Source: Deltaproteobacteria bacterium (GTDB taxonomy: Bacteria > Desulfobacterota > RBG-13-43-22). Taken from it: a stretch of 42,817 nucleotides of DNA. The notes below the pieces were generated by a model. The model did no database searches. It was given only the letters and a program-made list of their open reading frames with translations, and was not told the origin of the DNA. Where the stretch lies: positions 1-42,817 of the forward strand of contig JACRCK010000285.1 of assembly GCA_016219065.1 (NCBI GenBank). The letters are read 5' to 3'. Both the position numbers and the translations under genes were made by a program. Shown piece after piece: positions 1 through 42,817 of this stretch. The stretch's first letter is position 1. Each line of letters begins with the position of its first letter.

Positions 1-93
1 CCCCCTCCCTCTGCGGTCTCATGCCCCCAGGGTTGTGGGTAAAGATGAGTTTTATGAAGGGGGGAGCCCAAGCCCCCTTTGGCTAGAGGGTTG

Positions 94-126
94 AGACCGA
101 CTCGGTCTGGCAGACCGAGTCGGTCT
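94..126. repeat. 33-bp hairpin repeat, copy 1
   Basis: This is an almost perfect inverted repeat: the arm AGACCGACTCGGTCT is followed by a 3-nt loop and its complement. Near-identical copies lie at 4505-4536 and 15879-15911. No T-run follows, so it is not a canonical rho-independent terminator, though it would fold strongly in RNA. The rest of 1-206 is repeat-rich non-coding sequence in which I see no gene. Confidence 0.8.
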
Positions 127-206
127 GAGCCTGGGTGAGTTTTTAACCAGCGGCCAGCAATGCGCAACCAGCAACAAGTTTTATTTTCGTACCAAGGAGC
201 ATAATC

Positions 207-1067
207 TTGTCCAAAGATAAGGAACACAAAAAAGATAAAGAACACCAAAAGGATTCGAAGTCCAAGGACATCGCCATTGAGGATTACTTCGTTACCGAGG
301 AGCCCTTTTACCTTCCCATTGGCAATGAGGTCCTCATTTTCGAAACGGCTTGTCAGCTCAAGATTCCGGTTATGCTCAAGGGACCCACCGGCTGCGGCAA
401 GACCCGCTTTCTGGAGCACATGGCCTGGAAGCTCCAGCGGCCGCTGATCACCATCGCCTGCCACGAGGACCTGACGGCCTCGGACCTGGTCGGGCGTTAC
501 CTGCTGCAGGGCCAGGATACGGTCTGGATGGACGGCCCGCTGAGCCTGGCGGTGAAGCACGGCGGCATCTGCTATCTGGACGAAGTCGTGGAGGCCCGCA
601 AGGACACCACCGTGGTTATTCATCCCCTGACCGACGACCGTCGCATCCTGCCCCAGGAAAAAAGGGGCCTGCTGCTGGAGGCCCGGCCCGATTTTTTACT
701 GGTCATCTCCTACAACCCCGGGTATCAGAGCGTGACCAAAGACCTCAAACATTCCACCCGTCAGCGGTTTGTGGCCTTGGAATTCGATTATCCTCCGGCC
801 GACAAGGAAAAGGCGATCCTCATACGGGAGACCGGAGTTGCGGAAGCAGCGGCGGAAAAGCTGGTCCGCCTGGCAGAAATGGTGCGCAATCTGAAACAGC
901 ACGGCCTGGAGGAAGGGGTGAGCACCCGTCTGCTGGTTTATGCGGCCCGCCTGATCGTCCAGGGGATCGAACCCCGGCCGGCCTGCGAGGCGGCCATCAT
1001 CCGGTCCATGACCGATGACCCGGAGATGCAGGAGGCGATCACCGAGGTTGTTTCGGGGATCTTCTAA
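207..1067 (+). CDS. MoxR/CbbQ/NorQ-family AAA+ ATPase
   Basis: This 286-aa AAA+ ATPase belongs to the MoxR branch (CbbQ, NirQ/NorQ, GvpN relatives), which remodels or activates metalloenzymes together with a VWA-domain partner. Walker A GPTGCGKT is at residues 59-66, Walker B ICYLDE at 121-126, a sensor-1-like ISYNPG around 168-172, and STRQRF near 183-188 is the arginine-finger region. The N-terminal ~20 residues are highly charged (Lys/Asp/Glu/His). The start is TTG, chosen because AAGGAG lies at 193-198 with good spacing. The next gene, about 190 bases on, encodes a VWA protein of the CbbO/NorD type, the usual partner. The target enzyme is not encoded nearby, so the client is unknown. Family assignment is firm; specific function is not. 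Confidence 0.9.
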
Positions 1068-1069
1068 CG

Positions 1070-1136
1070 AAAATTCGAAATCCGAAATTCGAAATCCGAA
1101 ACAAATTCAAATAACCAAAATTCGAAATTCAAAACA
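1070..1136. repeat. AT-rich 'AATTCGAAATCCGAA' repeat, copy 1
   Basis: Short direct repeats built from CGAAATTCGAAATCCGAAA units are followed by CAAATTCAAAT. The same family recurs inverted at 14422-14475 and directly at 21064-21122. It is non-coding and lies between the AAA+ and VWA genes. Confidence 0.75.
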
Positions 1137-1202
1137 GTCGAAGCATGAAAATGGCAAAGGGGGGCACAGTCCCGCGTAACGCGGGACTGTGCTACATTAC
1201 CG

Positions 1203-1250
1203 CAATTCGATGTTGGACGTTCGATGTTGGCTGTTGGACGTTCGTCTTTT
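1203..1250. repeat. 'CATCGAACGTCCAA' repeat family, copy 1
   Basis: A run of near-identical 8-12 bp units (TTCGATGTTGGACG and variants). Other copies lie at 3577-3621, 4246-4289, 12228-12268, 14335-14386, 16058-16083 and 21149-21178, in either orientation. It directly precedes the VWA gene and, if translated, yields a spurious N-terminal extension. Confidence 0.75.
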
Positions 1251-1257
1251 CGTATTA

Positions 1258-3555
1258 ATGGACTATCATTCTCCCTGCCGCCAGTATTCCCGCGACCGGC
1301 TCGAACCGGTGAAGGCCTTTCTGCAGGCGGATCCCCGGCTGCTGTCGAGTATGAATGCTGCCGGCCTGCACGCTTTCATCGAGATCGCCGCTGCCATTGC
1401 CCACTTACGCTCCAAAAAGGCCCGGGATTTTTTCCGGGAAGTATCCGGGAAGGTCCTGGCCTTTCAGGAGCATCCTTATCGGGACTTGATTTTTAAGGGG
1501 AGCACTCTGCTGAGCGCCCATAATTGGGCCCTGGTTTTACCCTTTTTTCAGGCCCTTCATTCCCTGCCGGAAGATGAAGATTTTATCCGCCGCTGGACCT
1601 TTTTTGCCTATTACCTGGCTACCCAGGATATCGACGCGGCCATCGCCTTTCTGACCGAGACGCCGCAGGCCGCCAAGGTCCTCGGCTATGGCCGACTATC
1701 CCCCTGGGGACGTCAGGCCCTGGAGGGGCTGGGCTACGGTAAGATCATGTGGCGGGCGGTCAAGGCCTACCTGGAGGAGTCGGCAGCGGACCGCTGCGCC
1801 ACACCGCTGGACCGCTGGCGTTTTCTGCTGCAGGAAGCGGTGCGGCTGGCCCGGGTTTCCGTGGGCGCGAGCGAGGCCTTCATCCGCCACGGGAGCCGCT
1901 TCTGCCTGCTGCTGGAGGAGCAGGAAATCCGGGAGTGGGTTACGGAAGGCCTGGCCGCTTCCGTCGGCGAAGAGGACTTGATTCAGTATTTCCGTGGCAT
2001 TTCTTTGCGGGCCCTGGAGAAACGGGACGGCCTGGCGGCGGGGGCGACCTTGAAGGAGCGGGCCAACACCCTTGCCCTGATCTGCGAAGCTCTGCTGGGG
2101 AAAACGGTCCCGATCCGTTCTAACACCAATCTGATCGGGGTGCAGGGCTTCGGCGGCGGGCCGGCCACCGACGGCCGAACGATATTTCTTCCCGATCGGG
2201 CGCCGGATTTCGGCTGGTATAAACTGATGGCCCTGCATCAGGCCCTGCTCATCGGTGAAGCAGTCCGGACCGTAGGAACCGTCGGCCTTCCCGAACAGAC
2301 CTGCCGCCTTCATAGGTCAGCGGACACCCGCCTGCTCGATAAGCTCCCCGGCTTAAAGGTCGAAATGGAACGCCTGGCTCCCGCGGAAGATACTCCCTCG
2401 GGAGAAGGACAAACTCCCTCCAAACCCAAACCCTGGTGGGGGGACCTGCTTCCCGAGCTGGTGCAGAAGACGGAGGCCACGATTCAGCACCTCCGGGACC
2501 AGGCCCTGAGCGAGTACGACGTTCCTCCGGAAGTGATCGAAGCCCTGCTGGCCAGCCTGATGAGCGAAGGCCGGCGCGATCCGGGAGAACTCTGGGGGAT
2601 GCTCCAGGAATTGTTCGATCATCTGGAATTGACCGCCCCGGGACCGGAGGAGCTGCAGGAAAACGTAAAGACCTTTTCCTATAAGGAATGGGACCAGGAT
2701 CTCCATGACTATAAACTGGAGTGGTGCCTGGTCCGGCAGCGCTGGGCCAAAGATGATCCCAACCCTTTCGCCGAGGAGGTCCGTGACCGCCTGCAGGGGC
2801 TGATCACCCTGATCCGCCGGCTCTTTATCCGGCTGAAACCGGAGCGGTTCAAAAAATTTCGGGCCCAGCCCTACGGCGACGACCTGGATCTGGACGCCCT
2901 GGTACAGGCCCTGGTGGACCAGCGCTGCGGCTCCTTTTTGTCGGATAACGTCTATATCCGCCGGGATAAAAGGGTCCGGGACGTGGCCGTCCTTTTTCTG
3001 CTGGATTTAAGCGGGTCTACCGATGAACGGGTGGAGGGCCGCCGGGTTATCGATATCCAGAAAGAGGCCATGGTCCTTATGGCCGAGGCCCTGGAAGCCC
3101 TGGGCGATCCTTTTGCCATATTGGGCTTCAGTACCGACGGCCGTTTTCGCAACGACCTGTTCCTGGTCAAGGATTTCGGCGAAACCTACGGGGAGAGGGT
3201 CCGGCACCGGCTGGGAAACCTGGAACCCCTGAACCAGACCCGCCTCGGAGCGGTGCTGCGCCACGGTTTGTACAAGCTGGAAGGGGTCTCGGCCCTGATC
3301 AGACTGATGATCGTTTTGACCGACGGCCGTCCCTACGACGTGGATTACGGCAACCTGGACTACGCCATCGCCGATACCAAAAAGGCGATGCAGGAGGTGC
3401 GCAGCCGGGGCATTCATCCCTTTCTGATTACTTCCGATAAAAAGGGGGCCGGCTACCTGAAAGAGATTTCCCCCCAGACCCAGAGCATCATCCTGCCCAG
3501 GGTGGAATCCCTGCCGGTCCTGCTGCCGGCGCTGTATAAAAGGCTGACGGCGTAA
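1258..3555 (+). CDS. VWA-domain protein, CbbO/NorD type
   Basis: This 765-aa protein has a C-terminal von Willebrand factor A domain. The MIDAS motif DLSGS begins at about residue 583, and a second metal-site segment LTDGRP follows near residue 688. CbbO/NorD-type proteins act with MoxR/CbbQ ATPases as an activase pair that remodels or inserts metal into an enzyme such as NO reductase or Rubisco. The long N-terminal part is helical and shows no other motif I can name. An earlier GTG at 1189 keeps the frame open, but its 23 extra residues are encoded by the intergenic repeat at 1203-1250, so I use the ATG at 1258; no clear ribosome binding site is visible there. It follows the AAA+ gene in the same direction. 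The client is unknown. Confidence 0.88.
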   Translation: MDYHSPCRQYSRDRLEPVKAFLQADPRLLSSMNAAGLHAFIEIAAAIAHLRSKKARDFFREVSGKVLAFQEHPYRDLIFKGSTLLSAHNWALVLPFFQALHSLPEDEDFIRRWTFFAYYLATQDIDAAIAFLTETPQAAKVLGYGRLSPWGRQALEGLGYGKIMWRAVKAYLEESAADRCATPLDRWRFLLQEAVRLARVSVGASEAFIRHGSRFCLLLEEQEIREWVTEGLAASVGEEDLIQYFRGISLRALEKRDGLAAGATLKERANTLALICEALLGKTVPIRSNTNLIGVQGFGGGPATDGRTIFLPDRAPDFGWYKLMALHQALLIGEAVRTVGTVGLPEQTCRLHRSADTRLLDKLPGLKVEMERLAPAEDTPSGEGQTPSKPKPWWGDLLPELVQKTEATIQHLRDQALSEYDVPPEVIEALLASLMSEGRRDPGELWGMLQELFDHLELTAPGPEELQENVKTFSYKEWDQDLHDYKLEWCLVRQRWAKDDPNPFAEEVRDRLQGLITLIRRLFIRLKPERFKKFRAQPYGDDLDLDALVQALVDQRCGSFLSDNVYIRRDKRVRDVAVLFLLDLSGSTDERVEGRRVIDIQKEAMVLMAEALEALGDPFAILGFSTDGRFRNDLFLVKDFGETYGERVRHRLGNLEPLNQTRLGAVLRHGLYKLEGVSALIRLMIVLTDGRPYDVDYGNLDYAIADTKKAMQEVRSRGIHPFLITSDKKGAGYLKEISPQTQSIILPRVESLPVLLPALYKRLTA

Positions 3556-3576
3556 TGAATACGAAAATAAAAAGAC

Positions 3577-3680
3577 GAACATTCAACATTCAACATCGAA
3601 CATCGAACGTCCAACATCGAATGCGGATAAAATTTTCATGCTTCGCGGGTGCTCGCCCCGAGCAGGGCGGTTTAGCATAA
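3577..3680. repeat. 'CATCGAACGTCCAA' repeat plus TTTTCATGCT palindrome
   Basis: Repeat units AACATCGAACATCGAACG occupy 3577-3621. They are followed by a palindromic block (TTTTCATGCTTCGCGG ... TTAGCATAAAA) that resembles 12416-12472 and part of 10013-10032. The stretch is non-coding and separates the VWA gene from the DUF2284 gene. Confidence 0.65.
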
Positions 3681-3732
3681 AAATTATCCGCCAAGCGTAA
3701 AGTAGTCCGAGAAAATTGATACGGAGGATAGA

Positions 3733-4239
3733 ATGCGACCATATTTTGAACCACTGGAGAAAAAAGCCGTTGAACTGGGCGCGGCCAAGGCTAAATTGAT
3801 CGAAACCGGCCAAATCGTTTTCGATCCCCGCTCCTTTCTCAAATGCCGGTTCGGCTGCAACCGCTGGGGAAAGTTCTGGACCTGCCCGCCCAACATGAGT
3901 ATTTCCCGGGAGCTTTTCATGGAGGCCTTCGCCCGCTACCGCTGGGGTCTGGTGATCCAGACCACGACACCTAAAGGAGGCCAAAGCGTGGCCCTGGCCG
4001 TGGAAAAGGAGGCCATGCTGTCCTTCAACTGTTCCTATCCCCTGGCCCTGGTCCTCTGCGTCGAGTGCGACGAATGCGCCTTTCCCAATCCCTGTAATTT
4101 TCCCCATCTGGCCCGGCCCTCGATGGACGCCTACGGCATGGACATCGGCAAGACCATCGAGCCCCTGGGCTTCAAGGTGGAGTTCGATAAGGATGGAAAA
4201 TTGTTGCCGGCCTGGTATGGTATGGTATTATTGGATTAA
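3733..4239 (+). CDS. DUF2284 predicted metal-binding protein
   Basis: A 168-aa protein matching DUF2284, a family of small cysteine-rich, predicted metal-binding proteins common in anaerobes. The first cysteine group is C38, C42 and C51 in CRFGCNRWGKFWTC followed by PPN. The second is C109, C112, C115 and C121 in CVECDECAFPNPC, then a FPHLARPSMDAYG-like segment. The spacing suggests one or two iron-sulfur or zinc sites. GGAGG lies about 6 nt before the ATG. It is cytosolic, with no signal peptide or membrane segment. Biochemical function is unknown. It stands alone between repeat-filled gaps, so neighbours give little help. Confidence 0.85.
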   Translation: MRPYFEPLEKKAVELGAAKAKLIETGQIVFDPRSFLKCRFGCNRWGKFWTCPPNMSISRELFMEAFARYRWGLVIQTTTPKGGQSVALAVEKEAMLSFNCSYPLALVLCVECDECAFPNPCNFPHLARPSMDAYGMDIGKTIEPLGFKVEFDKDGKLLPAWYGMVLLD

Positions 4240-4630
4240 TACAAAAGACGAACGTCCAACATCGAACATCCAACGTCCAACATCGAATTTCGGACGGCAT
4301 TTAATGTAGGGGTGGGTTTTATACCCGCCCGCGCGGATCCGGCAGGTCACCAAAGTGCGGGAGGGGATAAACGGCGCGAATTTTATCGTTCCCACGCTCT
4401 GCGTGGTAACCCCGCCATAGGCGGGGTCCCGGACGCTCTTCGTCCCCTCAGCGACCGTTCCAGCTCTGAGGCAAGAGATGTAGCAATGGCTTTATCCGAG
4501 GTTAAGACCGACTCGGTCTGCCAGACCGAGCCGGTCCAAGTCCGGGTGAGCCCGGCAGGCGTTTTCGGACTAAAGTTAAAAGCCCAAAATAAAAGCTTGG
4601 AACCGGTCCCGGAATAGAAAAGGAACAGGT
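4240..4630. other. 391-base repeat-filled intergenic region
   Basis: It holds a CATCGAACGTCCAA repeat (4246-4289), a GTAGGGG-type block (from about 4305) and the second hairpin repeat (4505-4536, arms AGACCGACTCGGTCT). A 101-codon open frame across it is made of these repeats and has no recognisable protein character, so I do not call a gene. Confidence 0.6.
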
Positions 4631-4939
4631 ATGGAAATCTCGGAAAATCAATTCGAAGCCGAAGTGCGCCAGTCGGAGAAACCCGTGCTGGTCTACTTCC
4701 ATCTGCCCAGTTGCGCCAAATGCGCCACCTGGAGTAACGTGGCCGAGGGCTTGGTGAAGGACACCGAAGATAAAGTCAAGTTGGTCAAGTTGAATGTGGC
4801 CGGCAATCAGGGGCTGGCCAAGGCCCTGAAAATTCAAAGCGCCCCCAGTTTCCTGGTATATCGGGACGGCGAGGAAGTGGAGCGCTTTACGGGGGATCGG
4901 GTCAATTACGAGGATATATACGGGTATTTTCAAAAATAA
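4631..4939 (+). CDS. Small thioredoxin-like protein (CxxC)
   Basis: A 102-aa single thioredoxin fold with redox motif C28-A-K-C31 preceded by LPS. This differs from the canonical WCGPC. A cis-proline region (SAPSFLVY, about 71-78) and the C-terminal G-D/E-V-x-R-F strand are present. AGGAACAG lies just upstream of the ATG. The protein is cytosolic and probably a dithiol-disulfide reductant or a variant with a dedicated partner. It lies about 360 bases upstream of the selenoprotein operon, which also encodes a thioredoxin reductase, but a terminator-like hairpin follows it, so co-transcription is unlikely. Confidence 0.88.
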   Translation: MEISENQFEAEVRQSEKPVLVYFHLPSCAKCATWSNVAEGLVKDTEDKVKLVKLNVAGNQGLAKALKIQSAPSFLVYRDGEEVERFTGDRVNYEDIYGYFQK

Positions 4940-4940
4940 C

Positions 4941-4961
4941 TTTTCCCTGCTGGAAAATTTT
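4941..4961 (+). terminator. Possible terminator after the thioredoxin gene
   Basis: A perfect 6-bp stem (TTTTCC / GGAAAA) with a 5-nt loop is followed by TTTTC. It begins one base after the stop codon. The stem is short and AT-rich, so it is only a moderate candidate. Confidence 0.45.
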
Positions 4962-5150
4962 CATCCCCCACTCTTATACATTGATTATAACGATGATATA
5001 AAACAAATATTTTTACCAGTCTGACCTCAGCATCACAGAAGTGCCAGGTCATACCCCAGATCTGATGCCCTCCGGAAGCAATGGGGGGCTCCCTCCGCTC
5101 CTCCGTCATCCGGTCAGCTTTAATTAGGGCTCCGTTAAGAAGTAAGGATG

Positions 5151-5186
5151 GGGCCGGGCCTTAATCGCCAGGAGCAGGCCCGGCCC
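5151..5186. other. GC-rich inverted repeat in the gap before the selenoprotein operon
   Basis: GGGCCGGGCCT pairs perfectly with AGGCCCGGCCC across a 14-nt loop (11-bp stem). There is no T-run after it. It lies in the 358-base gap 4940-5297, 36 bases upstream of the predicted operon promoter. It may be a transcript boundary or an RNA structure. I see no gene in this gap. Confidence 0.5.
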
Positions 5187-5221
5187 ATGGTTGAATTAAT
5201 CAACGCCCTCAATTAAATTCC

Positions 5222-5270
5222 TTGACAAAATAAATTGCCAAGATATATATCTTATGAGTAAGGGCTCATA
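5222..5270 (+). promoter_or_regulatory. Predicted sigma-70 promoter with ArsR-type palindromic operators
   Basis: TTGACA at 5222-5227 is a consensus -35 box, with a TATATA/TATATC-like -10 at 5244-5251. The -10 lies inside a perfect 14-bp palindrome AAGATATATATCTT (5240-5253). A second inverted repeat, TATGAG-N6-CTCATA, follows at 5253-5270. Palindromes over the -10 region are typical operators of ArsR/SmtB repressors, and the first gene encodes one, so autoregulation is likely. Promoter and operator calls are by eye. Confidence 0.65.
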
Positions 5271-5297
5271 TAAACTGATGCTAATGTCTGTGGGCAT

Positions 5298-5630
5298 ATG
5301 GAAATTGAACAACTTGCAAGTATTTTCAAAGTATTAGGTGAATCCAACCGCCTTGCTATTGTCTTAGCCCTTGGTAAAAATTCCTGTTCGGTAACTGAAA
5401 TCATAAAGGCTACCGGGTTGTCCCAAACACTTGTTTCTTTTCATTTGCGGACTCTCCGCAACTCAGAAATTGTCAAAACGAATAGGAATGGACCTTTTAT
5501 TTACTACCGACTTTCTGAACCTGCCATCATTGATATTCTTGGCCAAATTTCCAAACTATTCAATTTTAACTACCCGGACATAGGAGAACTTAAGCCCGCC
5601 CCAAATGTGAACCTGAGAGAAAAATTATAA
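5298..5630 (+). CDS. ArsR/SmtB-family transcriptional regulator
   Basis: A 110-aa winged-helix protein of the ArsR family. Helix-turn-helix residues LSQTLVSFHLRTLRNSEIV lie at about 41-59, followed by a wing RNGPFIYYRL. Classical As(III) sensors carry ELCVCDL in helix 3. Here the matching segment is NSCSVTEI with a single cysteine, C30, so the inducer may not be arsenite or may be bound differently. It begins an operon that continues through six or seven genes with short gaps. The promoter just upstream holds two inverted repeats. Expected role: derepress the operon when a metal(loid) or thiol-reactive signal binds. The AT-rich codon usage contrasts with the GC-rich flanks. Confidence 0.88.
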   Translation: MEIEQLASIFKVLGESNRLAIVLALGKNSCSVTEIIKATGLSQTLVSFHLRTLRNSEIVKTNRNGPFIYYRLSEPAIIDILGQISKLFNFNYPDIGELKPAPNVNLREKL

Positions 5631-5650
5631 TTCATTAGATGAGGTGTGTA

Positions 5651-6127
5651 ATGGATACAAAAATCACAAACCTTCTAGCTGAATTACCCCAAGCTTCAAA
5701 AAAAGATGTCCTTATTAATCTCGTGGAACTTTTATTGCGAGACCTGAATGATTCCGAAAAGAAAAACTTAATTCAGCAAGTTCTTTTAGGTCATCAGCAA
5801 AACCAAAAGCTGGCTGAAATGGTAGAACATTGAATTGCCGAGTGTACGGATTCCGGGGTGAATCCGGTAGAGATGAGCAAGGAAGTACTTACGGCAATAA
5901 GTCATTCATTTGAACTGGCTACCTATTCGACTCCGGAATTGAAAGGGCTCTTTAATGACTGGGTGAGGGAGATCGAACGGGAAGTCCTCGAATTTTTAAA
6001 AGACAAGGATAAAGTGGACCCGGTTGAAGTGGAAAAACAATTTCGATTGGATCGGGAAAGCGTCATCTTCCTCCTGAGCAAACTGGCCCGAGAAGGAAAA
6101 ATCAATATTAAAGCCTCGGGAGCTTGA
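5651..6127 (+). CDS. Candidate selenoprotein, helical, U-x3-C motif, C-terminal winged-helix-like
   Basis: Two open frames lie in the same reading frame, separated only by TGA at 5831-5833. Read as Sec, they give 158 aa with U61 in HUIAEC (U61, C65). A perfect 7-bp hairpin with a CGGGGT loop lies 14-33 nt after the UGA, as expected for a bacterial SECIS. The downstream half has no convincing Shine-Dalgarno of its own. Residues 1-60 are amphipathic helices rich in Leu/Lys/Glu. Residues ~115-150 resemble a winged helix (VEVEKQFRLDRESVIFLLSK). The start is ATG 5651 with GAGGTG at 5641-5646, rather than the in-frame ATG at 5639. I do not recognise the family. It could be a metal sensor or scaffold. 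If the UGA is a true stop, there are two small proteins of 60 and about 89 aa. Confidence 0.68.
5847..5866 (+). promoter_or_regulatory. SECIS-like hairpin for UGA 5831
   Basis: CGGATTC / GAATCCG form a perfect 7-bp stem around the loop CGGGGT. The loop lies at +21 to +26 from the end of the UGA. A G-rich apical loop at this distance matches the E. coli fdhF SECIS geometry. Confidence 0.65.
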
Positions 6128-6199
6128 AATAAAATGAGGCAACCTTCTCTTTTGATATATTTAGTGTTTTTAAACCGTTAACCGGAAAGGAGAGTCACC

Positions 6200-6550
6200 A
6201 TGGCTAATTTTGTCTTTGTTCTGAGTAAGGATGAGGTTGAGCCGGCTACCAGATGTTTTCAGCTGGCAAAGATCGCTCATTCGAAGGGACACGCGGTAAA
6301 TATTTTCTTACTAGGTGATGGTGTATTGTGGGCCAATTCAAAACGGGATTTTAAGGCAAAAACGATTACCGGGGATTGCCCAGACGACTATTTCCAGTAT
6401 CTTGTAGAAAAGGAAGTCGCGGTTGGGGTTTGACCTCCTTGTGCAAACGCCCGTCAGGTTGACGAGGCCAAGTTTTTTACCAATATGGCGCTTGATGGAG
6501 CCCCCCATCTAATCGATCTCGCCGCTGAAGCCAAGATATTTAGTTTTTAA
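6200..6550 (+). CDS. DsrE-like selenoprotein with UxxC motif
   Basis: Reading TGA at 6431-6433 as Sec joins a 77-codon frame to a further 38 residues, giving 116 aa. The N-terminal part (FVLSKDEVEPATRCFQLAKI, then HSKGHAVNIFLLGDGV) is typical of DsrE/DsrF/YchN-fold sulfur-relay proteins. The family's conserved cysteine region falls exactly on the UGA: GVUPPCANAR, with U78 and C81 forming UxxC. Truncation at UGA would remove this active site and the last strand. A hairpin with a GGT loop sits 24-26 nt downstream. AAAGGAG precedes the ATG. DsrE-like selenoproteins are an established prokaryotic family. Role inferred: carrying reactive sulfur or selenium, or a metal(loid), between operon partners. 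Confidence 0.87.
6449..6468 (+). promoter_or_regulatory. SECIS-like hairpin for UGA 6431
   Basis: GCCCGTCA pairs with TGACG-A-GGC (8 bp with one bulged A) around the loop GGT. The loop lies at +24 to +26 from the end of the UGA, and the GGU matches the apical sequence known from fdhF. Confidence 0.7.
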
Positions 6551-6581
6551 TAATAAGGGCATTACGTCAGAGAGAAATTCA

Positions 6582-7811
6582 ATGTCAATGAATTATTTGA
6601 AACTTACCGTTGTTCACAGTGGTGACCCCAATTGAAAGCCCTGTGAGCTGGCGCTGGATGCGGCAAAAAAAATTAAAAATAGATTTAAAGACCAAATTAT
6701 ATTTAAAGAGCTTACGCTTGAATCGGATGAAGGAAAGGCCTTTAAGGTTACGACCTCGACGAATGTTTTCATCAATAACCAATTGCTCCCGATACCAGTT
6801 TGGTTGGACCAGGGTAAATTCGAGCATTACATCGAAGGACTTCTTGGTGCCGATAGCAGGGTAGAAAAGGATATTACCGAACGGCAAATGTATGATGTCG
6901 TCATTGTTGGGGGCGGTCCAGCCGGACTTAGCGCCGGTATCTATTGTGCCCGGGCCAGGTTAAAAACCGTTTTATTGGAAGGGGCGAATCTGGGCGGCCA
7001 GGTTACCACAACGGATAAGATTGAAAATTATCCGGGATTTATCGAAATTAGTGGGATGGAGTTGATCGGAAATATGGAAAAACAAGCCAGACGATCCGGT
7101 CTGGAGATAAAAACCTTCACTAAAGTCCATAAGCTAACGTTAGAAGGGCCAAACCGAAAAGTTTGTGCTGGCGACGATATTTATCCATGCAAAACAATCA
7201 TATTGGCAGGCGGTCAAAAGAGATCCGGACTAAATCTGGCCGGAGAAGATGGATTTATTGGTAAAGGCGTTTCTTATTGTGCGGTTTGTGACGCCAATTT
7301 CTTTAAAGAAAAAAGAGTCGCGGTCGTCGGCGGAGGAGATACCGCCATTGAAGATGCCAATTATCTGAGCAAGTTCGCCTCAAAAGTTTTTGTAATACAC
7401 CGGCGCAGCGAATTACGGGCCACTAAGATTTTACAGGAGAGTGCGTTTTGCAACAATAAAATATCTATTTTATGGAACCATACTGTGGAAGAGATAATTG
7501 GAAATAACCACCTCGAAAGTATGATTATAAAAGACGTTAAAACTGGGGAAAATACTAAACTTGAGGTGGATGGCCTATTTGTCGCCATTGGCTCACACCC
7601 GCACACCGATATTTTTAAAAATATCTTCGCAATGGATGAGCAGGGATACATCAAGGTCGACGATAAAATGAGAACCTCTATCCCAGGGATTTTTGCAGCG
7701 GGAGATATTCGATTGACTCCTCTTAGACAAATTGCCACGGCGGTTGGAGATGGAGCCATCGCTGCCATTTCCGCTGAGAGGTATATCAATGAAACGGCCT
7801 CAATTTGTTGA
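6582..7811 (+). CDS. Selenoprotein: thioredoxin-fold (UxxC) fused to thioredoxin reductase
   Basis: Reading TGA 6633-6635 as Sec gives one 409-aa protein. Residues 1-100 form a thioredoxin/glutaredoxin-like domain with redox motif U18-K-P-C21 and a STNVFINNQLLP segment. Residues ~103-409 form a complete FAD-dependent thioredoxin reductase: GGGPAG near 110, CAVC at 233-236, a second GGGDTA nucleotide motif, and a C-terminal PGIFAAGDI. Without read-through, translation would have to start at a TTG (6783) inside the first domain, with no ribosome binding site. A CGC-TGGAT-GCG hairpin lies 20-24 nt downstream of the UGA. Fusing electron donor and carrier would pass NAD(P)H electrons directly to a Sec centre, and then probably to operon partners. 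The upstream gene ends 31 bases before; the Shine-Dalgarno (AGAGAG) is weak. Confidence 0.87.
6649..6665 (+). promoter_or_regulatory. SECIS-like hairpin for UGA 6633
   Basis: CGC (6652-6654) pairs with GCG (6660-6662) around the loop TGGAT. Two more pairs lie beyond a G-G mismatch. The loop is at +20 to +24. It is weaker than its neighbours but has the same TGGAT loop as 9346-9350 and 10694-10698. Confidence 0.5.
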
Positions 7812-7925
7812 ATCGGACCAGATCCCTATACCGAAGTGGAGAACGACTACCGATCTCAAAAGGGTGAAGCGTCCATTATTGTAATGACCTTCTGATGAGG
7901 GCTTAAAAAGAAGGGGGGTGATTAA

Positions 7926-8135
7926 ATGAGCAAAGAAACAAAGATCCAGATTATTGCCAATACGCACAATTGAATACCTATTATCAAGATAGCCCTGGAA
8001 GGGACCGCAGGAGTTGAAAAAGCCGAGGTAGACATTCAGTATGCCACCGTATGGCATGATCCTGAAAAAGTATTGGTCGATCAATTGGTTTCGATCATTA
8101 CCAAAGCCGGCAAAGATTGCATACCCGTATCTTAG
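7926..8135 (+). CDS. HMA-domain selenoprotein (TxxU metallochaperone-like)
   Basis: A 69-aa single HMA (heavy-metal-associated) domain, hidden from ordinary gene calling by TGA at 7971-7973. The strong Shine-Dalgarno AAGGGGGG is followed by ATG at 7926. The sequence T13-H-N-U16 is followed by IKIALEGTAGVEKAEVD and a WHDPEKV...IITKAGKD tail, the standard pattern of MerP, CopZ and P-ATPase metal-binding domains. By spacing to the conserved Ala-Leu helix, U16 takes the place of the second Cys of CxxC, and Thr13 the first. A hairpin with a TGGAA loop sits 23-27 nt downstream. MerP-like selenoproteins are known in deltaproteobacteria. A single Sec would favour soft ions such as Hg(II) or a metal-alkyl species; the metal is not known. 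Confidence 0.82.
7992..8005 (+). promoter_or_regulatory. SECIS-like hairpin for UGA 7971
   Basis: CCC (7993-7995) pairs with GGG (8001-8003) around TGGAA, and G7992 can pair C8005 with A8004 bulged. The loop is at +23 to +27, the same offset as at 9346 and 10694. The stem is short. Confidence 0.5.
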
Positions 8136-8196
8136 TTATTTTTTATCCAATCAATTTTAATTATTTCTATTTAAATGAAAATAGAAAGGGATAAAA

Positions 8197-9246
8197 ATGA
8201 GCATACCAGAAGACAAGATGACTCCCAAAGAGAGAATCGGATCTTTGCTGCAGGGTAAACCGTTCGATAGAACTCCATGCGTCCCTGTGATCTTGAACGG
8301 GTGTGCCAGGGCGGCAGGCTATACCATAAAGGAAATGACCCTCGATGGAGAAAAATTCGGAAAAGCAAATGTGGCGACCTACAAAAAGTATCGGCAAGAC
8401 ATGATCACCCTGCTGGATGCCACTGGTACAACAGCCGAGGCCGCCGGCACCAAGTTGAATTATCCGGAGGAGATGGCTGCTTATGTGGAGACGCCGCTTA
8501 TTCAGTTCAGGGATGATTTAAAGAAACTGCGTCCCCTGGATCCGACTAAGGATGGCCGGTTAAATAATTATCTGATCGCGACGGAATATTGCATTTCTGA
8601 AGTCGGAAATGAAGTATTTGTGGGTGTTTTATTCGCCGGTCCTTTCACCACGGCCGCCTGCCTGCGAGGTACCGAAGACCTTCTAAAGGATCTATTTAAG
8701 GACAAAGAACTTGTTCATCAACTGATGAGATGGTCGGTCGATAATACCATACCCTTTTTAGATGAAGCCATAAAAAGGGGCGGTGTTCCCGTCTTATGCG
8801 AACCGGTGGGGACGGCTAGTATTTTAAGTGAACAATCGTTTACGGAATTCGTTGAGCCCTATATTAAAGAACTTAATGATCATGTCAAATCAAAAAGTCT
8901 TCCGACTCTTAACCATATCTGTGGCGACTCCACGGCTATCATAAAGCCATGGCTGAGAACCGGGCCGATGGTCATAAGTATTGATAGGGTGGATATCGGT
9001 GAGATATCAAAAACATATGGCACTCAAGCCGGAATCATGGGAAATGTTAATCCTGGCAAGACCCTGTATATGGGTTCACCTGATGCTGTGGATGCGGAAG
9101 TCAAAGATATAATAGAAAAAGCAGGGAAAAATCCCGCTGGCTTTGTTCTGGCGTCCGGTTGTGAAGTTCCCATCGAAACCCGACCTGAGAACATTTTCGC
9201 TATGATGAATGGCGCCCGAAAATACGGGCAACAGCCGCTACCGTAA
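8197..9246 (+). CDS. MtaA/UroD-family corrinoid methyltransferase
   Basis: A 349-aa TIM-barrel protein of the uroporphyrinogen decarboxylase superfamily, on the methyltransferase (MtaA/MtbA/CmuA) branch rather than HemE. The zinc ligands of that branch are present: H240-x-C242 in LNHICGD and C322 in ASGCEVP. The C-terminal PIETRPENIFAM is typical. Zinc in such enzymes activates a thiolate that accepts or gives a methyl group from a methylated corrinoid. It is embedded in the selenoprotein operon (61 bases after one HMA gene, 14 before the other), so its methyl donor or acceptor may be bound by the Sec-HMA proteins. AAAGGG precedes the ATG. No corrinoid protein is encoded in the operon. The substrate is unknown. 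It has no in-frame UGA. Confidence 0.9.
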   Translation: MSIPEDKMTPKERIGSLLQGKPFDRTPCVPVILNGCARAAGYTIKEMTLDGEKFGKANVATYKKYRQDMITLLDATGTTAEAAGTKLNYPEEMAAYVETPLIQFRDDLKKLRPLDPTKDGRLNNYLIATEYCISEVGNEVFVGVLFAGPFTTAACLRGTEDLLKDLFKDKELVHQLMRWSVDNTIPFLDEAIKRGGVPVLCEPVGTASILSEQSFTEFVEPYIKELNDHVKSKSLPTLNHICGDSTAIIKPWLRTGPMVISIDRVDIGEISKTYGTQAGIMGNVNPGKTLYMGSPDAVDAEVKDIIEKAGKNPAGFVLASGCEVPIETRPENIFAMMNGARKYGQQPLP

Positions 9247-9260
9247 GAAGGAGTTGATAA

Positions 9261-9497
9261 ATGGACAGCGCGAATATGAAAGAAGTTATTATTAAAATAC
9301 CAAGCATGCAATGAACGACTTGAGAAGTGATGGTCAACGTGGCTCTGGATGAGTCACCAGGAGTTTTGGCATATGAAACGAGTTTGGCTAAGCAGCAAAC
9401 CAAGGTTAAATTTACTCCTAATGAGATTGATGAAGAAACGTTAATGGAAAACATTAAAAAACGGACGGGATATACCAACCTTTTTGTTCAGAATTAA
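9261..9497 (+). CDS. HMA-domain protein with UxxU motif (two Sec)
   Basis: AAGGAG at 9248-9253 and ATG 9261 open a 78-aa frame with two TGA codons, 9312-9314 and 9321-9323. Read as Sec they give PSM-Q-U18-T-T-U21-E, exactly where HMA domains carry GMxCxxC. The rest fits HMA: VALDESPGVLAYETSLAKQQ, V-x-F-T-P-N-E, then a MENIKKRTGY C-terminal helix. Both metal ligands would thus be selenolates. A 7-bp hairpin with a TGGAT loop lies 23-27 nt after the second UGA. The gene is 14 nt after the MtaA-like gene. Expected cytosolic role: very tight soft-metal(loid) binding or a diselenide redox centre. Conventional annotation would miss it completely. Two UGA in one short gene with the domain intact on both sides argues against a pseudogene. 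Confidence 0.85.
9339..9357 (+). promoter_or_regulatory. SECIS-like hairpin for UGA 9312/9321
   Basis: GTGGCTC pairs with GAGTCAC (7 bp, one G-U) around the loop TGGAT. The loop is at +23 to +27 from the second UGA and +32 to +36 from the first, so one element may serve both codons. Confidence 0.72.
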
Positions 9498-9505
9498 ATT
9501 TAGGG

Positions 9506-9823
9506 ATGACAAATATGAGGGAACGCCAAGTCTACGTGGAAATCGTGGCGAAGAAGAAAGGCTGCATGCTCTGCGACCTGGCCCTGGCCATCCTGGAGGA
9601 AATCGCTCCGGAATTCGAGCCCGGGGTGCTGACCTGGGAAGTGGTCGATATGGGCTCCCGGGAAGGATTGCTGCGCCATGAAGAACTGACCCGCCTCTGC
9701 GGAAGGAAACCGGCGGTTCCCTCTATCGTAATCAACGAAAAAATAGCCTTTGATAACATTCCGGAAATGGGCGATCTGACCGAGGCGGTCAATAAAGCCT
9801 GGGAAGAGACCGGGGGGATTTAG
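9506..9823 (+). CDS. Thioredoxin/glutaredoxin-like protein (CxxC)
   Basis: A 105-aa thioredoxin-fold protein with C20-M-L-C23 after a short first strand (VEIVAKKKG), a helix DLALAILEEI, and a proline-containing PAVPSIVINEK region, as in glutaredoxin-like redox proteins. It starts 8 nt after the UxxU gene, so it is probably the last gene of the operon, but its codon usage is GC-rich like the flanks rather than AT-rich like the preceding genes. An alternative ATG lies at 9515. It may accept electrons from the Sec thioredoxin reductase. Function is inferred from fold and position only. Confidence 0.8.
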   Translation: MTNMRERQVYVEIVAKKKGCMLCDLALAILEEIAPEFEPGVLTWEVVDMGSREGLLRHEELTRLCGRKPAVPSIVINEKIAFDNIPEMGDLTEAVNKAWEETGGI

Positions 9824-9835
9824 TACGAAAATACC

Positions 9836-9993
9836 GTTCGGCGTTGAGCGTTCGGCGTTCGGCGTAATAGTTTAATACAAATACCAAGCCGAAATGTCGC
9901 AGTTTGTTTTTAATGTAGGGGAGGGGTTCATCCCCACCCGCCCTGAGTCCTCCAAGTTAGCTAGAGGCGGGGGGATATAAAATCCCCCCCTAC
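9836..9993. repeat. Intergenic repeats with a GTAGGGG inverted repeat
   Basis: TTCGGCGTTGAGCGTTCGGC units (9836-9863) are followed by an imperfect inverted repeat from GTAGGGGAGGGG (9915) to CCCCCCCTAC (9993). Related GTAGGG blocks occur near 4305 and 16019. The 239-base gap 9824-10062 separates the operon from the ArsM-like gene; I see no gene in it. Confidence 0.6.
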
Positions 9994-10062
9994 GAAAAAC
10001 TCCAATCGGGCATAATTTTCATGCTTCGCGGTAAGTGACATACCATTGAATGAGGTTTAAAC

Positions 10063-11181
10063 ATGGAATTGCTCCTTTCCCCGGAAGACAAGTTCAAAAT
10101 CGAATCCGGCATCCGGGAAAAGTACGCCAAGGTGGCCGCGAGTCCGGAAGGTTTGTTTAAATATCCTACCGGACGGGCCGGCCTGGAGGCTCTGGGGTAT
10201 GACCCGGAGATCCTGAAGACCCTGCCGAAAAGCGCACTGGATTCTTTCTGCGGCGTGGGAAATCCTTTCTCCCTGGGTCCTATAAACGGTGGAGAAACCG
10301 TGCTCGACATCGGCAGCGGCGGGGGACTGGACAGCCTGGTGGCCGCCCGGCTGGTCGGCCCCGGGGGCAAGGTGGTGGGTCTGGACCTGTCGCCGGAGAT
10401 GGTGGCCCGGGCTTATGAAAACCTGAAACAGACGGACCTGGCCAATGTGGCTTTTCAGGAATTTTCCGGCGAAGCCCTGCCTTTCCCGGACGGGAGTTTC
10501 GACGTGGTCGTCTCCAACGGCGTTTTTAATTTAATTCCCAACAAAGGACGAATGCTGCAGGAGGCCTGCCGGGTGTTGAAACCGGGAGGACGACTCCTGA
10601 TCGCCGACCAGGTGCTGGCCGGGGTCTTGACGAAAAACGTTTCGGAGCGAATCGACAGTTGGTTCCGCTGAGAAGGCGGGGCCATACCGGGAATGGATTT
10701 CCTGGCGTTGATGAAAAAGGCGGGTTTCGAGGGCACCGAGGCGGTAGGGGAAACCGGATTCAACAGTTCGCCGACAACCCGGGGAATGTTATTTCGGGCG
10801 CTGCGAGGCGCAGGAGGAAAAAGCATGGCGGTCGAAGAGGGTTTGAACAAATATCGGGAATTTTTTGAGACGGCCTACGCCGACGGGGCCATCAACCGCA
10901 AGATGAAACATCTCATCGCCCTGGGGGCCTCGCTGGGGGCGGGGTGCGAACCCTGAACGGCTTACTGCCTTGCGGTCGCAAGGGATTTGGGCGCCACCGA
11001 AGAAGAGGTCAAGGAAGTCCTCTCCATCGCCATGACGGTCGGGGCCACGAAGACCCAGTTGCTCCAGCAGCGGGCCCTGGATTCGCTGGCCCCCAAGCCG
11101 CCGGTCGAATTAAAACCGGCCCCTGGATTGACCACCCTGGAAACGGTGAGCGGCCCCCCGCCGGGTTCGCCGTTTACCTGA
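10063..11181 (+). CDS. ArsM-like methyltransferase fused to AhpD/CMD domain, two Sec
   Basis: Three open frames share one reading frame, broken only by TGA at 10669-10671 and 10954-10956. Read as Sec they give 372 aa. Residues ~1-250 are a class I SAM methyltransferase like arsenite methyltransferase ArsM: SFCGVGNPF with C63, SAM motif VLDIGSGGGLD, then SWFR-U203-EGGAIP at the site of the conserved ArsM catalytic cysteine, and a TGFNSSPTTRG tail. Residues ~265-345 are an AhpD/carboxymuconolactone-decarboxylase-type domain, GAGCEP-U298-TAYC, where CxxC becomes C295-x-x-U298. Each UGA has a strong hairpin downstream. GAGG precedes the ATG. Proposed role: methylation of As(III) or another metalloid with a built-in redox module. 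The convergent thioredoxin reductase could supply electrons. No third ArsM cysteine is seen, so the substrate is uncertain. Confidence 0.88.
10687..10705 (+). promoter_or_regulatory. SECIS-like hairpin for UGA 10669
   Basis: CCGGGAA pairs with TTCCTGG (7 bp, one G-U) around the loop TGGAT. The stem begins at +16 and the loop lies at +23 to +27 from the end of the UGA, the same geometry as the UxxU gene. Confidence 0.72.
10968..10983 (+). promoter_or_regulatory. SECIS-like hairpin for UGA 10954
   Basis: CCTTGC pairs perfectly with GCAAGG around the tetraloop GGTC, at +18 to +21 from the UGA. The apical GGUC matches the SelB-binding loop sequence of E. coli fdhF, though it is a few bases closer to the UGA. 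Confidence 0.72.
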
Positions 11182-11265
11182 GCCACCAAGGCGGGCTCCG
11201 GAGGAGCCTAGGACTTAGTTGAATATAGTGGGAATTATAAGCTAAACTCGAAATTCGGATTTAGC

Positions 11266-12198
11266 CTAGCGGGCCAATCCTTCGATATATTTTATGGCGG
11301 AATCCGCGGCGATCGCCCCGTCGCCGGCGGCGGTCACGATTTGCCGCAAGGATTTGTCGATCACGTCCCCGGCGGCAAAGACCCCCGGGACCGAGGTTTC
11401 CATCCGGGCGTTGACCCGGATAAACCCCTCTTCGTTCATCTCCAGCAGTCCGTCCAGAAACTCGGAGTTGGGTTTCATCCCGATGCCCACGAAGACCCCA
11501 TCGGTTTCCACCACGGCTTTTTCCCCGGACTCCCGGTTTTGCAGGCGCACAGCGCGCACCTGCCTTTCATCACCCTCGACCGCCGCCACCTCCTGGTTTA
11601 ATTGAATGCGGATTTTGGGGTTGTGTTTCACCGCTTCCTGTACCGACTGTTCAGCCCGCAACTGAGCCCCCCGGTAGACCACCGTCACCTCGTCCGCATA
11701 GCGGGAAACGTACAGAGCCGTGTGCAGGGCGGAATTGCCTCCTCCGATCACCGAGGCCCTGGTTTTTTTCATGGCCTGAAAAACCGGGGCGTCGCAGTGG
11801 GCGCAGTAATAGATGCCCCGGTCCCGGTATTCTCTCTCGCCGGGGACGTCCATGTTGATGGGAGAAGATCCGGTGGCTACGATCAGCGCCCGGGCGGCGT
11901 ATTCCTCTTCCGCCGTGGCCGCGATTTTCTCTGGTGCAGTCAGGGAAACCCGCAGGACATCCTGAAGGACCCGCTCCACTCCCAAAAGGTCCACCTGCAT
12001 GACCCAGCTCATCATCAACTGGGCCCCGGGTACCCCCTGGGGGAAACCGGGATAATTGCCGATGTGTTCATACTTTAAAGGATTACCGCCCGGTTCGGCG
12101 CCCAGGATCAGGGTGGTCACCTTCGCCCGGCCGGCGTAAATTCCGGCCGTCAAACCGGCCGGACCGGATCCCAGGATGATCAGGTCATAACGATTCAT
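11266..12198 (-). CDS. trxB: Thioredoxin reductase (TrxB-like)
   Basis: A 310-aa FAD-dependent thioredoxin reductase, standard length. The N-terminal FAD motif is GSGPAG (10-15), the active-site disulfide C132-A-H-C135, a second nucleotide motif GGGNSA lies near 152-157, and a C-terminal PGVFAAGDV is present. It is on the minus strand, convergent with the ArsM-AhpD gene and ending 85 bases from it. This is a second reductase beside the Sec-fused one at 6582-7811 and is more GC-rich, so it may be the housekeeping enzyme or the donor for the nearby thioredoxin-like proteins. The ATG is preceded on its strand by AAGGAG (GGAGCTCTCCC context). Reductases of this family using other small redox partners cannot be excluded. 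Confidence 0.9.
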   Translation of the reverse strand: MNRYDLIILGSGPAGLTAGIYAGRAKVTTLILGAEPGGNPLKYEHIGNYPGFPQGVPGAQLMMSWVMQVDLLGVERVLQDVLRVSLTAPEKIAATAEEEYAARALIVATGSSPINMDVPGEREYRDRGIYYCAHCDAPVFQAMKKTRASVIGGGNSALHTALYVSRYADEVTVVYRGAQLRAEQSVQEAVKHNPKIRIQLNQEVAAVEGDERQVRAVRLQNRESGEKAVVETDGVFVGIGMKPNSEFLDGLLEMNEEGFIRVNARMETSVPGVFAAGDVIDKSLRQIVTAAGDGAIAADSAIKYIEGLAR

Positions 12199-12643
12199 GG
12201 GAGAGCTCCTTACTTACGAAAAAAAAGATGAACATCCAACATCGAACATCGAACGTCCAACATCGAATGATAAAAAAATAGACTTGGTGCCCAACAGTGA
12301 CTGGTCATTGCGAGCGGAGCGAAGCAATCCCCATGAAAGCTTTCGAGGGAGTTCCAAGCTGGGATGGGGATTGCTTCGTCGCTCCACTCCTCGCAATGAC
12401 TACCTGTTAAAACTTAGATTTTCATGCCGTATGGGTGCTCGCCGCGAGCATAAGGGGTTTAGCATGAAAGCGGGATTTATTTTACGATTTCTATCCTGAA
12501 AAATCAAACCCCGAATTGACCGCCAGGGCCGACCAGCATACCTTTATCTTGCCGGAAAAGGCTTGCCAGGATCGCTTTAACATGATAAATTCTTTCGGTT
12601 TAAAGAGGACTTTGGCAGAACTAATTTTATTAAGAGGGCTATC
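12199..12643. other. 445-base repeat-filled gap upstream of the mutase operon
   Basis: The gap separates the divergent trxB-like and mutase genes. It contains a CATCGAACGTCCAA repeat (12228-12268), a MITE-like palindrome (12304-12400) and a TTTTCATGCC ... TTAGCATGAAA palindromic block (12416-12472). Open frames crossing it are repeat-derived. The mutase promoter is probably within 12480-12640, but I see no clear boxes. Confidence 0.55.
12304..12400. repeat. MITE-like palindromic element, copy 1
   Basis: A 97-bp element with terminal inverted repeats GTCATTGCGAG ... CTCGCAATGAC and an inner GAAGCAATCCCC/GGGGATTGCTTC pair. A nearly identical copy lies at 29934-30031. This type of REP/MITE-like repeat is widespread in bacterial genomes. 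No transposase is encoded. Confidence 0.85.
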
Positions 12644-14329
12644 ATGTCGAAGATGTTTAAGGACGACCAAATCCAGAAGGACCGGGACGGAAAAGCCGTT
12701 TGGGAGAAGGAACTGCAGGGGCGTTTGGCCAAAAATCCCGAGTGGAAGAAACGCTTTTCCACCGTTTCCGACCTGGAAATCAAGAGCATCTATACCCCGG
12801 AGGATATTCAGGACCTGGACTTCGAGCAGGACCTGGGCTATCCCTGCTTTTACCCCTATACCCGGGGAGTCCAGTTGTCCATGTACCGCGGGCGCCTCTG
12901 GACCATGCGGATGTTCGCCGGTCTCGGTTCAGCCGCAGATACCAATAAACGGTTCCACTATCTGGTGGACCAGGGTCAGACGGGCTTAAGCGTGGCCTTC
13001 GACATGCCCACCCTGATGGGTTATGACACGGATTCTCCCAAGGCCCGCGGCGAGATGGGCAAATGCGGTGTTGCCATCGACACTTTGAAAGACATGGAAA
13101 ACCTGTTTGCCGGGCTGCCCATCGACCGCATCACCACCTCCATGACCATCAACCCGCCGGCCTCGGTGGTTTGGGCCATGTATATCGCCATGGCCGAAAA
13201 CCGGGGGATTGCGCGCAGCAAGATCGGCGGGACCATCCAGAATGACATGCTCAAGGAGTTCGCGGCCCAGAAGACCTTCATGTGCCCCATCCGGCCCTCC
13301 CTGCGCCTGGTGACCGACACGGTGGAATTCGGGACCAAGGAAGTCCCCCGCTGGAACACCATCAGCATCAGCGGCTACCATATCCGGGAGGCGGGCGCCA
13401 CGGCCGTTCAGGAACTGGCCTTCACCCTGGCGGACGGGCTGGCCTACGTGGAAGACGCCCTGAAACGGGGCTTGAACGTCGACGACTTCGCCCCGCGCCT
13501 GTCTTTTTTCTTCGATGCCCATATCGATTTTTTTGAAGAGATCGCCAAGTTCCGCGCGGCCCGCCGCATGTGGGCCCGGTTCATGAAGGAGCGTTTTCAA
13601 GCCCAGAACTGGCGGTCCCTGTGGCTGCGCTTCCATACCCAGACGGCCGGTTGTTCGTTGACCGCCCAGCAGCCTTACAACAACGTGATTCGCACCGCCC
13701 TGGAGGCCCTCTCGGCGGTGCTGGGCGGGACCCAGTCGCTGCATACCAATTCCCTGGACGAGGTGCTGGCCTTGCCGACCGAGCAGGCCGCCACCATAGC
13801 CCTGCGGACCCAGCAGATCCTGGCCGAAGAATCCGGGGTCATCAACACGATCGATCCCCTGGCCGGTTCCTATTTTATCGAGGCCCTCACCAACGAGCTG
13901 GAGGAGAAGGCCATGGAATATATCCGCAAGATCGATGAAATGGGCGGCATGGTAGAGGCCTTGGACCGGCATTTCCCGCAGATGGAAATCGCCGAGGCCG
14001 CCTACCAGTATCAGCGGCAACTGGACCGCCAGGAGAAGATCATGGTGGGCGTCAACAAGTATCAAACCCAGGAAACACTCCGGCCCGAGGTGCTGCGGAT
14101 CGACCCGGCACTGGAGGAGACCCAGATCGCTCGCACCAACGAGATAAAAAACAGCCGCAACAATGCCAAGGTCCGGGAATGTCTGGAACGTCTCGGAGAG
14201 TCCTGCGTCAACAATCACAATGTCATGGAACCCCTGATCGAGGCCGTGAAAGAACACGCCACCCTCCAGGAGTGCTGCGACGTCTACCGGCAGGTCTTCG
14301 GGACTTACAGAGACCCGGGGATTTTTTAA
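12644..14329 (+). CDS. icmA: B12-dependent acyl-CoA mutase large subunit, isobutyryl-CoA mutase-like
   Basis: A 561-aa TIM-barrel catalytic subunit of the methylmalonyl-CoA mutase superfamily, without a fused B12 domain. The N-terminal YPYTRGVQLSMYRGRLWT and SVAFDMPTLMGYDTD segments are diagnostic. Aligned by eye with P. shermanii methylmalonyl-CoA mutase, the offset is a constant +2: Tyr89 becomes F91, Arg207 becomes Q209 and His244 is kept as H246. Phe/Gln is the isobutyryl-CoA mutase pair; Arg is needed to hold the methylmalonyl carboxylate. The 2-hydroxyisobutyryl-CoA mutase Asp is replaced by A118. The likely reaction is n-butyryl-CoA/isobutyryl-CoA interconversion. B12-subunit and MeaB genes follow. 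GAGGG lies 8 nt before the ATG. Related branched acyl-CoA substrates remain possible. Confidence 0.88.
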   Translation: MSKMFKDDQIQKDRDGKAVWEKELQGRLAKNPEWKKRFSTVSDLEIKSIYTPEDIQDLDFEQDLGYPCFYPYTRGVQLSMYRGRLWTMRMFAGLGSAADTNKRFHYLVDQGQTGLSVAFDMPTLMGYDTDSPKARGEMGKCGVAIDTLKDMENLFAGLPIDRITTSMTINPPASVVWAMYIAMAENRGIARSKIGGTIQNDMLKEFAAQKTFMCPIRPSLRLVTDTVEFGTKEVPRWNTISISGYHIREAGATAVQELAFTLADGLAYVEDALKRGLNVDDFAPRLSFFFDAHIDFFEEIAKFRAARRMWARFMKERFQAQNWRSLWLRFHTQTAGCSLTAQQPYNNVIRTALEALSAVLGGTQSLHTNSLDEVLALPTEQAATIALRTQQILAEESGVINTIDPLAGSYFIEALTNELEEKAMEYIRKIDEMGGMVEALDRHFPQMEIAEAAYQYQRQLDRQEKIMVGVNKYQTQETLRPEVLRIDPALEETQIARTNEIKNSRNNAKVRECLERLGESCVNNHNVMEPLIEAVKEHATLQECCDVYRQVFGTYRDPGIF

Positions 14330-14334
14330 AAAAC

Positions 14335-14475
14335 GAACATCCAACATCGAACATTCAACATCAAACATCGAATGTTCGGCGTTCGGCGGAGAAGCTTACC
14401 AAGCTCACCCGGGCTCAGACCGAATTTCGAATTTTGGTCATTTGAATTTGTTTCGGATTTCGGATTTCGGATTTA
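14335..14475. repeat. Both AT-rich repeat families between icmA and icmB
   Basis: CATCCAACATCGAACATTC units (14335-14386) are followed by an inverted copy of the AATTCGAAATCCGAA family (14422-14475, as AATTTGTTTCGGATTTCGG). The repeats lie inside an operon, so they are transcribed and probably tolerated without effect. Confidence 0.7.
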
Positions 14476-14510
14476 GCCAATAATTGGCTTGTGGATTCTT
14501 AGGAGGTTAT

Positions 14511-14918
14511 ATGGTAGGTGAAAGGAAATTACGCGTCTTAGTCGGCAAACCGGGGCTGGACGGGCACGATCGCGGCTCCCGGATCATTGCCCGGACTTTT
14601 CGAGATGCCGGCTTTGAAGTGGTCTACACCGGGCTGCACCAGACCCCTGAGGAGATCGTGCAGGCGGCCATCCAGGAAGATGTGGACTTGATCGGACTTT
14701 CCAGCCTGGCCGGCGCCCACCTCTACCTTTTTCAACGGGTCGCCGAATTGCTGAAAGAGAAGGGGGCCGAAGACATCGCCCTGATCGGCGGCGGCATTTT
14801 CCCCGAAGAAGATATCCCCCGGCTGAAGGAACTGGGCTACCAGGAAATATTTATTCCCGGTGAAACGCTGGACCATATCGTCGACTGGGTTCAGGCCAAC
14901 GTAAAACCGAGAGCCTGA
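14511..14918 (+). CDS. icmB: Cobalamin-binding subunit of acyl-CoA mutase
   Basis: A 135-aa B12-binding (Rossmann-like) domain, the small subunit partner of the preceding mutase. The cobalt-ligating DxHxxG motif is D-G-H-D-R-G at about residues 17-22. GLSSLAG and IGGGIFP supply the other parts of the base-off/His-on site. The start is ATG 14511 with AGGAGG at 14501-14506; an upstream in-frame start at 14484 lacks a ribosome binding site. Its stop overlaps the meaB start (TGATG). Length and organisation match stand-alone small subunits of isobutyryl-CoA mutase and related split mutases. Confidence 0.9.
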
Positions 14919-15880
14919 TGGACTGGACCGAGAAAATACTGGCGGGCGACGTGCGCACCGTGGCTCGTCTCATCCGGGACATCGACGACAACCGGCCCGA
15001 GGCCCGCGGCATTCTGAAAGAATTGTATCCTCATACCGGCCGGGCCTATGTCGTGGGGATTACCGGGTCGCCCGGGGTGGGCAAGAGCACCCTGGTGGAC
15101 CGGATGATCCAGCATTTGCGGGGGCAGGGGAAAACCGTAGGCGTGCTGGCCGTGGACCCTACCAGCCCTTTCAGCGGCGGAGCGATCTTAGGAGACCGCA
15201 TCCGCATGCAGCGGCACAGCACCGACGAAGGGGTCTTTATCCGCAGCCTGGCCACGCGGGGCCATTTCGGCGGTCTGACTCCCTCCACCCGCGGGGCCAT
15301 CGCCGTATTGGACGCCATGGGCAAGGACTATATCCTGGTGGAAACCGTCGGCGTGGGCCAGGATGAGGTGGAAATCGTCCGGGCCGCCCACACCACCCTG
15401 ATCGTGCTGATCCCGGGCATGGGTGACGATATCCAGGCCATCAAGGCCGGCATCCTGGAGGCCGGCGATGTCTTCGTCATCAACAAAGCGGACCGGGAAG
15501 GGGCGGAAAAGACCCGCCAGGAATTGATGATGATGATCGAGATGGACAAAGGCCGCAAGGCCAAAGCCGGCTGGACGTCCACCATCTTTATGACCGAAGC
15601 CGTGCGCAATGAGGGGGTCGAGACCCTGATGGCCGGCATTCAGGCGCACCGCGAATTCCTGTTTAAAAAAGAGCCGGCCCATTGCATCGATTTTGAGCAT
15701 CAGCGGGCCCGCATGGAACTTTTTGACCTGGTCAAGCAGGACGTCATTCAGGTTATCATGGAGCGCCTGACCGAGAGCGGCCGGTGGGATCATTATCTCC
15801 AGGAGCTGGTGCAGAAAAAAAGCGACCCCTATACCATTTCCGAGGAAATCGTGGCCCGCTATTTAAAGGACCAAGTTTAG
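14918..15880 (+). CDS. meaB: MeaB/ArgK-family G-protein chaperone of B12-dependent mutase
   Basis: A 320-aa G3E GTPase that gates adenosylcobalamin loading and protects the mutase from inactivation. Walker A GSPGVGKST is at residues 50-58, and the switch region contains DPTSPF and GDRIRM typical of MeaB. The base-recognition motif is NKAD, near residue 190. A C-terminal dimerisation helix follows. It is translationally coupled to the B12-subunit gene by a 1-nt TGATG overlap, which supports a mutase complex of three proteins. Full length for the family. A hairpin repeat overlaps the stop codon. Confidence 0.95.
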   Translation: MDWTEKILAGDVRTVARLIRDIDDNRPEARGILKELYPHTGRAYVVGITGSPGVGKSTLVDRMIQHLRGQGKTVGVLAVDPTSPFSGGAILGDRIRMQRHSTDEGVFIRSLATRGHFGGLTPSTRGAIAVLDAMGKDYILVETVGVGQDEVEIVRAAHTTLIVLIPGMGDDIQAIKAGILEAGDVFVINKADREGAEKTRQELMMMIEMDKGRKAKAGWTSTIFMTEAVRNEGVETLMAGIQAHREFLFKKEPAHCIDFEHQRARMELFDLVKQDVIQVIMERLTESGRWDHYLQELVQKKSDPYTISEEIVARYLKDQV

Positions 15881-15911
15881 ACCGACTCGGTCCGGCGGAC
15901 TGAGTCGGTCT
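15879..15911. repeat. 33-bp hairpin repeat, copy 3, with further repeats to 16104
   Basis: AGACCGACTCGGTCC and its complement form a strong hairpin that overlaps the meaB stop and may mark the 3' end of the mutase transcript. The rest of the 224-base gap holds a CCCCCTTTTCCTAAGGGGGG block, a GTAGGG...CCCTAC inverted repeat (about 16020-16051) and a CATCGAACGTCCAA-type repeat (16058-16083). Confidence 0.7.
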
Positions 15912-16104
15912 GGGCGCCTGGCAAGCTTATTTTCGTACCCAATCATGCGCGTGGGGAACAACCGCAAATCCGGAAAATCCCTCCCAACCCCCCTTTTCCT
16001 AAGGGGGGAGCCCAAGTTCGTAGGGCCGGCGGGCGAGACGACCGCCCTACGTTTTTAAATTCGATGTTGGATGTTCATCTTTTCGTATTAATACGGCAGG
16101 TCCC

Positions 16105-17271
16105 GTGACAGCCGAAACCGCCCCCCATCCGCCTAAAGCGATCGAACAGTTGCTGCAGGAGCACCGGCAGCAGCTTCAGGAACGGATCAAAGAGCTCAAT
16201 TGCCTTTATTCCATCTCCGAGTTGGCCAGCAACCCCGATCTATTGCTGCCGGAACTTCTCCAGGGGATTGTGGACCGGATTCCTCCGGGCTGGCAGTTCC
16301 CGGAAAGCGCCTGCGCCCGGCTTGTCCTGGAAGACCGGGAATTCAAGTCCGCCAATTTCCGGCAATCCCGTTGGCATATGGCCGTGCCCGTCCTGTCGAG
16401 CAATCAAAAGCTCGGTTTTTTGGAAGTGGGGTATTCGGAAGAGACGCCCTGGGTAGGGGCCGAACCTTTTCTGGAGGAAGAAAAACGTCTCCTGGGGGAA
16501 ATAGCCGAAAGAATAGGCCGGCTGGTCAGACGCAAACAAACCGAAGTGCAGGATATTACCGAGCGGAAACGTTTCGAAGAACGGATCCGGGGCCTCAGCC
16601 AGCAGTTGCTTCGGGGCCAGGAAGATGAGCGGCGCCGTATCTCCCGCGAACTCCATGATGTAATCGGGCAGAATCTGTCAGCCCTGAAGGTCGGCCTGGA
16701 CGGTCAATTATTGGTGCTGCTCGAAGAGGCTTCGGAGGCCAAACAAAAAGTCGTGGAATTATCCCGTCTCCTGGGAGAGACCATCGAAGTGGTGCGGGAT
16801 ATGGCCCATGCGCTGCGCCCCTATACACTGGAGCGGTTGGGGCTGGTCAAGGCCGTCCTCCAGTTCTGCGAGGATTTTTCCAAGAAAAACGGGATTCAGG
16901 TGGACTTCTTTTCGGCCGGGGTCAAGGACGCTACTTTGAACGGCGAGGTCCGTATCGCTTTGTACCGGCTGATCCAGGAGGGCTTGATCAACATCCAAAA
17001 ACATGCGGCGGCCGATCGGGCCTCCATCCGCCTGGTCTCCTCCTACCCCCACCTGATCCTCCGGGTGGAAGATAACGGACGGGGATTTGACGTTCAAAAA
17101 AGAATGGAAGCCGCCACCCAGGAAAAGCGCCTCGGGTTAAGCAGCATGGAAGAAAGGGTTTCACTGCTGGGGGGAGTCATGAAGATGGATTCCCAACCCG
17201 GGCAGGGCACCCGGATCTATATCGAAGTTCCCGTCCGAAAGCCGGTCGCGGAGGAGCGCCATGGGGATTAG
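16105..17271 (+). CDS. NarX/DegS-type sensor histidine kinase
   Basis: A 388-aa cytosolic histidine kinase with no membrane segment. A coiled N-terminus (to ~35) is followed by a divergent GAF-like region (~36-145), then a HisKA_3 dimerisation helix with RRRISRELHDVIGQ (phospho-acceptor H184) and a HATPase_c domain (DNGRGFD, then GLSSMEERV) to the end. The start is GTG. It overlaps the response regulator gene by 11 nt, so the two are translationally coupled. The signal is unknown; the absence of transmembrane helices indicates an internal signal such as redox state or a metabolite. The position after the mutase genes may be incidental, as a repeat-rich gap lies between. Confidence 0.9.
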   Translation: MTAETAPHPPKAIEQLLQEHRQQLQERIKELNCLYSISELASNPDLLLPELLQGIVDRIPPGWQFPESACARLVLEDREFKSANFRQSRWHMAVPVLSSNQKLGFLEVGYSEETPWVGAEPFLEEEKRLLGEIAERIGRLVRRKQTEVQDITERKRFEERIRGLSQQLLRGQEDERRRISRELHDVIGQNLSALKVGLDGQLLVLLEEASEAKQKVVELSRLLGETIEVVRDMAHALRPYTLERLGLVKAVLQFCEDFSKKNGIQVDFFSAGVKDATLNGEVRIALYRLIQEGLINIQKHAAADRASIRLVSSYPHLILRVEDNGRGFDVQKRMEAATQEKRLGLSSMEERVSLLGGVMKMDSQPGQGTRIYIEVPVRKPVAEERHGD

Positions 17272-17938
17272 GAAAAAAGTTCTGCTCATCGATGACCACC
17301 CCCTTTTCCGAACGGGGGTCAAATCCTTATTGGAGGCGAATCCTTCCTTTGAAGTAGTGGGGGAGGCCGGCACCGGCCGTGAGGGTCTGCAATCGGCCCG
17401 GGAACTCCGGCCCGAACTGGTGATTTTGGATATTTCCCTCCCGGATCAGAACGGCATGGAGATCGCCCGGGAACTCCGGGGGCTTTTCCCGGATATTCGG
17501 ATCCTGATCGTCAGCATGCATGCCAAAATCGATTATATTGCCGAGTCATTCCGGGCCGGTGCCCTGGGCTATGTCATCAAGGAGTCGGCGGCCGACCGCC
17601 TGGTCCAGGGGCTGGAGGCGGTCAGCCGGGGCGAATATTACCTGGACAGCGCCCTCTCCCGTAAGGTGGTGGAAAAAATCATGAAATTCTCGACCCGGGA
17701 AGCCGGGATGACCGATGAGAAGTATGCCACCCTGACCCCCCGGGAGGAGCAGGTATTGCGTCTTCTGGCTGAAGGGCACACGCCGAAAGAGATCGGGGAG
17801 AAGCTTTATATCAGCCCCAAGACCGTGGAGAACCACCGGGCCAATATCATGGAAAAACTGAACCTGCACAGTACCCTGGAATTAATCCGCTACGCGGTAC
17901 GGCTTGGCCTGGTCGATCCGGACCTCTGGAAAGGATAG
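17261..17938 (+). CDS. NarL/FixJ-family response regulator
   Basis: A 225-aa response regulator. Receiver domain 1-125: acidic pair D11-D12, phospho-acceptor D57 in LVILDISLPD, and the conserved Lys in YVIKESA near 105. LuxR-type HTH domain ~155-215: LTPREEQVLRLLAEG, KEIGEKLYISPKTVENH. It overlaps the kinase gene and is its cognate partner. Target genes are not evident from the sequence. Confidence 0.95.
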   Translation: MGIRKKVLLIDDHPLFRTGVKSLLEANPSFEVVGEAGTGREGLQSARELRPELVILDISLPDQNGMEIARELRGLFPDIRILIVSMHAKIDYIAESFRAGALGYVIKESAADRLVQGLEAVSRGEYYLDSALSRKVVEKIMKFSTREAGMTDEKYATLTPREEQVLRLLAEGHTPKEIGEKLYISPKTVENHRANIMEKLNLHSTLELIRYAVRLGLVDPDLWKG

Positions 17939-17978
17939 GCCCTTTCCCCGCCCTTTTCCCGCTCCAGCCCCCGCCCTC

Positions 17979-17993
17979 CGGGAAAAATTCCCG
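17979..17993 (+). terminator. Possible terminator after the two-component genes
   Basis: CGGGAA pairs with TTCCCG around AAA (6-bp perfect stem), followed by a weak T-containing tract (ACTCTTT). The location, 41 bases after the stop, is suitable. Confidence 0.5.
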
Positions 17994-18103
17994 ACTCTTT
18001 GAGGATTTTCCCCTATTAAAATGAAGCCCTCCGCTTATGGACAGTTAGCCGTTTATATGATTAATTTGGCCCCGTAACCAAGGTTGTTCCAATGAGGGAA
18101 AAA

Positions 18104-18280
18104 ATGTTGGAAAATGATTATTTGGATGTCAACCTGTTGATTCGCTGTATTCAAAAGGCCGAGGGGAATAGCGATTGTTTTCGCCGGATCAGCAGGGATT
18201 GCAACGAGATCGATTGTTGTTGGCGGCCCTATTGTTTGGAAACACAGCAGGGGAATGAGGGTCTGGTTGAAGCGGAATAA
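18104..18280 (+). CDS. Small cysteine-rich protein, function unknown
   Basis: A 58-aa ORF with a clustered Cys pattern in its second half: DCFRRISRDCNEIDCCWRPYC. The five cysteines with Trp/Tyr between them suggest a metal or iron-sulfur site. The start is ATG 18104, chosen because GAGGGA lies just upstream; the in-frame ATG at 18092 has none. I do not recognise a named family. It is cytosolic, with no signal peptide. Its neighbours (a two-component system upstream, an unassigned ORF downstream) give no functional hint. Confidence 0.55.
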   Translation: MLENDYLDVNLLIRCIQKAEGNSDCFRRISRDCNEIDCCWRPYCLETQQGNEGLVEAE

Positions 18281-18432
18281 GGGATGCAGGGGAAAGAATA
18301 TACGCCCCCGCGGGCGGGTCCTCGGGCTCCGACAGATGAGAGGAATGACCAGGTAAAAAAAATCATTATAATCGCTGACAAACCTCATCGTAAGCGTTGG
18401 TGTTCCGCCTGGTGGTACCAGGAGGGAGGGGG

Positions 18433-18711
18433 ATGAACGGTCCGATTAAAATCATGCACATCGACGGCAACTGGAAAATTGTCTACGTCATCATTCGAGC
18501 GGGATCACTCATCAAATCAGGGGTTTCCCTGAAAGCCGCCATCGAACTTTTGAAAACCGAGAAATTTGATTTAATCGTCTCGGAACCGCACCAAAAGGCG
18601 ATCCTGACTCCTCAAATGGCGACCGGGGGACTGGAACAACTGAAGGATTCGGTGATCGACGGTTCCTGGTCCTGGGGAACTGTTCCGGCTTGCGATCTAA
18701 AGTCTTGTTGA
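18433..18711 (+). CDS. Short ORF resembling a degenerate receiver domain
   Basis: A 92-aa ORF with a very strong Shine-Dalgarno (GGAGGGAGGGGG) before ATG 18433. The pattern IKIMHIDGN ... SLKAAIELLKTEKFDLIVSEP is reminiscent of a response-regulator receiver (strand 1, helix 2, strand 3), but the acidic pocket and the remainder of the fold are missing, so it may be a decayed or truncated gene. The following 213 bases (18712-18924) contain other short open frames without protein-like features. Confidence 0.4.
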   Translation: MNGPIKIMHIDGNWKIVYVIIRAGSLIKSGVSLKAAIELLKTEKFDLIVSEPHQKAILTPQMATGGLEQLKDSVIDGSWSWGTVPACDLKSC

Positions 18712-18924
18712 TCCAGGCTCTGTTGACCGCCGAGAGGTCCGAAAATGTTTATTTTACTGGAAAAATCAGAACCGGACAGGCCAGCAGGAACATCCACATC
18801 AGCAGGGTCAAGGGCCTGGTTTCGAAGACGCCGGCCAGGGGGGAAAGTAAAAGATCGAAAAGATCAGCGGCCATTCCAGGTGCGCATTCCCGCCAGACCC
18901 CGGCTGGAGGAAGGACGCAGAAAC

Positions 18925-20151
18925 CTAAGCCGGGGCTGAATAGCTTTCCATAAGGGCCCTCGATTTTTTGACCTCGGAAAAGAGCGCGTTGTCCTGAACC
19001 AGGCGGAGTACTCTACCCGGATCCACGATAGGATAATAAGACTTGGCCAGGGTGGCGACCGGGACCCGTTGGTCGGCGGCGCCAGTAAGCAGCTTAGCCA
19101 CCTGATCGGCCAGAAACAGCACCAGCAGGTATTTTAAACGCTCTCCATCCAGATGGAGGGTTTCGATCTCCATAAAATGGGGAGCATGATGCAATTCCAC
19201 AACGCTCTTCATCAGTTCGGAGAACCCCCACTCCTCAAAGGCCAGCCTGCCGATCAGCGCGTGATTCAGGCCGTATGTTTCCTCTTCCAGTTTCCGGGAC
19301 CCGGTTGAAAAAGGGATTTCATTGGTGGGACTCGTTTCCGGGCGGTTCGGAGGCAAATGAGGCAGAATAAATTTTCCGATATCATGAAGCAGCCCCAAGG
19401 TAAATACCGTTCCCTTGTCCAGCCCGGGGAAGATATCCTGAATGAAGCCGGCGCAGATGGAGGTCAAGACGGCGTGTTCCCACAACCCTTCCATCTCCGC
19501 TTCCGTGGCGCCCCCCCGGTCGAATAGTTTCGCCAACCCCTCACGGTAGAGCATGTTTTTAACGTGATACAGGCCGATGATCATCAGGGCTTGGCCGATG
19601 GAGTTTACTTTTTGCGGCAGCCCAAAGTAAGCGGAATTGGCCACTTTTAAAATTTTTCCGGAAAGGACCGGATCGGTGACGATAACCTTAGCCAAATCGG
19701 TCATGTTGCTGTCCGGATTGTCCAGAGCCCGGCACAATTCGTGGGTTATCCGAAAATTTTTCAAATCCCGAATCTGCTGCCGGACCAACCGGAGCAGGTC
19801 CGGGGCGAGCTCTTCGAGCCGGAGGGGCGGGGGGGCCGTGAAGCCCATTTCGACCTTGACGGAAAAAATGAAATCAACGCCTTCCCGCAGGCGTATCTTT
19901 AATTCTTGGGAGAGGTCCGGTATGGCCAGGTCCAACGGCGGGTAGCCGGATGCGCCGGAACCGGCATGTTGCATGGGGGAGACTGTTTCGGGGGCGGGGG
20001 TTTTCCTGAAATTGGTGGTCGGCCTTCCTTCCGGTGGTCTCGGGTGTTCGGTCCTCCGCAGGGCCTTTGGACGCCCAGTCCCCTTACGAAAAAGCAGGAT
20101 ATAGGCCAGCAGACCGACAATCATTAAAAAGGCGATAAGCCCGGCCCACAT
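18925..20151 (-). CDS. Membrane-anchored HDOD-domain protein
   Basis: A 408-aa protein with one N-terminal transmembrane helix (WAGLIAFLMIVGLLAYILLF, about 2-21), a Pro/Arg-rich linker to ~80, and an HDOD domain at about 130-330. The domain contains the DLAKVIVTDPVLSGKILKVA helix and LLHDIGKFILP with an HD pair. HDOD proteins are non-catalytic or weakly characterised HD-superfamily members used in signalling, motility and cyclic-di-GMP-linked regulation. The minus-strand gene stands alone; no strong ribosome binding site is visible. A signalling role at the inner membrane is likely, without a known partner. Confidence 0.85.
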   Translation of the reverse strand: MWAGLIAFLMIVGLLAYILLFRKGTGRPKALRRTEHPRPPEGRPTTNFRKTPAPETVSPMQHAGSGASGYPPLDLAIPDLSQELKIRLREGVDFIFSVKVEMGFTAPPPLRLEELAPDLLRLVRQQIRDLKNFRITHELCRALDNPDSNMTDLAKVIVTDPVLSGKILKVANSAYFGLPQKVNSIGQALMIIGLYHVKNMLYREGLAKLFDRGGATEAEMEGLWEHAVLTSICAGFIQDIFPGLDKGTVFTLGLLHDIGKFILPHLPPNRPETSPTNEIPFSTGSRKLEEETYGLNHALIGRLAFEEWGFSELMKSVVELHHAPHFMEIETLHLDGERLKYLLVLFLADQVAKLLTGAADQRVPVATLAKSYYPIVDPGRVLRLVQDNALFSEVKKSRALMESYSAPA

Positions 20152-20270
20152 ATCGGGTTCCTTTATGTTGGCGCCATCGACTCGTCTCGGTGGGACCGTG
20201 GATTTTAAAAAAATATGTTGACAAACCTAAGTAAGCTTTCGTGAGGGAGTCCCGGGGAGCCGGCCGGGTT

Positions 20271-21068
20271 TCACTCCGGAAGCGGCCAGTACCGATCCTT
20301 CTTTTTGACCAGTTGGAGAGCAACACCGTAAAGCTGTTGCATGGTTGGGGCCGAGAGGACCTCCCCCGTTTCTCCGCTGCGGACGATGCGGCCTTCCTTG
20401 AGCAGGAGGGTCTTCCCAAAGAGGGGCAGAATTTCTTCCACGTGGTGGGTGACATAGATCAGACTGAGCCCGCTGCGGATATTCCCGATGGCGGAGAGGG
20501 AGGCCAAGAAGATTTCCCGGGCCCCCGGGTCCATGCCGGCGCAGGGCTCATCCAGGATGATGAGGTAAGGGTCGGTCATCCGGGCCCGGCAGATGAGGAC
20601 CTTTTGCTGTTCCCCCTGGGACAGGGCGCCGAAGCGTTTAGCGGTCAAGGCTTCGCAACCCAGTTCCTTAAGGCAGGCCCGCGCCTGTTCATAAGCTATT
20701 TGCGGAATAGGATCCCAGGGGTATTCGAGCAGACCGACCTGGGCGTATTTTCCCGAAACCACCGTGTCCAGGACCGGTTCCCGGGGTGGGATCTCGTCGG
20801 CCAGGGTGGACGTCACCCAGCCGATGCTGCGGCGCAGCCGCCCCAGGTCGATGAGCGCTTCCCCCCGCCGATAGACCTCGCCGCCGGCGTTGGGCCAGAG
20901 GTAACCGCAGACGATTTTAAGGAGGGTCGTTTTCCCGGCCCCGTTGGGCCCGAGCACGGCCCAGTGCTCGCCGGGTTCAACCTTCCAGGAGACGGCTTCC
21001 AGGATCCGGGTGCCGTTCAGGGCATAGGATACTCCCCGAAGGTCAAGGTAAGGAGCCCGCGGATTCAA
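20271..21068 (-). CDS. ABC transporter ATPase, ModF/YlmA-like orphan
   Basis: A 265-aa ABC ATPase. Walker A GPNGAGKTT lies at 40-48, signature LSQGEQQKV near 159-167, Walker B LIILDEP near 180-186, and the H-loop is in YVTHH. The sequence around WVTSTLADEIPPREPVLDTV is like the ModF/YlmA subgroup rather than importers. No permease is adjacent, so its partner is elsewhere or it is not a transporter. The start is TTG at the edge of an AT-rich repeat without a ribosome binding site, so the exact N-terminus is uncertain, although conserved sequence begins within 8 residues. Confidence 0.82.
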   Translation of the reverse strand: MNPRAPYLDLRGVSYALNGTRILEAVSWKVEPGEHWAVLGPNGAGKTTLLKIVCGYLWPNAGGEVYRRGEALIDLGRLRRSIGWVTSTLADEIPPREPVLDTVVSGKYAQVGLLEYPWDPIPQIAYEQARACLKELGCEALTAKRFGALSQGEQQKVLICRARMTDPYLIILDEPCAGMDPGAREIFLASLSAIGNIRSGLSLIYVTHHVEEILPLFGKTLLLKEGRIVRSGETGEVLSAPTMQQLYGVALQLVKKKDRYWPLPE

Positions 21069-21178
21069 ATTCGAAACCCGAAATTCGAAATTCGAAACAA
21101 ATTCAAATCTCCAAAATTCAAATGACGAAACGCCTCCCCTGCGTTTTAATTCGATGTTCGATGTTGAACGTTCGTCCT
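21064..21178. repeat. Both AT-rich repeat families between ABC and QueG-like genes
   Basis: AATTCGAAACCCGAAATTCG units (21064-21122) are followed by TTCGATGTTCGATGTTGAACG units (21149-21178). The layout is the same as at 1070-1250 and 14335-14475: the two families tend to occur together. Confidence 0.7.
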
Positions 21179-22293
21179 TAAATCGCTAAAGCCGCCAAAA
21201 CTTCTTCCCTAACCAGGCCCTCGGCTCCCGGGATGGCCTTTTCCAGGACTTGCCGGGCCTGGGGGCCGCCGATGCGGCCCAGTGCCCAGGTGATCATACC
21301 CCGGACCCGTTCATCGCCGTTTTCGGAAAAGGCCCGCGCCAGGTCCGGGACATAACGGTCATCCAAGCAGTTGCCCATAACCCGGGCGACGTTCATCTGC
21401 CAGCGCCAGAGGTCCTTTTCGGACATGTAGAACATGTGGGGCCAGACCCGGGAATTGAAATAGGAGGCATCCATGTGCAGCAGCTTTTCGAGCCGGAAGT
21501 CTTCCACCATGCCGGCCGCCTTTTGGTTCACCGGCAGGTCCCGAGCCAGCCAGGGGGCGTTGCGGGGGCAGACGTTCTGACAATGGTCGCAGCCGTACAC
21601 CCAGAGGCCCATGGGCTCCCGCAGGTCCCGGGGGGTGAGCCCTTGGCCGAAATAGCTCAGGTAGGAGATGCAGCGGCGGGGGTCGATATGCCGGGGGCCC
21701 TTCAAGGCCCCAGTGGGGCAGGCCGTCAGGCAGGTGTTCCGGCACCAGTCCGGGCAGCCCACCGTGAGGGTCGGTTCATCGGGTTCGAATTCCCGGTTGA
21801 CGACCACGGCGATCGGCAGGACCCAGGAGCCCCGGGCCACCTCCCGTCGGGAATAAAAAAGGCAGTTTTTCCCGAAGGTGCCCAGGCCGGCCCGGGCGGC
21901 GGCCACCCGGTGGGGCAGGTGAAAAGGGACCTGAGAATCGATGCCCTGGTCCCGAAGAAATGAACGGAAGGCCTTGATCCGTTTGGCCAGGCGGTCTTTG
22001 GTCACCCGGTCGTCGTCCAGATAGCAGCGGCCGAAATGGCGTTCCAGGGCCGGCGGATAAGCCTCTCGAAAATAGACTTCCATGAGGACGATGATGGTTT
22101 TGGCATCGGGCAGGATATTTTTCGGATCCGTCCCGGCGGTGAGGTCCAGTCCGGATTTATAGGCCCACTCGTAGCTCTCCCGGCGCTCTTGCAGAATCTC
22201 CCGCTGCTCCGGAAAGGGTTCGGCGGTGGTGAACCCGATGTCTGCGAAGCCGCATTCGCAAGCTTTTTCAATTAGTTCTATTTTGCTCAGCAT
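21178..22293 (-). CDS. QueG-like iron-sulfur protein with HEAT-type C-terminus
   Basis: A 371-aa protein of the epoxyqueuosine reductase (QueG) superfamily. QueG reduces epoxyqueuosine in tRNA using cobalamin and two [4Fe-4S] clusters. The cysteines are C180, C184, C188, C192 (TACPTGAL), C208, and C235, C238, C242 (CDHCQNVCPRN), a two-cluster ferredoxin-like arrangement. The C-terminal ~70 residues are HEAT/PBS-like (ARAFSENGDERVRGMITWAL). Some relatives in anaerobes are not true QueG, so substrate is uncertain. Minus strand; ATG at 22293; no clear Shine-Dalgarno. Confidence 0.82.
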   Translation of the reverse strand: MLSKIELIEKACECGFADIGFTTAEPFPEQREILQERRESYEWAYKSGLDLTAGTDPKNILPDAKTIIVLMEVYFREAYPPALERHFGRCYLDDDRVTKDRLAKRIKAFRSFLRDQGIDSQVPFHLPHRVAAARAGLGTFGKNCLFYSRREVARGSWVLPIAVVVNREFEPDEPTLTVGCPDWCRNTCLTACPTGALKGPRHIDPRRCISYLSYFGQGLTPRDLREPMGLWVYGCDHCQNVCPRNAPWLARDLPVNQKAAGMVEDFRLEKLLHMDASYFNSRVWPHMFYMSEKDLWRWQMNVARVMGNCLDDRYVPDLARAFSENGDERVRGMITWALGRIGGPQARQVLEKAIPGAEGLVREEVLAALAI

Positions 22294-22434
22294 TGTTAAA
22301 CCATTATAGTTTTAGGTTTTAGACAACTATTTCTAAAACCTTCCTACAATTTAATCAAATTGTCAACATGTAGGGGATTCAAAGAAAATACGATTGGCAA
22401 ACAATTATGTTATACAACAAAAATGTTTTATTTT

Positions 22435-22641
22435 TTAGAAATCGGCATTTCTTCTGATATGGCGGGAACGGATGAAATCAGGAAATTTCTTGCCAAGCAG
22501 AGAGAGGAAGTCTGAGCTGATAAGAATTTCTTTTATCTGGTTCTTATAATCTGTCCTGATTGTCCACATCGACTTGGTAGATAATGTATTTAGTTTCCAT
22601 TTCAGTTTTCTTCCGTGTTTTGGCGTACGTTTGAAACTCAT
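22435..22641 (-). CDS. Doubtful small ORF in AT-rich stretch
   Basis: A 68-codon basic ORF overlapping the end of the next ORF upstream on the same strand. The second half (TIRTDYKNQIKEILISSDFL) looks protein-like; the start does not. Its pairing with the acidic ORF at 22544-22774 recalls a toxin-antitoxin pair, but I recognise no family. It may be a decayed gene. Codon usage is AT-rich, unlike the flanking genes. Confidence 0.25.
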   Translation of the reverse strand: MSFKRTPKHGRKLKWKLNTLSTKSMWTIRTDYKNQIKEILISSDFLSLLGKKFPDFIRSRHIRRNADF

Positions 22642-22774
22642 TTATGAAATCCAGGGCCGCAGGGGTTCGGCCGGCCAAGACATCTTCTTCCGCTTCGGCC
22701 AATAAAAGCTCCAAGTTCAATAATTTTATCTTTTCCCCTAAGTCCGATGCCGATTTAAAGTCTTCCGAAGACAT
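22544..22774 (-). CDS. Small acidic ORF, possible antitoxin-like
   Basis: A 76-codon ORF. Residues KIKLLNLELLLAEAEEDVLA then GRTPAALDFINEF resemble the C-terminal part of short antitoxins or CopG/Phd-type regulators, which often contain AEEDxxAGR. The last ~20 residues look unrelated and overlap the next ORF in another frame, consistent with a frameshift or decay. The 574-base gap 22294-22867 is otherwise AT-rich and empty. Confidence 0.35.
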   Translation of the reverse strand: MSSEDFKSASDLGEKIKLLNLELLLAEAEEDVLAGRTPAALDFINEFQTYAKTRKKTEMETKYIIYQVDVDNQDRL

Positions 22775-22867
22775 TAGAACCTATCTGTCTCTCGATATTT
22801 TTTATTTTGGGATAATGATAACATAATTTAATTTTCCACCAAATCTAATTCTAATAATAATATAAGA

Positions 22868-24658
22868 TTACCGTCCCTTCATCTTCCGCAACCGGATCGA
22901 TTGGGGCGTAACCTCCACCTGCTCGTCGTCGTTGATGTATTCCATGGCCTGTTCCAGGGTGAAGCGGCGGGGAGGGACCAGGCGCAGGGCCTCGTCGGCG
23001 CCGGAGGCCCGGAGGTTGGTCAGCTTTTTTTCCTTGGTGATGTTGACCCGGATGTCTTCGGACCGGGAATTTTCTCCCACGATCAATCCGTCGTAAACCG
23101 GATCGTTAGGGCTGACGAAGATAGTGCCCCGGGGCTGGAGGTGAAAGATGGCGTAGGCCACGGCCTTGCCCGAACGGTCGGACACCAGGACCCCGTTGGG
23201 CCGGGAGGGGATGGCGCCGGCGTAGGGCGTGTGGCCGATGACCAGGGTATTGAACAGGCCGGTGCCCCGCGTATCGGTCAAAAACTGGCTGCGCAGCCCG
23301 ATCAAACCCCGGGACGGGATTTCGAATTCCAAACGGACCCGGCCGGAACCGTGGTTGATCATCTTGGTCATCCGTCCCCGGCGGGCGCTGAGTTTTTCGC
23401 TGACCACCCCCACGTACCCTTCCGGTACGTCGATCACCGCCAGTTCCAGGGGCTCCATCAACTGACCGTTTATTTCGCGGGTGATGATCCTGGGCTTGGA
23501 CAGGGAGAGTTCGAATCCTTCGCGGCGCATCATCTCCACCAGGACGGCCAACTGCAATTCCCCCCGGGCGCTGACCTTGAAGGAATCGCTTTGTTCCGTC
23601 TGTTCGACCCCGATGCTGACGTTGTACAGCAGTTCCTTGTCCAGCCGTTCCTTGATATGGCGGGAGGTCAAGAGGCGTCCTTCCTTGCCGGCCAGGGGAG
23701 AGGAGTTGACCGAGAAGACCATGGAGAGCGTCGGCTCTTCCACGGTAATGGTCGGCAGGGGCCGGGGGTCCAGGGGATCGCCCAGGGTGTCGCCGATAAA
23801 GACATCGGGGACGCCAGCCACGGCGGCGATATCCCCGGCCTCGACCTGCTCCCGTTCCACCCGGTTGAGCCCTTCATAGGTATAAAGCTGGCTGAGAATG
23901 GCCTGTCCGGCCATCAGGCCGTTTTTCATCAGGGCCACTTCCTGCCGCTGCCGGATCGCCCCGCTGACCACTTTACCCACGGCAATCCGGCCTACGTAAT
24001 CGCTGTAATCCAGGTTGGTGACCAGGAACTGCAACGGCATTTCCGGATCAAAGGCCGGGGCCGGGATGGAGGTCCGAATGGCTTCGAAGAGGGGGATCAG
24101 GTCTTTTCCCGTTCCTTCCGGATCGGTCAGGGCGATGCCGGCCCGGGCATTGGTATAGAGGATGGGAAAATCGAGTTGGTCTTCCGCGGCCTCCAGATCG
24201 ATGAACAGGTCGTAGATTTCGTCCAGCACCGCGCTGATCCGGCGGTCCGGGCGGTCGATTTTATTGATCACCACGATGGGGGGCAGCTTGCGTTCCAGAG
24301 CTTTGCCGAGCACGAAGCGGGTCTGGGGCAGCGGGCCCTCGGTGGCGTCCACCAGGAGCATGACCCCGTCCACCATGTTCAGCGTCCGCTCCACTTCCCC
24401 GCCGAAGTCGGCATGGCCGGGGGTGTCGACGATGTTGATCTTGATCCCCTGGTAAAAAATGGCCGTATTTTTGGCCATGATGGTAATGCCTTTTTCCCGC
24501 TCCAGGTCCATACTGTCCATGATCCGTTCGGCCACCTGCTGGTTTTCCCGGAAGACTCCGCTCTGCCAGAGCATGGCATCCACCAGGGTGGTTTTGCCGT
24601 GGTCCACGTGGGCGATGATGGCGATGTTTCTTAAATCTTCCCTGCTTGTCATTGGCAT
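22868..24658 (-). CDS. typA: Ribosome-associated GTPase BipA/TypA
   Basis: A 596-aa translational GTPase. G1 AHVDHGKT is at 16-23, G2/switch EREKGITI and G3 DTPGHADF follow, and NKID gives base specificity. The C-terminal domains include [20 protein letters not shown] and a long C-terminal segment with [16 protein letters not shown], characteristic of BipA. The start is ATG 24658 (MPMTSREDL) with GAGG 7 nt upstream; an earlier in-frame ATG at 24751 adds 31 non-conserved residues. BipA assists 50S assembly under stress. Minus strand, divergent from the amino-acid transporter genes; the 304-base gap should contain both promoters. Confidence 0.96.
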
Positions 24659-24962
24659 AAACAGACCTCGATAAAAAGAAATGGCGAGCATCGCTGCAAA
24701 TGAGAAGGCGCTCCTGATAACCAGGATATTGTCCTGACGCCCCGGGGCCAAGTCTCAAACCCGGTATGTGGACTCGCAGTCAATACTCACCTGTTTTTAT
24801 TATAACAAAAAGCCGCTTAAAGAAAAAGCACTTTATTCAGGGCCGGCGGAAAGGCCTGGAGGGACCTTCGTTTTTCACCTTTTCTGCTTGACAGTCCCGG
24901 GAAAGGATGATTTCTTGAAATATTATGGCGTTTCATAAAATCCTCCACCCGGGGACATTGAT

Positions 24963-25736
24963 TTGTTCCAGCCATCCGTAAAACCCGGGAATCAAAATCT
25001 CCCTCCTTTGTTGGAGGTGCGCGACCTCTCCCGCGATTTCGGCGGCCTGCGGGCCATCGCTTCGGTTTCTTTCCGGGTTTTCCCCGGTGAGATCGTGGGC
25101 CTGATCGGACCGAACGGCGCCGGTAAGACCACTTTGTTCGCCCTGCTCAGCGGGTTTCTGACCCCCTCCGAGGGGAAAATTATCTTTCAGAACCTCCCCG
25201 TGGCCGGAAAACGTCCGGACCGTCTGTGCCATCTGGGCCTGGCCCGGACCTTTCAGGTTGTCCGCCCCTTTCCGGAAATGACCGTGCTGGAAAATGTGAA
25301 AGCGGCGGCCGTTTTCGGCAAACCGTCCAAACCCCCGTCCGCCGTCCGGACCCGGGACATTCAGGAGATCCTGGCCCATACCGGCCTGCTGGCCAAGGCT
25401 GACCTGCTGGCCAGTTCCCTGAGCCTCCCGGAGCGCAAGCGCCTGGAAGTGGCCCGGACCCTGGCCACCCGGCCCAAACTCCTGCTGCTGGATGAGGTCC
25501 TGGCCGGCCTCAACCCGAGGGAGGTGGAGGAGGCCATCCCGCTGATCCGGTCCCTGAATACGGACCGGGGGATCACCCTGCTGATGATCGAACACAATGT
25601 CAAAGCCATTATGGGCATCTGCCATCGGCTGCTGGTCATCAATTTCGGCCAACTGATCTTTGACGGCCTGCCGCCGGAGGCGGTGGAAAATCCGGCCGTC
25701 ATTCAGGCCTATTTGGGGGATAAGGCCGGTGCTTAA
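24963..25736 (+). CDS. livG: Branched-chain amino-acid-type ABC ATPase (LivG)
   Basis: A 257-aa ABC ATPase of the HAAT family. Walker A GPNGAGKTT lies at 49-57; the signature is the LivG-type variant LSLPERKRLE; Walker B is LLLLDEVLAGLNP; the H-loop is IEHNVKAI. The long loop between Walker A and signature (RTFQVVRPFPEMTVLENV) is LivG-specific. The start is TTG with only weak GGGG upstream. It overlaps the next gene by 8 nt. It begins a five-gene importer operon that ends in an acyl-CoA ligase, so the cargo may be an organic or aromatic acid rather than an amino acid. Confidence 0.92.
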   Translation: MFQPSVKPGNQNLPPLLEVRDLSRDFGGLRAIASVSFRVFPGEIVGLIGPNGAGKTTLFALLSGFLTPSEGKIIFQNLPVAGKRPDRLCHLGLARTFQVVRPFPEMTVLENVKAAAVFGKPSKPPSAVRTRDIQEILAHTGLLAKADLLASSLSLPERKRLEVARTLATRPKLLLLDEVLAGLNPREVEEAIPLIRSLNTDRGITLLMIEHNVKAIMGICHRLLVINFGQLIFDGLPPEAVENPAVIQAYLGDKAGA

Positions 25737-26433
25737 AGTCGAAGGCCTTTCCGTCAACTACGGCGATGCCCGGGTTCTGGAACAAATTTCCTTTCGGGTC
25801 CCCACCGGGGCCCTGGTCTGCATTTTGGGGCCCAACGGCGCCGGTAAGACCACCCTGCTACGGGCACTGACCGGTATCATCCCCGCCCGGTCCGGTCAGG
25901 TCCGATTTTTGGATGAGGAGATTTTGGGGAAAAAGACCCACCAGATCGTGGGCCAAGGGCTGACCATGATTCCGGAGGGGCGGCGCCTCTGGCCCCCCCT
26001 TTCCGTGCAGGAAAACCTGGAACTGGGGGCTTACCGCATTTCCGATCGGCAGGTCTTGAAAGAGCGTCTGACCTGGGTCTTCGACTTATTTCCCCATCTG
26101 GCCACCCGCAAAGATCAGCTCTGCGGGACCCTGTCCGGCGGGGAGCAGCAAATGGTGGCCATCGGCCGCGGCCTCATGGCCGCACCCAGGCTGCTCTTGC
26201 TCGATGAACCTTCCCTGGGGTTGGCCCCGCTGGTCGTCCGGGAGGTGTTCGAAGCCATTAAAAAAATCGTGGCCGCCGGGACAACCGTGCTGCTGATCGA
26301 ACAGAATACCCAGGTGGCCCTGGCCGCGGCCCAATACGGCTACGTCCTGGAACGGGGGTCCATGGTCATGGAAGGGGAGGCGGCGGTTTTAAGAGAGGAT
26401 GTCCATATTAAACAGGCCTATTTAGGCTTATAA
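25729..26433 (+). CDS. livF: Branched-chain amino-acid-type ABC ATPase (LivF)
   Basis: A 234-aa ABC ATPase. Walker A GPNGAGKTT starts at residue 34; signature LSGGEQQM; Walker B LLLLDEPSLGLAP; the IPEGRRLWPPLSVQENL segment is LivF-typical. The start is GTG 25729 with AAGG just upstream, overlapping livG; an ATG at 25660 would add 23 residues read out of frame through livG and is rejected. It forms a heterodimer with LivG on the inner membrane face. Confidence 0.94.
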   Translation: MLKVEGLSVNYGDARVLEQISFRVPTGALVCILGPNGAGKTTLLRALTGIIPARSGQVRFLDEEILGKKTHQIVGQGLTMIPEGRRLWPPLSVQENLELGAYRISDRQVLKERLTWVFDLFPHLATRKDQLCGTLSGGEQQMVAIGRGLMAAPRLLLLDEPSLGLAPLVVREVFEAIKKIVAAGTTVLLIEQNTQVALAAAQYGYVLERGSMVMEGEAAVLREDVHIKQAYLGL

Positions 26434-26448
26434 GGGAGGATCGGCACC

Positions 26449-27639
26449 ATGAGCAGAAGGATCATCGGCTGGTTGGGTTGTTTGGTAGGGGCGGCCTTTC
26501 TGGCTGCCGGGACCGTCGGGGCGGCGACGCCGATCAAACTGGGGGCCCATGCTCCGCAGTCGGGAACCCTGGCCAAACACGGGATCGAACAGATCAAGGG
26601 CATTCGGCTGGCGGCCGAAGAATTTGAAAAAAAGACCAAGGTCAAGGTGGAGTTGATCGTCTATGACGACGAAAGCAATCCCCAGAAGGCCGTATCGGCC
26701 GTGGAAAAACTGGCCGGGGTGGACAAAGTCAACGCCATCGTCGGCGGCTACGGCTCCAACCTGGTCGGGCCGGCCTCGGAGGCCTCCGAGCGGTACGATA
26801 CGCCCTACCTGACCACCGGCGCCGTGGATACCAAGCTCACGGCCAAAAAATTCAAGAATTTTTTCCGCCTGAACAACATGCCGGGCTATGCCTCGGCCCA
26901 GGCCGGGGCCATCAAGGCCTTCGGGGCCAAGAAAGTCGGGATCCTGTACAACAGTCTGTCGGCTACCACGGAGATCGCCGAGGCGGCCAAGGATCTGCTG
27001 CAGAAAGCCGGCCTCGAAGTGCCGGTCTTTGAAAAGTTTGAAAAAGGGACGACCAACTACAAACCGATTTTACTCAAGGTCAAAGACGCCGGTTGCGATG
27101 TGCTCCTGGTGGAAGGCTATTTCCCGGATTACGTGGGCACCATCAAGGACGCCAAGATCCTCAACCTGCCGGTGAAGGCCTACGTGGGGGCCTGGGGCAT
27201 CGGCACCCCGGAATTCGTTCGCGAGCTGGGACCGGTAAGCGAATACATCTACGGCACCTCCATCTGGGAGCTGGGTACGGCCCCCAAGGAGGCTAAGAAA
27301 GAGGAAGCGGAGATCGTAGCGAGTTATAAGGCCCGCTTCAAGGAAGAGCCTTCCTACATCGCCATGCTGGGGTATCTTTCCGGAAAGTACATGCTGGAGG
27401 CCGTTGTCCAGGGTGGCGGCCAAGCCGGGGCCTACACTCCGGAAAAGACCCGCCAGGCCCTCCGGTCCCTGGATACGATCGGACCCCTGGGCCGGGTAGC
27501 CTTCGATGAGAAGGGGGATCCCCGATTTTTCACGGCGGTGTTGTTCCAGACCCAGAAGGGGAATCAGGTGGTGATCTATCCCAAAGACCGGGCCCTGGGA
27601 ACGGCCCAGTACCCGGGAGTGCCCTGGGGAGGGAAGTAG
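26449..27639 (+). CDS. livK: ABC transporter periplasmic binding protein (LivK-like)
   Basis: A 396-aa type I periplasmic binding protein. An N-terminal signal peptide (MSRRIIGWLG, hydrophobic core, cleavage near GAA-TPI, about residue 25) is followed by two Rossmann-like lobes. PIKLGAHAPQSGTLAKHG and the DDESNPQKAV segment are typical of Peripla_BP_6. It starts 15 bases after livF with GGGAGG upstream. Substrate is not deducible from sequence; homologues bind branched amino acids, amides, or aromatic and short carboxylates. Confidence 0.93.
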   Translation: MSRRIIGWLGCLVGAAFLAAGTVGAATPIKLGAHAPQSGTLAKHGIEQIKGIRLAAEEFEKKTKVKVELIVYDDESNPQKAVSAVEKLAGVDKVNAIVGGYGSNLVGPASEASERYDTPYLTTGAVDTKLTAKKFKNFFRLNNMPGYASAQAGAIKAFGAKKVGILYNSLSATTEIAEAAKDLLQKAGLEVPVFEKFEKGTTNYKPILLKVKDAGCDVLLVEGYFPDYVGTIKDAKILNLPVKAYVGAWGIGTPEFVRELGPVSEYIYGTSIWELGTAPKEAKKEEAEIVASYKARFKEEPSYIAMLGYLSGKYMLEAVVQGGGQAGAYTPEKTRQALRSLDTIGPLGRVAFDEKGDPRFFTAVLFQTQKGNQVVIYPKDRALGTAQYPGVPWGGK

Positions 27640-27717
27640 ATAAAAACAATTATCAATAATCAACGGTTAATTATTAATTGTCAATGAAGGAGGTTGTTTT
27701 GGTGCAGAGGATTTTTA

Positions 27718-27756
27718 TTTTGCATTTTGCATTTTGCATTTTGCAATTTGCATTCA
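27718..27756 (+). repeat. GCATTTT tandem repeat in the livH leader
   Basis: About five units of TTTTGCA (TTTTGCATTTTGCATTTTGC...) lie between a strong Shine-Dalgarno AAGGAGG (27687-27693) and the livH ATG (27761). The repeat moves the Shine-Dalgarno 67 nt from the start codon. Confidence 0.7.
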
Positions 27757-27760
27757 CCAT

Positions 27761-28633
27761 ATGATCTCCACCAATACCATCATTCAATCCGTGCTTTCCG
27801 GGCTGCTGGAGGGCGGTAATTACGCCCTCTTCAGCCTGGGGCTGGCCTTTGTCTTCGGCATCATGCAGATCATCAACATGGCCCACGGCGAATTTCTGGT
27901 CCTGGGGGGCTACACGGCCTATTGGCTTCTGGTCCAGGGCGGATTGAACCCCCTCCTGGCCTTGCCGCTGGCCGCCCTGATGGCCGGGGCGGCCGCTTTC
28001 CTCAGCTACCGGGTATTCATTGACCGGATTCGAACGACCATTGAGTTGAATACCCTGATCCTGACCTTCGGTATCGGGCTCTTTCTATCCAACCTGTATC
28101 TCCAGCTCTGGACCGCGGATATCCGCAATATCAGTATTCATTGGCTGGAGAATCCCATCACCTTTGGCGGAATTTATATCAGCTTCGGGGAAATCGTCAC
28201 GTTTCTTATTTCCCTGGCCGGTGTCGGGTCGCTTCATTTTTTTCTCCGCCGGACCAAAACCGGGAAGGCTATCAAGGTAACGGCCATCGACCGGGAGGCC
28301 GCCGCCCTGTCCGGGATCAACGTAGAACGGGTGGATCTGCTGGCCTTCAGCATCGGCGGGATGCTGGCCGGACTGGGCGGGCCGCTGCTGGGCATGTTGT
28401 CTTTCGTCAGCCCCGTCACCGGACTTCATATCACCGTCAAGGCTTTTATTTTGACCGTTCTGGCCGGGGTGGGCTCCATTCCCGGGTTGATTGCCGCCGG
28501 AATGATCCTGGGCGTCGGAGAAGCCCTGACGGTGACCCTGGTCAGTTCGTCTTTTCGGGAATTGTTCGGCTTTTCCCTCTTTCTGATCATTCTGCTGGTC
28601 CGGCCCCAGGGGCTGTTCGGAAAGAAGGGCTAA
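27761..28633 (+). CDS. livH: Branched-chain amino-acid-type ABC permease (LivH)
   Basis: A 290-aa inner-membrane permease with about eight hydrophobic segments. QSVLSGLLEGGNYALFSLGL and MAHGEFLVLGGY are LivH-specific; the EAA-like loop region TGLHITVKAFILTVLAGVGS is present. The start is ATG 27761, the first residue of the conserved part. A TTG at 27734 would add residues encoded by the GCATTTT repeat. There is no ribosome binding site adjacent to the ATG. Confidence 0.93.
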   Translation: MISTNTIIQSVLSGLLEGGNYALFSLGLAFVFGIMQIINMAHGEFLVLGGYTAYWLLVQGGLNPLLALPLAALMAGAAAFLSYRVFIDRIRTTIELNTLILTFGIGLFLSNLYLQLWTADIRNISIHWLENPITFGGIYISFGEIVTFLISLAGVGSLHFFLRRTKTGKAIKVTAIDREAAALSGINVERVDLLAFSIGGMLAGLGGPLLGMLSFVSPVTGLHITVKAFILTVLAGVGSIPGLIAAGMILGVGEALTVTLVSSSFRELFGFSLFLIILLVRPQGLFGKKG

Positions 28634-28724
28634 GCCAAAAATTTTTCAAATTTTTGGCTGGAAATAAAGGCAAGAAATTGAACCGCAGGCATTTAAAATC
28701 CAAAATAGGGGGGCCGGGGACAAG

Positions 28725-29678
28725 ATGCAAATAACGGAAAAGACCGTGGCGGCCCTGACCTTCGCCGGAATCCTGGTCCTGCCGCTGGTCTTGAGGTTCA
28801 ACCCTTATTATCTGAGCATCTTCATCACCGCCCTGATCCTGGGGACCGTCGCCCTGTCCTGGAATTTACTGGCCGGCCTCTGCGGCCAGGTATCCTTCGG
28901 GCACGCGGCTTTTTTCGGCATCGGGGCCTACGGTTCGGCCCTGCTGGTCATGAAGGCCGGCTGGAATCCCTTTGCGGCTATGCTGGCCGCCGCCCTCTTC
29001 GGCGTGGCCGGGGCCCTGATTATCGGCATCCCCGCCTTCCGGCTCCGCGGCCCTTACTTCGCCCTTTCCATTCTGGGGTTTGCCGAGGTGGTCAAGCTGC
29101 TGACCTTGAACCTCACCGGGTTGACCGACGGCTCTCAGGGGCTGTTTAATATCCCTTCCCTGCCGACCCTGCGCCTGGGAGGCTGGGCGATTGATTTTTA
29201 TATCTCCCGGACGACCAATTATTATCTGGCGGCCCTGATCATGCTGGGCGTCTATCTGATTATCTATTTTCTGAGAAATTCCAATGCCGGCCTGGCCATG
29301 TCGGCCGTGCACGGGGACGAAGAGACCGCGGCCGGCATCGGGGTGCCGGTCTTCCGCACCAAGTTGCTCACCCTGCTGGTTTCGGCCTTCTGTACCTCGC
29401 TGACGGGGGCCTTCTATGCCCATTACGTGCATTTCCTGAATCCGGATTCGGCCTTCGACGGGGCCTGGTCGGTCATGCCCATCGTGGCCTCCCTTTTTGG
29501 GGGCATGAGCACCCTGATCGGACCGAGCATCGGGGCCCTGTTGATCACCGGCCTGGATGAATTTGTCTTCAAGCATTTTTTTGAAACGGGCCACAAACTC
29601 TTTTTCGGACTTTTACTGGCGGTGGTCATCGTCTGGGCGCCCAAGGGGTTGTTCGGGAAGTCGATCCGGAAAAAATAA
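28725..29678 (+). CDS. livM: Branched-chain amino-acid-type ABC permease (LivM)
   Basis: A 317-aa permease with about 8-10 membrane segments. GQVSFGHAAFFGIGAYGSAL and FRLRGPYFALSILGFAEV are hallmark LivM segments, and the C-terminal SLFGGMSTLIGPSIGA closes the domain. ATG 28725 follows a G-rich Shine-Dalgarno region. It completes the importer: LivG, LivF, LivK, LivH, LivM, all in one direction. Confidence 0.94.
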   Translation: MQITEKTVAALTFAGILVLPLVLRFNPYYLSIFITALILGTVALSWNLLAGLCGQVSFGHAAFFGIGAYGSALLVMKAGWNPFAAMLAAALFGVAGALIIGIPAFRLRGPYFALSILGFAEVVKLLTLNLTGLTDGSQGLFNIPSLPTLRLGGWAIDFYISRTTNYYLAALIMLGVYLIIYFLRNSNAGLAMSAVHGDEETAAGIGVPVFRTKLLTLLVSAFCTSLTGAFYAHYVHFLNPDSAFDGAWSVMPIVASLFGGMSTLIGPSIGALLITGLDEFVFKHFFETGHKLFFGLLLAVVIVWAPKGLFGKSIRKK

Positions 29679-29933
29679 AGACGGTTTCACCGCCAAGGCG
29701 CGAAGGACGCCAAGAAAAGGCAAAAGTTTTTTTGCCACCGACTCACACGGACCCCGCCTTAGGCGGGACGGACGAAGACGGTTTGTTAGGTGACGGGATA
29801 ACGGCTCGAGGATTTTGACACGGGAGACACGGAAGGGCACGGGAGACACGGGAAGAAATATTTTTTGCTTTTTTCGGATAAGGCGTCCGAAAAAAGCAAA
29901 AGACTCCGTCGCTGCGCGAGTTAACCAACTGTC
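29679..29933. other. Repeat-rich non-coding stretch after livM
   Basis: It contains an ACCGCCAAGGCGCGAAGGACGCC block, short GACACGG/GAGACACGG direct repeats (29817-29855), and a GCGTCCGAAAAAAGC repeat of the TTTTTTCGGATAAGGCG type. There is no convincing gene. Together with the MITE-like element it makes a 416-base gap up to the ligase gene. Confidence 0.55.
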
Positions 29934-30031
29934 GTCATTGCGAGCGGAGCGAAGCAATCCCCCAGACAAGCTTTCGGGGGAGTTCCAAGCCGGGATGGGG
30001 ATTGCTTCGTCGCTTCACTCCTCGCAATGAC
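29934..30031. repeat. MITE-like palindromic element, copy 2
   Basis: A 98-bp near-identical copy of the element at 12304-12400, with the same termini GTCATTGCGAG ... CTCGCAATGAC and the same GAAGCAATCCCC / GGGGATTGCTTC inner pair. The orientation is the same. Confidence 0.85.
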
Positions 30032-30094
30032 TGCTTTGTAGACTTTTTGCATGACGATCACCATTGGAATTCAAGAAGTAGAAGGAGACCCCTT

Positions 30095-31660
30095 TTGAAA
30101 CGACCCTCAATCCACATCCCCTCAGAATCCCTGACCTTCCCCCTGCGGCGGGCGGCCGAAGTCTGGCCCGAAAAGACCGCGGTGATCACCCCGGAGACCG
30201 GCGGGCAGGAATTCTCCTATCGCTGGCTGGCTGAGCGGTCTTCCCTGCTGGCCGCCTCCCTGGAAAAGTTGGGGGTGAACCCGGGAGACCGGGTCGGCCT
30301 CTGGCTCAAGAACAGTCTGGAGTTTATCCTTTCCATTTACGGGATATTAAAAGCCGGAGCGGTAGTGGTCCCGATCAGCACCCATTACGGGAGTCGGGAG
30401 GTTTCCCAACAGATGCAAATAACGGAGGCCAAGGGGCTGATCGCGCAAGCCGCTTTATTGGCAAGCAACCGGGAGGTCCTGCCGGAGTTGCAGGGGCTGA
30501 ACTTTCTGGCCGCGGCTGGAGAAGGTGAGAGCCTGCCGGAGACGGTGCCCTTTTCTTCCTTGTTGACCGGAGACTCCGGACCGGATCGATCAATAGGGAT
30601 CGACCCGCGGGAGACCCTGGCCGTACTGCCTTTCTCCAGCGGCACGACCGGCCTGCCCAAAGGGGTCATGCTGACCCACGCCAATCTGTTGAGCAATCTC
30701 TTCCAGGTGATCCAGGCCCACGAGGTTTCGGAGAGCGATCTTTTTATCAATCAGCTTCCTTTCTTCCATATCTACGGCATGACCGTGCTCATGGGGGCCG
30801 CGATCATGGCCGGGGCCACCCAGGTCCTGGCCAGCCGTTTCCGCCCTCTGGAAGAGTTTCTGAACCTCTTCCGCACCTATCGCCCCACCCTGTTTTTTAC
30901 CGTGCCCCTGATCCTCCAGGAATTCTGCCTGGACCCGCAGGTACCGGCCCTGGACTGGAGCCGCCTGCGGTACATCAATACCGGTGGGGCGCCATTATCT
31001 CCCGAGATCCAGGAACGCTTCACCCGGATCACCGGGGTGCCGGTCATGCAGGGCTACGGGTTAACCGAGTCCTCACCGACCACCCACTGCAGTCCTTTGC
31101 CGGCTATCAAGGTGGGTTCCATCGGCCTGCCCCTGGCCAATACCGAGGATAAGATCGTCGATCCCGAAACCGGCGCGGAGCTGCCGCCGCGGGCGGTGGG
31201 GGAGTTATGGATCCGAGGACCCCAGATCATGAAAGGTTACTATCAGGACCCCGAAGCGACGGCGAACACCCTGGTGAGCGGCTGGCTGCGGACCGGGGAC
31301 CTGGGCTATAAGGATGAGGAGGGTTACGTCTTTATCGTGGACCGGCTGAAGGAACTGATCAAGTGCAAGGGGTGCCAGGTGGCGCCGGCGGAAATCGAAC
31401 ACATCCTCATCGCCCATCCCGAAGTCCAGGACGCCGCCGTCATCGGCGAGGCCCACGTCCGTTTCGGGGAGGTGCCGGTGGCCTACGTGGTCCTCCGCCC
31501 CGGGGCCGCTTGCTCGGCCGAAGCCCTCATCGAATACGCCGCCAGAGGTTTGGCCAAGTACAAGCGCCTGTCCCGGGTGGTGTTTACCGACACGATTCCC
31601 CACAGCCCTTCCGGGAAGATTCTTAGACGGCTGCTAAAGAGCGGACGTACCCTAGCTTGA
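30095..31660 (+). CDS. AMP-forming acyl-CoA synthetase
   Basis: A 521-aa ANL-superfamily ligase that activates a carboxylate to its acyl-CoA via an acyl-adenylate. The P-loop-like LPFSSGTTGLPKGV, GYGLTESSP, the DRLKELIKCKG hinge and PSGKILRR with the catalytic Lys are all present. The start is TTG 30095 with AAGGAG at 30082-30087; the frame is open to 30002, but that part is repeat sequence. It follows the Liv-type importer, so the imported compound may be activated here. The substrate cannot be read from sequence; similarity to 4-coumarate/long-chain ligases is general only. Confidence 0.92.
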   Translation: MKRPSIHIPSESLTFPLRRAAEVWPEKTAVITPETGGQEFSYRWLAERSSLLAASLEKLGVNPGDRVGLWLKNSLEFILSIYGILKAGAVVVPISTHYGSREVSQQMQITEAKGLIAQAALLASNREVLPELQGLNFLAAAGEGESLPETVPFSSLLTGDSGPDRSIGIDPRETLAVLPFSSGTTGLPKGVMLTHANLLSNLFQVIQAHEVSESDLFINQLPFFHIYGMTVLMGAAIMAGATQVLASRFRPLEEFLNLFRTYRPTLFFTVPLILQEFCLDPQVPALDWSRLRYINTGGAPLSPEIQERFTRITGVPVMQGYGLTESSPTTHCSPLPAIKVGSIGLPLANTEDKIVDPETGAELPPRAVGELWIRGPQIMKGYYQDPEATANTLVSGWLRTGDLGYKDEEGYVFIVDRLKELIKCKGCQVAPAEIEHILIAHPEVQDAAVIGEAHVRFGEVPVAYVVLRPGAACSAEALIEYAARGLAKYKRLSRVVFTDTIPHSPSGKILRRLLKSGRTLA

Positions 31661-31800
31661 ATTGGACTTCTTCCTGCAATCCTCCAGAGGCTCTATAGAA
31701 TTCCTGGGATCCCCAACCAGGCAATTCCCAGTAACGCTCCTTTAAAATGGTTCTTATCTCGCGGTTAACGAAGTGGCAGGAGTTTCGAGTAACCTTTTAA

Positions 31801-31817
31801 ACCCCTGCTGCGGGGGT
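31801..31817. terminator. Possible bidirectional terminator
   Basis: ACCCC pairs with GGGGT across a 7-nt loop, between the convergent ligase and MFS genes, with A/T-rich flanks (TTTTAA before, CCTTTTGAA after). Short stem; moderate support. Confidence 0.4.
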
Positions 31818-31827
31818 CATTGTTCCT

Positions 31828-33015
31828 TTACCCTTTTGAAGTCCCTCCCTGACCTGCCGGCCGGTGAAAGGCGGCGGCGGGCAGGAAGAAGCAGAGGATC
31901 AGGCCGACGATCGGCATATAGGCCAGCAGGTGCAGGGCGGCGGGCACCCCCCAGGTGTCGGCCACGGTGCCGAGCAGGGTCACCCCCAGACCGCCGGTAC
32001 CGATGGCGAAACCCACCATTAGCCCGGAAGCCACGCCCAGGCGGCCCGGCAGGAGGTCCTGGGCCATGACCACTGTGACCGAGAAAGTGGCGATCAGGAC
32101 GAAGCCCGTGAGGGCCAAAACCGGGAAGACCCCCCAACCCTCCATATTTAAAAACAGGAACAGCAACAGCAGCGGCGTCGCAACGGCCATGGTCAGGGTC
32201 AGGAAGCGCTTGTGTCCCCAGCGGTCCGCCAGGGGGGCGCCGATCAGGGTGCCGATGGTCCCGGAAACCAGGAAGGTGGTCACCATTTTACCGGCCAGGA
32301 GGGGGTCGCCTTTCAGGTAGTTGATGTAATAGAAGGGTATGTAGCTGACCAGGCCCATCTGGATCCAGGAACGCATGGTGACGATCAGGATCAGCAGGGT
32401 CAAAAGACTGTAAGAGGATCTCCCTCCGCGGTCCGGCAGGGCAGCCTTTTTCCCGGCCAGCGGGTGGTCGTAGCGAAAGGTGGAAAGAAACCAGACTACG
32501 GTGGCCACCATCAACAGGCCGGGGAGCAGATAAAACAGGGTGCCTTTCAGATCAAAATGGGTGACCAGGAAGACCAGGGTAAAGGGCCCCAGGGCGAAGC
32601 CCAGGTTCCCCCCCACGGCGAAAAGAGACATGCCGGAGGCTTTGCGCTGGCCGATGAAAAAATGGGCGGTCTTGAACCCCTCGGGATGAAAGGCCGCCAC
32701 CCCCAGTCCGCAAAAAATCACCAACAGGAGCAGGGTCGGATAATTCGGTGACAATCCGGAGAGGCTGATGCCCACGGCCGCCATGAGGATCCCCAGCGGG
32801 ATGAGGAGCGGCTTGGGCTGACGGTCCGAGATCAGACCGAACAGGGGCTGAATGATGGAGGAGGTCAGGTTGGACACCAGCAGGACCAGGCCGGCGGCGG
32901 TGTACGACAGCCCCAGGGCTTCCTTTAAAAAAGGAAGCAGGGCCGGCAGGGCTCCCTGGGAGATATCGGTGACCAAGTGGCCTAAACTCAATAAAATCAA
33001 TATCTTGACATTCAA
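31828..33015 (-). CDS. MFS transporter, fosmidomycin-resistance (Fsr)-like
   Basis: A 395-aa, 12-transmembrane major facilitator. LGHLVTDISQGALPALLPFL in helix 1, SDRQPKPLL in loop 2-3 and the helix-4 motif AAFHPEG are characteristic of the Fsr/YfnC-like drug-export subgroup. It is on the minus strand, divergent from lysS. It probably exports a small hydrophobic or organic-acid compound, perhaps linked to the nearby acyl-CoA metabolism; this is inference only. Confidence 0.86.
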   Translation of the reverse strand: MNVKILILLSLGHLVTDISQGALPALLPFLKEALGLSYTAAGLVLLVSNLTSSIIQPLFGLISDRQPKPLLIPLGILMAAVGISLSGLSPNYPTLLLLVIFCGLGVAAFHPEGFKTAHFFIGQRKASGMSLFAVGGNLGFALGPFTLVFLVTHFDLKGTLFYLLPGLLMVATVVWFLSTFRYDHPLAGKKAALPDRGGRSSYSLLTLLILIVTMRSWIQMGLVSYIPFYYINYLKGDPLLAGKMVTTFLVSGTIGTLIGAPLADRWGHKRFLTLTMAVATPLLLLFLFLNMEGWGVFPVLALTGFVLIATFSVTVVMAQDLLPGRLGVASGLMVGFAIGTGGLGVTLLGTVADTWGVPAALHLLAYMPIVGLILCFFLPAAAFHRPAGQGGTSKG

Positions 33016-33234
33016 AATGGTTCCTGTTCTTCCTCCGGGGCCTTACCGGCGGGGGTTTATCCTTGACTAACAATCCGGATTATATTAGAAAGGATAGTTT
33101 ATATTAATATCCCGTTAATCTTTGGGAAACGGCCTAAAATCATTCAACTTATCCTTCGTAAGGGCAGATGGGCCCCTGCGGAGTCCGAAAGCAACTCGGC
33201 TGGAAAACTATAAAGGGCTCAGGGTTTTTCGTCA

Positions 33235-34716
33235 ATGGCAGACGACAATATTTTAAGACAACAACGCGTAAAAAAATCGCAGGAACTCAGGGACCTGGGC
33301 CTAGATCCCTATCCTTCCTTCAACGGTGCCCAAGACAAAATCGGAGATATATTGGCGCGATACGCCTCCCAGGCTGACTTTTGGTCGGAAGACAAGAGTC
33401 CCCTCCTGAGAACCGCCGGGCGCCTCATGACCGTCCGGGATTTCGGGAAAAGCCTGTTTTTCCACGTCCAGGACGGCACCGGACGGATGCAGGGCTATCT
33501 CAAAAAAGACCAGGTCGACCCCGAGACCTTCGGCTTGTTCAAAAAACTGGATATCGGGGATTTCGTGGGCCTGGCCGGCTCCCTTTTCCGCACCAAAACC
33601 GGGGAACTGACCCTGCTGGTCAAAGAGGCGGTCCTGCTGTCGAAGGCCCTGCTGCCGCTGCCGGAAAAATTCCACGGCCTCACCGACGTGGAACAGCGTT
33701 ATCGGCAGCGGTATCTGGATTTGCTGGTCAATCCCGCGGTCCGGCAGATTTTCGAAACCCGGTCCCGCATCATCTCCTTGATTCGTTCCTTTATGAACGA
33801 ACGGGGCTTCCTGGAAGTGGAAACCCCGATGATGCAGCCCATCCCCGGCGGGGCCACCGCCAAACCGTTCAAAACCTATCATAACACCCTGGACATGCCC
33901 TTGTTTCTGCGCATTGCCCCGGAGTTGTACCTGAAACGTCTGGTCATCGGCGGGCTGGAGCGGGTCTTTGAAATCAACCGCAATTTCCGCAACGAAGGCA
34001 TTTCCATCCAGCACAATCCGGAATTTACCATGATGGAATTTTACCAGGCGTACGCCACGTATCAGGATCTCATGGCTTTCACCGAGTTGCTGGTCAGCGG
34101 ACTGGCTTCGGCCGTCAGGGGGACTTTAACCTTTCCCTATCAGGGCGAGTCCATTGATTTGACCCCGCCCTGGCGGAAGATAACCTTTCTGGAGGCCCTG
34201 CAGGAAATCGGCGGCCTGCCGGCCGCTGTGCTGGCCGACCCGGACCGGGCGGTGGCCCTGGCCAGGGATCAAGGCGCCCAACTGCGGGCCGGCGACGGAC
34301 CGGGCAAGGCTTTGACCAAAATTTTCGAACAGGTGGTGGAACCGAAACTGCGGCAGCCGACCTTTGTCACCGGTTATCCGATCGAAGTCTCTCCCCTGGC
34401 CAAACGGAGCCGGGAAAACCCGGAACTCACCGACCGTTTTGAACTTTTCATTTCCGGGCGGGAAATCGCCAACGGGTTTACCGAGTTGAACGATCCTCTG
34501 GATCAGCGGGAGCGTTTTCTGGAACAGATGAAGGCCCACGAGGCCGGAGACGATGAGGCCCAGGTGATGGACCGGGATTATGTCCAGGCCCTGGAGTACG
34601 GACTGCCCCCTACGGCCGGGGAAGGGATCGGCATCGATCGGCTGGTCATGCTGCTCACCGACGCCCCCTCGATCCGGGAGGTGATCCTGTTTCCCCAGTT
34701 GCGCCCGGAAAACTGA
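33235..34716 (+). CDS. lysS: Lysyl-tRNA synthetase, class II
   Basis: A 493-aa class II lysyl-tRNA synthetase. The N-terminal OB-fold anticodon domain (about 60-165) is followed by motif 1 (FLEVETPMMQPIPGGA), motif 2 (FEINRNFRNEGIS) and motif 3 (GIGIDRLVMLL). The NPEFTMMEFYQAYATY segment and the C-terminal LFPQLRP are typical. It is the first gene of a block that continues with lolC/E after 7 bases. Full length. Confidence 0.97.
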   Translation: MADDNILRQQRVKKSQELRDLGLDPYPSFNGAQDKIGDILARYASQADFWSEDKSPLLRTAGRLMTVRDFGKSLFFHVQDGTGRMQGYLKKDQVDPETFGLFKKLDIGDFVGLAGSLFRTKTGELTLLVKEAVLLSKALLPLPEKFHGLTDVEQRYRQRYLDLLVNPAVRQIFETRSRIISLIRSFMNERGFLEVETPMMQPIPGGATAKPFKTYHNTLDMPLFLRIAPELYLKRLVIGGLERVFEINRNFRNEGISIQHNPEFTMMEFYQAYATYQDLMAFTELLVSGLASAVRGTLTFPYQGESIDLTPPWRKITFLEALQEIGGLPAAVLADPDRAVALARDQGAQLRAGDGPGKALTKIFEQVVEPKLRQPTFVTGYPIEVSPLAKRSRENPELTDRFELFISGREIANGFTELNDPLDQRERFLEQMKAHEAGDDEAQVMDRDYVQALEYGLPPTAGEGIGIDRLVMLLTDAPSIREVILFPQLRPEN

Positions 34717-34723
34717 CGACTCC

Positions 34724-35974
34724 ATGTCCTTTGAATTTTTCGTCAGTTTCCGCTACCTGAAAGCCAAGAGGAAACAAACCTTCATTTCGATCATCACCCT
34801 GATTTCCATCGGCGGGGTGGCCTTGGGGGTGACGGCCCTGATCATCGTCCTGGCCGTCATGAGCGGGTTCGAAAATGACTTAAAAAATAAGATCCTGGGT
34901 CTCAATGCCCATGTGCTGGTCCTGAGCTGGGATAACAGCATCGACGATTATTCCCGGCTGCGCCAGAAGGTGGAGAAAGTCCCCGGCGTTACCGGGGCGA
35001 CCCCCTTTATCCTGACGCAGGTGCTTTTGAGCACTTCCCGCCAGGTGACCGGGGCGGTGCTCCGCGGCTTGGAAATCGATTCCGCCCGCCGGGTGATCAT
35101 CCTGGACCGGATCATCCGCACCGGGTCGTGGCGGGCCCTGGAAGAACCGGGCCCGGGGGTGGCCGGAAAGGACGGGGCCGCCCTGCCGGGGATCGTTCTG
35201 GGACAGGAACTGGCCAAACAACTGGGCTTGACCCTGGGAGATACGGTTTCGGTGGTTTCCCCCTTGGGTGACGTGACCCCGCTGGGCCGGGTACCCAAGA
35301 TGCGGGCCTTTCGGCTGGTAGGGACTTTCGAATCCGGAATGTATGAATACGATTCCACCATCTCCTTTATTTCCCTGGCCCAGGCCCAGGCGTTTCTGGG
35401 CCTGGAAGGCCGGGTCACCGGGCTGGAGGTGAAAACCCGGGATATCTACGAAGCCGCGGAAATTGCCCAAGCGATCAAGGGAAAATTGGGTTTTCCCTAC
35501 TGGACCAAGGACTGGATGCGGATGAATAAAAACCTGTTTTCGGCCTTGAAGCTGGAAAAACTGGTTATGTTCATCATCCTGACCTTGATCATCCTGGTGG
35601 CGGCCTTCAACATCGTCTCTTCCCTGATCATGGTGGTCATGGAAAAGACCAAGGACATCGCCATCCTGAAGTCCATGGGGGCCACGGCCAGCAGCATCCT
35701 CAAAATTTTCGTGCTGGAAGGCCTGATCATCGGGGTGGTGGGGACTATCCTCGGCCTGGCCGGGGGGATCGGCCTCTGTGAAATTCTGAAACGGTATCAA
35801 TTTATCAAGCTGCCCAGCGATGTCTACTATATTTCCTCCCTGCCGGTGCTGATGAAGGGGACGGATATCCTGTTTGTGGTGGTCGCCACGCTGGGGATCA
35901 CCTTTATCGCTACCCTGTATCCGGCCTGGCAGGCCTCCCGGCTTGATCCGGTAGAGGCCATCCGCTACGAATAA
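34724..35974 (+). CDS. lolC: Lipoprotein-releasing permease (LolC/LolE)
   Basis: A 416-aa FtsX-like inner-membrane permease of the lipoprotein-release system. A first transmembrane helix (KRKQTFISIITLISIGGVAL, about 14-33), a large periplasmic domain to ~265, then three helices at about 270-395 including KDIAILKSMGA, the coupling region. It has 7 bases to lysS and 14 to lolD. A single permease gene is present, suggesting a homodimer, as in many non-enteric bacteria. The C-terminal VEAIRYE is family-typical. Confidence 0.94.
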   Translation: MSFEFFVSFRYLKAKRKQTFISIITLISIGGVALGVTALIIVLAVMSGFENDLKNKILGLNAHVLVLSWDNSIDDYSRLRQKVEKVPGVTGATPFILTQVLLSTSRQVTGAVLRGLEIDSARRVIILDRIIRTGSWRALEEPGPGVAGKDGAALPGIVLGQELAKQLGLTLGDTVSVVSPLGDVTPLGRVPKMRAFRLVGTFESGMYEYDSTISFISLAQAQAFLGLEGRVTGLEVKTRDIYEAAEIAQAIKGKLGFPYWTKDWMRMNKNLFSALKLEKLVMFIILTLIILVAAFNIVSSLIMVVMEKTKDIAILKSMGATASSILKIFVLEGLIIGVVGTILGLAGGIGLCEILKRYQFIKLPSDVYYISSLPVLMKGTDILFVVVATLGITFIATLYPAWQASRLDPVEAIRYE

Positions 35975-35988
35975 GAGGTGTTTTTCCC

Positions 35989-36678
35989 TTGGTAACGCCC
36001 TTTTTAGAAGTAAAAGATCTCGATAAATGGTATCTTACCAGCGAACACCGGGTAGAGGTGCTGAAAGGGCTGAACCTGCAAGTTTTCAGGAAAGACGCCC
36101 TGGCGGTGGTGGGGTCCTCCGGGGTCGGTAAATCCACGCTGCTGCATATCCTGGGCGCCCTGGATCGGCCGACCCGCGGAGAAGTGCTTTTCGAGGGCCA
36201 GAATATTTTCGGCCTGGAGCCCAGGGAGATGGCCCGGTTCCGCAACCGGAAAATCGGCTTTGTTTTCCAGTTTCACCACCTCCTGCCGGAGTTCAATGCC
36301 CTGGAAAATACCATGATGCCGGTCCTGATCGCCCGGGAACAGCGGGAGGAGGCGCGGGCGCGGGCCCAGCGCCTGCTGACCCAGGTCGGACTGGAAGCGC
36401 GGATGACCCACCGTATCGGGGAACTCTCCGGCGGAGAACAGCAGCGGGTGGCCATTGCCCGGGCCCTGGTCCAGGACCCGGAACTGGTCCTGGCCGATGA
36501 ACCGACCGGCAACCTGGACCGGAAGACCGGGGAGCAGGTTTTGGATCTGTTTATGGAATTGAATCAGCAAAAAGGGATTACCTTCGTGATGGTGACCCAC
36601 AACCTGGAACTGGCCAGTCAGTTCAACAGAAAAATTGAAATCCGGGACGGTCAGGCCGTCGAGTTAAATCATTTTTAG
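35989..36678 (+). CDS. lolD: Lipoprotein-releasing ABC ATPase LolD
   Basis: A 229-aa MacB-family ATPase. Walker [10 protein letters not shown] lies near 42-50, signature [15 protein letters not shown], Walker [13 protein letters not shown]-loop MVTHN. The [19 protein letters not shown] segment is specific to LolD. The start is TTG, with GAGGTG about 11 nt upstream. It energises LolC/E to release lipoproteins to the periplasmic carrier. Confidence 0.95.
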
Positions 36679-36692
36679 GGGGGTAGCGAGGC

Positions 36693-39338
36693 ATGGAGAA
36701 AAGGGGATGGCGAACGCTGGCGCTGGTCCTTATCGGCACCCTGCTGGGGACGGCAGGCACCGTGGCGGCTGCGGAAAATCAAACGGCCGTACTGCCGTTC
36801 ACCATTTACAGCCAGGAAGACTTGAACTACCTGCAGAAAAACATCCTGGAAGCGCTGCAGGGCAGCTTGAGCCGTCAGAAAATACCGGTGCTGCCCCTGC
36901 AGGAAGTGGAGCCCTGGCTGACCCAAAAAATCCCCTCCTCCTGGGAGGAATTGCGCCGGATAGGCCGGTCTCTGGGGGTCGGCCGGGTGGTCTACGGCAG
37001 CGTGACCAAGATCGGGCAACGGGTCACCCTGGCCGGGAACCTGCTCGAGGTCAACAAGGATCAACCCCCCCAGACCTTTTCCCTTTCCGAGGAAGGTCTG
37101 GAAAATGTCCTCAAACTGGTGGATCGCTTTTCCAAGGAACTGGCCCTGAAAATTACAGGACTGGAAAAGGTGGCCTCCATCCAGATCCGCGGCAGCCAGC
37201 GCATCGAATCCCAGGCCGTGGAGCGGGAACTCAAATCCAAACCCGGGGAGGCCTATCAGCCCGACCTGGTGGATCAGGATCTGCGGGCCATTTTCAAGAT
37301 GGGCTATTTTTCGGATGTCCGGGTGGAAACGGAAACGGTTCCGGAAGGAAAAAAACTGATTTTTAACGTTACTGAGCGCCCTTTCGTGAAAAAAATAGAG
37401 TTCAAAGGCAACAAGGATTTCAAGGAAGAAGAACTGCGCGATCAGGTCACCCTGAAACCTTTCGCCATCCTGAACATGAACGCGGTGAATGAGAGTCTGG
37501 AGAAACTTAAAACCTTTTACCAGTCCAAGGGATATTTCAACGTTCAGATCAATCCAGAGGTCCAACCGGAGGACAAGCAGTCGGTTACCGTAGCCTTCAA
37601 TATCGTGGAGGGGCGGAAGGTTTACATCAAGACGATCACTTTTCAGGGGGTCAAGGCCTTCAAGGTTAAACAGTTGCTGTCCATCATGGAGACCAATGAA
37701 AAGGATTTCCTCTCCTGGATCACCTCTTCGGGCCTTTATAAAAAGGAACTGCTGGAAAAAGACCTGGAAAAAATTTCGGCCTTCTATTACAACCGGGGCT
37801 ACCTGAAGGCCAAGGTGGGGGAACCGGAAGTCAAGCACGAGGGGGACTGGCTTTATGTGACCATCCCCATCGAGGAGAATGTCCAGTATAAAATGGGGAC
37901 GGTGGATATCCAGGGGGAACTGATCGAGCCCAAGGAAAAGATGCTGGCCGGCCTGGCCATCCGAAAAGAAAAGTTCTATAACCGGGAAGTCATCCGCAAC
38001 GATGTGCTGAAACTGGTCGACCGTTATTCCTTGGATGGTTTTGCCTTTGCCGAGATCATCCCGCAGATCAAGGAGGACCCGGCCGGACCCCAGGTCGACC
38101 TGGTCTACGAGATCAAAAAAGGCTCGAAGGTTTATTTCGAACGGATTGATATCGTGGGCAATACCAAAACCCGCGACAAGGTCATTCGCCGCGAATTCAA
38201 GGTGGCCGAAGGGGGCCTGTTCGACGCCGCGGGGCTCCGCCGCAGCAACGAAAACCTCAACCGCCTGGACTTTTTTGAAGAAATCAATATTTCCACCACC
38301 CCGGGCAGCCAGGAAGACCGGATGAATCTGAAGGTGGAGGTCAAGGAAAAGATGACCGGATCCTTCTCCATGGGGGTCGGGTACAGCGCGGCGGATCAGT
38401 TCTCCGTCATGGGCCAGATTGCCCAGCGGAATCTCTTCGGCCGGGGGCAGCGCCTGAGCCTGGACGCCTACCTGAGCACCCGCAACACCCGCTACAACCT
38501 GGCCTTTACCGAACCCTGGCTGTTTGATATTCCGCTGTCCGCCGGGGCCTCCCTGTACAACTGGATCCGGGAGTATGACGAGTACACCAAAGACAGTTTC
38601 GGCGGAACCGTCGATCTCGGGTACCTGCTCTGGGGGGATTTCACCCGGGGTTATCTGACCTATACCTACGACGACGCCAACGTGTCGAACGTCCAAGCCA
38701 ACGCCCCGGACCCGATCAGGAACAGCGAGGGCCAGAACACCACCAGCAGCCTCCGGTTTACGCTGAAGCGGGATTCCCGGGACCAGTTGTTCAACACCAC
38801 CAAGGGATCGTTGAACAGCTTTTCGGTGGAATACGCCGGCGGGCCCCTGGGAGGAACCAGCCAGTTTACGCGGTATCTGGCCGGTTCAGGATGGTACTTC
38901 CCGCTGTTCTGGGGCACCACCTTTTTCGTCAATGGGAAAGCGGGTTATATCCAGGAACACGGGAAGGTTCCCGACTATGAAAAATTTTACCTGGGCGGCA
39001 TCAATTCCATCCGGGGCTTTAAGTATTATGACATCGGGGTGGTCGATCCGGTGACCGGAAACAAATTCGGGGGGGACAAGATGGTGCAATTCAACCTGGA
39101 ATACATCTTCCCCGTCATAGAAAAGGCCGGGGTCAAGGGGGTCCTGTTTTTCGACACCGGCAATGTCTACCTGAAGGACGATCCCATCGACGCCAGCAAC
39201 TTCAAGAAAACCGTGGGGGTCGGTGTGCGCTGGTATTCCCCCATGGGCCCCCTGCGCCTGGAGTGGGGGTATAATATCGATCCCAAACCCGGTGAGGACA
39301 CCAGCAACTGGGATTTCAGCATCGGGACATTTTTTTAA
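36693..39338 (+). CDS. bamA: Outer-membrane assembly factor BamA with extra N-terminal domain
   Basis: An 881-aa Omp85 protein. Signal peptide 1-27 (hydrophobic LALVLIGTLLGTAGTVA). Residues ~30-160 form an extra domain (AVLPFTIYSQEDLNYLQKN, VGRVVYGSVTKIGQRVTLAG) resembling a TolB-N/FlgO-like fold, not found in E. coli BamA. About five POTRA repeats follow (from ~160: VASIQIRGSQRIESQAVERE, VKKIEFKGNKDFKEEELRDQ) and then a 16-strand barrel from ~545, ending in the aromatic C-terminus IGTFF. GIRW/VGVRWYSPMGPLRLEW near the end is the L6-linked conserved segment. Position before skp and lpxD is standard. Confidence 0.95.
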   Translation: MEKRGWRTLALVLIGTLLGTAGTVAAAENQTAVLPFTIYSQEDLNYLQKNILEALQGSLSRQKIPVLPLQEVEPWLTQKIPSSWEELRRIGRSLGVGRVVYGSVTKIGQRVTLAGNLLEVNKDQPPQTFSLSEEGLENVLKLVDRFSKELALKITGLEKVASIQIRGSQRIESQAVERELKSKPGEAYQPDLVDQDLRAIFKMGYFSDVRVETETVPEGKKLIFNVTERPFVKKIEFKGNKDFKEEELRDQVTLKPFAILNMNAVNESLEKLKTFYQSKGYFNVQINPEVQPEDKQSVTVAFNIVEGRKVYIKTITFQGVKAFKVKQLLSIMETNEKDFLSWITSSGLYKKELLEKDLEKISAFYYNRGYLKAKVGEPEVKHEGDWLYVTIPIEENVQYKMGTVDIQGELIEPKEKMLAGLAIRKEKFYNREVIRNDVLKLVDRYSLDGFAFAEIIPQIKEDPAGPQVDLVYEIKKGSKVYFERIDIVGNTKTRDKVIRREFKVAEGGLFDAAGLRRSNENLNRLDFFEEINISTTPGSQEDRMNLKVEVKEKMTGSFSMGVGYSAADQFSVMGQIAQRNLFGRGQRLSLDAYLSTRNTRYNLAFTEPWLFDIPLSAGASLYNWIREYDEYTKDSFGGTVDLGYLLWGDFTRGYLTYTYDDANVSNVQANAPDPIRNSEGQNTTSSLRFTLKRDSRDQLFNTTKGSLNSFSVEYAGGPLGGTSQFTRYLAGSGWYFPLFWGTTFFVNGKAGYIQEHGKVPDYEKFYLGGINSIRGFKYYDIGVVDPVTGNKFGGDKMVQFNLEYIFPVIEKAGVKGVLFFDTGNVYLKDDPIDASNFKKTVGVGVRWYSPMGPLRLEWGYNIDPKPGEDTSNWDFSIGTFF

Positions 39339-39356
39339 TTTTTAAGGAGGATGGGC

Positions 39357-39902
39357 ATGTCTAAGTCTGTTTGGAAAACCCTGGCGGTGGCCCTGGTCGG
39401 GTCCGTGCTGCTGCTGGCCCAACCGGCCCGGGCCAGTGAACCCTTTAAGATCGGGATCCTGGATCTGCAAAAATGCCTGGACCAGGCCGAGGCCGGGAAA
39501 AAGGCCAAAAAACTGCTGCAGGATAAATCGGAGCGCATTAAAAAAGACCTCAGCCTGAAACGGGATGAATTGAAAAAGAATCGGGACGAGTTCACCAAAA
39601 AGGCCAGCGTCCTGAATGCCGATGCCCGCCGCGACAAGGAGAAGGAACTGATTCGCAAGGAAGAGGATTTCCGGGACCTGGTCCGGGAAAAAGAAGAAGA
39701 AATGCGCAAGGACGAGTACAACGCCATGCAGCCGCTGTTGAACGATTTGTTCGAAGTCACCAGCAAGCTGGCCAAGGACGAGAGCTACACCATGATCCTG
39801 GAAGCCAAAAGCGGCGTGGTGTACTATAACAAGAGCATCGACATCACCGACAAGATCATCAAGCTCTTCAACGAAGGCAAGCCGAAAGAAAAGAAGAAAT
39901 AG
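39357..39902 (+). CDS. skp: Periplasmic chaperone Skp/OmpH-like
   Basis: A 181-aa secreted helical chaperone. Signal peptide (SKSVWKTLAVALVGSVLLLA, cleavage after RA-S about residue 25), then a strand IGILDLQKCL, and long charged coiled-coil helices (about 45-150), as in Skp tentacles. The start is ATG 39357, which has AAGGAGG at the right distance, rather than 39351, which abuts it. It carries unfolded outer-membrane proteins to BamA, encoded just upstream. Confidence 0.92.
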   Translation: MSKSVWKTLAVALVGSVLLLAQPARASEPFKIGILDLQKCLDQAEAGKKAKKLLQDKSERIKKDLSLKRDELKKNRDEFTKKASVLNADARRDKEKELIRKEEDFRDLVREKEEEMRKDEYNAMQPLLNDLFEVTSKLAKDESYTMILEAKSGVVYYNKSIDITDKIIKLFNEGKPKEKKK

Positions 39903-39911
39903 CTCCCGGCC

Positions 39912-40991
39912 ATGGAGGGTCCAGCCGTAAAAAATCAGGGCGTGCCCCTGGAACGCCTGGCGGAAATCGTGGGCGGAGAAGTCCGCGGCGAATGCCGGGA
40001 ACTCATTACGGGCCTGAACGGCATTCGGGAGGCCCGGCCGGGTGAAATCACTTTCCTGGTCAATCCCCGCTACGCCGCGGAACTGGCCCGGACCGGGGCC
40101 TCGGCGGTCATCGTCGGTTCACCGCCGCCTGAAACCACCCGGCCGCTGCTCATTACCGACCGGCCCTACCTGGCCTATGCCCGGCTGGCCATGTTTTTCG
40201 CCCCGACCGTCGCGCCGCCCCGGGGAGTGGATCCGCTGGCCCGGGTGGGCCAGGACTGCCGGTTGGCCGAGAGCGTCTCGGTGTATCCGTTGGCCTATCT
40301 CGGGGACCGGGTTCACCTGGAGGCCGGGGTTTGTATTTATCCCGGGGTCTATCTGGGTGATGACGTCCGGGTCGGGGCCGACACGGTCGTCTATCCGAAT
40401 GTTTCCATTCTGGCGGGCTCCCGCATCGGGTCCCGGGTCATTATTCACAGCGGCACGGTAATCGGAAGCGACGGCTACGGCTTCGCCCAGGACGGTGAAC
40501 GGCACGTCAAGATCCCCCAGTTGGGGATCGTGCAGATCGACGACGACTGCGAGATCGGGGCCAACAATACCATCGACCGGGCGGCCCTGGGCAAGACCTG
40601 GATCAAGACGGGGGTCAAAACCGACAACCAGGTCCATATCGCCCACAATGTGGTCGTAGGGGAACATTCCCTGCTGATCGCTCAGGTGGGCATATCGGGG
40701 AGCGCCACCATCGGCCGGGGCGTGGTTTTGGCGGGTCAGACCGGCGTCGCCGGGCATATCACCATCGGCGACCGGGTCATCGTCAGCGGCAAGTCGGGCG
40801 TGGCCAAATCCATTCCGCCGGGGCAGGTCGTTTCCGGAAATCCGACCATGCCCCATCAGACCTATCTGCGCAGCCGGATGGTGCTGCCCCGCCTGCCGGA
40901 GATGCAGCAACGCTTGCGGTCCCTGGAAGAGCGGGTTCGCGAACTGGAAGCCCGATTGGAGAAAGGAAGGAGTCCCGAACATGGAGATTAA
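39912..40991 (+). CDS. lpxD: UDP-3-O-acylglucosamine N-acyltransferase LpxD
   Basis: A 359-aa left-handed beta-helix acyltransferase adding the second acyl chain in lipid A synthesis. The N-terminal uridine-binding domain ([20 protein letters not shown]) precedes hexapeptide repeats (from ~100). The catalytic His is H245 in [10 protein letters not shown]. The C-terminal coiled helix ([20 protein letters not shown]) is usual. The start is ATG with CGGCC upstream but no strong Shine-Dalgarno. It overlaps fabZ by 11 nt. Confidence 0.96.
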
Positions 40992-41442
40992 CCACCTGGA
41001 AATCTTAAACCTCTTGCCGCACCGCTATCCCTTCCTGCTGGTGGATCGGATCCTGGATTACACCGCCAATGAAAAAATAACCGGGTTGAAAAACGTAACC
41101 ATCAATGAGCCTTTTTTCCAGGGGCATTTCCCGGGCAAGCCGATCATGCCCGGGGTGTTGATCCTGGAAGCCATGGCCCAGGTGGGCGGGATCCTGGCTT
41201 ATAAATCCAACGAGGCCCTGCAGGGCAAACTGATTTTCTTCATGGCGATTGATAAAGTGAAATTTCGCCGGCCGGTTGTGCCGGGAGACCAGTTGATCCT
41301 GGAACTCACGGCCTTGCGCACCGGGGGACGGGTCTGGAAGATGCAGGGCCGGGCCCTGGTTCAGGAAGCCCTGGCGGCCGAGGCCGAATTAACGGCGGCC
41401 GTAACCGATGCGCGAGAAAATTCCGCAAGCAAGGAGGCATAG
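40981..41442 (+). CDS. fabZ: (3R)-hydroxyacyl-ACP dehydratase FabZ
   Basis: A 153-aa hot-dog fold dehydratase. Catalytic H49 in FFQGHFPG and E63 in [11 protein letters not shown] are intact. [14 protein letters not shown] at the N-terminus is typical. It overlaps the end of lpxD, with AAGGAAGGAG as Shine-Dalgarno inside lpxD. It supplies unsaturated acyl-ACP and shares hydroxyacyl-ACP with lipid A enzymes. Confidence 0.97.
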
Positions 41443-41448
41443 CCCCTC

Positions 41449-42228
41449 ATGTCATTGATACATCCCACGGCCATCGTCGATCCACAGGCCGAACTGCACC
41501 CCACCGTAGTGGTGGGACCCTACAGCGTCATCGAGGGGGAGGCGGTCATCGGGGCCGGTACGGAAATCGGCGCCCACGTCTACATCGACCGCTATACCAA
41601 AATCGGCCGGGATTGCCGGATCTATCCCTTTGCCTCCGTCGGCACCCCTCCCCAGGATAAGAAGTTCAGAGGGGAAAAAACCGAGCTGATCATGGGCGAT
41701 GAAAACGTCATTCGGGAATACGTCACCATCAACCGGGGTACCCCGGACGGGGGCGGGGTCACCACCATCGGCAACCAGAACCTCCTGCTGGCTTATGTGC
41801 ATGTGGCTCACGACTGCCATCTGGGGAACGGGATCACCATGGTCAACGTGGCCACCCTGGGCGGTCACGTTACCTTGGAGGATCATGCCGTCATTGGGGG
41901 ATTGTCCGCCGTCCACCAGTTCGTCCGTATCGGTTCCCACGCCTATGTGGGGGGGAAAACGGGGGTTTCCCAGGACATCCCGCCCTTTGTGCTGGCCTCG
42001 GGGGAACGGGCCAAATTGTTCGGCTTGAACATCGTCGGCCTCAAACGGTATAACTTTTCCAACGAAGTGATCCTGGCCCTGAAAAAGGCCTACCAGACCG
42101 TGATCCGTTCGCACCTGACCATTCAGGATGCCATGCACAAGGTGGAAAAAGAAGTGCCGTTGCTCCCCGAAGTCACGCAGTTCCTGGATTTTATCCGCCA
42201 ATCCCAACGGGGCATCCCCCGCCGATGA
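41449..42228 (+). CDS. lpxA: UDP-GlcNAc O-acyltransferase LpxA
   Basis: A 259-aa left-handed beta-helix enzyme for the first acylation step of lipid A. The catalytic His is H121 in VHVAHDCHLGN (matches His125 of E. coli). NRGTPDGGGVT and VGLKRYNFS are conserved LpxA segments. It is separated from fabZ by 6 bases, and its stop overlaps the lpxI start. Confidence 0.97.
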   Translation: MSLIHPTAIVDPQAELHPTVVVGPYSVIEGEAVIGAGTEIGAHVYIDRYTKIGRDCRIYPFASVGTPPQDKKFRGEKTELIMGDENVIREYVTINRGTPDGGGVTTIGNQNLLLAYVHVAHDCHLGNGITMVNVATLGGHVTLEDHAVIGGLSAVHQFVRIGSHAYVGGKTGVSQDIPPFVLASGERAKLFGLNIVGLKRYNFSNEVILALKKAYQTVIRSHLTIQDAMHKVEKEVPLLPEVTQFLDFIRQSQRGIPRR

Positions 42229-42817
42229 CGGATTCACCGCCCATAGGCCTGATTGCCGGAAACGGGCGGTTTCCCCTGCTGGTGGCCCAGGCCGCCCGGG
42301 CGGAGGGAAAAAAGATCGTGGCGGTGGCCCACCAGGGGGAAACCCAACCCGAGCTGGCCTCGGGGGTGGATGTCATTCACTGGATCCGCCTGGGAGAACT
42401 GGGCAAGATGATCCGGATTTTCAGGAAGGAGGCCGTGACCCAGGTGATCATGGCCGGGGGAGTGGACAAGAAGAAATTGTTCTCCCGGGCCCGGCCGGAT
42501 TTAAAAGGCCTCAAGCTCCTGGCCCGGATGACCCAGCGGAAAGACGACCTGATTTTAAGAACCGTGGCCGAGGAACTGGAAAAGGAAGGACTGCGGGTCC
42601 TGCCTTCCACGACCCTGCTGCCCTCCCTCCTGGCCCCGGCCGGAATCCTGACCCGCCGGAAGCCGACGGAGGAGGAAGAAAAAGACATCGCCTTTGGCTG
42701 GCCCCTGGCCAAGGAACTGGGCCGGCTGGATATCGGGCAGTGCCTGGTGGTCCGTAAATGTGCCGTAGTGGCCGTGGAGGCCATCGAAGGGACGGATGCC
42801 GCCATTCTCCGGGGCGG
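42225..42817 (+). CDS. lpxI: UDP-2,3-diacylglucosamine pyrophosphatase LpxI (partial)
   Basis: The reading frame is open to the window end, so only the first ~197 residues are present. IGLIAGNGRFPLLVAQAAR at the N-terminus and VIMAGGVDKKKLF match LpxI (old DUF1009), which cleaves UDP-2,3-diacylglucosamine to lipid X. The start ATG overlaps the lpxA stop (ATGA). LpxI replaces LpxH in many alpha- and deltaproteobacteria, which fits the organism inferred here. Confidence 0.9.
   Translation, partial: MTDSPPIGLIAGNGRFPLLVAQAARAEGKKIVAVAHQGETQPELASGVDVIHWIRLGELGKMIRIFRKEAVTQVIMAGGVDKKKLFSRARPDLKGLKLLARMTQRKDDLILRTVAEELEKEGLRVLPSTTLLPSLLAPAGILTRRKPTEEEEKDIAFGWPLAKELGRLDIGQCLVVRKCAVVAVEAIEGTDAAILRG

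Follow-up and report, generated by a model that had tools for sequence, protein, structure and literature searches.

The window, the whole 42,817-nucleotide stretch of DNA analysed here, from a sediment-type bacterium, carries a cluster of predicted selenoprotein genes around a corrinoid-type methyltransferase. The features are as follows (Sec, selenocysteine; TrxR, thioredoxin reductase):

5220..9500, no strand: block of low GC content, probably horizontally acquired (GC 0.43 against 0.575 elsewhere)
5298..5630, + strand: TsoR-like ArsR/SmtB regulator (NF045707, 80 bits, cutoff 115; NF033788 above cutoff)
5651..6127, + strand: TsoA, predicted LULAXC-motif selenoprotein with one Sec (UGA 5831; NF045695, E 3e-29)
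6200..6550, + strand: DsrE-like predicted selenoprotein, UxxC (UGA 6431; PF02635, 68.6 bits)
6582..7811, + strand: TsoX (HSGDPNU, UGA 6633) fused to TrxR; stop UGA at 7809
7926..8135, + strand: HMA1, HMA-type predicted selenoprotein, TxxU (UGA 7971; NF041115, 33 bits; PF00403, E 0.003)
8197..9246, + strand: UroD-superfamily, MtaA-like (Mlp-type) methyltransferase (PF01208, E 2e-66)
9261..9497, + strand: HMA2, HMA-type predicted diselenol protein, UxxU (UGA 9312 and 9321; PF00403, 34.8 bits, above cutoff)
9506..9823, + strand: HUIPC-type thioredoxin-like protein, here CMLC and without Sec (NF047660, 59.5 bits; third-position GC 0.69)
10063..11181, + strand: ArsM-like methyltransferase/AhpD fusion with two predicted Sec (UGA 10669 and 10954; NF041537, 626 bits, cutoff 510)

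The in-frame UGA codons are best read as Sec codons, which makes their products predicted selenoproteins. The initial annotation had counted eight such codons in six genes; their positions are exact, and homology crosses every site. All six frames run to their ends free of TAA and TAG. Family matches span the UGA sites in TsoA (residues 13–149, U61), TsoX (7–85, U18), DsrE (Pfam match 4–112, U78), HMA2 (HMA match 11–72, U18 and U21) and the ArsM-AhpD fusion (ArsM_AhpD_UU, 1–341, U203 and U298). HMA1 is the weakest case, its family matches beginning at or just before U16; its UGA position is kept in an ortholog from L146, a locus in a Syntrophaceae metagenome-assembled genome (MAG). At the DsrE site, UGA occurs in 12 sequences and Cys in 13 (query counted), and the partner Cys is invariant. 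The TsoA UGA column is common to 34–35 of the 40 loci compared, those without it forming a paralogue lineage that lacks that half of the protein.

Genomic context agrees with this reading. The source genome encodes a selB that clears its curated cutoff, and its tRNA-Sec has the anticodon tca; these are two parts of the machinery that the initial annotation had proposed looking for. At four of the eight UGA sites the bSECIS position holds a GG-loop hairpin of 6 bp or more, compared with 8% of the 635 other TGAs in the window, an excess that backs Sec insertion in a supportive way only and is no proof. That the UGAs are instead ordinary stops or errors, in genes that are split or decayed, is extremely improbable: the sequence does come from a MAG, and the TsoA fragment at L146 is truncated, but this explanation is already contradicted by UGAs that recur at identical positions in another genome and across families, by Sec/Cys exchange and by the Sec machinery in the genome. 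The additional in-frame TGAs at 6125, 7809 and 11179 are best taken as genuine stops. UGA 7809 was considered as a ninth Sec codon, giving a Cys–Sec pair at the TrxR C-terminus, and rejected, as the tail past it is unconserved in relatives and at L146.

Its protein families mark the locus as a variant TSO selenoprotein operon (TsoR, TsoA, TsoX) and no new kind of island. We ruled out a categorically new island since its parts are catalogued, as the NCBIfam families TsoR, TsoA, TsoX, UxxU-type HMA, HUIPC thioredoxin and ArsM-AhpD-UU; a 2026 review describes the Tso operon and predicts most of these families to be selenoproteins (PMC13188914). In the accessible part of the source, TSO denotes a three selenoprotein operon (Haft and Tolstoy 2025, reference 64 of PMC13188914), for which we used models NF045695, NF045707 and NF045809. 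The initial annotation had placed UGA 5831 in an unknown family, which proves to be TsoA (102 bits, equivalog cutoff 170); its calls of an ArsR-type regulator, two Sec-HMA proteins, a DsrE protein and a Sec-TrxR fusion are all backed by family matches. TsoA and TsoR score below their equivalog cutoffs, so the locus appears to represent a divergent TSO branch. TsoX exceeds its cutoff (NF045809, 94 bits against 52) and has the HSGNPxU domain, as does the TrxR part of the fusion exceed its own (TIGR01292, 384 bits against 343). Unusual here are the TsoX::TrxR fusion itself, the two Sec-HMA genes flanking UroD, and the low-GC, probably imported block.

The TSO part otherwise keeps familiar company. 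Across the genomes sampled in this phylum, nearly every TsoA locus has an ArsR gene immediately before TsoA; TsoX, a Sec DsrE or genes like TsoB/TsoC often come next, and TrxR sometimes lies in front. DsrE, TsoX and TrxR are in this sense ordinary neighbours that recur beside TsoA. Two canonical TSO operons (TsoB/DsbD loci) lie on other contigs of the same genome; a single-protein TsoA scan of genome_contigs returned no match, nor did a DsrE search of plasmids. The TsoA motif reads HUIAEC here, and the predicted structure is all-helical (pLDDT 84) with a winged-helix-like C-terminal part. Fold searching with TsoA gave wHTH-type matches, none significant, and a regulatory role can be no more than suggested. 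The TSO part may have a function unrelated to that of the UroD part, which would speak against the main reading set out below.

The block at 5220–9500 was probably imported by horizontal transfer, apparently in recent times. Together with its overall GC, a shift in third-position GC (0.36–0.48 in the block against 0.69–0.80 in neighbouring genes) gives it a foreign look. The adjoining HUIPC-type thioredoxin gene has native GC and matches, at 75%, a gene beside DsrE in a genome of the same family, where DUF2284, Sec DsrE and thioredoxin genes are adjacent. As the block lies between a DUF2284-like gene upstream and the thioredoxin gene downstream, it may have joined a pre-existing Sec DsrE locus; third-position GC of DsrE is low in both genomes. 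We found no convincing repeats or tRNA at the island ends, no Rfam hit at gathering score, and promoter predictions no better than those in shuffled sequence. The source MAG comprises 399 contigs with 8.7% estimated contamination. A binning error is unlikely to have produced the block, because native sequence flanks it on either side within a single contig; it could conceivably be an assembly chimera.

The ArsM-AhpD gene lies beyond the low-GC block and has native GC. The initial annotation had included it downstream in the system: the double selenoprotein match is genuine, whereas the gene falls outside the imported block and speaks poorly for arsenic. In its ArsM domain Gly replaces the Cys of SNC(V), Val replaces that of GCG(N), where a Cys stands two residues before, and the third position is Sec. 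These three positions we take to be the arsenic-binding site of solved ArsM structures, and the fusion lacks the three cysteines as found there. Because the canonical cysteines are replaced, an arsenic role for the protein is uncertain. Its standing both as a member of the acquired operon and as evidence for arsenic is doubtful on these grounds, yet L146 has the gene nearby.

A sister operon shows that the HMA–UroD–HMA arrangement is conserved. When GTDB genomes were scanned using an alignment of UroD sequences, one true UroD ortholog was recovered, at L146 (79%), within an operon ordered TsoX::TrxR, CobW GTPase, HMA1, UroD, HMA2, corrinoid protein, truncated TsoA fragment and ArsM-AhpD. Identities to the window proteins are also high for HMA1 (77%), HMA2 (66%), TsoX::TrxR (65%, so that the fusion recurs) and ArsM-AhpD (61%), and the Sec sites of TsoX, HMA1, HMA2 (both) and ArsM-AhpD (both) are kept. 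Relative to the window operon, L146 adds the CobW GTPase and the corrinoid protein, which is TIGR02370-like with two B12-binding domains. The UroD/HMA part occurs in only two genomes; the genomes searched, including the order around L146, held no third HMA–UroD–HMA operon, and an HMA2 search of 385 genomes of the phylum found no further Sec homologue. This independent conservation argues that the linkage is real and tied to corrinoid chemistry. The methyl-transfer part of the earlier proposal of a soft metal(loid) system gains weight as well, since the L146 operon has a corrinoid protein of the cognate type. The window operon has none in cis; the best homologue in the genome (58%) is on another contig, in an unrelated-looking cluster that also encodes further UroDs and an activase-like protein, and a corrinoid partner would have to act in trans.

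These gene orders also bear on plain resistance to soft metals (Hg, Ag, Cu) or metalloids, in which ArsR control, sequestration by Sec-HMA proteins and reduction by TrxR would suffice and UroD would be incidental. Such a function would account for the ArsR-type regulator, for HMA proteins near MerP/CopZ models and for the ArsM-like neighbour. It is nonetheless quite unlikely: the operon has no efflux pump, MerA or MerB, UroD stands between the two HMA genes in each of the two genomes and matches them in conservation, and the ArsM-like gene lacks the canonical arsenite cysteines.

UroD itself resembles enzymes of sulfur or selenium chemistry. Its zinc ligands H240, C242 and C322 align with the HICG and GC motifs of MtaA (4ay7) and are invariant among relatives, which upholds the earlier call of an MtaA-like corrinoid-type methyltransferase with intact thiolate-type ligands. 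The protein is no MtaA or MtbA equivalog (119 bits against a cutoff of 400 and 111 against 600). Most relatives at 34–45% are Mlps whose genes cluster with those for corrinoid proteins and activases, in methyl-selenide/sulfide clusters, and a His-Cys-Cys site, as found here, marks S/Se methyltransferases (Kountz and Balskus, PMC10418091). In a tree, UroD pairs with its L146 ortholog, then with an Armatimonadetes protein, beside a Mlp2-like group at a weakly resolved fork; we infer that this group is Mlp2 from gene order and scores.

That placement raises the possibility of methyl-selenium salvage or detoxification, with a Mlp2-like UroD passing methyl from (di)methyl-selenide or methyl-selenol on to a corrinoid protein while Sec carriers and reductant handle the selenide set free. 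Cl-Mlp2 is reported to transfer methyl groups between methylcobalamin and selenide, and a Mlp2 of M. voltae is needed for dimethyl-selenide use (PMC10418091); the branch that holds UroD also holds Mlp2-like MGC genes, its fork being weakly resolved, and L146 has a corrinoid protein in cis. We consider this explanation somewhat unlikely as it stands, since the operon has no Mlp3, reductive activase or selD, known HMA domains bind metals, and UroD lies outside the Mlp2-like clade proper. As regards substrate, methyl-selenium fits about as well as a metal(loid), given that those UroD relatives which are closest among the characterised ones work on it, and the earlier choice of a soft metal(loid) or organometal substrate stays tentative.

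Our preferred reading, tentative and with chances just short of even, is a horizontally acquired TSO variant whose Sec proteins would support a corrinoid-linked methyltransferase with a soft element (Se, S, Hg or As) as its substrate. TsoR, as an ArsR-type repressor, would sense a toxicant or the thiol state, and TsoA could be a redox- or metal-sensing partner. With NADPH, TrxR would reduce the Sec domain of TsoX to which it is fused, and TsoX in turn might keep the selenols of DsrE, HMA1 and HMA2 reduced. HMA2 (UxxU) and HMA1 (TxxU), HMA-family proteins with Sec at defined positions, would hold or deliver the soft element through their selenolates. UroD, with its zinc ligands, would move methyl between that element and the corrinoid protein, in whichever direction. 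Several points weigh against this reading: the UroD/HMA part is shared by two genomes only, the window operon has no corrinoid protein in cis, the MAG is partly contaminated, and HMA1 has lost the first HMA cysteine in the alignment, so that judged by its residues it is no standard chelator. A stronger form of the proposal is rather unlikely: that the soft element serves as methyl donor or acceptor while held by protein selenolates, so that UroD would transfer between corrinoid and UxxU-domain substrate with NADPH-driven TsoX-TrxR recycling, constituting a distinct system.

The variant gives a chemical handle on a common operon. TSO operons are widespread in sampled genomes of the phylum, and the accessible portions of the literature assign them no function. 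This locus links TSO parts to a corrinoid protein and a kind of methyltransferase that has been assayed on selenide, and so to a definite chemistry that can be tested. With a metal(loid) as substrate, the operon would encode a Sec-based anaerobic organometal pathway. Should the substrate be held by selenolates, organometal or methyl-Se bonds would be made or broken anaerobically in a manner unlike that of MerB, HgcAB or ArsM.

Several known systems share features with the locus. SAO, the selenocysteine-assisted organometallic system (reference 63 of PMC13188914), resembles it, in the accessible part of that source, in having several selenoproteins per operon and a suspected organometal role; no operon protein here matches SaoL, SaoB, SaoC, SaoP, SaoT or SaoX. 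The UxxU metal-binding protein family NF041115, like MerP and CopZ, belongs to the HMA family, and the proteins here carry Sec at HMA cysteine positions; they score below the model cutoff, however, and HMA1 has a single Sec (TxxU). The window's ArsM-AhpD protein is a full-length member of NF041537 (arsenite methyltransferase/AhpD selenoprotein) with both Sec, and departs from ArsM enzymes of solved structure at the cysteines that bind arsenic. Type 1 mlp clusters share the Mlp-kind UroD with its His-Cys-Cys zinc site and, at L146, a corrinoid protein (PMC10418091). A Type 1 MGC combines at least two Mlps, a corrinoid protein and Ram in one cluster; the window has a single UroD, with Sec-HMA and TSO genes in place of Mlp3 and a reductive activase, and L146 adds the corrinoid protein with no Ram seen. 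With TSO the locus shares the TsoR–TsoA pair in order, its conserved Sec and the Sec domain of TsoX; it differs in that no operon protein in the window matches TsoB or TsoC, TsoX is fused to TrxR, and an HMA–UroD–HMA unit has been added.

Outside the selenoprotein island, the window carries these genes:

3733-4239, DUF2284-like protein, upstream of the island
4631-4939, thioredoxin, upstream of the island
12644-15880, by eye, subunits resembling methylmalonyl-CoA mutase and a GTPase-like protein of the MeaB type

The genes at 12644-15880 are B12-dependent, yet by eye bear no relation to the UroD operon. At L231, in another genome of this family, the homologue of the DUF2284-like gene adjoins a Sec DsrE gene.

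The window's genome encodes one more UxxU HMA selenoprotein, at a contig edge (L144; G000 C167, 3-554). The protein apparently continues into a CopZ-like iron-sulfur domain with an additional in-frame UGA.

TsoA also has a non-Sec lineage. TsoA-like proteins at five loci (L049, L050, L061, L062 and L084) are without the Sec half, and their N-termini are rich in Met; each is paired with an ArsR gene.

Gene content downstream of TSO genes includes permease-like proteins of TauE/SafE appearance at L053 and L071 and, at L048 and L086, outer membrane proteins that resemble phosphate-selective porins; both kinds were judged by eye. At L047 and L048, the loci of the closest relatives of the window's TsoA, TsoR-TsoA is followed by an MbdU-like DUF5714 double-Sec protein, which matches NF045648 below the cutoff, and by a separate TsoX.
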